Program-made: the position numbers and the translations under genes | Part shown: positions 1 to 64,000 of the stretch, one piece after another | Position numbering within the stretch: position 1 is the stretch's first letter | How the letters are laid out: each line of letters opens with the position of its first letter | Notes under the pieces: model-generated | What the model saw: the letters and a program-made list of their open reading frames with translations, nothing else | The model's database searches: none | Told to the model about the DNA's origin: nothing | Origin: an uncultured Acidimicrobiia bacterium | GTDB lineage: Bacteria; Actinomycetota; Acidimicrobiia; Acidimicrobiales; CAIXPF01 | Length of the DNA stretch: 64,000 bases | Assembly: GCA_903921205.1 (NCBI GenBank) | Contig: CAIXPF010000034.1 | Span: 1 to 64,000, forward strand | Direction of reading: 5' to 3'

Positions 1-116
1 AGCGGTGCCGTGAAGTGCTGCATCTGCCCGGGCAGGTCGCAGAAACGCAGGTCGACGAACTCGACTCCCTGCTCCACGGCGTACGCGATGACCTCCGCCG
101 GTGTCCGTTTCTCCAC
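1..116 (-). CDS. glnA: Glutamine synthetase type I, N-terminal fragment (runs off window start)
   Basis: Reverse complement from GTG at 116 reads VEKRTPAEVIAYAVEQGVEFVDLRFCDLPGQMQHFTAP, matching the GS-I N-terminus (FVDLRFxDLPGxMQHFT). Confidence 0.85.
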   Translation of the reverse strand, partial: MEKRTPAEVIAYAVEQGVEFVDLRFCDLPGQMQHFTAP

Positions 117-287
117 GGTGTCGCCTCTTCCTGTTTGTGAGGGAACTGGTCGCAGGGCGCCGCTCCGAGGAGCCGCGATGCGTGGCGACCGACGCTGGCC
201 GACAGCCGTTTCCCACCCGGTGCCCGAATGTGAATTGAGTGTGAATGCCTCGGCGGGCCCGCTGAATTCCGCGCCCGATGGTGCAGC

Positions 288-1628
288 ATGATGGCGATGA
301 TGCGCCAACAACAGTACGTGCTGCGCACGGTCGAGGAACGGGCGGTCCGGCTGATCCGGCTGTGGTTCACCGACGTCAACGGACAGCTGAAGTCCTTCGC
401 CATCACCCCGGCGGAGCTCGAGACGGCCTTCGCCGAGGGCATGCACTTCGACGGCTCGTCCATCAACGGGTTCTCGCGGGTGCAGGAGTCCGACGTGCTG
501 GCCCGGCCCGATGCCTCCACCTTCGAGCTGCTGCCCTTCGGCCCCGAGGCCGAGCACTCGGCCCGCATGTTCTGCGACATCGAGACCGTGGAGGGCACCC
601 CCTTCGCCGGCGATCCCCGCTACGTGCTCAAGCGCAACCTCGCCCGGGCCCGGCAGCTCGGCTTCACCTTCATGGTCGCCCCCGAGATGGAGTTCTTCTA
701 TTTCGCCGAGGGCGATCCGACCAAGCCGCTCAAGCCGCTCGACTCCGGGTCGTACTTCGACCTGACCCTGGCCGACGTGGCCTCCGACCTGCGGCGACGC
801 ACCATCGGGATGCTCGAGGCCATGAGCATCCCCGTCGAGTACAGCTTCCACGAGGACTCCCCCTCCCAGCACGAGATCGACCTGCGTTACACCGACGCGT
901 TGGAGATGGCCGACACGGTCATGACCTTCCGCCTGCTGGTGCGCGAGATCGCCCTCGAGCGCGGGGTGTACGCCACGTTCATGCCCAAACCCCTCGCCGG
1001 GGTCCAGGGCTCGGGCATGCACACCCACATGAGCCTGTTCCAGGGCGACACCAACGTGTTCCACGACGCCGAGACCGGCGGGCTGGCCGAACCTGCCCGG
1101 CAGTTCATCGCCGGGCTGCTCTTCCACGCCCGTGAGATCTGCGCGGTGACCAACCAGCTGGTCAACTCCTACAAGCGGCTCGCCCCCGGGTCGGAGGCCC
1201 CGCCCTACGTCACCTGGGCCCACAACAACCGCTCTGCTCTCATCCGGGTCCCGGTGACCAAGAAGGACAAGCCCAGCTCGACCCGCATCGAATACCGGGC
1301 ACCCGACCCGGCCTGCAACCCGTACCTGGCGTTCTCGGTCATCCTCGCCGCCGGCCTGCGCGGCATCACCGAGGGCTACGAGCTGCCCGAGGAAGCCGTC
1401 GCCAACCTCTTCGAGCTGACCCCCGCCCAGCGGGCCAAGGCCGGGATCGTGCCGCTGCCGGTGAACCTGTCCGAGGCCCTCGACGAGATGGAACGCTCCG
1501 AGCTCGTCCACGATGCGCTCGGCGACCACATCTTCGAATGGTTCCTGCGCAACAAGCGCGCTGAGTTCGCCGAGTACCGTGCCCAGGTCACGCCCTACGA
1601 GCTGTCCCGGTACCTGCCGAGTTGGTGA
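288..1628 (+). CDS. glnA: Glutamine synthetase family protein
   Basis: 446 aa; GS motifs MHFDGSSINGF, APEMEFFYF, GSGMHTHMSLF, NSYKRLAPGSEAP, NRSALIRVP, RIEYRAPDPACNPYLAFSVILAAGL. Confidence 0.93.
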   Translation: MMAMMRQQQYVLRTVEERAVRLIRLWFTDVNGQLKSFAITPAELETAFAEGMHFDGSSINGFSRVQESDVLARPDASTFELLPFGPEAEHSARMFCDIETVEGTPFAGDPRYVLKRNLARARQLGFTFMVAPEMEFFYFAEGDPTKPLKPLDSGSYFDLTLADVASDLRRRTIGMLEAMSIPVEYSFHEDSPSQHEIDLRYTDALEMADTVMTFRLLVREIALERGVYATFMPKPLAGVQGSGMHTHMSLFQGDTNVFHDAETGGLAEPARQFIAGLLFHAREICAVTNQLVNSYKRLAPGSEAPPYVTWAHNNRSALIRVPVTKKDKPSSTRIEYRAPDPACNPYLAFSVILAAGLRGITEGYELPEEAVANLFELTPAQRAKAGIVPLPVNLSEALDEMERSELVHDALGDHIFEWFLRNKRAEFAEYRAQVTPYELSRYLPSW

Positions 1629-1631
1629 GCC

Positions 1632-2312
1632 ATGGAACCGTTGCTCGTCTACCCCTTCCCGGTCGCCGCTGACCTGTCCCAGGCGCTCGAACGCGCCGGG
1701 TACCGCTACATCGGCGTCACCGACGAGGTCGACGCCGAACGCAAGGAGCCCGACGACGGGTGGGGCGGGGCCATCATCATGGCCGACCGGTCCCCCGAGG
1801 AGGCCTACAAGCTGGCGGTCGCCCTGCGTAAGCGCGACTACCCGCTCGAACCGCTGCTGATGGTGCTGCGCTCGGAGCAGCTGAACACCCTCGAGCTCAA
1901 CCGCGACCTCTTCGACGACTTCGTGGTCTCACCGCTCAACCACCGCGAGCTCGAGGTGCGGCTCAAGCACCAGTACTGGCGGCTGGGACGGGGCACCCGC
2001 CCCGAGCTGGTCGAGTACGGCGACCTGGTGCTCAACCTGGAGACCTACCAGGCGGCCATCGCCCGCCGGCCGCTCGACCTGACCTACATGGAGTACGAGC
2101 TGCTGAAGTTCCTCGCCCAGCACCCGGGCAAGGTCTTCACCCGGGAGGCCCTGCTCAACCGGGTGTGGGGCTACGAGTACTACGGCGGCGCCCGCACCGT
2201 CGACGTGCACGTGCGGCGGCTGCGGGCCAAGCTCGGCGAGGAGTACGCCAACCTGATCCAGACCGTCCGGTCGGTCGGCTACCGCTTCGGCCAGTCCCGT
2301 TGGTCGGGCTGA
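1632..2312 (+). CDS. Winged-helix (OmpR/PhoB-type) response regulator with atypical receiver, GlnR-like
   Basis: C-terminal Trans_reg_C motif (LTYMEYELLKFLAQHPGKVFTREALLNRVWGYEYYGGARTVDVHVRRLRAKLG...VRSVGYRF); degenerate N-terminal receiver; starts 3 nt after the glnA stop. Confidence 0.85.
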   Translation: MEPLLVYPFPVAADLSQALERAGYRYIGVTDEVDAERKEPDDGWGGAIIMADRSPEEAYKLAVALRKRDYPLEPLLMVLRSEQLNTLELNRDLFDDFVVSPLNHRELEVRLKHQYWRLGRGTRPELVEYGDLVLNLETYQAAIARRPLDLTYMEYELLKFLAQHPGKVFTREALLNRVWGYEYYGGARTVDVHVRRLRAKLGEEYANLIQTVRSVGYRFGQSRWSG

Positions 2313-2354
2313 GCACCCGGCGCAGGGCTCGGGCCGCTCAGGGCCCGGGCCGGA

Positions 2355-2513
2355 TCAGTTGTTGAGGTCCTTCCACACCGTGTCGGCCCCGCGACGATCG
2401 GCGTCGTCCTTGAGCAGATAGCCGAGCACCCCGGCCACGGCAGCACCGGACATCATGATGGCGACCGGCATCACGACCATGAGCACGACCACGAGCAGCA
2501 CTGCACCCCACAT
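2355..2513 (-). CDS. Small single-TM hypothetical protein (52 aa)
   Basis: Reverse strand ORF MWGAVLLVVVLMVVMPVAIMMSGAAVAGVLGYLLKDDADRRGADTVWKDLNN*; below the ORF track size cutoff; fits between flanking genes. Confidence 0.55.
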   Translation of the reverse strand: MWGAVLLVVVLMVVMPVAIMMSGAAVAGVLGYLLKDDADRRGADTVWKDLNN

Positions 2514-2525
2514 AGGCACCCCGTT

Positions 2526-4175
2526 CTAGCGCAACGGCCGCCGTGTCGGCCACGACGGGGCCCGATCGTGCGCCGCCCACACCGCTGCGGCCGTGACCGC
2601 GAACACCGCGTCGGACACCGCGAGCGGTACCGCATCCGGCGCCGCCGGACGGACCGCGCAGTGCACCGGCGGCAGGTCCACCGCCCGCAGGACCCCCAGG
2701 CTGCGCACCGTCAGGTCCTGCACCGTGCCCTCGGCGGAGACGGTCAGGCACTCGGCGCTCACCAACGACGCCGCCAGGTGCACCGCACCGATGCAGTAGG
2801 AGCGCAGCACGATCTCGTCGAGCACCTCGCCGGCGTCGACCTCGACCGAGATTGCGCCGTCCGGGCCGATCGTGCAGGTGGCCGTACCCCCGCCGGGCTG
2901 ACGGACCGGAACCGCCCGCTCCCACAGGGCCGAGCCCAGCACCACCCCTTCGGCCCACCCCGCGGCCCGCAACGCCACCGACGTCGGCGGGCCGGCCACG
3001 TCGACCTCCTCGACCACCAGCTCGGGGGTTCCTGCACCCGGACGCAGGGCACCGGCGGCGTCGGCCGCCTCGACCGCAGCCGCGAACCCGGCCTGCAGCC
3101 GTTCGGCCACGGCCTCGGTGCGGGCGACCCGCACCACCACCCGACGGGCGGCGAGGTCGATCCCCGCTGCGATCGGCGGCCGCTTCGGGCCGTTTGCCAC
3201 GACGTCCTCGCGTGACCACAACACCCGTACCGACCGGCCGGTGCTCGCGGCCAGCTCCCGGGCCGCCTCCGCCACCGGCGAGGCCAGCTTGCCGCCGAAC
3301 GCGCCACCGTTGCCCAACGCCCCGGCCGGCTCTCCCCCGGGAACGCACCACGAGGCGTCGGTCTCCAGGTAGGCGGGATCGACCCAGCTGGTCTGCAGCG
3401 CCACGTCCCAGGAACCCGGCGGTAGCTCGACGGGGTGCGGCGGGGCCACGGTGGTCCGCCGGCCCTGGATCTTGCCTGCAGCCCGGCGGGCGTCGGCCAG
3501 ACTCGCCCCGGTCACCCAGCCGCCCGAGCCCTCGGGCACGGCGACCAGGGCATCAGCGGGTGCGCCGTCATCGGCGAAACCGCCCCGGCCCAGGGCCACC
3601 GCCGGCCCGACCTGCTGGCGCACCCGGCCCTCGAGCTCGGCCCGACGCGCCGCCGCGGCGAGGTCGCGTCCCGCCGGAGACGGCAACGGCACCGGCTGAC
3701 CGTCGCCGGCCGCGCTCCCGGCCGCGCTCCCGGCCGCGCTCCCGGTGGCGAGGGCGAAGGCCTCCACGATCGGTTGCCACCCCGTGCACCGACAGAGATG
3801 GGCGAGCAGCGCCTGAGCGGGGTTCGGGGACGGCTTGTCCGCCTCGGCCACCAGGCGCAGGATGATGCCGGGGCTGCAGAAGCCGCACTGGCTGGCACCC
3901 GTCGCAGCGAACGCCTCGGCCCAGCGGGCTGCGACCTCGGGATCGAGGCCGTCCACAGTGGTCACCCGGCGCCCGGAGAGACGCCGCACCGGCGTCACGC
4001 ACGCCACCCTGGCCACCCCGTCGATCAACACCGTGCAGCAGCCGCACTGGCCCTGGGGCGAGCAGCCGTCCTTCACCGAGCGGATGGCGAGCTGGTCACG
4101 CAGGACCGCGAGCAGGGTGGCGGCCTCGTCCACGACCTCGACCGTCCGGCCGTCCACGTACAGCGTCACAGGCAT
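2526..4175 (-). CDS. Fused [2Fe-2S]-binding (CoxS/XdhC-like) and reduced molybdopterin-binding xanthine dehydrogenase family protein
   Basis: Start MPVTLYVDGRTVEV; two 2Fe-2S motifs (DGCSPQGQCGCCTVLIDG; SQCGFCSPG...LCRCTGWQPIVEA) followed by XDH large-subunit-like GNGGAFGGKLASPVAEAARELAASTGRSVRVLWSREDV. ORF track start at 4913 is an overextension. Confidence 0.75.
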   Translation of the reverse strand: MPVTLYVDGRTVEVVDEAATLLAVLRDQLAIRSVKDGCSPQGQCGCCTVLIDGVARVACVTPVRRLSGRRVTTVDGLDPEVAARWAEAFAATGASQCGFCSPGIILRLVAEADKPSPNPAQALLAHLCRCTGWQPIVEAFALATGSAAGSAAGSAAGDGQPVPLPSPAGRDLAAAARRAELEGRVRQQVGPAVALGRGGFADDGAPADALVAVPEGSGGWVTGASLADARRAAGKIQGRRTTVAPPHPVELPPGSWDVALQTSWVDPAYLETDASWCVPGGEPAGALGNGGAFGGKLASPVAEAARELAASTGRSVRVLWSREDVVANGPKRPPIAAGIDLAARRVVVRVARTEAVAERLQAGFAAAVEAADAAGALRPGAGTPELVVEEVDVAGPPTSVALRAAGWAEGVVLGSALWERAVPVRQPGGGTATCTIGPDGAISVEVDAGEVLDEIVLRSYCIGAVHLAASLVSAECLTVSAEGTVQDLTVRSLGVLRAVDLPPVHCAVRPAAPDAVPLAVSDAVFAVTAAAVWAAHDRAPSWPTRRPLR

Positions 4176-4301
4176 CGGCACCGACCCTAACGGCTGGGCA
4201 CGAGCCGGCGGCACGGCGGCCCTCGGCGGCAGCTGACCGGTACGCTCCAGCAGCGGCGGCGAGCGCCGCCGAGTTCCCGACCGGCGAACCCAGGAGGGCG
4301 C

Positions 4302-5627
4302 ATGTACCCCGACCCGTCGTCCCGTTCGGCCGCCCTGTACGAGCGGGCCCGCCGGGTGCTGCCCGACGGCGTGTCCCGCGGCACCGTGCGGGTCGACCCC
4401 TACCCGGTCTACGTGGCATCGGGCCAGGGCGCCTGGGTGACCGACGTCGACGGGAACCGGTACCTCGACGCCAACAACAACTACACCGCCATCGTCCTGG
4501 GCCACGCCGACCCCGTCGTCACCGAGGCGGTGACCCGTCAACTGGGCCGCGGCTCGGCGTTCTCCCTGGCCACCGAGGCGGAGGTGCGCCTGGCCGAACT
4601 GCTGTGCGAGCGGGCCGGCTTCGACCGCATCCGCTTCTGCAACTCCGGGACCGAGGCGGTCATGACGGCGGTCAAGGCCGCCCGGGCCTTCACCGGGCGA
4701 ACCCGCATCGCCAAGGTGGAGGGCGGTTACCACGGGGCTTACGACCACGTCGAAGTCTCCCTCGACGCCGCCGGGGGGACCTGGGGTGATCCGACCGCCC
4801 CCACCGGCGTGCCCTACGCCGCAGGCACCCCGGCATCGGTGCTGGCCGAGACGGTGGTGCTGCCCTACAACGACGCCGAGGCCACCGCATCGCTGCTGCG
4901 GACCCACGGCCACGACCTCGCCGCAGTGGTGCTCGACACCCTGCCCTCACGGGTGGGCATGCCCGAACCCGACCGGGCGTTCCTCGACACCGTGTTCGGC
5001 GTCGCCCGGGAGGTCGGTGCGCTGGTGATCCTCGACGAGGTGATCACCTTCCGTCTCGGCCCCGGCGGGAACGCCGCACGGCTGGGGCTGCAGCCCGACC
5101 TGACGACGCTGGGCAAGATCATCGGGGGCGGGTTCCCGGTCGGCGCCGTGGCCGGACGGGCCGAGGTGATGGACGTGTTCAGCCCGCTCGACGGGGCCCG
5201 GCCACGCCTGCCTGCCGGCGGCACCTTCTCGGCCAACTCCATCACCATGGTGGCCGGCCTGGCGTGCATGGAACAGCTCGACACCGCAGCCTTCGACCGC
5301 CTGGCCACGATGGGCGAACGGGTCCGCGGAGGCGTGCGGGCCATCTTCGCCGAGACCGGCTTCCCCGGCCAGGTCACCGGGGACGGATCGCTGTTCCGGC
5401 TGCATCCCCACGACCGGCCGGTCCGCAACTACCGCGACGCCCGCCACGACCCGGCCGAGGCGGCGTTCATGGCCCGGCTGCACCGGCAGCTGCTCAACCG
5501 CGGCGTCTACCTCACCACGTACGGCATGGGATGTCTGAGCCTCGCCATGACCGACGTCGATCTCGGCCATCTGCTCGACGCCGTGGCCGACGGGCTCCGG
5601 GCGGAGCTGTCCTCCGCCACCGCCTGA
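4302..5627 (+). CDS. Class III aminotransferase, glutamate-1-semialdehyde 2,1-aminomutase-like
   Basis: 441 aa; FCNSGTEAVMTAVKAARAFTGRTRIAKVEGGYHGAYD, LVILDEVITFR, TTLGKIIGGGFPVGAVAGR (PLP lysine motif). Confidence 0.88.
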   Translation: MYPDPSSRSAALYERARRVLPDGVSRGTVRVDPYPVYVASGQGAWVTDVDGNRYLDANNNYTAIVLGHADPVVTEAVTRQLGRGSAFSLATEAEVRLAELLCERAGFDRIRFCNSGTEAVMTAVKAARAFTGRTRIAKVEGGYHGAYDHVEVSLDAAGGTWGDPTAPTGVPYAAGTPASVLAETVVLPYNDAEATASLLRTHGHDLAAVVLDTLPSRVGMPEPDRAFLDTVFGVAREVGALVILDEVITFRLGPGGNAARLGLQPDLTTLGKIIGGGFPVGAVAGRAEVMDVFSPLDGARPRLPAGGTFSANSITMVAGLACMEQLDTAAFDRLATMGERVRGGVRAIFAETGFPGQVTGDGSLFRLHPHDRPVRNYRDARHDPAEAAFMARLHRQLLNRGVYLTTYGMGCLSLAMTDVDLGHLLDAVADGLRAELSSATA

Positions 5628-5640
5628 GCCGGCAACGACG

Positions 5641-5674
5641 ACGGGCCGGGCACCCCAGCGGGTGCCCGGCCCGT
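5641..5674. terminator. Strong hairpin between aminotransferase and erpA-like gene
   Basis: Perfect 15-bp inverted repeat ACGGGCCGGGCACCC-cagc-GGGTGCCCGGCCCGT in the convergent intergenic region; no long T-tract. Confidence 0.6.
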
Positions 5675-5708
5675 GCGGTCCGGTCGGGTTGCCCGAGGTC
5701 GGGCGGCG

Positions 5709-6029
5709 TCAGCTGAAGGACTGGCCGCAGCCGCAGGTGCGGCTGGCGTTGGGGTTGTTGATCGAGAACCCTGCCTGGTTGAGGCCGTCCTTGTAGTCGA
5801 GGGTGGCACCGGTGAGCAGCTGGGCCGATGCCGGGTCGACCACGACCCGCACCTCGCCGAACAGCTCGGCCATGTCGTCGTCGGCGATGTCGGTGTCGAA
5901 GAACATCTCGTAGCTGAAACCGGAGCACCCACCGGGACGCACCGCGACCCGCAGCGCCAGTTCCGGCACGCCCTCGGCGTCGATGAGTTCCTTGACCTTC
6001 TTCGTTGCGGTGTCCGTGAGCGTGATCAC
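5709..6029 (-). CDS. erpA: HesB/IscA family iron-sulfur cluster insertion protein
   Basis: 106 aa; GGCSGFSYEMFFD and C-terminal NPNASRTCGCGQSF (three conserved Cys). Confidence 0.9.
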   Translation of the reverse strand: MITLTDTATKKVKELIDAEGVPELALRVAVRPGGCSGFSYEMFFDTDIADDDMAELFGEVRVVVDPASAQLLTGATLDYKDGLNQAGFSINNPNASRTCGCGQSFS

Positions 6030-6206
6030 GTGGTGTGCCTCCTGGTTCCCGAGAATGGGCAGCGAACCGTCCGACGACCATCCTAGAGCGCTGGAGATTC
6101 ACACGACACACCGTTCGGCCGGACCGGCGAGCGCGGACTGTCCCGGGCGCCCCCGGCCGATCCCCGGCCGATCCCCAGCCGGCACCCCGCCGGTACACTG
6201 CGGACC

Positions 6207-7442
6207 GTGGAAACCGACCAGGTGGAACCCGACCCGAGCGGCCGAGCACCCGGCCCGGCCGACGCCATGCGGCCCACGCCGCGACCCACCCCCGAGGACG
6301 TCTTCGGCCTGCTGCGCGGCGTCATCGACCCCGAGCTCGGGTCCGATGTCGTCGACCTGGGCATGATCCGCTCGGCCGAGGTGGCCGACGACGGCACCGT
6401 CGCGGTCACCGTCGCCCTCACCACCGCCGGATGCCCGCTGCGTGCCCAACTCCAACGCGACATCAAGACCCGGGTCGGGTCGGCGCCCGGCGTGACAGCG
6501 GTGTCGATCACCTGGTCGGAGATGACCGCCGAGGAGCGGGCCACGGCCATGGGCAAGGCCCGCTTCAACGCGCAGCAGCGGGCCCCGGAAACGGCTATCC
6601 CCGCCACCACCCGGGTGATCGGGATCGCCTCGGGCAAGGGCGGGGTCGGCAAGTCGTCGGTGACGGTGAACCTCGCCGTGGCGATGGCCCAGCGGGGCCT
6701 GCGCATCGGGGTGCTCGACGCGGACATCTGGGGGTTCTCGGTGCCGCGCATGCTGGGGGTCGACGGCCGCCTCGCCGCAGTGCCCGGCGCCAAGAAGATG
6801 CTCCCGTCCACCCGGACCGTGCCCGGCCGTGGCGGGCCCGAGGGCCACCTCGAGGTGGTCTCGATGGGACTGCTCACCGACGACGAGACCGATGCGCTCA
6901 TGTGGCGCGGCCTGATGCTGAACCGGGCGGTGCAGCACTTCCTGGAGGACGTCAGCTGGGGCGCCCTCGACTACCTGCTCATCGACCTGCCGCCCGGCAC
7001 CGGTGACGTGCAGATGGGTCTGGCCCGGATGCTGCCGCGCACCGAGCTGATCGTGGTGACCACCCCGGCGCTCGCCGCCCAGAAGGTTGCCGCCCGAGCC
7101 GCGACCATGGCCCGCAAGAGCTACCTGCGCGTCGCCGGGGTCATCGAGAACATGAGCGCCTTCGTGACCCCCGACGGGACCAGCCATGCCGTGTTCGGCC
7201 GGGGCGGGGGCCAGGCGCTGGCCACCGACATCGGCGTCCCGCTGCTCGCCACGCTGCCCATCGACGCCGCAGTCGCCGACGGTGGCGACACCGGCCGCCC
7301 CGTCGCCCTCGGCGACGGCCCGGTGGCCGACGCCTTCGCCCGCCTGGCCGAGATCGTGGTGACCGAGGCCGTTCCACCGGTCGACGTCGCCGGCTGTTCG
7401 GCCCGCCTGCTCGATGCCATCGAGGCTGCGCTCCCCCGCTGA
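6207..7442 (+). CDS. Mrp/NBP35-family ATP-binding Fe-S carrier with N-terminal MIP18 (DUF59) domain
   Basis: GTG start; MIP18 DVFGLLRGVIDPELGSDVVDLGMI; deviant Walker A GIASGKGGVGKSSVTVNLA; DYLLIDLPPGTGDVQ. Confidence 0.92.
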   Translation: METDQVEPDPSGRAPGPADAMRPTPRPTPEDVFGLLRGVIDPELGSDVVDLGMIRSAEVADDGTVAVTVALTTAGCPLRAQLQRDIKTRVGSAPGVTAVSITWSEMTAEERATAMGKARFNAQQRAPETAIPATTRVIGIASGKGGVGKSSVTVNLAVAMAQRGLRIGVLDADIWGFSVPRMLGVDGRLAAVPGAKKMLPSTRTVPGRGGPEGHLEVVSMGLLTDDETDALMWRGLMLNRAVQHFLEDVSWGALDYLLIDLPPGTGDVQMGLARMLPRTELIVVTTPALAAQKVAARAATMARKSYLRVAGVIENMSAFVTPDGTSHAVFGRGGGQALATDIGVPLLATLPIDAAVADGGDTGRPVALGDGPVADAFARLAEIVVTEAVPPVDVAGCSARLLDAIEAALPR

Positions 7443-7507
7443 GCAGCCGGCTGCGGAACGACCGCTCGGCGGCTTGCGTCGGACCCGGCTGCGGGTGAGC
7501 GCCGGGT

Positions 7508-8110
7508 TCAGCGCCCGAGGGCCGACGGACCGTTGTCGGGGCGACCGTCGGGGCGACGGTAGGTGGCTTCCTCGACGTCGATGATGCGCTCGCCGTCCGC
7601 CGGGCGCGACGGCCCGCCGCGGCCCGGATCGGGCACCGTGGCGTCGTACACGAAGACCGTGGTCCGGCCGTCAGACGAGCCGTACCCGGAGGATCCGAAC
7701 CCGCCGACCCCGCCGAACCCGCCGAGCGTGCCGTCGCGCATCGCCCGCTGTGCCTTGCGGGCGAAGGACCGAGCCAACACCGAACGAACGGCGAAGCGGA
7801 CGGGCGGCAGCAGCAGGCACAGACCCAGGAAGTCCGTGACGAACCCGGGGGTGAGCAGCAGCGCCCCGGCGAAGAGCACCAGGAACCCGTCGACCAACGA
7901 GGCGCCCGGAACCTGCCCGGCACCGATCTCGCGCTCGATGCGCCGGTACAACCCGATGCCTTCGCGTTTGCACAGCCAGGCACCGGCCGCCGAGACGATC
8001 ATGACCAACGCGATGGTCGGCAGGACGCCGATGAGGTGCGCGACCTGCACCATCACGTAGAGCTCGATCACCGGGACGAGGATGAACAACAGGGCGAGCA
8101 GCCCGACCAT
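7508..8110 (-). CDS. fxsA: FxsA family membrane protein
   Basis: 200 aa; ...VPVIELYVMVQVAHLIGVLPTIALVMIVSAAGAWLCKREG...GALLLTPGFVTDFLGLCLLLPPVR, characteristic of FxsA. Confidence 0.85.
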   Translation of the reverse strand: MVGLLALLFILVPVIELYVMVQVAHLIGVLPTIALVMIVSAAGAWLCKREGIGLYRRIEREIGAGQVPGASLVDGFLVLFAGALLLTPGFVTDFLGLCLLLPPVRFAVRSVLARSFARKAQRAMRDGTLGGFGGVGGFGSSGYGSSDGRTTVFVYDATVPDPGRGGPSRPADGERIIDVEEATYRRPDGRPDNGPSALGR

Positions 8111-8162
8111 GGGCCGAGCCTACCGACCGCACCACGGGTGAGCGCCGCTAGCCTGCGGCGCC

Positions 8163-9476
8163 GTGGCCCATCCCCCTTCGGTCGACCGAATCGCTCGCGG
8201 CCTGCGTCGCAGCGGCCTGCCCGACCCGCTCCTGGTCGACGCGGCGCGCGCCGCCATCGCAGAGGCGGTCGAGCGTGACGGGCACGACGGGGTCGACCCC
8301 GACGCCGTGGCCGCCCGAGCGGCCGAGCTTGCCGCCGAGCAGTCCCTTCGCCTGTTGCAGCCGGTCATCAACGCCACCGGGGTGCTGCTGCACACCAACC
8401 TGGGTCGCGCCCCCGTGGCGTTCCACCACGACGCCCGCTACAGCAACGTCGAGTTCCGCCTCGACCGCGGCACCCGGGGCAGCCGTTCCGACCATGCCGG
8501 CACCCTGCTGGCCCGGGCCTGTGGCGCGGAAGCGGCCCTGGTCGTCAACAACAACGCCGCAGCGGTGCTGCTGACCCTGGCCGCGCTCGGGGGGCCGGGC
8601 CGGGCTGCGGTGGCGTCGCGGGGCGAGCTGGTCGAGATCGGAGGCGGCTTCCGCATCCCCGACGTGATGGCCGCGTCCGGCACCGAGCTGATCGAGGTCG
8701 GCACCACCAACCGGACCCGGCGGGCCGACTTCGAGCGGGCGGTGGCCGCCGCCGGCGAACGCATCGCCCTGCTGCTGAAGGTCCACCAGTCCAACTACCG
8801 CATCGTCGGCTTCACCGAGACCGTCGAGGTGTCGGACCTGACCGGGCTGGGCAAGCCGGTGGTGGCCGACACCGGGTCCGGCCTGCTCGACGCCGCCTGT
8901 CCGTGGCTGACCGACGGGCCCCCGGCGTGGTTGGCCGACGAGCCGGCGGCCCGTCAGACCCTTGCCGAGGGTGCCGACCTGGTGCTGTTCTCCGGCGACA
9001 AGCTGCTCGGTGGGCCGCAGGCGGGCATCATCGCCGGCCGGGCCGACCTCATCGCCACCATCGGACGCCACCCGCTGTACCGCGCGGTACGGTGCGGCGG
9101 GCTGGTGCTGCGGGCGCTGCAGGACCTGGCCCTCGCCTACCTCGACCGGCGCGGCGGGGACATCCCGTTCTGGCGTATGGCCACCCGGAGCGTGGAAGAA
9201 CTGGCCGACCGGGCGGCGGCGGTCGCCGCGGCCGTCGGTGCCGCCCGGCCCGAGGCCATGCAGGCCGTTCCCGGTGGCGGCACCCTGCCCGGCGTCACGT
9301 TCCCCTCCTACGGGGTGGCCCTCGACGGCGATCACCGGGCCGCCCTGCGACAGCTGCAACCGCCGGTCATCGCCCGGGTGGAGGACGACCGCACGCTGTG
9401 CGACCTGCGCACCGTCGACCCCGCCGACGACGCACGGCTCGCCACCGCGCTCGCCGCCTTGGGCACCACCCCGTGA
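8163..9476 (+). CDS. selA: L-seryl-tRNA(Sec) selenium transferase
   Basis: 437 aa; INATGVLLHTNLGRAPV, VVNNNAAAVLLTLAAL, SRGELVEIGGGFRIPDVMAASGTELIEVGTTNRT, FSGDKLLGGPQAGIIAGR. Confidence 0.93.
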   Translation: MAHPPSVDRIARGLRRSGLPDPLLVDAARAAIAEAVERDGHDGVDPDAVAARAAELAAEQSLRLLQPVINATGVLLHTNLGRAPVAFHHDARYSNVEFRLDRGTRGSRSDHAGTLLARACGAEAALVVNNNAAAVLLTLAALGGPGRAAVASRGELVEIGGGFRIPDVMAASGTELIEVGTTNRTRRADFERAVAAAGERIALLLKVHQSNYRIVGFTETVEVSDLTGLGKPVVADTGSGLLDAACPWLTDGPPAWLADEPAARQTLAEGADLVLFSGDKLLGGPQAGIIAGRADLIATIGRHPLYRAVRCGGLVLRALQDLALAYLDRRGGDIPFWRMATRSVEELADRAAAVAAAVGAARPEAMQAVPGGGTLPGVTFPSYGVALDGDHRAALRQLQPPVIARVEDDRTLCDLRTVDPADDARLATALAALGTTP

Positions 9477-10729
9477 CCGGCGACGAGGAGCACACCGACG
9501 AGACCGGCCCGACCCCGATCGGCCCCACCCCGACCGACCCCAGCGGGATCGGACCTGCTGCGGCGGTCGCCCTGCTCGCGGTGGGCCGCGGCATCCCGAA
9601 CGCCGCCATGCGCTGGATCCCGCTGTTCCTGCCGATCATCGCCCGCTCGATGGACACCTCACTGGGCCGTTGTGCCGCGGCCATGGGTGTCGGCGAGCTG
9701 TTCGGGATGAGCGCGTTGGTCACCGGCAGGCTGGTCCACCGACAGGGCAGCCGTCGCTGGTTCGCCGTCGGGCTCGCCGCCACCGCAGCGGGCAACGCGC
9801 TCGGTGCCACGGCCCCGGCGCTCGCGGCCTTCGCCGTCGGGTACGCCCTGCTCATCGTCGGGCAGTCCTGCTGCAACGTGAGCGGCCAGGCCTGGATCGG
9901 GCGCAACACCCCGCCGGATCTCCGTGGGCGCTACCTCGGGGCCTTCGAGACCTCGTGGGCCCTGGCCCTGCTGATCGGCACCCCGCTGGCCGCCGCGGCC
10001 GTAGCCCTCACCTGGCGGGGGCCGTTCCTGCTGTGGACCGTCGCTGCGGCGCTGGTCGTCCTGCCGATCCTGCGCTGGCTGCCCGAGCGGCCCCCCGAGG
10101 CCGGCTCCCCGTGGGACGGGTCGGCGCAGCGACCGGTTGCGGTGGGCCTGCCCCGTTCGGCCTGGCTGACCGTGTCCGTGTCGACCCTGCTCATGATCGC
10201 CTCGGTCAGCATCGCCGTGTCCTCCGGTGCGTGGCTGGAGTCGCGCTTCGGCTTCGGTGCTGCGTCGCTCGGTGTCGTCGCCTTCGTGCTCGGCTCCTCC
10301 GAGCTGGTGGCCAGCCTGACCATCGCTCGCGTCGCGGACCGGTGGGGGGCGACGCGATCGTTGCGCACCGGCGTGGCGGTCATGCTCGGCGGGGCCGCGA
10401 CCATGGCGCTCTCGGGTCGGGTCGCCGTCGCCGCCGTGGCGGGCCTGGCGTTGTTCATCGGTGGCTTCGAGTTCTCCTACATCGCCACGGTGGCCATCGC
10501 CATCCGTCACCGGCCGGCGGTCGTGGCCCGGCTGGTGGGGACCCTCTCGGCCGGCACCACCCTGGCCCGCGCGGTCTTCGCCGCGGTGACCGGCTGGCTC
10601 TACGCCACCACGGGCATCGCCGGTCCCCTCACCATGGCTACGGCGGCGGGTGGCGCCGTGCTCCTGGTCCTGCCCCTACTGGCCCGGCGAGAGCCGACCC
10701 TGGCCGATCACGCAGACCACCCGGCCTGA
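9473..10729 (+). CDS. MFS transporter
   Basis: GTG start in GTGA overlap with selA stop; 418 aa, about 12 hydrophobic segments, MFS-like architecture. Confidence 0.8.
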   Translation: MTGDEEHTDETGPTPIGPTPTDPSGIGPAAAVALLAVGRGIPNAAMRWIPLFLPIIARSMDTSLGRCAAAMGVGELFGMSALVTGRLVHRQGSRRWFAVGLAATAAGNALGATAPALAAFAVGYALLIVGQSCCNVSGQAWIGRNTPPDLRGRYLGAFETSWALALLIGTPLAAAAVALTWRGPFLLWTVAAALVVLPILRWLPERPPEAGSPWDGSAQRPVAVGLPRSAWLTVSVSTLLMIASVSIAVSSGAWLESRFGFGAASLGVVAFVLGSSELVASLTIARVADRWGATRSLRTGVAVMLGGAATMALSGRVAVAAVAGLALFIGGFEFSYIATVAIAIRHRPAVVARLVGTLSAGTTLARAVFAAVTGWLYATTGIAGPLTMATAAGGAVLLVLPLLARREPTLADHADHPA

Positions 10730-10781
10730 CCACCCCGGCCTGACCACCCCGGCCTGACCACCCCGGCCTGACCACCCCGGC
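10721..10781. repeat. Tandem repeat, about 4 copies of a 14-bp unit (ggcctgaccacccc)
   Basis: ccggcctgaccaccccggcctgaccaccccggcctgaccaccccggcctgaccaccccggc; includes the MFS stop codon. Confidence 0.9.
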
Positions 10782-10839
10782 TGCGGCCGGGGGAACCCGC
10801 ACGACGGAAGCGACGCCGTTCGGGAAGAATCGGGGACGC

Positions 10840-12555
10840 ATGCATGTGATCGCCACCGCCGGCCACGTCGACCATGGCAAGTCGACCCTCGTTCGGGCCC
10901 TCACCGGGGTCGACCCGGACCGCTGGGAGGAGGAGAAGCAGCGCGGGATGACCATCGACCTCGGCTTCGGGGCCACCACCCAGCCGTCGGGCCGTGAGCT
11001 GGCCTTCGTCGACGTCCCCGGCCACGTGCGGTTCATCAAGAACATGCTGGCCGGCGTGGGGGCGGTCGACGCCTGCCTGTTCGTGGTGGCCGCCACCGAG
11101 GGCTGGAAACCGCAGTCCGAGGAGCACCTGCGCATCCTCGAGCTGCTCGGCCTGTCCCACGGGATCGTCGCGCTGACCAAGGTCGGCTTGTGCGACGCGG
11201 ACCTCGTCGAGCTGGCTCGCCTCGACCTCGCCGAGCACCTCGAGGGCACCTTCCTCGAGAACGCCGAGGTCGTCGAGGTCGACGTACCGACCGGAGTCGG
11301 CGTGCAGGCCCTGCGTGAGGCCCTCGACCGGCTGGCCGCCACCACGCCACGGGCCGCCGACGAAGGCCGTCCCCGGCTGTGGGTGGACCGGGCCTTCGCG
11401 GCGAAGGGCTCCGGCACCGTCGTCACCGGCACCCTCACCGGCGGCGAGCTGCGCGTCGACGACGAGCTGCAGCTGTTCCCCGGCGATGCCACCGTGCGGG
11501 TACGGGCCCTGCAGAGCCACCACCGGACCCGGCCCATGGCACAGCCCGGCTCCCGCGTGGCGGTCAACCTCGTCGGCGTGGCCCACACCGAGGTCGAGCG
11601 CGGCGACGTCCTGGTGCGCGCCGCACAGTGGCACCGCACCCGCATGGCGGACGCCTCCCTCACCGTGCTCGCCGGCCTCGACCACGAGGTGTCACGGCGC
11701 GGCGCCTACGTGGCCTACCTCGGCTCCGGCGAGGTGCCGGTCAAGGTCCGCGTGCTCGGTGACCGGGCCCTCGCCCCGGGTGAGGAGGGCCTGATCCGGC
11801 TCCATCTGCCGCAGCTGCTGCCGATGCGTCCGGGCGACCGGTTCGTGCTGCGCGAGTCCGGTCGCAAGGAAACCGTCGGCGGCGGGCAGATCCTCGACGT
11901 GGCCCCGGTCCTGCCCGCCTCCAAGGCCCGGCCCGACCGTTCCGTCGACCGGGTCGTCCGCGAGCGCGGCTACGTCGAGGCGGCAGAACTCGAGCGGCTG
12001 ACCGGACAGCGACGCGAGCCCAACCTGGGACCGTGGGTGATGGACCCCGACCGTCTGGCTGCGCTGCGCACGGAGGTCGAGCAGCTCGTGGCGGCCGCCG
12101 GACCGCTCGGCCTCGACGTCGTCTCGCTCGACGAACGCCAGCGCGCTGCGTTGGCCACGATCGACGGCATCCGGATCGAAGCCGGGCGGGTGACCGCGGC
12201 AGAGGCGGTCGACCCACTGGCCGACCATCCCTACGTCGCGGCGCTCGACGCCGCCCCGTTCGCACCGCCGCCGCCCGACGGGGTCGACCGGGCCGAGCTG
12301 CGCGAGCTGGTACGCCGGGGGCTGGTGGTGTCCCACGAGGGCGTCTACTTCTCGGCCGGCGCCCTCGATGCTGCGGCGCTCGAGGTGGCGGGCCTGCTGC
12401 GTGCCAAGCCCGACGGGGTCACCGTGGCAGAGGTGCGCGACGCCCTGGGTTGCTCACGGAAGCACACCCTGCCGCTGCTGTCCCTGCTCGACGGGAAGGG
12501 GATCACCCGTCGACGCGGCGACGTGCGGATCGGTGGACCACGCCTGCCGGAGTAG
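10840..12555 (+). CDS. selB: Selenocysteine-specific translation elongation factor
   Basis: 571 aa; MHVIATAGHVDHGKSTLVRALTGVDPDRWEEEKQRGMTIDLGFG, FVDVPGHVRFIKNMLAGVG; C-terminal winged-helix domains. Confidence 0.95.
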   Translation: MHVIATAGHVDHGKSTLVRALTGVDPDRWEEEKQRGMTIDLGFGATTQPSGRELAFVDVPGHVRFIKNMLAGVGAVDACLFVVAATEGWKPQSEEHLRILELLGLSHGIVALTKVGLCDADLVELARLDLAEHLEGTFLENAEVVEVDVPTGVGVQALREALDRLAATTPRAADEGRPRLWVDRAFAAKGSGTVVTGTLTGGELRVDDELQLFPGDATVRVRALQSHHRTRPMAQPGSRVAVNLVGVAHTEVERGDVLVRAAQWHRTRMADASLTVLAGLDHEVSRRGAYVAYLGSGEVPVKVRVLGDRALAPGEEGLIRLHLPQLLPMRPGDRFVLRESGRKETVGGGQILDVAPVLPASKARPDRSVDRVVRERGYVEAAELERLTGQRREPNLGPWVMDPDRLAALRTEVEQLVAAAGPLGLDVVSLDERQRAALATIDGIRIEAGRVTAAEAVDPLADHPYVAALDAAPFAPPPPDGVDRAELRELVRRGLVVSHEGVYFSAGALDAAALEVAGLLRAKPDGVTVAEVRDALGCSRKHTLPLLSLLDGKGITRRRGDVRIGGPRLPE

Positions 12556-12557
12556 GT

Positions 12558-12582
12558 CGGGCCACCGCGCCGCGGTGGCCCG
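12558..12582. terminator. GC hairpin between convergent selB and whiB
   Basis: CGGGCCACCGCG-c-CGCGGTGGCCCG inverted repeat; no T-tract. Confidence 0.5.
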
Positions 12583-12665
12583 TGTGGTTGCGGGCGCGTC
12601 GGCGCGACGCTGCACGGTGTGCTCCAAGCTGCCGGCACCGTTCCCGGTACCGCCTCGGGCAGGTG

Positions 12666-12935
12666 TCAGCTGGCCTCGCGCTGCAGGAGGACCTGCTTGC
12701 GCTCGTTCTCGTTCAACCCACCCCAGATGCCGTGCGGTTCACGGATCGTCAGGGCGTAGTCGAGGCAGTCGCGACGCACGGCGCAGCTGCGGCAGATGCT
12801 CTTGGCGAGCGTCTCCCGTTCGATCTTCTCGTGCTTGCGCTCGAAGCGTTGCGGCGGGAAGAACACCACTGCGTTCTGCGGACCCCGACAGGCAGCTTTG
12901 ATCTGCCAGTCCTCTTCATACCGTTGTGCACTCAC
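12666..12935 (-). CDS. WhiB family transcriptional regulator
   Basis: Four Cys (AACRGPQ...SICRSCAVRRDCLDYAL) and GIWGG turn motif; likely GTG start at 12935 (MSAQRYEEDWQIKAACRG). Confidence 0.92.
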   Translation of the reverse strand: MSAQRYEEDWQIKAACRGPQNAVVFFPPQRFERKHEKIERETLAKSICRSCAVRRDCLDYALTIREPHGIWGGLNENERKQVLLQREAS

Positions 12936-13070
12936 GCGTTCCCCCTTGCCGAGCGTGAATCCCCGGGTTCCGGCGCTCCCCCTGCCGGTCCCCACGGGCA
13001 ACATACCCGCACCTCACGAAACGTCACAAGGCAACGTTTGTGAGCATCTGCTTGCCGAAGCAAGCGAACG

Positions 13071-14345
13071 CTAGTCCGTGACCGGCGACACTTCCAGCAC
13101 GTACCCACGAGTGGCGACGACCGTGACCCGGTCGCCCACCTGGAGTGGTTCACCGACCGCATGAGCCGGCCATTGAGCCGAGCGGACCGCCACGGCGCCC
13201 GAGGGGGCCAGCTCGGCGGTGACGGTACCCTCCTCCCCGACGAGCCACTCGCGACCGAGGTCGATGGCCGAGAATCGTGTGCGCACCATCGCCGGCATGC
13301 CCCGCAGGTACACCAGCAGCAGTAGCACCACGGCCGACACCACCGTCACCCACGACAGGCCGACGCCGTCGTAGAGCGTGAAGGTGGCGACCAGGAACAG
13401 CGCGATGGCGGCCACCGTCGCCCGCCGGGGGATGCCGGTCTGCACGTCGAGCGAGAACAGCAGGAAGCTGACCAGCAGCAGGGCCACCGCCCACCAACGC
13501 ACCGGCAGCACCGCCAGGCCGTAACAGCCGAGGACCACGAACACCGCACCGACCACCCCGGCGATACCGATCCCGGCGGTGAACAGCTCGAACACGATGA
13601 GGCCCACCCCGATCACGAACAGCAGGTAGGCCACCGACGGACTGGCCACGGTGTGCATCAGCTCGTCGTGCAGCGGCAACTGCACGAACCGGACCGTCGT
13701 CGCCGGCTCGCGACGCGTCTCACCGTCGACCTCGATCGACTTGGTCGCCACCCCCTCGAGGTTGATGATGAAGTCGCCCAGCGTGGCGGCGGGCACGAGC
13801 CCGGCCGACTCGGCGTCGTCGAAGCGGATGAACGCGTCGCGGGCCCGGTTGGCCGCGGCTCCGAAGAGGACCCCGACCTCGTCACGGGGCAGCAGCTGCT
13901 CGCCGGCCTTGCCCACCTGCGCCCCCGATGCGACACCGCCGGGCTGTGACAGCGCCACCAGCTGCGCCGACGCACCCTGCGCCTGTGCGCTCGAGGGGCC
14001 GACCCAGACCGCCACCGGCACCGCCGAGCTGCGGATCATCCGGGCCAACTCCACGAAGTCCTCGGCCGGCACCACCGACCCGCTGCTGTTGAGACGCAGC
14101 ACCAGTGCCACCAGACCCCGCTCGTTGGCGGCCACGATCCGAGACTCCACGAAGTCCACCAGGATCGGGTCGAACAGGCCGCTGACCTCGACCACCTCGA
14201 CCACCTGGGTGGTACCCGGCGGCTGGTCGAGCGGGGCCGAAGCAGGATCGGCCGCTCCTGCAGCGGAGATCGAGCCGACCAGGCTCAACACCAGCGCGGC
14301 CAGGACAGCCAGCAGGCCCAGGATCGAGAGTCGGTGTCGTCGCAC
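13071..14345 (-). CDS. NfeD family membrane protein (ClpP-class serine protease-like domain plus NfeD domain)
   Basis: Signal/TM N-terminus; VSGLFDPILVDFVESRIVAANERGLVALVLRLNSSGSVV; multi-TM segment; C-terminal OB-fold GEEGTVTAELAPSGAVAV. Confidence 0.82.
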   Translation of the reverse strand: MRRHRLSILGLLAVLAALVLSLVGSISAAGAADPASAPLDQPPGTTQVVEVVEVSGLFDPILVDFVESRIVAANERGLVALVLRLNSSGSVVPAEDFVELARMIRSSAVPVAVWVGPSSAQAQGASAQLVALSQPGGVASGAQVGKAGEQLLPRDEVGVLFGAAANRARDAFIRFDDAESAGLVPAATLGDFIINLEGVATKSIEVDGETRREPATTVRFVQLPLHDELMHTVASPSVAYLLFVIGVGLIVFELFTAGIGIAGVVGAVFVVLGCYGLAVLPVRWWAVALLLVSFLLFSLDVQTGIPRRATVAAIALFLVATFTLYDGVGLSWVTVVSAVVLLLLVYLRGMPAMVRTRFSAIDLGREWLVGEEGTVTAELAPSGAVAVRSAQWPAHAVGEPLQVGDRVTVVATRGYVLEVSPVTD

Positions 14346-14363
14346 GCTGCCAGTGTTTCAGCC

Positions 14364-14397
14364 CGGTGGTGCTCGGCCAAGCCGGGGAGCACCACCG
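14364..14397. promoter_or_regulatory. Inverted repeat in nfeD / ArsA-like divergent intergenic region
   Basis: CGGTGGTGCTC ... GAGCACCACCG (11-bp perfect arms) enclosing an inner CGGC-caa-GCCG stem. Confidence 0.5.
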
Positions 14398-14506
14398 CTG
14401 GTTCTGCGGCCTAAGGTCGACGGCGGCGCAGCGGCGGCGCCACCGGCGCCTGCTGCCGGGCCCCTGCCCATCTGCGTCCGACCGACGCCCGACCCGTTCG
14501 GTACCC

Positions 14507-15472
14507 ATGGACCCATCGGCATTCTTCACCGGCACCGCGGTACACCTCGTCGCCGGCAAGGGCGGGGTGGGCCGGACCACCCTCACCGCTGCGCTGGGGA
14601 TCGCGGCCGCCCGGGTCGGCCTCGAGGTGCTACTGGTCGAGATCGAGGGTCGGGGCGGGCTCGCCGCCGGCTTCGGCCATCGGGCGCTCGGTTACGAGGA
14701 GACCGTGCTGGCCGAACGCATCCGGGGCCGCTCGCTGCGGGCCGAGGACTGTCTCGTGGAGTACCTGGGTGGGCACGGCCTGGGCCTGCTCACCCGTCCG
14801 ATGGTCGACAGCGGGCTGGTGGAGGTCATCACCCGCGGCACGCCGGGCATCAAGGACATCCTGCTGTTGGGCAAGATCCGCCAACTCGAACAGGCGCGCT
14901 GCGCCGACGTGATCCTGGTCGACACCCCTGCCTCGGGCCATGCCCTGAGCTTCCTGCGTTCGCCACAGGGCCTGCTCGACGCCATCGACAACGGCCCCGT
15001 CAACGACCAGGCCGTCGCCGCGCTGCACCTTCTGCAGGACGCCGCCCGTTGCCAGGTCCTGCTGGTCACCACGCCGGAGGAGACCCCGGTCAGCGAGACC
15101 ATCGAGACCGCGTACCGGCTCGAGGACGAGATCGGCCTGCATCTCGGGCCGGTGCTGGTCAACGGCGTGCTGGCCCGGACCCCGCACCGCGACACCGACA
15201 CCGGGCACTCGAACCCGGACGACCCCGATCCCGACGACCCGGACGCAGAGGGCCGGTGGGTCCGCGAGCTGGGCATCGACCGCGATCTGGCGCACGCGGT
15301 CCAGCAGGCGGCCGTGTTCGGCCGACGCCGCCGCGACGCCCAGCGCAGACAGGTGCTACGCCTCACCGAACAACTACCGCTGCCCCGTCTCGAGGTGGCC
15401 CATCGCCCCGACGGCATCGACGACCTCGGCGCGCTCGCCGAGGAACTGCTCGGCGGGCTGCGGGCATGGTGA
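14507..15472 (+). CDS. ArsA/Get3-like ATPase (first of tandem pair, degenerate Walker A)
   Basis: MDPSAFFTGTAVHLVAGKGGVGRTTLTAALGIAAA; VILVDTPASGHALSFL; VLLVTTPEETPVSETIETA. Confidence 0.85.
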   Translation: MDPSAFFTGTAVHLVAGKGGVGRTTLTAALGIAAARVGLEVLLVEIEGRGGLAAGFGHRALGYEETVLAERIRGRSLRAEDCLVEYLGGHGLGLLTRPMVDSGLVEVITRGTPGIKDILLLGKIRQLEQARCADVILVDTPASGHALSFLRSPQGLLDAIDNGPVNDQAVAALHLLQDAARCQVLLVTTPEETPVSETIETAYRLEDEIGLHLGPVLVNGVLARTPHRDTDTGHSNPDDPDPDDPDAEGRWVRELGIDRDLAHAVQQAAVFGRRRRDAQRRQVLRLTEQLPLPRLEVAHRPDGIDDLGALAEELLGGLRAW

Positions 15473-16668
15473 ACGAACGCTCGGGGCGCGCCGCCCTCGC
15501 CGAGCTCGTGACGAGCCGCTCGGTGCTGGTGTGCGTGGGATCCGGTGGGGTCGGCAAGACGTCGATGGCGGCCGCACTGGCCCTTGAGGCGGCCCGGCGC
15601 GGCCGCCGCACCATCGTGGTCACCATCGACCCGGCTCGGCGTCTCGCCGACGCCCTCGGACTGGAGCGGCTCGGCGGCGAACCGCTGCCGATCACGGAGC
15701 TGATCGCGGCGTCGTCCGGGCTGCGATCCGGCTCGTCACCCACCGGCAGCCTGCACGCCCTGATGCTCGACGCCAAGGCAACCTTCGACGACCTGGTGAC
15801 CCGCCACGCCACCGACCGGGCCCAGGCCGAGCGCATCCTTGCCAACCGCTTCTACCACAGCATCTCCACCACGCTGTCCGGCACCCAGGAGTACATGGCC
15901 GCCGAGAAGCTCGGTGAGCTGCACACCTCCGGAAGGTTCGATCTGATCGTGGTGGACACCCCACCGACCCGGCAGGCGCTGGACTTCCTCGACGCACCCG
16001 GGCAGCTCGCCCGGTTCCTCGACCACCCGGCCTACCGGCTGATGACCGGGTCCGGCAGTGCCGTCAGCCGCGTCGCCGGGGCGGCCGGAAAGCGCCTGCT
16101 GCGTGCCGCCGCCCGGCTGGTGGGCTCGGTCGCGCTCGACGACGCCGTCGAGTTCTTCCGGGCCTTCGAGGGCCTCGAAGCGGGCTTCCTGACGCGGGCC
16201 CTCGCCGTCCGGGATCTGCTGGTGTCGGCGCAGACCGGCTTCGTGGTGGTGACCTCCGCCCGGCCCGAACCGATCGCCGAGGCCGGATACTTCCTCGACC
16301 GGCTCGCCGCCCAGGACATCCCCGTGGATGCCATCGTCGCCAACCGGATGACCCCCCGTTTCACCCGGCTGACCGCTGCCGAACTCAGGCGCATCGCAGC
16401 CGCACAGGACGCCGGCGGCGATCAGGTCCTGCGCACCGGACTCGCAGAGCTGATCGAGCTGACCGCCGCAGCCGAGGCGGAGGAGCGTGCGCTGGCCCCG
16501 CTGCACACGGGCCGCGCCATCCCGTTCCAGCAGGGCCCGTTCCAGCAGGGCCCGTTCCAGCAGGTCCCGTTCCAGCAGGTCCCGTTCCAGCAGGTCCCGT
16601 TGCTCGACCACGACGTCCACGACCTCGGCGGGCTCGAACAGCTCCGGCAGTCGGCCTTCGACGACTGA
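15466..16668 (+). CDS. ArsA/Get3-like ATPase (second of tandem pair)
   Basis: SVLVCVGSGGVGKTSMAAALALEAARRGRRTIVVTIDPARRLADALGL; FDLIVVDTPPTRQALDFLDAPGQL; 7-nt overlap with the preceding gene. Confidence 0.88.
   Translation: MVNERSGRAALAELVTSRSVLVCVGSGGVGKTSMAAALALEAARRGRRTIVVTIDPARRLADALGLERLGGEPLPITELIAASSGLRSGSSPTGSLHALMLDAKATFDDLVTRHATDRAQAERILANRFYHSISTTLSGTQEYMAAEKLGELHTSGRFDLIVVDTPPTRQALDFLDAPGQLARFLDHPAYRLMTGSGSAVSRVAGAAGKRLLRAAARLVGSVALDDAVEFFRAFEGLEAGFLTRALAVRDLLVSAQTGFVVVTSARPEPIAEAGYFLDRLAAQDIPVDAIVANRMTPRFTRLTAAELRRIAAAQDAGGDQVLRTGLAELIELTAAAEAEERALAPLHTGRAIPFQQGPFQQGPFQQVPFQQVPFQQVPLLDHDVHDLGGLEQLRQSAFDD
16521..16601 (+). repeat. In-frame 15-bp minisatellite, 5 copies, encoding PFQQ(G/V)
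   Basis: cccgttccagcaggg x2 then cccgttccagcaggt x3, then cccgttg; peptide PFQQGPFQQGPFQQVPFQQVPFQQVP. Confidence 0.95.
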
Positions 16669-16738
16669 ACCGGCACCGCACCCGCCCGGTCGAGCGACCC
16701 GGCGAGACGCAGCGAGCCCCGGCGAGACGCGACGAGGC

Positions 16739-17083
16739 TCAGCGCGACGGTGGACCGAGGGCGTCGAGCGCGTCCTCGACGCTGTCTGCGACGGCCACGA
16801 TGCGATCGAGACCGGTCGTGTGCAGCAGGCGGCTGATGCCGGCCCCACCACAGACGACGGCGACCTCGCCGTCGTGCTCTCTGGCCCGACGGATGCTCCC
16901 GATGAGCCCGCCGAGTCCGGCCGAGTCCATGAACGGGACCTCGGAGAGGTCGATGACCAGCCGGGCGTGACCGCTGTAGGGAGCGAGTTCCTCCCGGAAC
17001 TGCGCCACGGTGGCCGCGTCGAGCTCACCGACCGGGCGGCACACCGTGTGGGTAGCCGCCTGCTCCATCCGCACCTCGAGCAC
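16739..17083 (-). CDS. STAS domain protein, anti-sigma factor antagonist-like
   Basis: 114 aa; VGELDAATVAQFREELAPYSGHARLVIDLSEVPFMDSAGLGGLIGSIRRAREHDGEVAVV, with DSAGL phosphorylation-site motif. Confidence 0.9.
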   Translation of the reverse strand: MLEVRMEQAATHTVCRPVGELDAATVAQFREELAPYSGHARLVIDLSEVPFMDSAGLGGLIGSIRRAREHDGEVAVVCGGAGISRLLHTTGLDRIVAVADSVEDALDALGPPSR

Positions 17084-17268
17084 GGGCACTCCCTTCCGAG
17101 CTCCACCGGCCTGCCGGCACGAGGGCCGACCCGGTGCGCGCCAGCCTAGGGAGCTGCGTCCGGCCAGGTTGCCCGGACCGGGGCCGAGCGCCCCTTCCGC
17201 CACGGCACCGTCGCGGGCCGGACGCTGCCGTGGCTGTCGACGGGTCGAGCCGCTAGCCTGCATCGTCG

Positions 17269-17673
17269 ATGGACTGCGTACTGATCGCCACCGACGCCGA
17301 CTGGCTGTTCGACGAGGTCGACGCCGCCCTCGCCGACGACAACCGGGCGGTGTACCGGGTCCGGGCCGGCCGCATGGTGTTGCCGGCCGTTCAGGAGCTG
17401 AACCCCGACCTCGTCATCCTCGACCTGCAGATCGGCAACCTGGGCGGCGTCGCCACCTCCCTGGCACTGCGCCAGGAGCAGGACATGGGCCGCCTTCCCG
17501 AGCAGCGCATCATCATGCTGCTCGACCGACAGGCCGACGTGTTCATGGCGCAGATGGCCCGGGCCGATGGCTGGCTGGTGAAACCGGTCAACAGCGTCCG
17601 GCTTCGACGGGCCGCAAACGCCGTTCTCGCCGGGGAAGGACACTTCGAAGGGATGCTCGAAGCCACGAGCTGA
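17269..17673 (+). CDS. Stand-alone response regulator receiver domain protein
   Basis: 134 aa; PDLVILDLQIGNLGG phosphoacceptor-type motif; GWLVKPVNSVRLRRA (conserved KP). Confidence 0.75.
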   Translation: MDCVLIATDADWLFDEVDAALADDNRAVYRVRAGRMVLPAVQELNPDLVILDLQIGNLGGVATSLALRQEQDMGRLPEQRIIMLLDRQADVFMAQMARADGWLVKPVNSVRLRRAANAVLAGEGHFEGMLEATS

Positions 17674-17693
17674 TAGAGTCTCCCTCCGCATTA

Positions 17694-17767
17694 CGGGTGG
17701 TGGCGCAGTTTGGCAGCGCGCTGCGTTCGGGACGCAGAGGCCGGGAGTTCAAATCTCCCCCACCCGA
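17694..17767 (+). tRNA. tRNA-Pro (anticodon CGG)
   Basis: Cloverleaf: acceptor CGGGTGG/CCACCCG, D-arm GCGC-AGTTTGGCA-GCGC, anticodon stem CTGCG-TTCGGGA-CGCAG, T-arm GGGAG-TTCAAAT-CTCCC; CCA not encoded. Confidence 0.93.
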
Positions 17768-17773
17768 CCCCAA

Positions 17774-17810
17774 GGAGCCCAGGCCGTCGGCCTGGGCTCC
17801 GGCTTTTTTT
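17774..17810 (+). terminator. Rho-independent terminator after tRNA-Pro
   Basis: GGAGCCCAGGCC-gtc-GGCCTGGGCTCC followed by ggcTTTTTTT. Confidence 0.93.
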
Positions 17811-17840
17811 GCCCGGCCACCAGGGGCTAAGCTGAATTAC

Positions 17841-18362
17841 ATGGGTGGAGTTTGCGAGCGGCCTGGCTGCTCCCGCAGTGCCGCGGCCGCCGTCGCGGCG
17901 GATCCTCGTCGGCAGATCGTGTGGATCGGCGATCTCGAGACCAGCATCGAGTCGGTGAACGTGCTGTGCGCACCACACGCCGACAACCTTGCCGCACCGG
18001 TCGGCTGGGAACGACGCGATCTCCGTGACGCCCCTCGGCTCTTCGCCGTGCCGTCACCGTCCACGCAGGCCGCGCCGGCCAAGCCGCGTCGGCGCAGCGC
18101 CCGCAAGGGCAGCCCGACCATGCACGATGCCCCGGCCATGCCGCAACGTCTCGATGTGGGCCTGCCCCTCGATCCGCCCGCAGCCGACCCGGTGGCCGCC
18201 CCGGCCGCCAGCAGCCGACCGGCGCCGGGCCTCAACCCGGCGCTGCAGGAACTGCACCGGGCGAACAGCCAGCTGTCCGCCGCCACCTCTGCCCTGCTGA
18301 GCGCCGGTGGTGAAACCCCGATGCTGGCCAGGGCCTTCCGCACCAGCCGCGCCGTCGGCTGA
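17841..18362 (+). CDS. DUF3499-like protein
   Basis: N-terminal CERPGCSRSAAAAVAADPRRQIVWIGDLE...VLCAPHADNLAAPVGWERRDL resembles the actinobacterial DUF3499 C-x4-C...C-x2-H pattern. Confidence 0.65.
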   Translation: MGGVCERPGCSRSAAAAVAADPRRQIVWIGDLETSIESVNVLCAPHADNLAAPVGWERRDLRDAPRLFAVPSPSTQAAPAKPRRRSARKGSPTMHDAPAMPQRLDVGLPLDPPAADPVAAPAASSRPAPGLNPALQELHRANSQLSAATSALLSAGGETPMLARAFRTSRAVG

Positions 18363-18370
18363 CGCAGGCC

Positions 18371-18664
18371 ATGGCGACGGAACCCGGTCGCCCGACGAAC
18401 GGGTCCGCCATGGACCTCGACGAGGTGCAGGCGCTCATGGAGCGGCTCTACGGCGAGCAGGACCGGGCACGGGGCATCCCCGCCACCGTGGCCTGGCTGT
18501 GCGAGGAGCTCGGCGAGCTGGCCCAGGCGGTGCGCAAGGGCACCCCCGCGCAGCAGCTGCACGAGCTCGGCGACGTCCTGGCCTGGACCGCGTCACTGGC
18601 CAACCAGCTCGGCCTGTCACTCGACGACGCCATGGATCGCTACCGCTCCGATCCCACCCCCTGA
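18371..18664 (+). CDS. MazG-like nucleotide pyrophosphohydrolase
   Basis: 97 aa; TVAWLCEELGELAQAVRKG...QQLHELGDVLAWTASLANQLGLSLDDAMDRY (EExxE...ExxD metal-binding pattern). Confidence 0.82.
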   Translation: MATEPGRPTNGSAMDLDEVQALMERLYGEQDRARGIPATVAWLCEELGELAQAVRKGTPAQQLHELGDVLAWTASLANQLGLSLDDAMDRYRSDPTP

Positions 18665-18742
18665 CCCCGACGGGGCCGCCGGCCCCGGTGCGGGGCGATC
18701 GACCCATGCGGGCCGGTTGCGCACCCGGTCGATGCGCACCCG

Positions 18743-21047
<2,305 letters not shown>

Positions 21048-21182
21048 TCAGGCTACCGAGGAAGCGACCCTCGCCTGAACTCGATTACCGGCGTCGGCCA
21101 CGACCGGTGGTCCCGGCAGGCACCGGGCGCGCCGCGGCGACCGTTCGGGCGGCGTCGGCGCCGGCCCGAACCCCGGGAGCGA

Positions 21183-22397
21183 TCAGCCGCCGAGCCCGAA
21201 AGCCGTGTGCAGCGCCGTCACCGCGGTCTCGGCATGCTCGCGGCGGATGATGCAGCTCGTGCGGATCGGCGAGGTGGAGATCATCTCGATGTTGATGCCC
21301 GCCCCGGCCAGGGTCTCGAACATCCGGGCCGCCACCCCGGGATCGGTCTTCATGCCCGAACCGACGATGGACACCTTGGCCATCTCGGCGTCGCCTGACA
21401 CGTCACGGGCACCCACCTCACCGAGGGCCTCGCGGGCGATGCCCAGCGACAGCTCGAAGTGCTCGGTCGGCACGGTGAAGGAGATGTCGGCGATGCCGTC
21501 GACCGACATGTTCTGCACGATCATGTCGACGTTCACCCCGTCATCGGCGAGGCGCCGGAACAGCGTGGCAGCCACCCCGGGACGGTCGGCGAGGCCAGAC
21601 ACGGTGATCTTGCCGTCGCTGGTGTCGCTGGTGACAGCGATGACGCTCGCTTGTTCCATGGTGTCGTCTTCCTCCTTGACCCAGGTGCCGGTCTCCCACG
21701 TGAAGGCCGAGCGGATGTGCAGGGGCACGTTGTAGCTCCGGGCGAATTCGACGGAGCGCATGGCCGGCTTGGGACAGCCCGTGGCCGTCATCTCCAGCAA
21801 CTCGTCGAAGCTCACCGTGGCCATCTTGCGGGCGTCGGGAACCAGGCGGGGGTCCGCCGAGAACACCCCGGACACGTCGGTGTACAGCTCGCACACGTCG
21901 GCCCCGAGCGCGTACGCCAACGCCACCGCTGTGGTGTCCGAACCGCCACGACCCAGGAAGGTCACGTCGTTGGCGGTCGAGACGCCCTGGGCGCCGGCCA
22001 CCACCGGCACCATGCCGGCGTCGAGCGCGCCACGGATACGGTCGGTCCGCAGCTCGAGGATCTTGGCGTTCTGGTGGTTGGTGTCGGTGACGAAGCCGGC
22101 CTGGCTACCCGTGAAGCTGGCGGCTTCGATGCCCTGGTCGTGCAGGGCCATGGCCACCAGCGCAATGGCCTTGCGTTCGCCGCCGGTGATCAGCATGTCC
22201 ATCTCGCGGCCATGGCGGTGACGGGCCACGTCGTCGGCGAGGCGGAGCAACTCGTCGGTCTCCTTGCCCATGGCCGACACCACCAGCACGACCTGATTGC
22301 CGCGCCGGACCGTGCGCGCCACGTGATCAGCGACCTGGCGGATCCGCTCGGCATCGCCGACCGACGTGCCGCCGAACTTCTGGACGACCAACGACAT
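21183..22397 (-). CDS. lysC: Aspartate kinase
   Basis: MSLVVQKFGGTSVGDAERIRQVADHV; FLGRGGSDTTAVALAYALGADVCELYTDVSGVFSADPRLV; C-terminal ACT domains. Confidence 0.95.
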   Translation of the reverse strand: MSLVVQKFGGTSVGDAERIRQVADHVARTVRRGNQVVLVVSAMGKETDELLRLADDVARHRHGREMDMLITGGERKAIALVAMALHDQGIEAASFTGSQAGFVTDTNHQNAKILELRTDRIRGALDAGMVPVVAGAQGVSTANDVTFLGRGGSDTTAVALAYALGADVCELYTDVSGVFSADPRLVPDARKMATVSFDELLEMTATGCPKPAMRSVEFARSYNVPLHIRSAFTWETGTWVKEEDDTMEQASVIAVTSDTSDGKITVSGLADRPGVAATLFRRLADDGVNVDMIVQNMSVDGIADISFTVPTEHFELSLGIAREALGEVGARDVSGDAEMAKVSIVGSGMKTDPGVAARMFETLAGAGINIEMISTSPIRTSCIIRREHAETAVTALHTAFGLGG

Positions 22398-22549
22398 CGC
22401 ACAATCCTTCCGGGGGACGACCCGGCACCGCCTCACCGGCACCGCGCAGCGCAGGCAGGATACCCGGCCACCGACGCCACCCCGTACCCGGGCCGGTCGG
22501 AGGACCTGCAACGGCGCAGCACGGGCGGATTGCTAGCGTGACGGCCCGT

Positions 22550-23401
22550 ATGGGAACCGCCAAGCGCGATCGGCAGCGCGCCAACCGCCAATCGAAGCTC
22601 CAGGCTGCGCAGCAGGCCGAGGAGAAGGCCAAGACCCGCAAGCGGGTGCTCAAGGTCGGTGGCCTGGTGGCCGCTGCGCTGTTGGCGGCCTTCCTCTACG
22701 CCACCTTCGCCCGTGACGACTCGAGCAGCAGCGACACGGCCCAGAACACCACCTCCACCTCGGTGGCCGACGAGACCACCGCCTCGACGGTGGCGCTGAG
22801 CGCCCCCGCCCCGGGCAAGACCATCACCGGGACGACGCCGTGCCCGGCGGCCAACGGGTCCGCCGAACGGACCACGACCTTCGCCTCGGCCCCGCCGATG
22901 TGCATCGACGCCACCAAGACCTACAAGGCCGTGGTGTCGACCAACAAGGGCGACTTCACCATCGTCCTGGACCCCAAGACCGCTCCGCTGACGGTGAACA
23001 ACTTCGTGGTGCTCTCCCGCTACCACTACTACGACGGCGTCCCGTTCCACCGGATCGTGAACGACTTCGTGGCCCAGGCGGGCGACGCCAACCCCAAGAA
23101 CGGCCGGCTCGGCACCGGCGGCCCCGGCTACACCTTCGCCGACGAACTGCCGGCGTCGCCGAGCGCCTACGTGCCCGGCGTGGTGGCCATGGCCAACTCC
23201 GGCCCCAACACCAACGGCAGCCAGTTCTTCATCTTCGTCGGGCCGAGCAACCCCTTCACCGCCAACCCGAACTACACGATCTTCGGCAAGGTCGACCCGG
23301 GCATGGACACCACGGTGCCGGCCATCATGGCCGCAGGGACCGACGACGCCGGGGTCACCGAGGCCGTCACCATCAACTCGGTGACCATCACCGAGTCCTG
23401 A
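22550..23401 (+). CDS. Membrane-anchored cyclophilin-type peptidyl-prolyl cis-trans isomerase
   Basis: N-terminal TM (VLKVGGLVAAALLAAFLYATF) then YDGVPFHRIVNDFVAQAGD...GVVAMANSGPNTNGSQFFIFVG. Confidence 0.92.
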   Translation: MGTAKRDRQRANRQSKLQAAQQAEEKAKTRKRVLKVGGLVAAALLAAFLYATFARDDSSSSDTAQNTTSTSVADETTASTVALSAPAPGKTITGTTPCPAANGSAERTTTFASAPPMCIDATKTYKAVVSTNKGDFTIVLDPKTAPLTVNNFVVLSRYHYYDGVPFHRIVNDFVAQAGDANPKNGRLGTGGPGYTFADELPASPSAYVPGVVAMANSGPNTNGSQFFIFVGPSNPFTANPNYTIFGKVDPGMDTTVPAIMAAGTDDAGVTEAVTINSVTITES

Positions 23402-23435
23402 TCGGACCCGGGCCGCACGCCGGCGTCCGGCCCGC

Positions 23436-24104
23436 TCAGGCGTTGAGCGCGTCGAGGCCCACCGGCACCCCGTCGCGGAACAGCCGCAGACCGTCCGCCC
23501 CGGCAGGCGCCCAACGCCCGTCGCGGTGACGGATCAGGGCGCTCGCCGCAGGAACCCCCGCCAGGATCAGGCCCTTGGGGGCCATCTGGATGGTGCGCCG
23601 CGACTTCTCGGTGGACCACTGCTCGTACCGGGGGATCAGGCTCAGGCCCCCCACCAGGCCGAGGCCCACGCCGAACCCGCCACCGCGGGGGTCGACCATG
23701 TCGGCACACAGCACCGTCGCGCTCGAACCCGCAGCAGCCACCACCGCGCCAGCGCCATGGGCCTCCACCAACGCTTCCCAGACCGGCGTGGACTTCAGCA
23801 CCGACAACAGGTGCATCGCCGACCCGGAGGCCAGGTACAGGAAACGGGCGCTGCGCACCTGCGCCGCCCGGGTCTCGTCGCAGGCGCCGCGGCGGTCGAG
23901 CACGTCGACGACCTCGACCTGCCCGCCCAAGCGTGCGAAATGCTCGACGGCGCGGCCGCGGGCCAACTCGGGCTGTTCATAGGCTGCAGCGGTCAGCAGC
24001 ACCGTCACCAGCGCACTACCGCTCTCGGCCAGCAACTCGGCGTCGAAGGTGCAGCCCTCGGTCCACTCGCCGGTCCCGACGAGGGCCAACGGACCAGCGC
24101 TCAT
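23436..24104 (-). CDS. Type 1 glutamine amidotransferase-like / peptidase S51 family protein
   Basis: 222 aa; ALVGTGEWTEG...VTVLLTAAAYEQPE...ARFLYLASGSAMHLLSVLKSTPVWEAL...AAAGSSATVLCADMVDPRGG, cyanophycinase-like layout. Confidence 0.6.
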   Translation of the reverse strand: MSAGPLALVGTGEWTEGCTFDAELLAESGSALVTVLLTAAAYEQPELARGRAVEHFARLGGQVEVVDVLDRRGACDETRAAQVRSARFLYLASGSAMHLLSVLKSTPVWEALVEAHGAGAVVAAAGSSATVLCADMVDPRGGGFGVGLGLVGGLSLIPRYEQWSTEKSRRTIQMAPKGLILAGVPAASALIRHRDGRWAPAGADGLRLFRDGVPVGLDALNA

Positions 24105-24673
24105 CGCCCGACCTGCCCGGCGTGCACGGCGGCGTGGGTACCGGCATCGCCTGCACCGTTCGGGGAGACCGGGTAGGCCACGATGCGGCAGAAGGACGAC
24201 CCTGGCCCGAGCGAAGCCGGCAGAAGAGACGTGGGCACGATCGAGGTTGGCATGACGACTCTTTCGATGGTGCCGATGACGAACCCGGCCTCACGAACGA
24301 GGGCGGCGACCGGCAGGTTGACCGTGATGCCGGTGAGGCGCCGCACCAGAGGGGCGACGGCGTCGGTGAACGTCCCCGACCAGCGGGCACGACGATAGGG
24401 CTCGAACAGCAGCAGGCGCCCGTCGGGCCCCATGGCCGCCCGTACCCGGGCCAGAGCAGCGGCCGGCTCGGGGGCGGTGGCAAGGCTCGCGACCCCGATG
24501 ACGTCGAACGTGGCCGGCAGCCCGGACGGCGTCCCGGCGCCGAACTCGTCGAGCTCCACCACCGGATGCGGGGCATCGGCCAGCAAGCGCTGCCGCTGCC
24601 GCTCGAGCTCGGCCCGCAGCGCCACCGGTAGACGGCGGCCACCACCGGCTCGAGGTCGGGACAGGCGCGGCAT
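24101..24673 (-). CDS. SAM-dependent methyltransferase-like protein
   Basis: TFDVIGVASLATAPEPAAALARVRAAMGPDGRLLLFEPYRR...GFVIGTIERVVMPTSI; 4-nt overlap with the following gene. N-terminal methyltransferase motif I is not obvious. Confidence 0.55.
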   Translation of the reverse strand: MPRLSRPRAGGGRRLPVALRAELERQRQRLLADAPHPVVELDEFGAGTPSGLPATFDVIGVASLATAPEPAAALARVRAAMGPDGRLLLFEPYRRARWSGTFTDAVAPLVRRLTGITVNLPVAALVREAGFVIGTIERVVMPTSIVPTSLLPASLGPGSSFCRIVAYPVSPNGAGDAGTHAAVHAGQVGR

Positions 24674-24711
24674 GACCGGCAAGCTAGCGGCCGGGACCGT
24701 CCGGGTCATCT

Positions 24712-24747
24712 GCGTCACCGGCGTCACCGGCGTCACCGGCGTCGCCG
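24712..24747. repeat. Short 9-bp tandem repeat (gcgtcaccg x3 plus a variant)
   Basis: gcgtcaccggcgtcaccggcgtcaccggcgtcgccg in the divergent intergenic region. Confidence 0.85.
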
Positions 24748-24802
24748 CCGGCGGTCCGGGACCACTCGGCACGGCGGCGCCGGCGCGTGCACACTGGACC
24801 CG

Positions 24803-25477
24803 ATGCCGATCGAGCCGCCGCCGACGCCCTGGGTGTTCCCGCCCCTCGAGCAGGCCGACGAATCGGGCGTCGTCGGGGTGGGCGCCGACCTCGAACCCGG
24901 CACGTTGCTGCACGCCTACCGCAACGGGATCTTCCCGATGCACGTCCGGCGGAACAAGCTCGGCTGGTGGTCACCGGACCCACGTGGGGTCCTCCTGCAC
25001 GGCGAGCTCACCGTGAGCCGGTCGCTGCGCAAGGCCATGGGCCGCTTCGAGATCCGCATCGACACCGCCTTCCGGGACGTGATGCTCTCCTGCGCCGACC
25101 CACGGCGACCGCATGCCTGGATCAACCGGGACATCGTGCGGGCCTACACCAAGCTGCACACATTGGGCTGGGCGCACTCCGTGGAGACCTGGCGCGACGG
25201 CCGGTTGGTGGGCGGGTTGTACGGGGTGGCCATCGGCGGCCTCTTCGCCGGCGAATCGATGTTCCACCGGGAGACCGATGCCTCCAAGGCGGCCCTCGTC
25301 GCCCTGATCAGCCTGCTCGACGACCATCCCGACACCCTGGTGGACTGCCAGTGGCTCACTCCGCACCTGGCGTCGCTCGGCGCGGTGGCGCTGCCCCGCG
25401 AGCAGTACATCGAGCGGCTCCGACGGGCCCTCGCACGCCCGCTGCCCGACGGGTTGCCGACCCTGCCCGCCACCTGA
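24803..25477 (+). CDS. aat: Leucyl/phenylalanyl-tRNA--protein transferase
   Basis: 224 aa; WVFPPLEQADESGVVGVGADLEPGTLLHAYRNGIFPM, WWSPDPRGVL, LVGGLYGVAIGGLFAGESMFHRETDASKAALVAL. Confidence 0.95.
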   Translation: MPIEPPPTPWVFPPLEQADESGVVGVGADLEPGTLLHAYRNGIFPMHVRRNKLGWWSPDPRGVLLHGELTVSRSLRKAMGRFEIRIDTAFRDVMLSCADPRRPHAWINRDIVRAYTKLHTLGWAHSVETWRDGRLVGGLYGVAIGGLFAGESMFHRETDASKAALVALISLLDDHPDTLVDCQWLTPHLASLGAVALPREQYIERLRRALARPLPDGLPTLPAT

Positions 25478-25562
25478 GAACGGCCCGGCGCACGAGCCGC
25501 CACCGGACCGCCGGACCGGGCCTGGCTCGCCGCCGGGCTGCCGCGGCGTTCACAATGGCGAC

Positions 25563-27524
25563 ATGGCACCGCGCGAACAACCGTGGCTCATGCGTACGTA
25601 CTCCGGGCACTCGACGGCGCGGGCGTCGAACACGCTCTACCGGACCAACCTGGCCAAGGGCCAGACCGGGCTGTCGATCGCCTTCGACCTGCCCACCCAG
25701 ACCGGCTACGACCCCGATGCGCCGCAGGCCAAGGGCGAGGTCGGCAAGGTCGGCGTGCCGGTGTCGCACCTCGGCCATCTGCGCACCCTGCTCGAGTCGA
25801 TCCCGCTCGACCGGATGAACACGTCCATGACCATCAACGCCACCGCCGCGTGGCTGTTGGGGCTCTACGTGGCCAACGCCGCCGAGCAGGGCGTCGAGCC
25901 GGCGCTGCTGCGCGGCACCACCCAGAACGACATCGTCAAGGAGTACCTGTCGCGCGGGACCTACATCTTCCCGCCGGCGCAGTCGCGGCGGCTGATCGTG
26001 GACATGGTCGCCTACTGCCACCATCACATCCCCCACTGGAACCCCATCAACGTCTGCTCGTACCACCTGCAGGAGGCGGGCGCGACGCCGGTTCAGGAAC
26101 TGGCCTTCGCCCTGGCCACGGCCATCGACGTGCTCGACGCGGTCAAGGCCTCCGGCCAGGTCGACGACGACGGGTTCCCGGCGGTGTTCGCCTCCATCTC
26201 GTTCTTCTGCAACGCCGGCATCCGCTTCGTCGAGGAGGTCTGCAAGATGCGGGCCTTCACCGCCATGTGGGACCGCATCGGTCTCGAGCGCTACGGCGTC
26301 ACCGATGCCAAGGCCCGCCGGTTCCGCTACGGGGTGCAGGTCAACTCGCTGGGCCTGACCGAGGCCCAGCCGGAGAACAACGTCCAGCGCATCGTGCTCG
26401 AGATGCTCGGCGTGTCGCTGTCCAAGCGGGCCCGGGCACGGTCCATCCAGCTGCCGGCCTGGAACGAGGCCCTCGGGCTGCCCACCCCGTGGGACCAGCA
26501 GTGGTCGCTGCGGATGCAGCAGGTCCTGGCCTTCGAGAGCGACCTGCTCGAGTACGACGACATCTTCGACGGCTCCACGGTGATCGAGGCCCGCACCGCG
26601 GAGCTCATCGAGGCGGCCCAGGCGGAGCTCGACGAGGTCCTGGCCCTCGGCGGGGCCTTCGCCGCTATCGAGGAGCTCAAGGGCCGGTTGGTGCAGTCCC
26701 ACACCGAACGGGTGCGGCGCATCGAGGGCGGCGAGCAGATGGTGGTCGGGGTCAACGCCTACATCGAGAGCGAGGCATCGGCCCTCGCCGGTGACGGTGA
26801 GGCCCGTATCCAGAAGGTCGACCCGGCTGTCGAGGCCGAATTGGTGGCCGACCTCGCCGCCTGGCGGGCGGACCGCGATGCCGCCGCGGTCGGCGCTGCG
26901 CTCGAGGAACTGCGCCGGGTCGCCGCCTCCGACGAGAACATCATGGCGGCCACCATCGCCTTCGCCGCCGCCGGCGGCACCACCGGCGAATGGGCCGATG
27001 CCCTGCGCGAGGTGTTCGGCGAGTACCGGGCACCGACCGGGGTGGCCGCCGCCGTCGGTCGTCGCCGCACCGAGTCGCTCACCGAGGTGGCCCGCCGGGT
27101 GCAGCAGATCGACGGGGGCCCGCCGCGCCTGCTGGTGGCCAAGCCCGGCCTCGACGGACACTCGAACGGGGCCGAGCAGGTTGCCGTCGCGGCCCGCGAC
27201 GCCGGCATGGAGGTCATCTACCAGGGCATCCGCCTGACCCCGGCCCAGATCGCGGCCACCGCACGCGACGAGGACCCCGACGTCATCGGCCTGTCGATCC
27301 TGTCGGGCTCGCACCTGTCCCTCGTCCCGGAGGTGCTGCGACTGGTCCGCGCCGAGGGCTGCGACGCCCCGTTGATCGTCGGCGGCATCATCCCCGAGGA
27401 GGACCGGCCACAGCTGCTCGCCGCCGGCGTCGCCGCGGTCTACACCCCGAAGGACTTCGAGTTCGGCCGCATCATGGGCGACATCGCCGACCTGGCGGTC
27501 GCGCACCGGGCCGCCGGCGGCTGA
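25563..27524 (+). CDS. meaA: Ethylmalonyl-CoA mutase / MeaA-type B12-dependent acyl-CoA mutase (single chain)
   Basis: 653 aa; PWLMRTYSGHSTARASNTLYRTNLAKGQTGLSIAFDLPTQTGYDPD...; B12-binding PGLDGHSNGAEQVAVAARDAGMEVIYQGIRLTP; PKDFEFGRIM. Confidence 0.88.
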   Translation: MAPREQPWLMRTYSGHSTARASNTLYRTNLAKGQTGLSIAFDLPTQTGYDPDAPQAKGEVGKVGVPVSHLGHLRTLLESIPLDRMNTSMTINATAAWLLGLYVANAAEQGVEPALLRGTTQNDIVKEYLSRGTYIFPPAQSRRLIVDMVAYCHHHIPHWNPINVCSYHLQEAGATPVQELAFALATAIDVLDAVKASGQVDDDGFPAVFASISFFCNAGIRFVEEVCKMRAFTAMWDRIGLERYGVTDAKARRFRYGVQVNSLGLTEAQPENNVQRIVLEMLGVSLSKRARARSIQLPAWNEALGLPTPWDQQWSLRMQQVLAFESDLLEYDDIFDGSTVIEARTAELIEAAQAELDEVLALGGAFAAIEELKGRLVQSHTERVRRIEGGEQMVVGVNAYIESEASALAGDGEARIQKVDPAVEAELVADLAAWRADRDAAAVGAALEELRRVAASDENIMAATIAFAAAGGTTGEWADALREVFGEYRAPTGVAAAVGRRRTESLTEVARRVQQIDGGPPRLLVAKPGLDGHSNGAEQVAVAARDAGMEVIYQGIRLTPAQIAATARDEDPDVIGLSILSGSHLSLVPEVLRLVRAEGCDAPLIVGGIIPEEDRPQLLAAGVAAVYTPKDFEFGRIMGDIADLAVAHRAAGG

Positions 27525-27540
27525 CCGGACCGGGACCCGA

Positions 27541-27603
27541 CCCGACCCGACCTGACCTGACCTGACGGTCGGGGACGGGGTCGGGGTCGGGGTCGGGGTC
27601 GGG
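27541..27603. repeat. Pentamer/hexamer repeats (cccga, cctga, ggggtc), G-quadruplex-prone
   Basis: cccgacccgacctgacctgacctgacggtcggggacggggtcggggtcggggtcggggtcggg. Confidence 0.9.
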
Positions 27604-27693
27604 TCTCCTCCCGGCAGGGGATTCTGCCCGTCCTGACCGGTCAACCCCGACGGTCACCTTCAGCTCGGCCCCCCGGCGGCCGATGCACGATCC

Positions 27694-28524
27694 GTGCAAG
27701 CACAGGGACTGCAATCGGTACTGGTGGGCGCCCTCGGCGCGGTAACGGGGGTCGCAGCCGTGGCCACCGCCCAACCGCTGTTGGGGCTGGCCGCCGGCGG
27801 ACTGGCCCTCGGGGCCGGCGTGATGGGCCGCAAGGGATCGTCCGCGACCACCGCGGTCGCCACCACCGACCCCGCCCTCGACGCCGTGCGGATCACCGAG
27901 CTCGACGAGGAGCTCACCATGGCCCGGCTGCGCGAACAAGCCATGCAGCAGCGCATCGAGCTGTTGGAGAACGCAGCGCGCGCCGCAGCGTCGAGCGCGG
28001 CGGGCATGGCGCCCGGCCCGCTGAGCCAGACCGGGCCGACCAACACCCGCGCCGGCCAGCACCTGCTGACCGACGCCTTGACCGGGTTGTTCAGCGAGGC
28101 CTACTTCGAGGTCGCTCTCGAGGCCCGCATCGCCGCAGCCCGCCGTCGCCTGCGCCCGGTGGCACTGGTCCTGCTCGACGTCGTCGAGGGCCGGCCCTCG
28201 GAGATCACCAAAGCCGCCAACGCCGACCTCGTCACCTCCGCCCTGCGCCGGACCCTGCGCGAGGCCGACACCGCCTGTCGCCTCGACGACGGCCGCTATG
28301 CGCTCGTGCTCGAGGACACCCCCGAGAACGGCGCCATCTGGACCGTGGAACGGATCCGCAACCACCTCGCCGAGTCCGGCACCGCCCACACCGTATGGGC
28401 CGGCGTGGCCTGCTACCCGGCCCATGCCTTCGACAAGGTCGAGATCCTCAGCCAGGCCGAGGAGGCCTTGCGCCAGGCCCGGTCGTGGGCCCAGGACCGT
28501 ATCGAGATCGCCACCGCCGACTGA
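27694..28524 (+). CDS. Membrane-associated degenerate GGDEF domain protein
   Basis: Hydrophobic N-terminus, coiled-coil-like segment, DALTGLFSEAYFEVALEARIAAARRR...ADLVTSALRRTLREADTACRLDDGRYALVLEDTPENGA; GGDEF signature replaced by DDGRY. Confidence 0.8.
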   Translation: MQAQGLQSVLVGALGAVTGVAAVATAQPLLGLAAGGLALGAGVMGRKGSSATTAVATTDPALDAVRITELDEELTMARLREQAMQQRIELLENAARAAASSAAGMAPGPLSQTGPTNTRAGQHLLTDALTGLFSEAYFEVALEARIAAARRRLRPVALVLLDVVEGRPSEITKAANADLVTSALRRTLREADTACRLDDGRYALVLEDTPENGAIWTVERIRNHLAESGTAHTVWAGVACYPAHAFDKVEILSQAEEALRQARSWAQDRIEIATAD

Positions 28525-28530
28525 CCCCGG

Positions 28531-29409
28531 TCAGTCGGGCAGGCCGACCACCGCCTCCTGCGCGGCAGCGGCCACCTGCCGGCCGTCCGGCGTGACGAAG
28601 CGGCCTCGTACCAGGCCGCGGCCACCGGCGGTGCGATCGACCTCCTGGTCGAAGCGCAGCCAACCGTCGGCACGGGCCGGTTCGTGGAACCACATGCTGT
28701 GGTCGAGGCTGACCGAGCTCACCCCGTGGTCGAGCCAGCGGTAGCCGTGGCAGAGGATGGCCAGGTCGGCCAGCGTCTTGTCGGACATCCAGGCGAGCAG
28801 CGCGCCGTGCAGCAGCGGGTCCGCACCCGGCACCGAGCCGCGCAGGCGCATCCACATCCGCAGCTGGCCCGTGACCACGGCGCCGCGCTCCGCCGGTGGT
28901 GCCTGCTCGAAGGTGACCTCGATGGCGGTGGTCTCGCTCGGCCACGGGTGGTCGGGGTTGTCGGTGCCCGCCATCGTCCAACCGATGTAGTCGGTGAGGC
29001 TCGCCGGGTCGACGGCGTCGGTGGCTGCGTCGGGGGTGTCGGCCAGGGCCTGGTAGCTCGCCCCCGGTTGGTCGACGGTGAAGCCGGCCAGCTGCCGGAA
29101 GATCTCCCGTCCCTGCTGGGTGACGACCACCTGGCGATGGTGGTAGTTGCGGCCGTCCCGGATGGCCTCGACCGCGAAGTCCAGCGGCTTGGTGGGGTCA
29201 CCGGGCCGCAGGAAGTAGGCGTGCAGCGAGTGGGGAACCCGCTCCGCCGGGGTGGTCCGGCCTGCTGCGATCAACGCCTGGGCAACCAGCTGGCCGCCGA
29301 AGAGGGCCCGGGTACGACCCTTGGGCGAGCCGCCCCGGAAACCGAGCGGGCCGTCCGGCTGCAGGTCGAGCAGGTCGAGCAACTCCTCGAACTCGGGCGA
29401 CGATTCCAT
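28531..29409 (-). CDS. tesB: Acyl-CoA thioesterase II
   Basis: MESSPEFEELLDLLDL...RALFGGQLVAQALIAAGRTTP...HSLHAYFLRPGDP...YHHRQVVVTQQGREIF...SLDHSMWFHEPARADGWLRFDQE. Confidence 0.92.
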   Translation of the reverse strand: MESSPEFEELLDLLDLQPDGPLGFRGGSPKGRTRALFGGQLVAQALIAAGRTTPAERVPHSLHAYFLRPGDPTKPLDFAVEAIRDGRNYHHRQVVVTQQGREIFRQLAGFTVDQPGASYQALADTPDAATDAVDPASLTDYIGWTMAGTDNPDHPWPSETTAIEVTFEQAPPAERGAVVTGQLRMWMRLRGSVPGADPLLHGALLAWMSDKTLADLAILCHGYRWLDHGVSSVSLDHSMWFHEPARADGWLRFDQEVDRTAGGRGLVRGRFVTPDGRQVAAAAQEAVVGLPD

Positions 29410-29482
29410 GGGAGCACGGTAGGCGGGCCGGGACCGGACGATCCACCACGGGTCCCCGGCGCCGCCACCCGCTGCGACCGAC

Positions 29483-30301
29483 TCACGCCGACGCGGCGCT
29501 GCCCCGCACCGCCAACGCGGCCACCACCGCGGCCACCCCGATCGCTTCCGCCGTTGACGGACGCTGGCCGAGCACCACCGCACCGACCAGGGTGGCGGTC
29601 GCCGGCAGCAGGGTGGACAGCAGCGCGAACCGCGCCGCGGGGACCCGAGCCAGGACCACTTGGTCCAAGGCGTAGGGCACGACGTTGGAGCACAACGCCA
29701 CCGCGGCACAGGCCAGCAGCGCTGCGGCGAACGCCCGGTCGGGGGGACCGTGGCCCACCAGACCGGAAAGCCCGACCGGTGCCACGACCACTGCGGCGAA
29801 CACCGTCGATCGGGCCAGGCCATCGAGACCGGCGGAGGCCCCGGCGGCGCTCACCCGGCGGCCCCACACGATGTACCCGGCCCACATTGCGGCCGAGGCG
29901 AGTGCGAACCCGACCCCGGCGGCGTTGCCCGCCCATTCCACATCGGCCAGCAGCACCACCCCGCACCCGGCCAACGCCACCGCCACCAGGTCGCGCGGCC
30001 GGCGGCTGCCCAAGGCCGCGACGCTGATCGGGCCGCTGAACTCGATGGCCACCGCAGTCCCCAAGGGCAACCGGGCGATCGCCAGGTAGAACGACAGGTT
30101 CATCAGCCCCAGGGCCGCACCGAAGCAGGCCAGGTCGATCCGTTGCCTGCGGGTCGTGGCGCGCCAGCGTGGACGGCGCCACGCCACCAGGGCCAACGCC
30201 GACCACGACAGACGCAGCCAGGCGACCGCCGGGGAACCGAGGCGACCGAACAGCTCCACAGCCAACGCCGCCCCGACGTACTGGGTGACCGCCCCGGCCA
30301 T
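29483..30301 (-). CDS. EamA/RhtA family DMT-superfamily permease (start uncertain)
   Basis: About 10 TM segments; GLMNLSFYLAIARLPLGTAVAIEFSGPISVAAL...; ORF open upstream to 30478, so start could be further 5'. Confidence 0.82.
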   Translation of the reverse strand: MAGAVTQYVGAALAVELFGRLGSPAVAWLRLSWSALALVAWRRPRWRATTRRQRIDLACFGAALGLMNLSFYLAIARLPLGTAVAIEFSGPISVAALGSRRPRDLVAVALAGCGVVLLADVEWAGNAAGVGFALASAAMWAGYIVWGRRVSAAGASAGLDGLARSTVFAAVVVAPVGLSGLVGHGPPDRAFAAALLACAAVALCSNVVPYALDQVVLARVPAARFALLSTLLPATATLVGAVVLGQRPSTAEAIGVAAVVAALAVRGSAASA

Positions 30302-30399
30302 CACGAGGGCGGGGGCCCAGGTGACCAGCTTCGACCGACCGGCCGTCTCCCCCGTGGCCCCCGTCGACCCGGGCGAACCCGGGTCGGACCCCGGCTCGC

Positions 30400-30831
30400 T
30401 CAGCCCCGGTCCCGTCGGGGCAGCTGCACCACGGCCTCGCCCGGCATCAGCACGTTGCCGTCGGGGTCCTGCTCCCACACCTCGAGCGTGACCAGGTCGC
30501 CGTCGATCGCGATGACCCGGCCGTGGAACTCGTAGTCCCGCTCAGGCAGGGCGCTGGCCCGGTTCTGCCATTGCAGGGACCGCATCCGGCCCGCCGGGCC
30601 GGCCCAGTCGGTGACGTACTGGGACAGCCACGCGCCCTGCAGCGGGCCGTGCACGATGATGTCGGGGTGACCCTCGAAACGGGCGTAGTCCACGTCGTAG
30701 TGGATGCGGTGGGGGTTCCAGGTGGCCGCGCTGTAGAGGAACAGCTGCACCCGGCTGGCGTTGCGAACCACCGTCGGCAGGACCGCACCCGGAGCCAGCT
30801 CGTCGGCGTAGGGCTGCACGACAGCGCTCAT
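30400..30831 (-). CDS. MaoC-like (hotdog) dehydratase
   Basis: 143 aa; ATWNPHRIHYDVDYARFEGHPDIIVHGPLQGAWLSQYVTDW. Confidence 0.85.
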   Translation of the reverse strand: MSAVVQPYADELAPGAVLPTVVRNASRVQLFLYSAATWNPHRIHYDVDYARFEGHPDIIVHGPLQGAWLSQYVTDWAGPAGRMRSLQWQNRASALPERDYEFHGRVIAIDGDLVTLEVWEQDPDGNVLMPGEAVVQLPRRDRG

Positions 30832-31331
30832 CGGGCGATGCCGATCTGTCGGGTCCGGGCGACGACCTCACCGGCGGCGGTGCGGTAGGTGATCTCGCGG
30901 GTGATGCGCACGAAGGGCCCCTTGCTGCCGTCCTTCTGGTCGATCGCGGCCAGTCGGGCCTCGCCGGTGATGACGTCGCCGGCGTGCACCGGTGCCACGA
31001 AGTCCCACTCCTCGCCGCCGAACATGATCCGGGCGACCTCGAGACGGATCGGCTTGTCCCCGACGAAGAGCCCGTCGATGCCGATGTCACCGAGCGGCCG
31101 GCCCTGCACCAGGGCGTAGGCGACGTAGGTGGGCGGGACCACCATCGTGCGATACCCGGCGGCATGCGCCGCGGTCTCGTCGAAGTAGATCGGGTTGAGG
31201 TCACCGACGGCCTGGGCGTACCGCTGCGAGCCCTCGGCGGTGACGGTGACGGTGACCGGCGGCGCGAGCAGCTCGCCCACCCGGGCCGCGGTCTCGGCCG
31301 GTATCAGAGAGGTTGTCGACACGACGCGCAT
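30828..31331 (-). CDS. MaoC N-terminal/FAS1-type dehydratase domain protein
   Basis: VTVTAEGSQRYAQAVGDLNPIYFDETAAHAAGYRTMVVPPTYVAYAL; 4-nt overlap with the partner MaoC gene. Start within ORF 30828..31382 is approximate. Confidence 0.82.
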   Translation of the reverse strand: MRVVSTTSLIPAETAARVGELLAPPVTVTVTAEGSQRYAQAVGDLNPIYFDETAAHAAGYRTMVVPPTYVAYALVQGRPLGDIGIDGLFVGDKPIRLEVARIMFGGEEWDFVAPVHAGDVITGEARLAAIDQKDGSKGPFVRITREITYRTAAGEVVARTRQIGIAR

Positions 31332-31429
31332 CGTACCGTCCGGCATCGTGGGACGCCCCGGCCCTCGCCACCACGACCACAACCCGCCGCCGGGATGAGC
31401 GGCGGCGGCGCAGCAACTAGGTTGCGGCC

Positions 31430-32275
31430 ATGCAGACGGGGACCTACTGCGGCTTCGAGGTGACCGGACACGATCCGGGCATCCAGCTCATCACCTTCAA
31501 CCGGCCCGAGCGGCTCAACGGCACCAGCTCGGCCATGAAACGCGACCTCATCGAGGTGCTCACCCAGACCCAGATGGACGACTCGGTCCGGGTGGTGGTG
31601 TTCACCGGCACCGGCAAGGGCTTCTGCGCCGGTGACACGATCGGCCCCGAGTACCGCGACGACCTGCCGGTCGCCACGGCCCGGCTCAACCCCGGCCACG
31701 AGCACGCACTGGGCACCTACGACGGGCTGCGCACCGTGTCCCAGGGGCTCAACCAGGCGGTGCGCAACCTCAACAAGATGACCGTCGCCGCCATCAACGG
31801 CTTCGCCATCCAGACCGGGCTCTCCCTGGCGCTGTGTTGCGACTTCCGCATCGCCGCCCGGGGGGCGAAGCTGGGCAGCGGCACCCTGCGTTACGGCCTG
31901 CTGCCCGACGAGGGCGGCCACTACCTGCTGGTGCAGCACCTCGGCCTGGCGCGGGCCATGGACTTCATGTTCCGCAAGCGCATCGTCACCGCCGATGAAG
32001 CCGCCGAGCTGGGGCTGGTCAACGAGGTCGTCGACCCCGACGACCTGCAGCGCTCTGCGATGGACCTTGCGATCGAGCTGGCCAACGGGCCGCAGGTGGC
32101 CATGCGACTGCTGAAGCGGGCCACCTACAACGCCGCGGACATGAGCTGGAACCAGGCCCTCGACGACATCGCCGTGCGCACCCCGATGGCCGATCACCAC
32201 CCCGACGCAGCCGAGGGCGGCGCGGCGTTCCTGCAGAAGCGGGCGCCGCAGTTCAACACCTGGCTGGGGTCATGA
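31430..32275 (+). CDS. Enoyl-CoA hydratase/isomerase family protein
   Basis: 281 aa; ITFNRPERLNGTSSAMKRDLIEVL, VVVFTGTGKGFCAGDTIG, KMTVAAINGFAIQTGLSLALCCDFRIAARGAKLGS. Confidence 0.92.
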   Translation: MQTGTYCGFEVTGHDPGIQLITFNRPERLNGTSSAMKRDLIEVLTQTQMDDSVRVVVFTGTGKGFCAGDTIGPEYRDDLPVATARLNPGHEHALGTYDGLRTVSQGLNQAVRNLNKMTVAAINGFAIQTGLSLALCCDFRIAARGAKLGSGTLRYGLLPDEGGHYLLVQHLGLARAMDFMFRKRIVTADEAAELGLVNEVVDPDDLQRSAMDLAIELANGPQVAMRLLKRATYNAADMSWNQALDDIAVRTPMADHHPDAAEGGAAFLQKRAPQFNTWLGS

Positions 32276-33066
32276 ACACCAAGCCGGCCAAGGAGTACCC
32301 GCCCTCCGGCCACGTCCTGCGCCGGCTGTACATCTCGTTGATCCCCGACGAGCACGAGACCGGCGTGCTCTACAGCTCGATGCCCCTGCGGCCCGAGCTG
32401 TTCCTCGACGGGCACTTCCGGCTCTCGGCCATCGCCACCATGGTCGACATGGCCGCAGGGGTGATGTCGGTGGGCATCACCCAGCCGGACTGGACCGCGA
32501 CGTTCGACATGGCCACCCACCGCATCGGTGAGGCCGAACCGGGCAGCCTGGCCGAGGGCGTCACCCGGCTGGTTCGGGCGGGCAAGAACATCGTCGTGTC
32601 CGAGACCACGGTTTCCAGTGGCGGCCGGCCCATCGCCTACGTGGAGACCACCTACAGCCGGCTCCCCTGGCGGGAGGGAACCCTGGCGGCGGTGGGCATG
32701 GACCAGCCGCGGCACTTCGGTGAGGGTGAGGAACCGTTCACCGCGCCGCTCGCCGACACCATCGGCTTCCAACGCGCCGAACCGGGCATCGTGGAGTTCG
32801 ACCTCACGCCGCTGATCCGTAACAGCACCGGGTCGATCCAGGGCGGCGTCAGCGCCATGGCGGCGGAAGAGGCGGCACTGCACCTCGCCGGGCCGAGCTC
32901 GTCGCTGGAGTTCCTGCACCTGTACTACCTGGCCGCCGACCGATCCGGCCCCTACCGTTCGACCGCCACGGCACTGCGCGACACCCCGCACGGCACCACC
33001 GGCCGGGTGAAGCTGAGCGGCAGCGAACGGGTCGTGGTCCAGGGCACCTTCGTCGCCACCCGCTGA
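32272..33066 (+). CDS. Double-hotdog thioesterase-like protein
   Basis: 264 aa; LDGHFRLSAIATMVDMAAGVMSVG and GSIQGGVSAMAAEEAALH hotdog segments; ATGA overlap with the enoyl-CoA hydratase gene. Confidence 0.7.
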   Translation: MNTKPAKEYPPSGHVLRRLYISLIPDEHETGVLYSSMPLRPELFLDGHFRLSAIATMVDMAAGVMSVGITQPDWTATFDMATHRIGEAEPGSLAEGVTRLVRAGKNIVVSETTVSSGGRPIAYVETTYSRLPWREGTLAAVGMDQPRHFGEGEEPFTAPLADTIGFQRAEPGIVEFDLTPLIRNSTGSIQGGVSAMAAEEAALHLAGPSSSLEFLHLYYLAADRSGPYRSTATALRDTPHGTTGRVKLSGSERVVVQGTFVATR

Positions 33067-33080
33067 GCCCGCGAACCGCG

Positions 33081-34241
33081 CTAGTCGCCGAGCTCGGCGA
33101 GGACCTCGTCGGTGTCGGCCCCGAGCGTGCGACCCGACCAGCGCAGCCGGCCCGGCGTGGCCGACAGCTGGGCGATCAGACCCTGTTGGGCCAGCCCGCC
33201 GACTTCGGCGATGGCCCCGCGGGCCCGCAGGTGATCGTCGACGAAGATGTCGGCCATGTCGTAGACGATCGCCGCCGCGGCCTCGGCCTCCTCGAACGCC
33301 GCCACCGCCTCGACCGCCGTGCGCCGGGCCATCCACTGCGCCATCAGCTCATCGAGCTCGTCGGCGTTGGCGGTGCGACCGTCGAAGGTGGCGAAACGCT
33401 CCTCGGCGCCCACCCCGATGAGGTTCATCACCCGGCGAGCCACCGCATCGGCCGTGGTCGACACCGCCACCCAACGCCCGTCGGAGCACTGGTAGCACGA
33501 ACGCGGCACCGTGTAGGGCAGACGTGAACCCATCCGCGGCATGAGGTAGCCCAACGCCCCGTAGGCGGAGACCAGCGGACCCATCATCTGCAGCAACGAC
33601 TCGACCAGGCTCACGTCGACCACCTGGCCCACCCCGGCGTGCAGGGCCACCATGGTGGCGAAGGCGCCGACGACCGCGGTCAGCTCGTCGGTGAGGGCGA
33701 TGGGCGGCAGCAGCGGAGGTCGGCCCGCCTCACCGTTCAGCCCGGCGAACCCGGCCATGGCCTCCGCCACCGTGGCGAAACCCGGCCGGTTGCGGTACGG
33801 GCCGGTCTGACCGAAGCCGGTGACCCGGGTGATGACCAGCTTCGGGTTGTGCTGCCACAGCACGTCAGGGCCCAGGCCCAGCGCCTCGAGCTTGCCCGGC
33901 CGGAAGTTCTCGACCAGCACGTCGGCCGTCTCCACCAACTGCAACAGCCGCCGGCGGCCCTCGTCGTCCTTGAGGTCGAGCACCATCGTCCGCTTGTTGC
34001 GGTTGGCGAACTTCCAGAACAGGGTCTGCCCGTCGGCGGGATCGCGCCAGCCCACGTTACGGCTGGTGTCGCCACCGTCGGGCCGTTCGATCTTGATGAC
34101 GTCGGCACCGAAGTCGGCGAGGTGCCGGGCACAACCCGGTCCGGCGAACACCGTGGCCAGGTCGAGCACCCGGATGTCGGCAAGAGGCGTGGGCTTGTCG
34201 TCGGTCGTAGGCACGACCGGCAGGGTAGCGGGACGAACCAC
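33081..34241 (-). CDS. CaiB/BaiF family CoA transferase
   Basis: 386 aa; LADIRVLDLATVFAGPGCARHLADFGADVIKIERPDGGDTSRNVGW...NRNKRTMVLDLKDDEGRRRLLQLVETADVLVENFRPGKLEALGL. Confidence 0.94.
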   Translation of the reverse strand: MVRPATLPVVPTTDDKPTPLADIRVLDLATVFAGPGCARHLADFGADVIKIERPDGGDTSRNVGWRDPADGQTLFWKFANRNKRTMVLDLKDDEGRRRLLQLVETADVLVENFRPGKLEALGLGPDVLWQHNPKLVITRVTGFGQTGPYRNRPGFATVAEAMAGFAGLNGEAGRPPLLPPIALTDELTAVVGAFATMVALHAGVGQVVDVSLVESLLQMMGPLVSAYGALGYLMPRMGSRLPYTVPRSCYQCSDGRWVAVSTTADAVARRVMNLIGVGAEERFATFDGRTANADELDELMAQWMARRTAVEAVAAFEEAEAAAAIVYDMADIFVDDHLRARGAIAEVGGLAQQGLIAQLSATPGRLRWSGRTLGADTDEVLAELGD

Positions 34242-34310
34242 GGTGCTCCGCGGCCGGCGGGAGCGAGGGCCAGCGCGGGATCAGGGCCGGGCCAGAGCGT
34301 CGCAGGCCGC

Positions 34311-35951
34311 TCAGCCGAACCCGACGGTGTCGTGGGCCAGCTCGCCGCCGACCACCGTGGCCAGGACCGGCACCTCGCCGATGCCGTCGCGGTCGACGGT
34401 GAGGAGGTCCTCGCCGAGCACGACGAAGTCGGCCAGCATGCCCGGTGCCAGGGTGCCCTTGCGGCCCTCCTCGAACGCGGCGTAGGCCGACCCGGTGGTG
34501 TAGGCGGCCAGGGCGGCGGCGATCGGGATGGCCTCGGCGGGCACGAACGGCTCCCCGCTCGCCGTGCGCTGGTTGACCATGTCGTGCATGCCCAGCAACG
34601 GCGCCCCGTTCACCACCGGCCGGTCCGAGGAACCCGGCAGCGGGATGCCCCGCTCGAGGAAGGACCGCTGCCGGTAGGCCTCGGGCGTGCGGTGCACGCC
34701 CAGGGCGGCCTTCATGCCGTCGCCGATCTCGGAGATGAACCGGCCCTGCGGGACGGGGATGACCCCCAGCGCCTTCACCTGGTCGAGCAACGCGGTGGCG
34801 ATCACCCCGCAGTGCTCGATGCGGTGGCGGGTGTCCGGCCGCGGGTAGTCGCGCTGGCACTCGGCGTAGATGTCGAGCACGGTGGCCACCGCCCGATCGC
34901 CGATGGCATGGGTGCAGACCTGCCAGCCGCTGCGATGCGCGGCCAGGATGCGCCGCCGCAGCAGCTCCGGATCGGTCTGGAAGAACCCGCAGTTGCAGCC
35001 GCCGCCCTCGAACGGCTCGAGCATCGCCGCGGTGCGCCCGATGAGCGACCCGTCGGAGAACACCTTGGTTCCCCCAATGCGCAGCCACTCGTCGCCGAAC
35101 CCGCCGGTCAGGCCGCCGTCGAGGGCGAAACACTCGCCGTCGTCCTCGTGGTGGTCGAGATGGTGCAGCGCCTCCACGGCGACCAGCAGGTTGACCCGCA
35201 CCCCCAGCACGCCGCGGCGTCGCGCCTCCTGCCAGGCCCTCAGCTCGATGGGCGAGTTGGCCAGCAACCCTGCGCCCACCCCGGCCTCGGTGGCCGAGGT
35301 GACCCCCTCGGCGAGGTACTGGCGGCTGGCCCGGCCGATCGCTGCGACCATCCGCTCGACCGACATCGGGTAGGTGAGCCGCCGTACCAGGGCCTGGGCC
35401 TGCTCCAGGATCAACCCGTTCGGCCGGCCGTCCTCGTCGGTGACCACGACCCCGCCGTCGGGCACCGCCTGGCCATCGATGTCCGCCAGCACCAACGAGT
35501 TCACCGTGCACATGTGCCCGGAGTTGTGCTTGAGCCACACCCGGTGCCGCGGCGCCACCGCGTCGAGCTCGGCCGCTGTCGGATGGCGAGCCTCGATCAG
35601 CTTGTTCTGGTCGTACCCGGCGCCGATCACCCACTCCCCCGGTGGGGTGGCCGCCGCCCGTTCGGCGATCGCCCGGCAGATGTCGGCCACCGAGCGCATC
35701 GGCGGCGAGGCGAGATCGACGTCGTCGAGGTTGACCCCGTGGAAGAGCAGGTGGTTGTGCGCGTCGTTGAACCCCGGCACCACGTGCCGCCCGCCGAGAT
35801 CGACGACCCGGCGCGCCTGCACCACGTCGGCCAGCGACCGGTCGCCGAGGGCCACCACCCGTCCGCCCAAGGTGGCCAGCGCCTCGGCCTCGGGCTGCGA
35901 GGGGTCCTGGGTGTGGAACCGACCGTTGAGGTACAGAGCATCGAACCGCAC
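34311..35951 (-). CDS. Amidohydrolase family protein (YtcJ-like)
   Basis: VVDLGGRHVVPGFNDAHNHLLFHG; VCTHAIGDRAVATVLDIYAE; HRIEHCGVI; GSDRPVVNGAPLLGMHDMV; GTLAPGMLADFVVLGEDLL. Confidence 0.9.
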   Translation of the reverse strand: MRFDALYLNGRFHTQDPSQPEAEALATLGGRVVALGDRSLADVVQARRVVDLGGRHVVPGFNDAHNHLLFHGVNLDDVDLASPPMRSVADICRAIAERAAATPPGEWVIGAGYDQNKLIEARHPTAAELDAVAPRHRVWLKHNSGHMCTVNSLVLADIDGQAVPDGGVVVTDEDGRPNGLILEQAQALVRRLTYPMSVERMVAAIGRASRQYLAEGVTSATEAGVGAGLLANSPIELRAWQEARRRGVLGVRVNLLVAVEALHHLDHHEDDGECFALDGGLTGGFGDEWLRIGGTKVFSDGSLIGRTAAMLEPFEGGGCNCGFFQTDPELLRRRILAAHRSGWQVCTHAIGDRAVATVLDIYAECQRDYPRPDTRHRIEHCGVIATALLDQVKALGVIPVPQGRFISEIGDGMKAALGVHRTPEAYRQRSFLERGIPLPGSSDRPVVNGAPLLGMHDMVNQRTASGEPFVPAEAIPIAAALAAYTTGSAYAAFEEGRKGTLAPGMLADFVVLGEDLLTVDRDGIGEVPVLATVVGGELAHDTVGFG

Positions 35952-35997
35952 GGACCAAGCCTGGCACAGCCCCACCGCCGGTGGGTGCGGCGGAGCC

Positions 35998-36039
35998 GCC
36001 GGGTCGACCGGGCAGACCTGACCGCCCGGTCGACCCGGC
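35998..36039. promoter_or_regulatory. 16-bp perfect inverted repeat in divergent intergenic region
   Basis: GCCGGGTCGACCGGGC-agacctgacc-GCCCGGTCGACCCGGC; a third partial copy (GCCGACCGGGCAG) follows. Confidence 0.55.
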
Positions 36040-36064
36040 CGACCGGGCAGCTAGGGTCGCCGGC

Positions 36065-37048
36065 ATGGTCGCCGCCTCGAACATCGACGTCTCCATCGGG
36101 CTGTCCGCCGATCTGCCCGTCTCCGGGTTCCTGGAGGTCGCCCGCTCGGCCGCCGGCATGGGATACCGACGGGTATGGATCGGGGAGACCTTCAAGCTCG
36201 ACCCGCTGGTGTTCATGACCCGGGTGCACGCCGAGCTGCCCGAACTGCAGGTCGGCATCGGGCCCATGCCGTCGCTGCTGCGCACCGGGCCGCAGCTGGC
36301 CATGGCCGCAGCCACCCTGCGCGGCCTCGGCATGGCCGAGCCCATCGAGATGCTGGTCGGTGCGTCGAGCCCGGCCATGACCGACGGCTGGCACGGTCGT
36401 GGGGTGGCCACCGTGGCCGGCACCGAGGCGTTGTTCCGGGCGGCCCGCCAGGCCGCAGCCGGCGAACGCACCGACGTCGACCACCCCCAGGCCCGCTCGC
36501 ACGGCTTCGTCAACGGCCTCGGCCCCGTCGACCTCCGCCTCGGCCTCGCGGCCCTCGGGCCCCGGATGCTGCACCTTGCCGGGCGGGTCGCGGATCGGGT
36601 GGCGCTCAACCTCTGCGGGGCCGACCAGGTACCCGAGCTGATGGAGCGGGTCGCCGCCGGGGCGGCGGAGGCCGGCCGGCCGTGCCCGCCGGTCACGGTG
36701 TGGGTCCACTGCTGTGTCGATCCCGACGACGACGCCCTGGCGTGGGGTGCCCGCTTCCTCTCCGGCTACGTGCGTGCCCCCGGCTACCGCGACGCCATCG
36801 CCGCCCAGGGATTCCGTTCCGTGGTGGACGCCGCCGACGCCGCCGGCAACGCACGCACGATCCGGGGCCTGATCCCCCACGAGATGCTGACCGCGGTGCT
36901 CGGCTTCGGAACCGCCGAGCAGGTCCGCGCCCGCATCGATGCCTTCGCCGCGACCGGGGCCGAGGTGGCGGTGAACCCCTCGCTGGCCATCGATCCCGGC
37001 GGTCTGCGCACCCTCGGTGCGGTCGCCCGGACGGAGGCCGGTCGATGA
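36065..37048 (+). CDS. LLM class (luciferase-like, probably F420-dependent) oxidoreductase
   Basis: MVAASNIDVSIGLSADLPVSGFLEVARSAAGMGYRRVWIGETFKLDPLVFMTRVHAEL...VGIGPMPSLLRTGPQLAMAAATL. Confidence 0.82.
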   Translation: MVAASNIDVSIGLSADLPVSGFLEVARSAAGMGYRRVWIGETFKLDPLVFMTRVHAELPELQVGIGPMPSLLRTGPQLAMAAATLRGLGMAEPIEMLVGASSPAMTDGWHGRGVATVAGTEALFRAARQAAAGERTDVDHPQARSHGFVNGLGPVDLRLGLAALGPRMLHLAGRVADRVALNLCGADQVPELMERVAAGAAEAGRPCPPVTVWVHCCVDPDDDALAWGARFLSGYVRAPGYRDAIAAQGFRSVVDAADAAGNARTIRGLIPHEMLTAVLGFGTAEQVRARIDAFAATGAEVAVNPSLAIDPGGLRTLGAVARTEAGR

Positions 37049-38628
37049 GCGCCGAAGAACTGCTCGCCGAGCTCGACCGGGTCGAGGCCAAACGAGCCCG
37101 CGGCCTCGACAGGTCGCGGCCCGACGCCGTGGCGAAACAACACGCCCGCGGCAAGCTCACCGCCCGCGAGCGGGTGACCGTCCTCGCCGACCCCGGCAGC
37201 TTCGTGGAGTACGGCGCCCTCATCGAACCGGCCCGCGAGACCGCCTTCACCGAGGACCTCGACGCCCCCGGCGACGGGGTGGTCACCGGCGCCGTGGACA
37301 TCGACGGTCGGCCGGCGTCGGTGGTGTCCTTCGACTTCACCATGTACGGCGGCTCCAACGGCAAGAACGGCAGTGAGAAGCACGCCCGGGCCACCCACGA
37401 CGCCCTCGAACACGGCCATCCGTTGGTGCTCCTGCTCGAGGGCGGCGGCCACCGCATCCAGGACGGGCTCGACTCGCGGCACTTCGCCGCCGCCGGCAAC
37501 AACCCGGGGGCGGTGGGCACCTTCGCCGCCATGGCCCGCATGTCGGGCTGGGTCCCGCAGTGCGCGGCCATGCTCGGCGCCGGGTTCGCCGGACCCACCA
37601 ACTTCGCCGGGATGTGCGACTTCGTGGTCATGACCCGCAACGCCACGATGGGCATCGCCGGGCCGGCGCTGGTCAAGGCCGCAACCGGCCAGAGCCTCAC
37701 CAACGACGAGCTCGGGGGCCCCGCCGTCCAGGCGGACACCCACGGCCTCGCCGACCTCGTGGTCGACGACGACGCCGCGGCGATGGACGCGATCCGCAGG
37801 TTCCTGTCCTACCTCCCGTCGAACGCCACCCAGCCCTTGCCGATCGTGCCCTGCGACGACCCCGCCGACCGGGCCGACGACGCCCTGCTGGAGCTCGTGC
37901 CCACCGATCAGCGCAAGGGCTACGACATCCGCAAGGTGATCGACCTGCTCGCCGACCGCGGCTCGACCTTCGAGCTCAAGGCCCGTTTCGCCCGCAACAT
38001 CGTCACCACCCTCGCCCGCCTCGACGGCCGGCCGGTCGGCTTCGTGGCCAACAATCCCGGGCATCTCGCCGGGATGCTCGACAGCAAGGCGTGCGACAAG
38101 GCGTCGCACTTCATCGCCCTGTGCGACGCGTTCGGTCTGCCGCTGGTGTTCCTGATCGACGTGCCCGGCTTCCTCATCGGGCCCGGCGCCGAGCGCACGG
38201 CCCTGGGCCGGCGCAGCGCCAAGCTGATCTTCGAGCTCGGCAACGCCACCGTGCCGCGGGCCGCGGTGGTGCTGCGCAAGGGGTACGGGCTGGGGTACTT
38301 CGCCATGGCCGGCGGCCGCAGCTTCGGAGCCGACCTGTCGGTGGCCTGGCCCGGGGCCGAGATCTGCGCCATGAACGTCGAGGGCGCGGTCGACGTGGCC
38401 TACCGCAACGACTACCTCGCCGCACCCGACCCGCAGGCCCGTCGGGACGAGCTGATCACCGTGTTCAAGAACCAGCGCGACGCGTTGCGCGGCGCCGAGG
38501 CGTTCGGCATCGACGACGTCATCGACCCGCGGCACACCCGCCGGCGGCTGATCAACACGTTCAACCGTTGCGCCCCCCGCAAGCTGACGACGTTCCCGCC
38601 CCGGTTCCGCACCATCAACCCCCTGTGA
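37045..38628 (+). CDS. Acyl-CoA carboxylase carboxyltransferase (beta) subunit
   Basis: 528 codons; KQHARGKLTARERVTVLADPGSFVEYG; GAGFAGPTNFAGMCDFVVMT; GMLDSKACDKASHFIALCDAFGLPLVFLIDVPGFLIGPGAE. Confidence 0.92.
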   Translation: MSAEELLAELDRVEAKRARGLDRSRPDAVAKQHARGKLTARERVTVLADPGSFVEYGALIEPARETAFTEDLDAPGDGVVTGAVDIDGRPASVVSFDFTMYGGSNGKNGSEKHARATHDALEHGHPLVLLLEGGGHRIQDGLDSRHFAAAGNNPGAVGTFAAMARMSGWVPQCAAMLGAGFAGPTNFAGMCDFVVMTRNATMGIAGPALVKAATGQSLTNDELGGPAVQADTHGLADLVVDDDAAAMDAIRRFLSYLPSNATQPLPIVPCDDPADRADDALLELVPTDQRKGYDIRKVIDLLADRGSTFELKARFARNIVTTLARLDGRPVGFVANNPGHLAGMLDSKACDKASHFIALCDAFGLPLVFLIDVPGFLIGPGAERTALGRRSAKLIFELGNATVPRAAVVLRKGYGLGYFAMAGGRSFGADLSVAWPGAEICAMNVEGAVDVAYRNDYLAAPDPQARRDELITVFKNQRDALRGAEAFGIDDVIDPRHTRRRLINTFNRCAPRKLTTFPPRFRTINPL

Positions 38629-40225
38629 GGTCACGCCGGCGGAACCCGATCATCCCCGCCGTCGTCGCCACCACCGCCACCATCGTCAACACCACGACCG
38701 GCAAGGTGCGCCACGCCTGCGCGGGCAGGGCCGGGGCATGTTCGAGCGGCGAGAGGTCGCGCACCCAGCGCGGCAGCCGCAGGACCTCGGCGAAGATCCC
38801 GATGACGACCACCACGGCCAGCACCGCCCAGCTCGCCATGGTCAGCCGGGGTGCACAGCCGACCAGCAGCACGGCGATACCGGCCACCACCAGCACCGAG
38901 GGCAGCAGCACCATCCCGGCCAGGGTCAGCCGGCCGACCGCGCCGGCATCCGCGGTGGCCAGGCCGTAGCCGACACCCACCCCGAGGCTCGACACCGCCA
39001 CCAAGCCCGCCACGGTGGCCACGGTGACCAGCACGTGGCTGCCGAGCCACCACCAACGGCTCAACGGCGTGGCCAGCATCGACTCGGCATACCCGGCGGT
39101 CTCCTCGCTGCGGGCCCGCAGGGCGGAGGACACGGCGTAGCCGCACACCAGCATCGCCAGCATCCGCAGCGCCGTGGACAGGAACAGGTCGGTCAGGTTC
39201 GAACCCGGCACCGGGGTGAGGTAGTCGGCCAGTGCCGGGTTGTCCTGCAGCATCTGCTCGACCTCGTCGCCGACCGAGCCGTACACCATGGCGGTGAGGA
39301 ACAACCCGACCGACCACCCCAGCCAGGCCCCGCGCTGCAGCCGGAAGGTCAACCCCAGCGTGGTCCGCGACCAGGGCCCGGCGCGCTCCCGGCCCAGGCG
39401 TTGCGGCAGCATCCCCCGGCCGAGGTCACGACGGTTCGACAGCAGCACCGCAACCAGCGCCAGGCCCACGGCGACCACCAGCAGCCCCACCAGGGTCCAC
39501 CAGCGTTCGCCGGCGTAGGCCCGTACCCCGATACCCCACCCGAACGGCGTCGACCACGACAGCGCGGCGACGCTGATGTCGCCGAGACCCCGGACGATGA
39601 ACGCCAACCCCGCCGCCGCCGAGCCCAGCCCGAGCGTGGCCCGACCGGTACCGGCCACCTGCGCCGCCACCGCGGTGGCCGACGCGTAGACGACCCCGAC
39701 GATGCCCATCGACGCGCACAGGGCCACCGTGCCGGCCACCGCGAACCCGGCGGCGACGGTCGTCAGCGCTGCGCCAACCGCCACCAGCGCATTGGCCGCG
39801 ACCGCCACGGTGAGGACCGCGGCGATCGGGGCATGACGGCCGACGACGGTGGAACGGACCAGGTCGGCCCGTTCGGACTCCTCCTCGGCCCGAGTATGAC
39901 GGTTGACCAGGAAGATGCTCATCAGCCCGCATGCCAGGGCCATCCACAGCGACGTCTCGTTGACCAGCACGGCACCGATGCCGGGATGGTCGAGGCCGTA
40001 CCCGGGGCCGGCGAACACCACCAGTGCCGGGTTGCCCCGGACGGTGGCGCCGTACGCGGCGACGGCCTCCGGCGTGTCGTACAGGGCGTGGACCTCGGCT
40101 GCGGAGACGGCCATGAGCCCCACCAGGCCACCGATCCACAGGGTCAGCCGGACGCGATCGCGTCGCACGATCAGGCGCATCAGCCGCCCGGTTCCCGCCA
40201 GGTTGGCCGACCGGCGGCCGCTCAT
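38615..40225 (-). CDS. ABC transporter permease (two six-TM halves)
   Basis: 536 aa, multi-TM; 4-nt overlap with the ATP-binding subunit gene; resembles antibiotic-exporter ABC permeases. Confidence 0.85.
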
Positions 40226-41130
40226 GTGATGACCCCGGCCTCGGCCAGCTCGTGGCCGTACTGGCGCAGGAACAGCTCCTCGAGGGTCGGTGGATGGCTC
40301 TCGAGGGAGCGGACCCCGAGCGCGGCGAGCCGGTTGATCACCTCCCCGAGCGCGGCCTGGTCGACCTCGAAGCTGAGGCGGTTGGCGTCGCGCCGTACAT
40401 GGTGCACGCCGGCCAGCTCGTCGAGTGCATCCCCGTCATGGTCGAGCTCGACCGACATGGTCGTACGGGTCAACACCCGCAGCTCGCTCAGCGACCCGCT
40501 CTGCACCACCCGGCCCTGGCGGATGATCGTGACCCGGTCGCAGACCTTCTCCACCTCGCCCAGGATGTGGCTCGACAACAGGATCGTGCGCCCCTCGTCG
40601 CGGGCGGTGGACACGCAGTCCTGGAAGACCGCCTCCATCAGCGGGTCGAGACCGGCGGTCGGTTCGTCGAGGACGAGCAGCTCGGCGTCCGAGGCCAGAG
40701 CGGCCACCAGGGCCACCTTCTGACGGTTGCCCTTGGAGTAGGTCCGGGCCTTCTTACGGGGGTCGAGATCGAACCGTTCGATCAGCTCGGACCGCCGCCG
40801 GGGGTCGAGGCCACCACGCAGCGACCCGAGCAGGTCGATGATCTCCCCGCCGCTGAGGTTGGGCCACAGGTTGGTGTCGCCGGGCACGTAGGCCAGCCGG
40901 CGGTGCAGGGACACCGCATCGTTCCAGGGGTCGCCACCGAGCACCTCGGCAGTACCGCTGTCGGCCCGGACCAGGCCGAGCAGGACCCGCATGGTCACCG
41001 TCTTGCCCGAGCCGTTCGGTCCGAGGAACCCGTGGACCTCGCCGGTACGCACCTCGAGGTCCAGACCGTCGAGTGCCCGGGTCGGGCCGAAGGTCTTGAC
41101 CAGGGACCGGCAGGAGATCGCGTTCGCCAT
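40222..41130 (-). CDS. ABC transporter ATP-binding protein
   Basis: [79 protein letters not shown]. Confidence 0.94.
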
Positions 41131-41280
41131 GGGCCTGACGCTAGGGGTGCACCCCGCCACCGCCCCGCCTGGCGGGACCTTCGGCGACCGATTCCGGCCG
41201 TTGGTCCCTCGTCCGGGTCCAGCGAGGCCGACCGGGGTCGCGCCAGCCCGAGGCCGGCCGGGCGTGACCCGGTCAGCCGG

Positions 41281-42120
41281 TCAGCTGCGCAGGAATACCA
41301 GGGCCAGCTGCCTGCTGGTGGCGAGCAGCCGGCCGTCGGCCGACCACACCTCGCCCTCCTCCTGGTGCAGGCCGTCGACCACCGAGGCCGACCGCAGCAC
41401 CACGAGGCACTCGTCGGTGGGGGAAAGTCCGGGGTCGGGCCGCCGGAAGTAGACCGTCATCTCGATCGTGGTGGTGTGGGTGCGTTCGGCCAGCTCGGGG
41501 TCTGCGATGTTGGCCCGCAGCGACGGCGGCAGGTTGTCACACATCAACGCCAGCACCGCGGCGTCGACGGGCACCGGGGGATCGAGCCGCATCCAGCCCG
41601 CCACCAGGCCCGCCGTCCCACCGGTCGTCCCGGCCGCGGCCCCGTCCACCGGTACGACGGGCACGTCACGGCGCTGCCAGCGCTTGCGGGCGTTGCCGTA
41701 CGTGGCAGCCGGATCGAGCACCGGACAGTCCGCCGGTGGGGGCACGGGCAACATGACGTGGTCGGACAGGTCGAACTCGTCGCCCATCGACGCGGCGAGC
41801 GTCACCTTCGCCTGGCAGATCACCCGATCACCCTGGGTCATGACCGCCGAGGCGAAACACACCCGGCGACCGTCCTTCTCCAGGGCAGTCCCGATGCGCA
41901 CCGGCCCCTGGACCGGGCCGGAGAGGAACTGCACGGTGAGGATGCGCGGCCGGAGCTCCGGACGCCGGGAGCGGACCTGGTCCTCGACGGCGTGCAGCAA
42001 CAGCGCCGCCAGCAACCCGCCGTTGGGCCCGGTGACGATCCACCACCGGTCGGTCAGCGTCGCCTCGTACGCGCCGGGCTCGGCGAGCCGCTGCAGCGCA
42101 GTGTCGTCGCGGAAGTCCAC
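41281..42120 (-). CDS. Acyl-CoA thioesterase-like (TesB/4HBT-type double hotdog) protein
   Basis: 279 aa; RWWIVTGPNGGLLAALLLHAVEDQV...ILTVQFLSGPVQGPVRIGTALEKDGRRVCFASAVMTQGDRVICQA. Confidence 0.8.
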   Translation of the reverse strand: MDFRDDTALQRLAEPGAYEATLTDRWWIVTGPNGGLLAALLLHAVEDQVRSRRPELRPRILTVQFLSGPVQGPVRIGTALEKDGRRVCFASAVMTQGDRVICQAKVTLAASMGDEFDLSDHVMLPVPPPADCPVLDPAATYGNARKRWQRRDVPVVPVDGAAAGTTGGTAGLVAGWMRLDPPVPVDAAVLALMCDNLPPSLRANIADPELAERTHTTTIEMTVYFRRPDPGLSPTDECLVVLRSASVVDGLHQEEGEVWSADGRLLATSRQLALVFLRS

Positions 42121-42174
42121 CGTCGAAAAGGGGGCCGGGTGCTCGGGGCTCGGGCCGTTACCGTACGCCGGCGC

Positions 42175-42372
42175 TCAGTACGAGGCGCCGGGCCGGTCAC
42201 GCCGCAGCGCCACCGGCTTGGACCACCAACGGCCGGAGAAGCGCCAACGCGACACCTCTTCAGCGGCCGCGGAGGCCATCGCCACCGGCTTGGGCCACAG
42301 CCCCTCGTAGGCGGCCAGGATGGCGGCCACCTCCTCGTCGCTGGGCTCGGGCGTGATGTCGTGCAGTTCCAT
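42175..42372 (-). CDS. Acyl-CoA carboxylase epsilon subunit-like small protein
   Basis: 65 aa; PSDEEVAAILAAYEGLWPK...W-rich C-terminus; directly downstream of a carboxyltransferase gene. Confidence 0.72.
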   Translation of the reverse strand: MELHDITPEPSDEEVAAILAAYEGLWPKPVAMASAAAEEVSRWRFSGRWWSKPVALRRDRPGASY

Positions 42373-42387
42373 CGGGTCGCTCCGGCC

Positions 42388-43938
<1,551 letters not shown>

Positions 43939-44082
43939 GGGGGTGCAAGCTAGTTGGCGGCGGCCGGGGGTCACGAAGTCGCGCGCTGATCATCTCGGCG
44001 TCGGCGACTCGATCGATGCGCCGGCCGAGCCCGGGAGCAGGGCGTTCGTCGGCGGTCGCCCCCGGCACCTACCCTGCGGGAG

Positions 44083-44673
44083 ATGAGCGGGCTGCGCCGG
44101 GTGTGCGTCTTCTGCGGTTCGAGCACCGGGCACGACCCGCGTCACGCGGCGGCCGCTGCCGCCATGGGCCGGGCGCTGGTCGCCGCCGACCTCGAGCTGG
44201 TCTACGGCGGCGGTGCGGTCGGGCTGATGGGCATCGTGGCCGACGCGGCGATGCAGGCCGGCGGACGGGTCACCGGGGTGATCCCTCGGGGCCTGTTCCG
44301 ACGCGAGGTCCGCCACGAGGCCATCACCGAGCTCCACGAGACCAACTCGATGCACGAGCGCAAGGCCCTGATGTACGAGCTGTCCGACGCCTTCGTGGCC
44401 ATGCCGGGCGGGATCGGCACCATGGAGGAGCTCTTCGAGACCCTCACCTGGGCCCAGATCGGGCTGCACGCCAAACCGGTCGGCGTCCTCGACGTCAACG
44501 GCTTCTACCAGCCGTTGCTGGGCTTCCTGCAGCAGATGGTGGCCGGCGGCTTCGTGAAGCCCCGGCACGTCGACGCGATCGTGGCCGAGCAGGACCCGGT
44601 CCGTCTGCTGGCGGCGCTGGCGGCCGTCGCACCGTCGGAGGACACCCACCGGGTCGACCCGACCCGGATCTGA
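44083..44673 (+). CDS. TIGR00730/LOG family Rossmann-fold protein
   Basis: VCVFCGSSTGHDPRH; LVYGGGAVGLMGIVADAAMQAGGRVTGVIP; MHERKALMYELSDAFVAMPGGIGTMEELFETLTWAQIG (PGGxGTxxE). Confidence 0.95.
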   Translation: MSGLRRVCVFCGSSTGHDPRHAAAAAAMGRALVAADLELVYGGGAVGLMGIVADAAMQAGGRVTGVIPRGLFRREVRHEAITELHETNSMHERKALMYELSDAFVAMPGGIGTMEELFETLTWAQIGLHAKPVGVLDVNGFYQPLLGFLQQMVAGGFVKPRHVDAIVAEQDPVRLLAALAAVAPSEDTHRVDPTRI

Positions 44674-44718
44674 CCTGGCGGCTCAGCCCGGCCGTTCCAT
44701 CGGTGCCACAATCGCACC

Positions 44719-46278
44719 ATGAAGCTCAACGTCGGTGAGATCCTGACCCGCCGCGCCCGGCGCGACCCCCAGGCCGAGGGCCTCGTCGACTGGGCCAGCG
44801 GGCGCCGCTTCACGTACGCGCAGTTCAACGAGAGGGCCAACCGGGCCGGCAACCTCCTGGCCCGGCTCGGCATCGGCAAGGGCGACCGGGTCGGGGTGCT
44901 GGCCAAGAACGGGCCCGAGTTCATGGAGACGTTCTTCGGCTGCTCCAAGCTCGGCATCGTGGTGGTGCCGCTCAACTGGCGGCTGGTCCCCGACGAGCTC
45001 GAGTTCATCCTGGCCGACTCCGGGGCCGTGGCCCTGGTCTTCGACGACGACTTCGTCGACACCGCCGCCGACCTGCACGCCCGTGGCGACGCGACCCGCC
45101 TGCAGCACTACGTCCAGGTCGGCACCCGTCCGTTGCAGGGCTTCGCCCAGCGCTACGACGACCTGCTCGAGGCGGCCTCGGGTGCCGAGCCGCTGATCGC
45201 CGCCACCGACGACGACCTGCTGCACATCATGTACACCTCGGGCACGACGGGGTTGCCCAAGGGCGCGGTGCACACCCAGTCGTCGGGCTACTGGAGCACG
45301 CTCAACGCCGCCCTCACCTTCGACCTGCGCAACGGCGACCGCTACCAGGTGTGCCTGCCGATGTTCCACATCGGCGCGCTGTTCCCGGCGCAGGCCCTGG
45401 TCCATCTCGGGGCCACCATGGTCATCATGCGCGAGTTCGACCCGGTGGCCTCCTGGGAGCTCATCGAGCGCGAACGCTGCACCGGCACCCTGCTGGTCCC
45501 GGCCATGCTGACGTTCATGCTCGGCGTGTACGAACAGTGCAAGCCCGACCACTCGGCCATGCGCTGGGCCCAGAGCGGCGCCGCCCCGGTGCCGGTCACC
45601 TCGATCCAGGCCTACACCGACCTCGGCATCCCGATCTCGCAGCTCTACGGCCTCACCGAGAGCTATGCGGTGGGTACCTGCTCGACCGCCCAGCAGTCGA
45701 TCGAGCGGCCGGGCACCGCCGGGTTGCCGTACTTCCTGTCCGACTCCCGCATCGTCGACGACGGCATGGGCGACCTGCCGCCCGGCGCGCAGGGCGAGAT
45801 CCTGCTGCGGGGCCCGATGCTGATGCAGGGCTACTGGCAGCGCCCCGACGCCTCGGCCGCAGCGTTGTGGGTCGACCCCGCCGACGGGACCACCTGGCTG
45901 CGCACCGGTGACGCCGGCATGAAGGACGACGACGGCTTCCTGTACGTGCAGGACCGCATCAAGGACATGCTGATCTCCGGCGGCGAGAACATCTACCCGG
46001 CGGAGATCGAGAACGTCATCCTCGGCCATCCCGGCGTCAAGGAGGTGGCGGTCATCGGCATCCCCTCGGACAAGTGGGGCGAGTCCCCCCTCGCCGTGGT
46101 CGTGCGGGCCGACGACGGGCTGTCCGACACCGAGGTGATGGAGTTCTGCACCGGCAAGCTCGGCCGCTTCAAGCTGCCCAAGGCGGTGGTGTTCACCGAC
46201 CAGATCCCCCGCAACCCCTCGGGCAAGGTGCTCAAGCGGGTCCTGCGCGACCAGTTCCCGCTGACCTCGCCGGAATGA
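44719..46278 (+). CDS. Acyl-CoA synthetase (AMP-forming)
   Basis: 519 aa; LHIMYTSGTTGLPKGAVHTQ; LYGLTESYAVG; YVQDRIKDMLISGGENIYPAEIENVI; RNPSGKVLKRVLRDQ. Confidence 0.94.
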   Translation: MKLNVGEILTRRARRDPQAEGLVDWASGRRFTYAQFNERANRAGNLLARLGIGKGDRVGVLAKNGPEFMETFFGCSKLGIVVVPLNWRLVPDELEFILADSGAVALVFDDDFVDTAADLHARGDATRLQHYVQVGTRPLQGFAQRYDDLLEAASGAEPLIAATDDDLLHIMYTSGTTGLPKGAVHTQSSGYWSTLNAALTFDLRNGDRYQVCLPMFHIGALFPAQALVHLGATMVIMREFDPVASWELIERERCTGTLLVPAMLTFMLGVYEQCKPDHSAMRWAQSGAAPVPVTSIQAYTDLGIPISQLYGLTESYAVGTCSTAQQSIERPGTAGLPYFLSDSRIVDDGMGDLPPGAQGEILLRGPMLMQGYWQRPDASAAALWVDPADGTTWLRTGDAGMKDDDGFLYVQDRIKDMLISGGENIYPAEIENVILGHPGVKEVAVIGIPSDKWGESPLAVVVRADDGLSDTEVMEFCTGKLGRFKLPKAVVFTDQIPRNPSGKVLKRVLRDQFPLTSPE

Positions 46279-47315
46279 GCGAACCTGCTACGGGCCGGCC
46301 ACGACCGGCCGAGGCCCTCCTCGTCGAGGTCGCGGGCCGGCAGGTCCGGGTCACCAACCCCGACAAGGTGTTCTTCCCCGCCCGCGGGGAGACCAAGGCC
46401 GATCTGGTGCGGTACTACCTGGCGGTCGGCGAGCCGCTCCTGGCAGCCGTCGGTGGCCGGCCGATACTGCTCGAACGCCACCCCGACGGCGCCGGCGGCA
46501 AGAGCTTCTTCCAGAAGCGGATCCCCGCCGGTGCCCCGCCGTGGCTGCAGACCACCGTGGTCGCCACCCCCAACGGCACCACCTCCAACGCCCTGGTCCT
46601 GGCCGACCTCGCCCATGTGGTGTGGATGGTCAACCTCGGTTGTCTGGGCCTGCACCCCTGGGCCTACCAGGCGTCGGACCCCGACCATGTCGACGAGTTG
46701 CGCATCGACCTCGACCCGCAACCGGGCGTGAGCTTCGACCGGGTCCGCGATGCGGCCCTCGAGACGCGGGACGTGCTCGACGAGCTGGGGATCATGGCCT
46801 TCCCCAAGACCACCGGCAGCCGGGGCCTGCACCTCTACGTCCGGCTGCAGCGCCGTTACGACGCCTATCAGGTGCGCGCCGCCGCGGTGGCGCTGGCCCG
46901 CGAGCTCGAACGACGCCGCCCCGACCTGCTCACCGCAGCCTGGTGGAAGGAGGAGCGGGGAAGCCGGGTCTTCGTCGACTACAACCAGAACGCCCCGCAC
47001 AAGACCGTGTTCGGCCCGTGGGCGGTTCGGGCCCGGGTCGGGGGCCAGGTGTCGACGCCGCTGCGGTGGGACGAGGTCCCCGACATCGCGCCCGACGAGC
47101 TCACCCTGGCGAACGTACCGGACCGTCTGGCCGCCCTCGGCGATCCGTGGGCGCCGATGAACGGAGCACCCCAATCACTGGAGCCGTTGCTCGAGTGGTC
47201 GGCCCGCGACCTCGCTGCGGGCCTGCAGGATGCACCCTGGCCGCCGGTGTACCCCAAGCAGCCGAACGAACCGCCGCGCGTCGCTCCGAGCCGGGCCCGC
47301 AAACCCGAACGGTGA
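46275..47315 (+). CDS. LigD polymerase-domain (archaeo-eukaryotic primase-like) protein, no ligase domain
   Basis: VRVTNPDKVFFPARGETKADLVRYYLAV; LERHPDG...FFQKRIP; ELRIDLDPQPGVSFDRVRDAAL; FPKTTGSRGLHLYVRL; VDYNQNAPHKTV. Confidence 0.92.
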   Translation: MSEPATGRPRPAEALLVEVAGRQVRVTNPDKVFFPARGETKADLVRYYLAVGEPLLAAVGGRPILLERHPDGAGGKSFFQKRIPAGAPPWLQTTVVATPNGTTSNALVLADLAHVVWMVNLGCLGLHPWAYQASDPDHVDELRIDLDPQPGVSFDRVRDAALETRDVLDELGIMAFPKTTGSRGLHLYVRLQRRYDAYQVRAAAVALARELERRRPDLLTAAWWKEERGSRVFVDYNQNAPHKTVFGPWAVRARVGGQVSTPLRWDEVPDIAPDELTLANVPDRLAALGDPWAPMNGAPQSLEPLLEWSARDLAAGLQDAPWPPVYPKQPNEPPRVAPSRARKPER

Positions 47316-47344
47316 GCGCCGGCCGCGTCGGCTGACCGTCCGGC

Positions 47345-48049
47345 TCAGGCCCGGGCCGGGGCCGACAGGCGCCGCGTGCCCTGCACCGCAGGTTTGGTCG
47401 GGTCGGTGGCGAAGCGCACCGGGGCCAGGTCGGTGTCGGCCTTGAAGCTGAACCCGACGATGGCCCGGTCGAGCCGGATACCGCCCCGCATGCCCAGCGC
47501 CTGGGGATCGGGCAGCTGCAACGACGGGGTCCCCCGGTCCGCGGCATGGATGGCGTATTCCGGATCGACCTGGATCAGGGCCGTCTCTCCCCCGGGCAAC
47601 TGCACCAGGTGCAGGTTGTCGAAGGGCATCAGGTCTGCCCCACCGATGGTCTCGGGATGGGTGAGGGTTGCCACCACCACCTCCCGGCCGTCGATCGCGG
47701 ACCGCTCCTGCATCCACATCTGCGGGATGGCGCGCACGAACTCGTCCCAGGAGTTCTTGGTGGTGTCGGGGTTGGCCCGGAACCCGCCCAGCTCGGTCCA
47801 GGTGGCCGACCGGCCGGTCCCGAACTCGAGGCGACCGCCCGAGAGCAGGTCGAGCACCGCAGCCCGTTCGGCGATCTTGACCGGGTGGTTGAACTCGGGC
47901 ACGCAGATGACGATGCCGTGACCGACCCGGATCTGCTTGGTCTGCATGGCGCAAGCCGTGAGGAAGAGCTCCGGTGCCGAGCTGTGGGAGTACTCCTCGA
48001 GGAAGTGGTGCTCGACCGCCCAGACCGAGTGGAACCCGACCTCGTCGGC
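47345..48049 (-). pseudogene. Truncated/chimeric LLM-class flavin oxidoreductase remnant
   Basis: Frame reads ADEVGFHSVWAVEHHFLEEYSHSSAPELFLTACAMQTKQIRVGHGIVICVPEFNHPVKIAERAAVLDLLSGGRLEFGTGRSATW...FVRAIPQMWMQE but lacks the LLM N-terminus and diverges after WMQE into a non-LLM tail. Only ATG is at 47947. Confidence 0.65.
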
Positions 48050-48074
48050 GGCTGGTGGCCGAAAACTAGCCCAG

Positions 48075-49130
48075 TCAGACGGTGCCGGTGACGAGCAGCA
48101 CCACCAGCAGGGCGGCCACCCCGATGCGGTACCACCCGAAGATCGCCAGGCCCCGCGACTGCAGCCAGCTGACCATCCAGCGCACGGCCACCACCGCCGA
48201 CACCAACGCCGCCACCAGGCCCACCAACGGCCGGCCCAGCCCGTAGGCGTCGAGCATGGTCGAGCCGTTCTTGAGGGTCTCGTAGGACGTCGCCGCCCCG
48301 ACGGTGAGCAGGCCCAACAGGAAGCTCAGCTCGACCGCTGCGCCCACCTGCAGGCCCAGCAGCAGGCCGGCGAGGATGGTGACCAGGCTGCGGCTGGCCC
48401 CCGGCCACAGAGCGAAGACCTGGGCGCAGCCCACGATCAGGGCCATGCGCACGGTCAGCTCCTCGAGGCGGCGACCGTGGAACTGGGCGGCCCGGCGCCG
48501 TTGTTCGAACAGCAGGATCACCACACCGCCCACCGCCCACGCCGCGGCGATGGCCCAGGGCGAGAACAGCCGGTCCTTGATCGGCCCCTCGAGCACCAGC
48601 CCGATGACCGCTGCCGGCACGAACGCCACCACGAGGTTGACCGCCAGACGCCGACCGTCCTGATCCTGGGCGAACACGCCGCGCAGGACCGACATCGCCC
48701 GGGGCCGGTACAGGATCAGCACGGCGATGATCGCACCGGCCTGGATGGCGATGGCGTAGCTGTCGAAAGCGTCGGTCCCGTCGAGGCCGAGCAGCCGGCC
48801 GGTGACGAGCAGGTGTCCGGTCGAACTGACCGGCAGGAACTCGGTCACCCCCTCGACCACGCCGAGCACGACGGCATCGAGATAGCTCAGCTCGGAACGG
48901 GCGTCGGCGGCCGAGGCCGGGCTGTCGGTCGTCCTCGTCGTCGCCACGGTCGTGACCGTGGCTGTGGCCAAGGACGACGGCGGGGTTGACGACGGCGGGG
49001 TTGCCGACGCCGCCCAGGCCGGCACAAAGGACCCCAGGGCCAGCGCCACCGCAACGACGAGCAGCAGCACGCTGCGCAGGCCGCACCGCCGGCTGGCAGA
49101 GCGGGCACGGTGGGCGAGGGCGAAGATCAC
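48075..49130 (-). CDS. uppP: Undecaprenyl-diphosphatase
   Basis: LDAVVLGVVEGVTEFLPVSSTGHLLVTGRLLG; ALWPGASRSLVTILAGLLLGL; long low-complexity N-terminal extension. Confidence 0.93.
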   Translation of the reverse strand: MIFALAHRARSASRRCGLRSVLLLVVAVALALGSFVPAWAASATPPSSTPPSSLATATVTTVATTRTTDSPASAADARSELSYLDAVVLGVVEGVTEFLPVSSTGHLLVTGRLLGLDGTDAFDSYAIAIQAGAIIAVLILYRPRAMSVLRGVFAQDQDGRRLAVNLVVAFVPAAVIGLVLEGPIKDRLFSPWAIAAAWAVGGVVILLFEQRRRAAQFHGRRLEELTVRMALIVGCAQVFALWPGASRSLVTILAGLLLGLQVGAAVELSFLLGLLTVGAATSYETLKNGSTMLDAYGLGRPLVGLVAALVSAVVAVRWMVSWLQSRGLAIFGWYRIGVAALLVVLLVTGTV

Positions 49131-49148
49131 GGCAGCGCAGCCTAAGAG

Positions 49149-50612
49149 GTGGCAGGCTCAGGCACGCAGGAGGCCACCATGACGATCGGCACAGCACGAA
49201 CCGGCGCTCCGGCGTCGTGGCCGATCGTGGTCGCCGCGGCGGCGGTGCTGGTGATCAACCTCGACACGATGGTGAACATCGCCCTGCCGGCGCTGACCCG
49301 CGACTTCTCCGTCGAGGTGTCCGAGATCGGCTGGTTGGTCATCTGCTACGTGCTGACCTACGCCTGCCTGCTGGTCACCACCGGACGACTGGCCGACGCC
49401 TACGGCCACGAACGCGTCGTTCGCCTGGGCCTCGCCCTCAGCGTCGTCGGGCTCACCGGTTGCGGGGTTGCCCCCACCTGGGCCTGGTTCCTTGCCGGCC
49501 GGGTGCTGCAGGGGGCAGGGGCCGCGCTGGTGCTCGGCGCTGCACCGGCGCTGGTCACGCTCAGTGTGCCCGCTGATCGCCGGGCACGCGCCCTGGGCCA
49601 GTTCCAGTTCGGAGTCGCCCTCGGCTTCGTGGCCGGGCCGCCGGTGGGCGGCCTGCTGCTCATCTGGTGGGACTGGCGGGCGGTGTTCCTGATCCGCGCG
49701 CCGCTGGCAGCAGCGTTGCTGGCACTGGTGGTGCTGCGCCCGACCGGGTTGGACGCCCCGGACCGGACCGATCGTCCGCCACTCGACCTCGCCGGCGCCC
49801 TCAGCCTGGGAGCGGCGGTGGCCGGAGGGCTGCTTGCGCTCAACCGGGGTGGGCAGTCGGGCTGGTCGAGCGTGCCGGTGTTGATCGGTCTGGCGGCGGT
49901 TCCGGTGCTCGGCGGGGTCTGGATCGTGATCGAACGGCGGGCGGTGTCGCCGGCGCTCGACCCTCGCCTGTTCCGTTCCCCGTCCTTCGCCGTTGCCAAC
50001 CTGCTCAGCGCCGCGGCCAACGCCACCATGTTCATGATCTGGCTGCTGGTGCCCTATTACCTGCTGACCACCCGCGCCTACCCCACCGTCGTGGGCGGGC
50101 TGCTGCTGGCGGCCAACCCGTTGGCCATGGCGCTGATCGCCCCGCTGGCCGGGCGCGGCAGTGGCCGGTTCGGAGCCGGACGCGTCGCCACGGTCGGTCT
50201 GGCCGTTCAGAGCGGTGGCCTGGTGGCCCTCTCCCGGCTCGGTGAGGCAACCCCGGCTGCAGTGGTGGCGTTGTCGCTGGGCACCGTTGGGCTGGGCATC
50301 GGGCTGTTCACCGTTCCCAACATGAGCCTGGTGATGGGCAGCATCGCCCGCGAGCAGCAGGGCGTGGCCGGAGCCCTGACGCAGATGGCCCGCACGGTCG
50401 GCGTGGTGAGCGGCGTGGCGCTCGGCAGCTTGGAGCTGACCCGGATCCGCGCCGGCGAAGCGGCACGGACGGGTGTGGCCGCCTCCGATCCAGCGACGTT
50501 CCTGCCGGCGTTCCGGACGGTGTTCCTGGCCGCAGCCATCGTCGCCGCGGCCGCGGCCGTGGTGTCGCTGGCCCGAGCCGGCGACCGGGAACCGAACCGA
50601 CCGGCCACCTGA
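49149..50612 (+). CDS. MFS transporter, DHA2/EmrB-QacA-like
   Basis: 14-TM-like; VINLDTMVNIALPALTRDFSVEVSEIGWLVICYVLTYACLLVTTGRLADAYGHERVVRLGLALSVVG. ATG start possible at 49179. Confidence 0.88.
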   Translation: MAGSGTQEATMTIGTARTGAPASWPIVVAAAAVLVINLDTMVNIALPALTRDFSVEVSEIGWLVICYVLTYACLLVTTGRLADAYGHERVVRLGLALSVVGLTGCGVAPTWAWFLAGRVLQGAGAALVLGAAPALVTLSVPADRRARALGQFQFGVALGFVAGPPVGGLLLIWWDWRAVFLIRAPLAAALLALVVLRPTGLDAPDRTDRPPLDLAGALSLGAAVAGGLLALNRGGQSGWSSVPVLIGLAAVPVLGGVWIVIERRAVSPALDPRLFRSPSFAVANLLSAAANATMFMIWLLVPYYLLTTRAYPTVVGGLLLAANPLAMALIAPLAGRGSGRFGAGRVATVGLAVQSGGLVALSRLGEATPAAVVALSLGTVGLGIGLFTVPNMSLVMGSIAREQQGVAGALTQMARTVGVVSGVALGSLELTRIRAGEAARTGVAASDPATFLPAFRTVFLAAAIVAAAAAVVSLARAGDREPNRPAT

Positions 50613-50629
50613 CCCGCTCGATCTCGCGA

Positions 50630-50712
50630 CGAATCGACGGCGAATCGACGGCGAATCGACGGCGAATCGGCGCAACGCCGACCCCGGCGAATCGACGGCG
50701 AATCGGCGCAAC
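50630..50712. repeat. 11-bp tandem repeats (cgaatcgacgg) with a duplicated higher-order unit
   Basis: cgaatcgacgg x3, cgaatcggcgcaac, gccgaccccgg, cgaatcgacgg, cgaatcggcgcaac. Confidence 0.92.
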
Positions 50713-50755
50713 CGTCTTCGCTGCCACGCCGGGGAGCTCCCGCTAGGGTGCGCGC

Positions 50756-51601
50756 ATGCGCTTCGGGGTGACGTTGACCAACAACTGGGGAGTCGAGGAC
50801 GTGGAGGGCTTGGTGGCGCTCGGCCCCTGGCTCGAGGAGCTGGGATACGACTCGGTCTGGGTCAACCACCACGTGCTCAACATCGGCTACGTGCACGACC
50901 GTCTCGGCGGTCGGCCCTACCACGACGCCCTCACCGTGATGACCTGGGTCGCCGCGCGCACCAGCACCATACGTCTCGGTACGAGCGTGCTCGTCATGCC
51001 CTACCTGCAGCCGATGGCCCTGGCCAAGACCCTCGCCACCCTGGACCAGCTCTCGGGTGGCCGGGTCATCGCCGGCGTCGGGGTGGGCAGCCTCGAAGCC
51101 GAGCACGAGCTGCTCGACCTGGTGCCCTTTGCCGAACGCGGTGCCTACGGCGACGAGTTCATCGCCGTCATGCGTACCCTTTGGGACGACGCCGAGCCGC
51201 GCCATACCGGGAAGTACTTCCGGCTCGAGGGCGCCCTCGCGGCCCCCAAGCCGTTGCAGAGCCCACTGCCGGTCTTCGTCGGTGGCAACGGCCGGCCGGC
51301 GCTGCGCCGGGTGGCCCGCTTCGCCCAGGGCTGGCACCCCCTCGGCATGTCGCCCGAACGGCTGGCCGAGCGTCTGCCGGCGCTGGAGGAGGAGCTCGCC
51401 AAGCAGGGCCGTACCCGGGCGGACTGCGAGCTGTCGCTGCGCTGGGACATCAAGGCCGACATCGACCCGCGGGCCCGGCTCGAGCAGTTCCGCGAGCAGG
51501 GCGTCGAGGAGATCGTGTGGTCACTCGGCACCCCGGATCTCGACCTGTTCCGCCGGACCTTCGAGCGGCTGGCCACCGAGGTCGTCCCCGACTTCCGCTG
51601 A
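50756..51601 (+). CDS. LLM class (probably F420-dependent) oxidoreductase
   Basis: MRFGVTLTNNWGVEDVEGLVALGPWLEELGYDSVWVNHHV...IRLGTSVLVMPYLQPMALAKTLATLDQLSGGRVIAGVGVG. Confidence 0.9.
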   Translation: MRFGVTLTNNWGVEDVEGLVALGPWLEELGYDSVWVNHHVLNIGYVHDRLGGRPYHDALTVMTWVAARTSTIRLGTSVLVMPYLQPMALAKTLATLDQLSGGRVIAGVGVGSLEAEHELLDLVPFAERGAYGDEFIAVMRTLWDDAEPRHTGKYFRLEGALAAPKPLQSPLPVFVGGNGRPALRRVARFAQGWHPLGMSPERLAERLPALEEELAKQGRTRADCELSLRWDIKADIDPRARLEQFREQGVEEIVWSLGTPDLDLFRRTFERLATEVVPDFR

Positions 51602-51640
51602 GAACCCGGCCCGGTTCAGCCCGGCAGCGTTCGCCCCGGC

Positions 51641-52615
51641 TCAGCCGGCGAGGTCCACCGCACCGCAGTCGACGATGCGGCCCGACTCGGCCGGCGCGTC
51701 CGGCTCGGTGCGCGTCACCCCGTTGCCGAGCACCACCAGCTGGTTCCCATCACGGGTGTAGGTGCGCCGCGTCACGTCGTAGCCCGAGGCGGGGTTCGGC
51801 GCCGACTGCACCTCGACCAGGGTGGACCCGTCCCCAGCGTTCTCGCAGCGCAGGCCTTCCTGATGGCCGACCGACGCACCGACCAGGAAGCTCGCCTGAC
51901 GGCCGGCACGATCGACCATGGGCAACAGGTCGCATCCGTCGACCCGGTACAGCCCGACCGTACGGGCCGAGGCACCCGAGCCGGTGAGGACGAAGAGCAC
52001 CGGGCGGGCCGTCTCACCGCCCGGCTCGCTGCCCGCGCCGAGTACCACGGCCCCGAGCACCCGGACCTCGCCCGGAGCAGGGTCCTCGGCGACGGCGGTG
52101 TCCGATCCCCCACCGGCGGCGAAGCTCACCCGCAGATGCCAATCGCCCGCCCCCGGCCGCGTCCCGACCGCGTAGCTCGTCACGGTGTCCGCCGCACCGT
52201 CGCCGTCGAGATCGGCGCTGAGCGTCCGCACCCGCGCCGCCCCGGCCGGCAGGGCACCGAGCACAGCGCAGCGTGCCAGCGATGCCGCCCCGGTCTCGGT
52301 CGCCGGGGGCCGCGAGACCGTCGTCGAGGTCACCGGTACCGACGCCGTGGTGACGGACGCCGAGTTCCCCGGCCCTCCGGCACCGGCACCGGCGTTCGCT
52401 GACGCGCCGGAACCGGCCGGACCGGACCCGGGCCGCGTCCCCGACGGCGTTGCCACCGTCCCCGGCGACGCATCTGCGGGCCGGCTCGTACCGGCCGGCG
52501 ATGCCAGCTCCACCGCGTCGTCCGCGCTACGGCACCCGCTGGTCGCGCCGACCACGGCGGTCAGGGCGAGCAGCAGCACCAAGAGCGGTTTCCGACAACG
52601 GCCGGCTTCGAGCAA
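51641..52615 (-). CDS. Putative lipoprotein with low-complexity linker
   Basis: N-terminus LLVLLLALTAVVGATSGCRSADD (lipobox-like); Ser/Thr/Gly/Pro-rich linker; LSADLDGDGAADTVTSYAVG. Confidence 0.65.
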   Translation of the reverse strand: MLEAGRCRKPLLVLLLALTAVVGATSGCRSADDAVELASPAGTSRPADASPGTVATPSGTRPGSGPAGSGASANAGAGAGGPGNSASVTTASVPVTSTTVSRPPATETGAASLARCAVLGALPAGAARVRTLSADLDGDGAADTVTSYAVGTRPGAGDWHLRVSFAAGGGSDTAVAEDPAPGEVRVLGAVVLGAGSEPGGETARPVLFVLTGSGASARTVGLYRVDGCDLLPMVDRAGRQASFLVGASVGHQEGLRCENAGDGSTLVEVQSAPNPASGYDVTRRTYTRDGNQLVVLGNGVTRTEPDAPAESGRIVDCGAVDLAG

Positions 52616-52731
52616 CGGATCCCTCCTGCGCGATCGCTCTCAGGATACGGGGGCCCGGCCCGATCGGGACCGGACCCCGCACACGATCCCGGTCGGGGCG
52701 TCGCCGCATGCTCCAGAGCTCCGGTCAGACC

Positions 52732-53583
52732 TCAGCGGTCCTCGGGCCGGTACAGGCGGATCGGGTGTGGCTCGGTGAGCCACTTCGCCTGCTTGCGCCA
52801 CGGCTTGCCCGCCCGGAACCCGCCGTCGACCACCAGGGCGTGCCCGGTGATCCACTCGCTGTCGTCGGAGGCGAGGAACAGGGCGGCCTTGGCGATGTCG
52901 AGCGCCTCACCCATCCGGTGCATCGGCTGGGCGTCGACGCTGGCCGCCCGGGCCTTCTCGAGGGTCTTCTCGGCCGCTTCGCGACCTGCCGTGCCGAGCG
53001 GCTTGCCGGCATAGAGGGGGGTGGCGATGAAGCCGGGACAGATGCAGTTGACCCGTACGTTCTGCTCGGCGAGTTCGTTGGCCACGGTGGTGGTGAGCTG
53101 GATGACCGCGGCCTTCGCCACGTTGTAGAGGTGTGCACCGACCCCGCCACCGAGCCCGGCGATGGAGGCCGTCGAGATGATCGAGCCCGACTCCTGGGCC
53201 TTGAGCACCGGGGCGGCGTACTTCATGCCGTAGAACACGCCCTTGAGCAGCACGTCGAAGGTGATGTCCCAGTCCTCGCTGGAGATGGACTGGATCGGGC
53301 CCATGGCGCCGCCGAACCCGGCGTTGTTGAACACCACGTCGAGGCGGCCGAACTGGTTGGTGGCCTCGTCGATGAGCGCAGCGACCTGCTCCTCCTTGGT
53401 CACGTTGCAGGGCAGGAAGGCGCAGCGGTCACCGAGACGGCCGGCGGTCTCCTCGCCGACCTCGGCCTGCATGTCGCCGATGACCACCGAGGCACCCTCG
53501 GCGATGAACAGTTCTGCGGTGGCGGCGCCGATGCCGCTCGCGCCACCGGTGATGACCGCGACCTTGCCGTCGAGCCGTCCCAT
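52732..53583 (-). CDS. SDR family oxidoreductase
   Basis: MGRLDGKVAVITGGASGIGAATAELFIAEGASVVIGD; VVFNNAG; STASIAGLGGGVGAHLYNVAKAAV (YxxxK). Confidence 0.95.
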   Translation of the reverse strand: MGRLDGKVAVITGGASGIGAATAELFIAEGASVVIGDMQAEVGEETAGRLGDRCAFLPCNVTKEEQVAALIDEATNQFGRLDVVFNNAGFGGAMGPIQSISSEDWDITFDVLLKGVFYGMKYAAPVLKAQESGSIISTASIAGLGGGVGAHLYNVAKAAVIQLTTTVANELAEQNVRVNCICPGFIATPLYAGKPLGTAGREAAEKTLEKARAASVDAQPMHRMGEALDIAKAALFLASDDSEWITGHALVVDGGFRAGKPWRKQAKWLTEPHPIRLYRPEDR

Positions 53584-53692
53584 GGTTGTGTCTCCCCCGT
53601 TGCGGTGCCGGGCACTCCCTGTCCCGGCGGCGTGAGGGCCACCGTACCCGTCCGGCCACGGCGGCCGCCCCGCTGCCCGGACCGCCGGTAGC

Positions 53693-54784
53693 GTGTCCGC
53701 CGTGCGCGACGCCACCCCGACCGATGCGGCCACCGGCTTCACCGCGATCCCCGTGGTCGACCTCCGCCGTTGGGACCAGGGTGCGGCGGAACGGGCCCGC
53801 CTCGCCGACGAGGTCCGCCGGATCTGCCACGAGGTCGGCTTCTTCACGCTCGTGGGCCACGGCGTCGACGACGCCTTCCTCGACCGGTACGTCACGATGT
53901 TGCAGGCCTTCTTCGCCCTCGACGTGGCCGACAAGGCCCGAATCGACAAGGTCGCCTCACCGCACTTCCGCGGCTGGGAACGGGTCGGTTCGGAGCTCAC
54001 CGGCGGCCGGACCGACTACCGGGAACAGCTCGACGTGTCGAGCGAGCACCCGGCCTACCCCCGCGACGTCGAGCCGGAGTACCTGCGCCTCGACGGGCCC
54101 AACCAATGGCTGCCCGAGTCGGTGCTGCCCGGCTTCCGGGCCACCGTGACGGAGTTCTTCGCCCGCATGGACGTGCTGGCGCACCGGATCATGGCGGTCG
54201 TGGCCACCGGGCTGGGCCTGCCCGAGCGGTACTTCGCCGAGATGTTCGGGGAACGGCCGCACTCGCTGGCCAAGCTGATCAGCTACCCACCGACCCCGCC
54301 CGGCGAGGCCGGGGTCAACCCCCACCACGACGCCGGGTTCCTCACGATCCTGCTGCAGCACGGGGTGGGCGGGCTGCAGGCGCTCTCCCCCGACGGCGCC
54401 TGGGTGGACATCGAGCCTCGTCCGGGCGCCTTCGTGATCAACACCGGCGAGATGCTGCAGGAACTGTCCGGCAACTACGTCGTCGCCGCCACCCACCGGG
54501 TCATCACCGCCGAGGCCCGGTTCTCCTCGGCCTACTTCCACGGTCCGGACCTGCGGACCCCGCTCGACCCGCTGCCCCTCGACCCCCGTTTCGCCGACGC
54601 GGTCGCCGCCTCGGCCCGCCACGCCGGGGCAGGCTTCATGGCCCGCCGCAGCGAGCTCACCGACGGGATCGACGGTATCGCCAGCCGCGAGGGCGCCGGC
54701 GTCTACGGCCGCCAGCTGTGGAACTACTACAGCCGGAGTTACCCGGCGAACATGGCCCGCCACTACGGCGCGGGCGGGGCCTGA
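53693..54784 (+). CDS. Isopenicillin N synthase-like 2-oxoglutarate/Fe(II) oxygenase
   Basis: IPVVDLRRWDQG...EVGFFTLVGHGVDDAFLDRYV; NPHHDAGFLTILLQHGVGGLQAL; FVINTGEMLQELSGNYVVAATHRV (HxD...H, RxS-type region). Confidence 0.9.
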   Translation: MSAVRDATPTDAATGFTAIPVVDLRRWDQGAAERARLADEVRRICHEVGFFTLVGHGVDDAFLDRYVTMLQAFFALDVADKARIDKVASPHFRGWERVGSELTGGRTDYREQLDVSSEHPAYPRDVEPEYLRLDGPNQWLPESVLPGFRATVTEFFARMDVLAHRIMAVVATGLGLPERYFAEMFGERPHSLAKLISYPPTPPGEAGVNPHHDAGFLTILLQHGVGGLQALSPDGAWVDIEPRPGAFVINTGEMLQELSGNYVVAATHRVITAEARFSSAYFHGPDLRTPLDPLPLDPRFADAVAASARHAGAGFMARRSELTDGIDGIASREGAGVYGRQLWNYYSRSYPANMARHYGAGGA

Positions 54785-54844
54785 CGCCACAGCCGGCGGG
54801 CGGGACCCGGCCGAACGCCGGCCGGTCCCGCCGACCGACCGGAC

Positions 54845-56050
54845 CTACCGGCGGATGGTCGCCTTCTCGACCGACGCTCCGACCACCGGGATCTCGTCAT
54901 CGGCCAACGGCTGCATCCAGTTCTTGCGGGCCAGCGCAGCCTCCAGGTAGGGCGCCAGCTCGGCGGCCTTGCGGGCCTCGTGCGCCTCCCGGGCGGGCTC
55001 GAAGTGCGGCAGCACCTCGGTGCCGAACAGCTCGAGCGAGTTGCAGATGTCCTCGTGGCGGTTCAACCCGCCCTGCTGCAGGAAGATCACCTGGTCGACC
55101 CCGACCTCCTCGTAGGCCCGCACCAGCTCACCGAACTGCGCCGGCGTCCCGATGCCGGCGGCCGGCTTGGACAGGCCACGGGTCGAGGACTGGGCCAGGT
55201 AGTCCTCCCACAGGGTGGTGCGGCCCGGCACGTTGGGCTTCTCCACCAGGGCCCGCATGGCGTAGTTGAAGAACCGGAACCCGTCGATGCCCTTCTGCAC
55301 CGCCCGCTCGGGGTCGTGGTCGAGCGAGAACGGCGCCACCATCGCGATGTTGGCGTTGACCGCATGGCCCAGCGGCACGCACTCCTCGGAGCGGATGATC
55401 GAGTAGTAGGCGTCGGCCCAGCGCCTGGCCTCGTCGGGATCGACGAAGCTGAACGCCAGCGCCCCCAGGCCGTTGCGGGCCGCCGTCTCGATGGTGGCCC
55501 GGTTGGTGCAGGCCATCCACATCGGCGGGTGCGGCTTCTGCACCGGCTTGGGCAGCACGTTGCGGCACGGCATCGAGAAGTACTGGCCCTCGTAGCCGGG
55601 GTAGGGGTCCATCGCCATCATGTTGGCGATCTGCTCGGCGGCCTCGAGGGCCATCGCCCGCTTCTCCTTGCCGCTGATGTTGAAGCCCCGCAGCTCCATG
55701 CGGGTGGCGCTCTCGCCGATGCCGAGCTCGGCCCGGCCCTGCGACACGAGGTCCAACATGCCGACCGCCTCGGCGGTACGGGCCGGGTGGTTGTAGAGCG
55801 GGATCACCTGGCGGATGCCGAACCCGACCCGGATGCGTTCGGTCTTGGCCGCCAAGGCCGACAGGAACACCTCCGACGCCGAGCAGTGGGAGTACTCGTC
55901 GAGGAAGTGGTGCTCCACCGCCCAGGCATGGTGGATACCGAGCTTGTCGGCCAGCACCACCTGCTCGATGGCCTCCTGGACCAGGCGCAGCTCGGCCTGC
56001 TCGTCCCACGGCTTGGGCAACTGCAACTCGTAGAACACCCCGAAACGCAT
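54845..56050 (-). CDS. LLM class flavin-dependent oxidoreductase
   Basis: MRFGVFYELQLPKPWDEQAELRLVQEAIEQVVLADKLGIHHAWAVEHHFLDEYSHCSASEVFLSALAAKTERIRVGFGIRQVIPLYNHPARTAEAVGMLDLVSQGRAELGIGESAT. Confidence 0.93.
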   Translation of the reverse strand: MRFGVFYELQLPKPWDEQAELRLVQEAIEQVVLADKLGIHHAWAVEHHFLDEYSHCSASEVFLSALAAKTERIRVGFGIRQVIPLYNHPARTAEAVGMLDLVSQGRAELGIGESATRMELRGFNISGKEKRAMALEAAEQIANMMAMDPYPGYEGQYFSMPCRNVLPKPVQKPHPPMWMACTNRATIETAARNGLGALAFSFVDPDEARRWADAYYSIIRSEECVPLGHAVNANIAMVAPFSLDHDPERAVQKGIDGFRFFNYAMRALVEKPNVPGRTTLWEDYLAQSSTRGLSKPAAGIGTPAQFGELVRAYEEVGVDQVIFLQQGGLNRHEDICNSLELFGTEVLPHFEPAREAHEARKAAELAPYLEAALARKNWMQPLADDEIPVVGASVEKATIRR

Positions 56051-56146
56051 CGTTCGAACCCCCCAGATCCAGATGCAGCGATGATGCTCGTCATCGTCGG
56101 TCACCGCCCCGCCCGGAAGCGAATCGGGCGAGGTGATGGCCGCCCC

Positions 56147-58129
56147 TCAGCGGGTGCGGGCGAACTCCTCGAACGCACTCAGCGACTCGGGGTTGGCCAG
56201 CGAACCCTTGCTCGCCACCTTGTCGGCCTCGGCGCCCTGCAGGATGCGCTTGACCGGCAGCTCCAGCTTCTTGCCCGACAGGGTGCGGGGCACCGCTGCC
56301 ACCGCGACCATACGGTCTGGTACGTGGCGGGGTGAGAGGTCGGCGCGCAGGGCGGCGGCGACCTTGCCCCGCAGGGCGTCGTCGAGCTCGACACCCGGTT
56401 GCAGCACCACGAACAGCAGCAGCTCACCGGCGGTGCCCCCGGCGTCCTCGAGGTGGACCACCAGGCTGTCCGCCACCTCGGGCAGGCCCTCCACCACCGA
56501 ATAGAACTCGGAGGTGCCCAGCCGGACGCCGCCCCGGTTCAGCGTGGCGTCGGAGCGGCCGGAGATCACGCAGGAACCGTGCTCGGTGAAGGTCAGCCAG
56601 TCGCCGTGCCGCCACACGCCGGGGAAGTCCTCGAAGTAGGCGGCGCGGTACTTGGCGCCGTCGGGATCGTTCCAGAAGCCCACCGGCATCGACGGCATCG
56701 GCTCGGTCACCACCAACTCGCCGGTCTCGCCCTGCGGGACCGCGGTGGCGTCGGGCCCGAAGGCCTCCAGCTTGCAGCCCAGGTACGGCCGGGACATCTC
56801 GCCCGACCACACCGGGGTGAGGGTGGTCATTCCCACGAACGCCGAGGCGATGTCGGTGCCGCCGGACACCGAGTTGAGGAACAGCCGCTCACCGAGCTGC
56901 TCGTAGAGGTAGTCGAACGCCTCCGGCGGCAACGGCGCCCCGGTGGAGGCGACGTTGCGGATGGCCGACAGGTCGCCGGCATCGGCCAGGTCCAGGCCCT
57001 GCTTGCGGCAGGACACGTAGTACGGCGCCGAGCCTCCGAAGAACGTGAGCTTCTCCTCGGCGGCCATCGTCCACAGGCCCAGGGCGTCGGGGAAGAGCGG
57101 GTTGCCGTCGAGGCAGACCAGCGTGGCGCCGAACAGCAAGGTCGACAGCACGTAGTTCCACATCATCCAGCCCGTGGTGGAGAACCAGAACAGGCGGTCG
57201 TGGGGCTTCACGTCGTTGAACAGGCCGAGCAGCTTGTGGTGCTCGAGGGTGACCCCGCCGTGGCCGTGCACGATGGCCTTGGGCAGCCCGGTGGTGCCCG
57301 AGGAGTACAGCACGTAGAGCGGGTGGGTGAACGGCATCGGGTCGAACAGGGCGGCGCCGTCAGCAGGCTCGGCGGCGAGCAACTCGTCCCAGGTCATGGC
57401 GTCGGGCACCCGGGTGGGGTCGGGGTCGAGGTAGGGCAGCACCACCGTGGTCTGCACCGTGGGCAGCGCGGCACGGATGGCGGCGACCTCGGCCACCCGG
57501 TCCATCACCCGGTCCCCGAAGCGGTAGCCGTCGACCACCAGCAGCACCTTGGGCTCGATCTGGCCGAAGCGGTCCACCACCGAGCGGGTGCCGAACTCGG
57601 GCGCACAGGTCGACCACACCGCGCCCATCGACGTGGCGGCCAGGAAGGCCACGATGGTCTCGGGCACGTGCGGCAGGTAGGCGGCCACCCGGTCGCCGGC
57701 GACCACGCCGAGCTGCTGCAGGCCGGCGCGACAGCGGGCCACCGCGGCGGCGAGCTCGCCGTAGGTCATCTCGGTGCGGGGCCGGGTCTGGGACCGGCCG
57801 ACCAGGGCGACCCGGTCGCGGTTGGCCGGGTCGGTGGCCACCCGCAGGATGTGCCCGGCGTAGTTGACGGTGGCGCCCTCGAACCACCGGGCACCCGGCA
57901 TCACCGGGTCGGCCAACACCTGCGCGTAGGGCGTGGCCGACTCGATGTCGAAGTAGTCCCAGATCGACTGCCAGAACCCCCCGAGGTCGGTGACCGACCA
58001 GTTCCACAGGGTGTCGTAGTCGTCGAAGTGGCCGATCTCCTGCTCGCGCAGCCATTCGACGTAATGCCCGAGGTTGGACCCCGCCTTCTCACGGTCGGTC
58101 GGGTCCCACAGCAGATCACCAGCAGCCAT
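56147..58129 (-). CDS. Acetoacetate--CoA ligase
   Basis: 661 codons; IWDYFDIESATPYAQVLADPVMPGARWFEGATVNYAGHIL; VLYSSGTTGLPKAIVHGHGG; ISGRSDATLNRGGVRLGTSEFYSVVE. Confidence 0.93.
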   Translation of the reverse strand: MAAGDLLWDPTDREKAGSNLGHYVEWLREQEIGHFDDYDTLWNWSVTDLGGFWQSIWDYFDIESATPYAQVLADPVMPGARWFEGATVNYAGHILRVATDPANRDRVALVGRSQTRPRTEMTYGELAAAVARCRAGLQQLGVVAGDRVAAYLPHVPETIVAFLAATSMGAVWSTCAPEFGTRSVVDRFGQIEPKVLLVVDGYRFGDRVMDRVAEVAAIRAALPTVQTTVVLPYLDPDPTRVPDAMTWDELLAAEPADGAALFDPMPFTHPLYVLYSSGTTGLPKAIVHGHGGVTLEHHKLLGLFNDVKPHDRLFWFSTTGWMMWNYVLSTLLFGATLVCLDGNPLFPDALGLWTMAAEEKLTFFGGSAPYYVSCRKQGLDLADAGDLSAIRNVASTGAPLPPEAFDYLYEQLGERLFLNSVSGGTDIASAFVGMTTLTPVWSGEMSRPYLGCKLEAFGPDATAVPQGETGELVVTEPMPSMPVGFWNDPDGAKYRAAYFEDFPGVWRHGDWLTFTEHGSCVISGRSDATLNRGGVRLGTSEFYSVVEGLPEVADSLVVHLEDAGGTAGELLLFVVLQPGVELDDALRGKVAAALRADLSPRHVPDRMVAVAAVPRTLSGKKLELPVKRILQGAEADKVASKGSLANPESLSAFEEFARTR

Positions 58130-58190
58130 GGGCGCGAAGCTAGACCGGCGGGCAGCGCCGGCGGGAGTGGCCGGCCGGACGCCGCCCGGC

Positions 58191-59912
58191 TCAGCCCTGG
58201 CGTTTGCGGATCTTGGCCCAGTCGTCGCGCAGGCCGACCGTGCGGTGGAACAGGCCCGGTCGGTCGGCGTCGGCGCAGTAGTAGCCAAGACGCTCGAACT
58301 GCACCCGCTGCGACGGTGCCGCCTCGGCCAGCGCCGGTTCGAGCTTGGCCCCGGAGATCACCTCGAGGGAGGCCGGGTTGAGGAAGTCCAACGGGTCGCG
58401 ACCCTCGTGGGCGTCAGGGTGTGCCTCGGTGAACAGCCGGTTGTAGTGGCGTACCTCGGCATCGACGGCATGGGCTGCGGACACCCAGTGCAGCGTGGTC
58501 TTGACCTTGCGCCCGTCGGGCGACTGCCCGCCGGCGGTGGCCGGGTCATAGGTGCAGCGCAGCTCGACGATCTCGCCGTCGTCGTTCTTGACCACGTCGG
58601 TGCAGCGGATGAAGTAGGCGTAGCGCAGCCGCACCTCGTTGCCGGGCGACAGCCGGTAGAACTTCGGTGCCGGGACCTCCATGAAGTCGTCGGCCTCGAG
58701 GTACAGCTCACGCGAGAACGGCACCTGCCGGGTCCCGGCGGTGGGGTCCTCGGGGTTGTTGACCGCCTCGAGCCATTCCACCTGGCCCTCGGGGTAGTTC
58801 TCGATGACCACCTTGATGGGCCGCAGCACCGCGGTGCGCCGCAACGAGGTGCGGTTCAACTCGTCACGCACGAACGACTCGAGCAGCTCGATCTCGTGGA
58901 TGGAGTTCACCTTTGCCACACCGATGTGGGCGCAGAACGCCCGCAGCGCCTCGGGCGGATAGCCCAGCCGGCGCAGGCCCCGCAGGGTGGGCATGCGGGG
59001 GTCGTCCCAGCCCTCGACGAGGCCGTGGGTCACCAGGTGCAGCAACTTGCGCTTGGACAGAACGGTGTAGGTGAGCTGCAGACGGGCGAACTCGTACTGG
59101 TGGGGATGGTTGCCCGGCACCGCCAGCGTGTCGAGCTCGCCGAGCTCGCCGAGACGGTCGAGGAACCAGTCGTAGAGCGGACGGTGGGCGTCGAACTCGA
59201 GGGTGCACACCGAATGGGTGGTGCCCTCGATGGCGTCGGACTGGCCGTGGGCCCAGTCATAGGTCGGGTAGATCGGCCAGCGGTCGCCGGTGCGGTGATG
59301 GTGGGCATGGCGGATGCGGTACAGCACCGGGTCGCGCAGCTGCGGGTTGGGGTGCGCCATGTCGATCCGGGCCCGCAGCACCCGGGCGCCGTCGGGGAAC
59401 TCCCCCGCCCGCATCCCGCGGAACAGCGCCAGGTTCTCCTCGACGGTGCGGGTCCGGAACGGGCTGTCGGTGCCCGGCTCGGTGAACCCGCCGCGTTGGG
59501 CGGAGATGGTCTCGGCGTCCTGGTCGTCGACGTAGGCCAGCCCGGCACCGATCAGCCGCTCGGCCCACCGGTAGAGCTGCTCGAAGTAGTCCGAGGCGTA
59601 GCGGGTCTCGCCCGGTTCGAAGCCCAGCCAACGCACGTCGGTCTCGATGCCGGTCACGTAGTCGACGCTCTCGGTCTCGGGGTTGGTGTCGTCCATGCGC
59701 AGCCGGCACAGGCCCCCGAACTCGGCCGCGACCCCGAAGTTCAGGCAGATCGACTTGGCATGACCGATGTGCAGGTACCCGTTGGGCTCCGGTGGGAACC
59801 GGGTCTGCACCCGACCTGCGAAGGTGCCCTCCTGCTGGTCGCGCTGGACCTGCTCGCGAATGAAATCGACGTGGTGGGGGGCACTCGTTGGATCGCCGGC
59901 CGGGTTGCTCAC
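58191..59912 (-). CDS. glnS: Glutaminyl-tRNA synthetase
   Basis: [45 protein letters not shown] (HIGH); [35 protein letters not shown] (KMSKS-like). Confidence 0.94.
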
Positions 59913-59982
59913 CGTGCAATGCTCGCCGCTGGGCACGCCACAGGACAAGCACCCCTGCGCGGCGGGCCCGCCGGACGCGGCA

Positions 59983-60837
59983 TCACCGGCTGGCGGCGCT
60001 GGTGAAGCGGCGCACGGTGAGGGTGGCGAACACCACGATGATGCCGAGCGCCCACAGCAGCGACTGCCATGCTGCGCCGCCGGGATCCTGGCCGTTGTAG
60101 AGCGCCCGGGCGGCGTCGGTGACCAGGGTGAAGGGGTTGTGCTCGGCCAGCGTACGCACCCACGGTGCCATCTGGGTCGGGTCGACGAAGGCCGACGAGA
60201 CGAAGGTGAGCGGGAACATCCAGATGAACCCGGCCGAGTTCGCCGCCTCGACGGAACGGACGGACAACCCGATGAGGGCCTGGATCCAACTGAACGCGTA
60301 GCTGAACACCAGCAGCAGCCCGGTGGCGGCCAGCCCGCGGAGCAGACCGCCCTCGAAGCGGAACCCGATGATGAACGCCACCACCAGCATCACGCTGAAG
60401 GTGATGAGGTTGCGCAAGGCGTCGCTGACGGTGCGGCCGATGAGCACCGCCGACTGCGAGATGGGCAGCGACCGCAGCCGGTCGATGAAGCCCTTCTGCA
60501 GGTCCTCGGCGAGGCCGACGCCGGTGAACGCCGAGCCGAACACCACGGTCTGGGCGAAGATCCCCGGCATCAGGTACTGCGTGTAGGACATGCCCGGGAT
60601 CTCGATGGAGCCGCCGAACACGTAGCGGAACAACACCACGAACATGATCGGCTGCAGGGTGGCGAAGATCAGCAGCTCCGGGTTGCGGGGCATGGCCCGC
60701 AGGTGCCGGGTCGCCTCGTTCCACGAGTCGCGCAGGGCCCAGCGCACCCCGCCCGGCACGTCGCCGGCCCAGACCCGGCCCGGCTCGCCGGCGCCGGCGC
60801 CGGTCGTGGTGGTGGTGCTGACAGTCGGGGCACTCAT
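59983..60837 (-). CDS. ABC-2 type transporter permease (DrrB-like)
   Basis: 285 codons; [78 protein letters not shown]. Confidence 0.92.
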
Positions 60838-61781
60838 GCGGCGGACTCCGTGCCGTGCCCGGTCAGGTTCAGGAACACGTCGTCGAGGGTAGGACGGTGC
60901 AGCACCAGGTCGTGCACCACCACACCGGCGGCGTCGAGGTCGCGCACCAGGTCGGGGGTGGTCACCCCGGCCCGCACCCCGACCGTGAGCTCGCGTCCTT
61001 CGCGAACCGGGGGAACCGACCCGTGCCGGTGGGCGGCCAGGGCCGCGAGCACCGCCTCGGGATCGCCCTCGCCGTCGAGGGTGATGGTCACCCGGTCGCC
61101 GCCCATACGGGTCTTCAGCTGGTCGGAGGTGCCCTCGGCGATCACCCGGCCGTGGTCGATGACCACCATCCGGTCGGCGAGGCGGTCGGCCTCCTCGAGG
61201 TACTGGGTGGTCAGCAACGTGGTCGTGCCCTCGCTGACAAGGCCTTCGATGAGCTCCCACATGCCCAGGCGGCTGCGGGGATCGAGCCCGGTGGTCGGCT
61301 CGTCGAGGAAGAGCACCTTGGGCCGGGCCACCAGGCTCATGGCGATGTCGAGCCGCCGCCGCATGCCACCCGAGAAGCCCTTGACGGGGCGATCGGCGGC
61401 GTCGGAGAGGTCGAACTCGGCGAGCAGCTCGGCGGCGCGCACCTTGGCCTGACGGCCCGGCAGGCGGAAGAACCGGCCGATCAGCACCAGGTTCTCACGG
61501 GCGGTCAGCCGTTCGTCGACCGCGGCGTACTGGCCGGTCAGGCCGATCCGGGCCCGGACCCGCTGCGGCTCGGCCGCCACGTCGATCCCGTCGATGAACG
61601 CCCGGCCGCCGTCGGGGCGCAGCAGGGTGGTGAGGATGCGCACCGCGGTGGTCTTGCCGGCACCGTTGGGGCCGAGCACCCCCAGCACGGTGCCGCGCTC
61701 GAGGGACAGGTCGAGGCCGCGCAGGGCCTCCGTGTCGCCGAAGCGCTTGATCAGTCCTTCGGCGTGCACCACCGCCGTCAT
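60834..61781 (-). CDS. ABC transporter ATP-binding protein, daunorubicin-resistance (DrrA)-like
   Basis: VHAEGLIKRFGDTEALRGLDLSLERGTVLGVLGPNGAGKTTAVRIL; FSGGMRRRLDIAMSLVARPKVLFLDEPTTGLDPRSR. Confidence 0.95.
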   Translation of the reverse strand: MTAVVHAEGLIKRFGDTEALRGLDLSLERGTVLGVLGPNGAGKTTAVRILTTLLRPDGGRAFIDGIDVAAEPQRVRARIGLTGQYAAVDERLTARENLVLIGRFFRLPGRQAKVRAAELLAEFDLSDAADRPVKGFSGGMRRRLDIAMSLVARPKVLFLDEPTTGLDPRSRLGMWELIEGLVSEGTTTLLTTQYLEEADRLADRMVVIDHGRVIAEGTSDQLKTRMGGDRVTITLDGEGDPEAVLAALAAHRHGSVPPVREGRELTVGVRAGVTTPDLVRDLDAAGVVVHDLVLHRPTLDDVFLNLTGHGTESAA

Positions 61782-61874
61782 GGCTGTCCTCCTGGTACCG
61801 GGCGTCCGCCGGGCACTGCGGCCAACCTACCGACGGTGCGGATTCCGTCAGCCGGCGGCGTCGAGCTCACGTCG

Positions 61875-61931
61875 CGCCCTGCCGCGCCCTGCCGCGCCGT
61901 GCCCTGCCGTGCCCTGCCGTGCCCTGCCGCG
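61875..61931. repeat. 10-bp-type tandem repeat (gccctgccg[c/t])
   Basis: gccctgccgcgccctgccgcgccgtgccctgccgtgccctgccgtgccctgccgc. Confidence 0.88.
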
Positions 61932-61932
61932 G

Positions 61933-63417
61933 TCAGGCCGCTGCGGCAACGGCGCCTGCGTCCATCCCCGATGCGGCGCGACGCTGGCGGGACCGGCTGA
62001 TCGCCGCCACGGTCGAGCAGGTGAGCCCGAGACCGGCGAAGACCGCGCCGAACAGGAACGTGCCGGCGAAACGCCCGGCCGAGGCCGAGTCGCCCAGCAC
62101 CACCAGCATGATCTGGATGCCCGACACGATGCCGACATACAGCATGGTCTGGTTCATCCCGGTGGCCACGCCGATGTCCTTGGGGTCGACCGACCCGGCC
62201 ACCAGCGTGGTGTAGGCAGGCGAGCCGATACCGGCCGAGGCCCCTGAGAGCACCAGACCCAGGACCACCAACACCACCGCCTGGGTCTGCGCGCCGAGCG
62301 CGAAGGACACCATCGACGCGATCATCATCGACGACGCCGCCACCATCGGGATGCCCTCGCCGACCTTGGTGGTGATGATGCCGCCGAGCGGCGAGCACGC
62401 AGCGAACACCCCCGGTCGGGGAGCCATCAGCACCGCCACCAGACCGACGCCGTAGCCGAAGCGGTCACCGAGCAGCAGCGGGGTGAGCACGAAACCGCCC
62501 ATGTAGGCGAACTGGTTCAGCGAGTTGGCCAGCAGCGGCGCGGTGAACGTGGGTCGCCGGAAGTAGTCGAGCCGCAGCAACGGGTAGGGATGGCGCTTCT
62601 CGGTACGGATGAACAGCGTCAGCGCCACCACCGCGCCGAGGGCGAAGGCCGCGACCCACGGGTCGAACAGGCCGGAGCGCACCGCCACGCTGACCGCCAG
62701 CAGGGTGCCCAGGATGGTGCCGGCCAGTGACAGCGACCCGACGATGTCGAGCGGCACCTTGGCCCGCAACTCCGACTCGCGCAGCACCCGGGCGGCCAGC
62801 AGCCAGGCCACCAGCGAGACGACGGCGAAGAACCAGAAGATGCCGCGCCAGCCGACGACGCCCACCATGGGGCCACCCACGACCAGACCGATGGTCGGCG
62901 CCCCGGTGGTGGCGAACTGGAACCAGCCCATGGCCGTGGCGCGGCGCTTGAGACCGTAGGCCGCCATCATCAGTGCCATGCCGTTGGGCTGCACCAGGGC
63001 CCCGCACATCCCGAACATCACCCGGAAGGTGATCAGCGACGCCGCGTTCCACGACAGGGCGCACAGCCCGGTGGTGACGACCGACCCGGCGAGGCCCACC
63101 AGGAACATCTTGCGATGGCCCTTGATGTCGCCCAGCTTGCCCCCGAGCGGGGTGAACACCGCCATGGTCAGCATCAGGCCGGTGACGATCCAGCCCAAGG
63201 TCGTCCGGCTGGTGCCGAGGTCGTTGGCGATGACCGCCAGGGAGACCGTGACGATGGTCATCAGCGAGCCGAAGCCCATCACCGCCAGCATCACGGTGAA
63301 CAGCAGCTTCTTGCGGTAGCCGCTGTCCTCGTCGAACGCCGCCGCGGCTGCGGCGTCAGCTGCGGCCACATCGTCGGCCGCCGCTGCGTCCTGCGCCATC
63401 GGCTTCGTCACGGACAT
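61933..63417 (-). CDS. MFS transporter, EmrB/QacA-like
   Basis: 494 aa; VMGFGSLMTIVTVSLAVIANDLGTSRTTLGWIVTGLMLTMAVFTPLGGKLGDIKGHRKMFLVGLAGSVVTTGLCALS. Confidence 0.9.
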   Translation of the reverse strand: MSVTKPMAQDAAAADDVAAADAAAAAAFDEDSGYRKKLLFTVMLAVMGFGSLMTIVTVSLAVIANDLGTSRTTLGWIVTGLMLTMAVFTPLGGKLGDIKGHRKMFLVGLAGSVVTTGLCALSWNAASLITFRVMFGMCGALVQPNGMALMMAAYGLKRRATAMGWFQFATTGAPTIGLVVGGPMVGVVGWRGIFWFFAVVSLVAWLLAARVLRESELRAKVPLDIVGSLSLAGTILGTLLAVSVAVRSGLFDPWVAAFALGAVVALTLFIRTEKRHPYPLLRLDYFRRPTFTAPLLANSLNQFAYMGGFVLTPLLLGDRFGYGVGLVAVLMAPRPGVFAACSPLGGIITTKVGEGIPMVAASSMMIASMVSFALGAQTQAVVLVVLGLVLSGASAGIGSPAYTTLVAGSVDPKDIGVATGMNQTMLYVGIVSGIQIMLVVLGDSASAGRFAGTFLFGAVFAGLGLTCSTVAAISRSRQRRAASGMDAGAVAAAA

Positions 63418-63532
63418 CCCCCTCGCTCGACCATGCTGCGACGCCGGTCCCGATACTTGACGATGTCGTCACGTTACGGGGTCGCACGTGGTGATGGCAC
63501 AGGACGGTGACCGACGCCACCCCGCGACGTCG

Positions 63533-64000
63533 TCAGACCCGCTGGGTGGTCCTGGTCCCGAACAGCCCGGACGGCTTGAACAGCAGCACGACGAGGATCA
63601 GCACGAACGCGACGACCAGCGAGAAGTTCGACTTCATCCAGCCGAGACCGGGAAGTTCCTGCCCGTACCCGAGGACGAGACTCTGCACGGCGGCGATCAC
63701 GAACGACCCGATCACGGCGCCGCCGATGCTGTCGAGCCCGCCGAGGGTGGCGGCGGCGAACGCGAAGATGACCAACTTGGCCATGAACGCCGGTTCGAGG
63801 TTCGTCTGCTTGGCGACCAGGGTCGCGCCGAGCGTGCCGAACCCCGCGGCAAGGGCCCAACCGAACTGCAAGGTCGGGCCGACCCGGATGCCGGCGAGGC
63901 GCGCCGACTCGACGCTGGAGGACACCGCACGGAACCGCAGCCCCAGCTTCGTGCGGCTCAGCAGCAGATGCAGTCCTACGACGACCACGGCGCACAGAAC
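63533..64000 (-). CDS. Branched-chain amino acid ABC transporter permease (LivH-like), 5' end beyond window
   Basis: LLLSRTKLGLRFRAVSSSVESARLAGIRVGPTLQFGWALAAGFGTLGATLVAKQTNLEPAFMAKLVIFAFAAATLGGLDSIGGAVIGSFVIAAVQSLV; frame stays open to 64000. Confidence 0.88.
   Translation of the reverse strand, partial: VLCAVVVVGLHLLLSRTKLGLRFRAVSSSVESARLAGIRVGPTLQFGWALAAGFGTLGATLVAKQTNLEPAFMAKLVIFAFAAATLGGLDSIGGAVIGSFVIAAVQSLVLGYGQELPGLGWMKSNFSLVVAFVLILVVLLFKPSGLFGTRTTQRV

Follow-up and report, generated by a model that had tools for sequence, protein, structure and literature searches.

A diverged BagA-BagB pair from an uncultured Acidimicrobiia bacterium, a putative Get3/ArsA-class heterodimer predicted to hydrolyse ATP at one composite site

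BagA and BagB of Mycobacterium (Rv3679/Rv3680; MSMEG_6193/6195) are the closest described relatives of the gene pair reported here. The M. tuberculosis proteins have been co-crystallised and form chains A and B of PDB entries 6bs3, 6bs4 and 6bs5. In the alignments of these PDB matches, M. tuberculosis BagA reads GKGGTGKST in its Walker A motif and contains VEVEGR, while BagB reads GAGGVGKTT and contains TIDPA. M. tuberculosis BagA thus has EGR and BagB lacks the signature lysine, and both are therefore family traits. In mycobacteria, tolerance of glycerol and of nitric oxide has been linked to bagAB, and insertions in bagAB have been linked to tolerance of citrate and to streptomycin survival (PMC10597346, PMC12216072). 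In the searchable literature, a scope that excludes the main structural paper, no statement was found on asymmetry between the two BagAB sites.

The mechanism of the class has been described for Get3. Its signature lysine crosses to the active site of the partner subunit and helps catalysis there, its P-loop lysine points to the beta-phosphate within its own monomer, and its switch-I aspartate positions the water (PMC10248533). Departures from this pattern are documented. Cyanobacterial NosGet3d, with arginine for the P-loop lysine and glutamate for the catalytic aspartate, is still a slow ATPase (PMC10248533). McdA reads SGGQGKT and lacks the signature lysine, so loss of this residue need not kill a member of the class, and BcsQ is a relative without either lysine (PMC9178275).

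The window analysed here is a stretch of 64,000 nucleotides from an uncultured Acidimicrobiia bacterium (contig CAIXPF010000034.1, positions 1 to 64,000), whose closest named relatives are assemblies of the Acidimicrobiia/Acidimicrobiales. The window encodes two proteins, A1 and B1, adjacent on one strand; A1 is matched best by the NCBIfam BagA profile and B1 by BagB, and in the PDB each has its top match in the corresponding chain (A for A1, B for B1) of those three entries. The pair thus belongs to the known BagA/BagB family; the first-pass annotation had named Rv3679/Rv3680 among the pairs to align it with. The coordinates, reading frames, Walker A motifs and 7-nt overlap were exact on re-reading. 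Both proteins score well under the NCBIfam cut-offs (Table 1) and are a distant, related subfamily of BagA/BagB, not equivalogs. Gene order and the division into two subfamilies are as in Mycobacterium, and so are the absence of the signature lysine from B and the EGR of A. A physical A-B heterodimer is seen in the crystal entries for the homologues and, by analogy, is putative for the window pair.

Table 1. Features of the BagA-BagB-type pair and its flanking genes (positions in the window)
Feature	Position	Strand	Evidence or remark
BagA-type subunit A1, 321 aa, ArsA/Get3 fold family	14507..15472	+	NCBIfam BagA 145 bits (equivalog cut-off 400); Pfam ArsA_ATPase 61 bits (cut-off 24.3); PDB 6bs3_A E=4.9e-32
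BagB-type subunit B1, 400 aa	15466..16668	+	NCBIfam BagB 315 bits (cut-off 521); Pfam ArsA_ATPase 88 bits (cut-off 24.3); PDB 6bs3_B E=3.6e-67
Overlap of ORF A and ORF B, 7 nt, ATGGTGA	15466..15472	+	
A1 Walker A, GKGGVGRTT	14555..14581	+	Lys18 at the signature position (14558-14560); Arg23 in place of the P-loop Lys (cgg, 14573-14575)
A1 Glu47, switch-I position of the catalytic Asp	14645..14647	+	E/D/A/T/G/S across BagA (column counts, trees)
A1 Asp139, switch II	14921..14923	+	Invariant in 207 BagA
A1 Asn219, adenine-recognising position	15161..15163	+	205 of 207 BagA; role of Asn from PMC10248533
B1 Walker A, GSGGVGKTS	15538..15564	+	Ser26 in place of the signature Lys (15541-15543); Lys31 at the P-loop position (15556-15558)
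B1 Asp55 of TIDPA, switch I	15628..15630	+	Invariant in 211 BagB
B1 Asp164 of VVDTPP, switch II	15955..15957	+	Invariant in 211 BagB
15-bp tandem repeat, 5.5 copies, PFQQ[GV] in frame, C-terminal part of BagB	16520..16601	+	
WhiB regulator	12669-13004	-	Flanks the pair
Long NfeD-family protein	13071-14345	-	Flanks the pair
STAS protein	16739-17149	-	Flanks the pair
Receiver-domain protein	17269-17673	+	Flanks the pair

The start of ORF A is backed by an identical MDPSAFF start in the two nearest relatives. The 15-bp tandem repeat of BagB is absent from both of these relatives; one of them (locus L042) has instead a DLDPDD-type repeat on the N-terminal side of its BagB frame. Single-chain AlphaFold2 models, made from alignments of only three sequences (the window protein and two relatives), have mean pLDDT values of 38 and 50 and are too poor to use.

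B1 carries the BagB motifs without exception: like all 211 BagB surveyed, it lacks the signature lysine, keeps the P-loop lysine and has a TxDPA switch I. A1 differs from M. tuberculosis BagA, which has both lysines, in having arginine at the P-loop position, and it shares the lack of a P-loop lysine with a minority of its family (11 of 207 BagA). The IEGR that lies downstream of GKGGVGRTT in ORF A had been regarded as a departure from IDPA. EGR or EGK is normal for BagA, however, as in the M. tuberculosis protein, and a lesion of this particular protein was rejected.

The survey drew homologues from genomes across the order and the phylum. Both genes are present at 204 of the 214 loci obtained; A and B labels were assigned by whole-length BLAST and not by motif. 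The two genes are adjacent and on the same strand at all 204 of these loci. In every pair, A has the signature lysine and one of Lys, Arg, Ser or Thr at the P-loop position, and B has the P-loop lysine and one of Ser, Ala, Pro or Thr at the signature position. The signature lysine of BagA is present in 207 of 207 proteins, as is the switch-II aspartate, and the adenine asparagine in 205. The BagA P-loop position holds Lys in 196 proteins, Arg in 6, Ser in 4 and Thr in 1. Its switch-I catalytic position is more diverse (Glu 127, Asp 63, Ala 11, Thr 3, Gly 2, Ser 1). In BagB, the signature position is Ser in 135 of 211 proteins, Ala in 34, Pro in 29, Thr in 13 and Lys in none. The P-loop lysine and threonine, each of the switch-I residues T, D, P and A, and the switch-II DTPP are found in all 211, and the adenine asparagine in 208 of 208. 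Because similarity to the window protein was one basis for choosing the sample, the 5% of BagA without the P-loop lysine is not an unbiased figure; the zeros are the robust part of the survey.

Minimum numbers of changes were counted on FastTree trees built with the scored columns masked. BagA required no change at the signature lysine, 6 at the P-loop lysine and 22 at the catalytic-aspartate position. BagB required 50 at the signature position, all among S, A, P and T and never to Lys, and none at the P-loop lysine, the threonine, the switch-I T, D, P and A or the switch-II D, T and P. The P-loop lysine of BagA thus appears to have been lost sporadically, in about six independent changes. In all 11 pairs in which BagA lacks it, the partner BagB keeps its P-loop and switch motifs intact, and the BagA itself retains the switch-II aspartate in all 11 cases and the adenine asparagine in 10. 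A separate BagA lineage (L092, L102, L177, L181) reads GKGGVGSST, with Ser for the P-loop lysine, and has switch I SVDG[RK]PG and Pro at the B signature position.

These patterns point to a BagA-BagB heterodimer of the Get3/ArsA class (SIMIBI, intradimeric Walker A) with one hydrolysis-competent composite site, a reading to which a probability of roughly 0.7 is given. The composite site would be the BagB pocket, with P-loop Lys31, Thr32, switch-I Asp55 and switch-II Asp164 supplied by B. The signature Lys18 of BagA would be inserted across the interface into this site, as the Get3 mechanism suggests. The BagA pocket would receive no signature lysine in return, as BagB has Ser, Ala, Pro or Thr there in every homologue surveyed, and it is therefore probably catalytically degenerate across the family. 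Its catalytic aspartate drifts, and in a few lineages, the window's included, its P-loop lysine is also gone. Since the adenine asparagine and switch-II aspartate are kept in A, the pocket probably still holds nucleotide, without turnover, for structural or regulatory reasons. A degenerate A site need not be dead, by analogy with the ATPase NosGet3d and with McdA, which lacks the signature lysine. The A site may bind ATP well in most BagA, which have the P-loop lysine.

This arrangement changes how the two substitutions are understood. The first-pass annotation had presented them as complementary, each subunit lacking the lysine that the other keeps, and as matching lesions that mark the pair. 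Neither the 211 BagB surveyed nor the M. tuberculosis protein has the signature lysine, which removes one of the two as a hallmark. If the signature lysine acts in trans, the missing lysine of B and the missing P-loop lysine of A would both damage the A site, a double hit on one site in place of a swap. This would explain why A loses its P-loop lysine repeatedly while the signature lysine of A and the P-loop lysine of B never change. The proposal of one composite or asymmetric site survives, as across the 204 pairs the signature lysine comes from A only, and the P-loop lysine and switch-I aspartate are guaranteed by B only; the obligatory swapped lesions do not. Nor is the pair of substitutions fixed as such across homologues: the A P-loop position varies, mostly Lys with some Arg, Ser or Thr, while BagB never has Lys at the signature position and its own site residues do not vary.

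The arginine of A1 is real and tolerated, and it is neither fixed nor required. A second species of the genus, whose protein is 86% identical, shares the CGG codon, and purifying selection acts on both genes (dN/dS between the window and this congener of 0.24 for A and 0.37 for B). Yet relatives have other residues: another congener has Lys (AAG) at this position, and Thr (GKGGVGTST) occurs in a different genus of the family. The DNA pattern for GKGGVGRTT with a CGN arginine occurs in 3 of 398 genomes of the order. A sequencing error was rejected on the grounds of the shared CGG codon, and a pseudogene on the grounds of purifying selection. The change from K to R arose sporadically, below genus level, and the arginine is the sole unusual residue of the pair, since Ser in B and EGR in A are the family norm. 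The comparison of the 204 pairs suggests that the arginine only degrades further an already crippled A site.

It is possible, if rather unlikely, that Arg23 stands in for the P-loop lysine, so that both sites hydrolyse ATP and the K/R exchange is near-neutral. The change is conservative, NosGet3d is active with arginine at this position, and NCBIfam holds a family of KGGVGR-motif ATPases that the window BagA matches weakly. However, the A site of BagAB lacks a signature lysine in trans in every pair, whereas Get3d has one, and other lineages have Ser or Thr at the same residue. It is more doubtful that the conservation asymmetry reflects a non-catalytic, for example structural, role of Lys18, with both sites equally slow. 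Conservation alone does not give the direction of Lys18, but the equivalent lysine of Get3 reaches across the dimer, and the cis site of B is fully conserved while that of A is not.

A and B could also, or mainly, act as separate homodimers, and relatives lacking the signature lysine (McdA) or both lysines (BcsQ) make this conceivable. It is nevertheless quite improbable: an AA dimer would have no P-loop lysine in either site and a BB dimer no signature lysine in either, and the genes are adjacent on one strand in 204 of 204 pairs, overlap here and have homologues that co-crystallise. Decay of the A1 gene, with the arginine as a first sign of pseudogenisation tolerated thanks to a second pair in the same genome whose A has both lysines, is very hard to reconcile with a dN/dS of 0.24 between the two arginine-sharing species, an intact frame and the presence of the other motifs.

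The second, diverged BagAB-like pair, A2/B2, lies on contig C10 of the same genome (L009:2672-4965); its A reads GKGGVGKTT and its B reads GAGGVGKTS. It resembles A1/B1 in its A/B arrangement and asymmetry and differs in its P-loop lysine in A, in DGAG in place of EGR and in its neighbours. When 119 genomes of the order were searched, 96 had a match to the A2 protein (E up to 1e-30; some A1 matches included), and two BagAB pairs per genome look common in this order.

The genes that flank A1/B1 recur elsewhere. Homologues of the NfeD, STAS, receiver-domain and WhiB proteins are found beside A1-type pairs, NfeD at 74 of 123 A1 loci, where flanks are short and absence means little. WhiB homologues also adjoin 16 A2-labelled pairs. 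The recurrence of an NfeD-family membrane protein with STAS, receiver and WhiB proteins is suggestive of a membrane-related role of the pair. Elsewhere in the window, a SelA-like ORF at 8163-9476 (identified by eye) and SelB at 10840-12555 (TIGR00475, 301 bits) suggest selenocysteine use, and a tRNA-Pro at 17694-17769 is the sole tRNA found in the window.

The preferred one-site reading can be extended to the whole family. It seems fairly likely that all actinobacterial BagAB are one-site Get3-like ATPases in which B is the enzyme and A, its own pocket degenerate, donates a lysine, and that repeated loss of the A P-loop lysine marks lineages in which nucleotide binding there is dispensable or static. 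A pair of motif lesions would thereby become a family-wide, testable prediction of how a Get3-like heterodimer of mycobacteria and their relatives uses ATP: at one site, built in trans. Natural BagA proteins with Arg, Ser or Thr at the P-loop offer a ready way to find out if the second site has any role.

Comparison with other members of the class places the pair apart from each. It shares the fold family, the intradimeric Walker A, switches I and II and the adenine asparagine with eukaryotic Get3/TRC40 and archaeal Get3. Those proteins are homodimers whose two sites are equal, and most have a CXXC zinc motif, whereas two equivalent complete sites are not found here, A lacking the P-loop lysine and B the signature lysine, and neither sequence contains CXXC when read through. 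The arsenite pump ATPase ArsA has the Pfam ArsA_ATPase domain and two nucleotide-binding halves in common with the pair, but it is a single fused chain with both lysines in both halves (by alignment), and the window pair is two genes. ArsA identity and arsenic transport were rejected, as the TIGR04291 scores (41 and 46 bits) fall far short of the cut-off of 650 and the genes are separate. NosGet3d resembles A1 in its P-loop arginine and in its glutamate for the catalytic aspartate, and differs in retaining a signature lysine in each chain and in having an alpha-crystallin domain. If all BagAB are one-site ATPases, they would parallel, within the Get3 class, the heterodimeric ABC transporters in which one site is degenerate.
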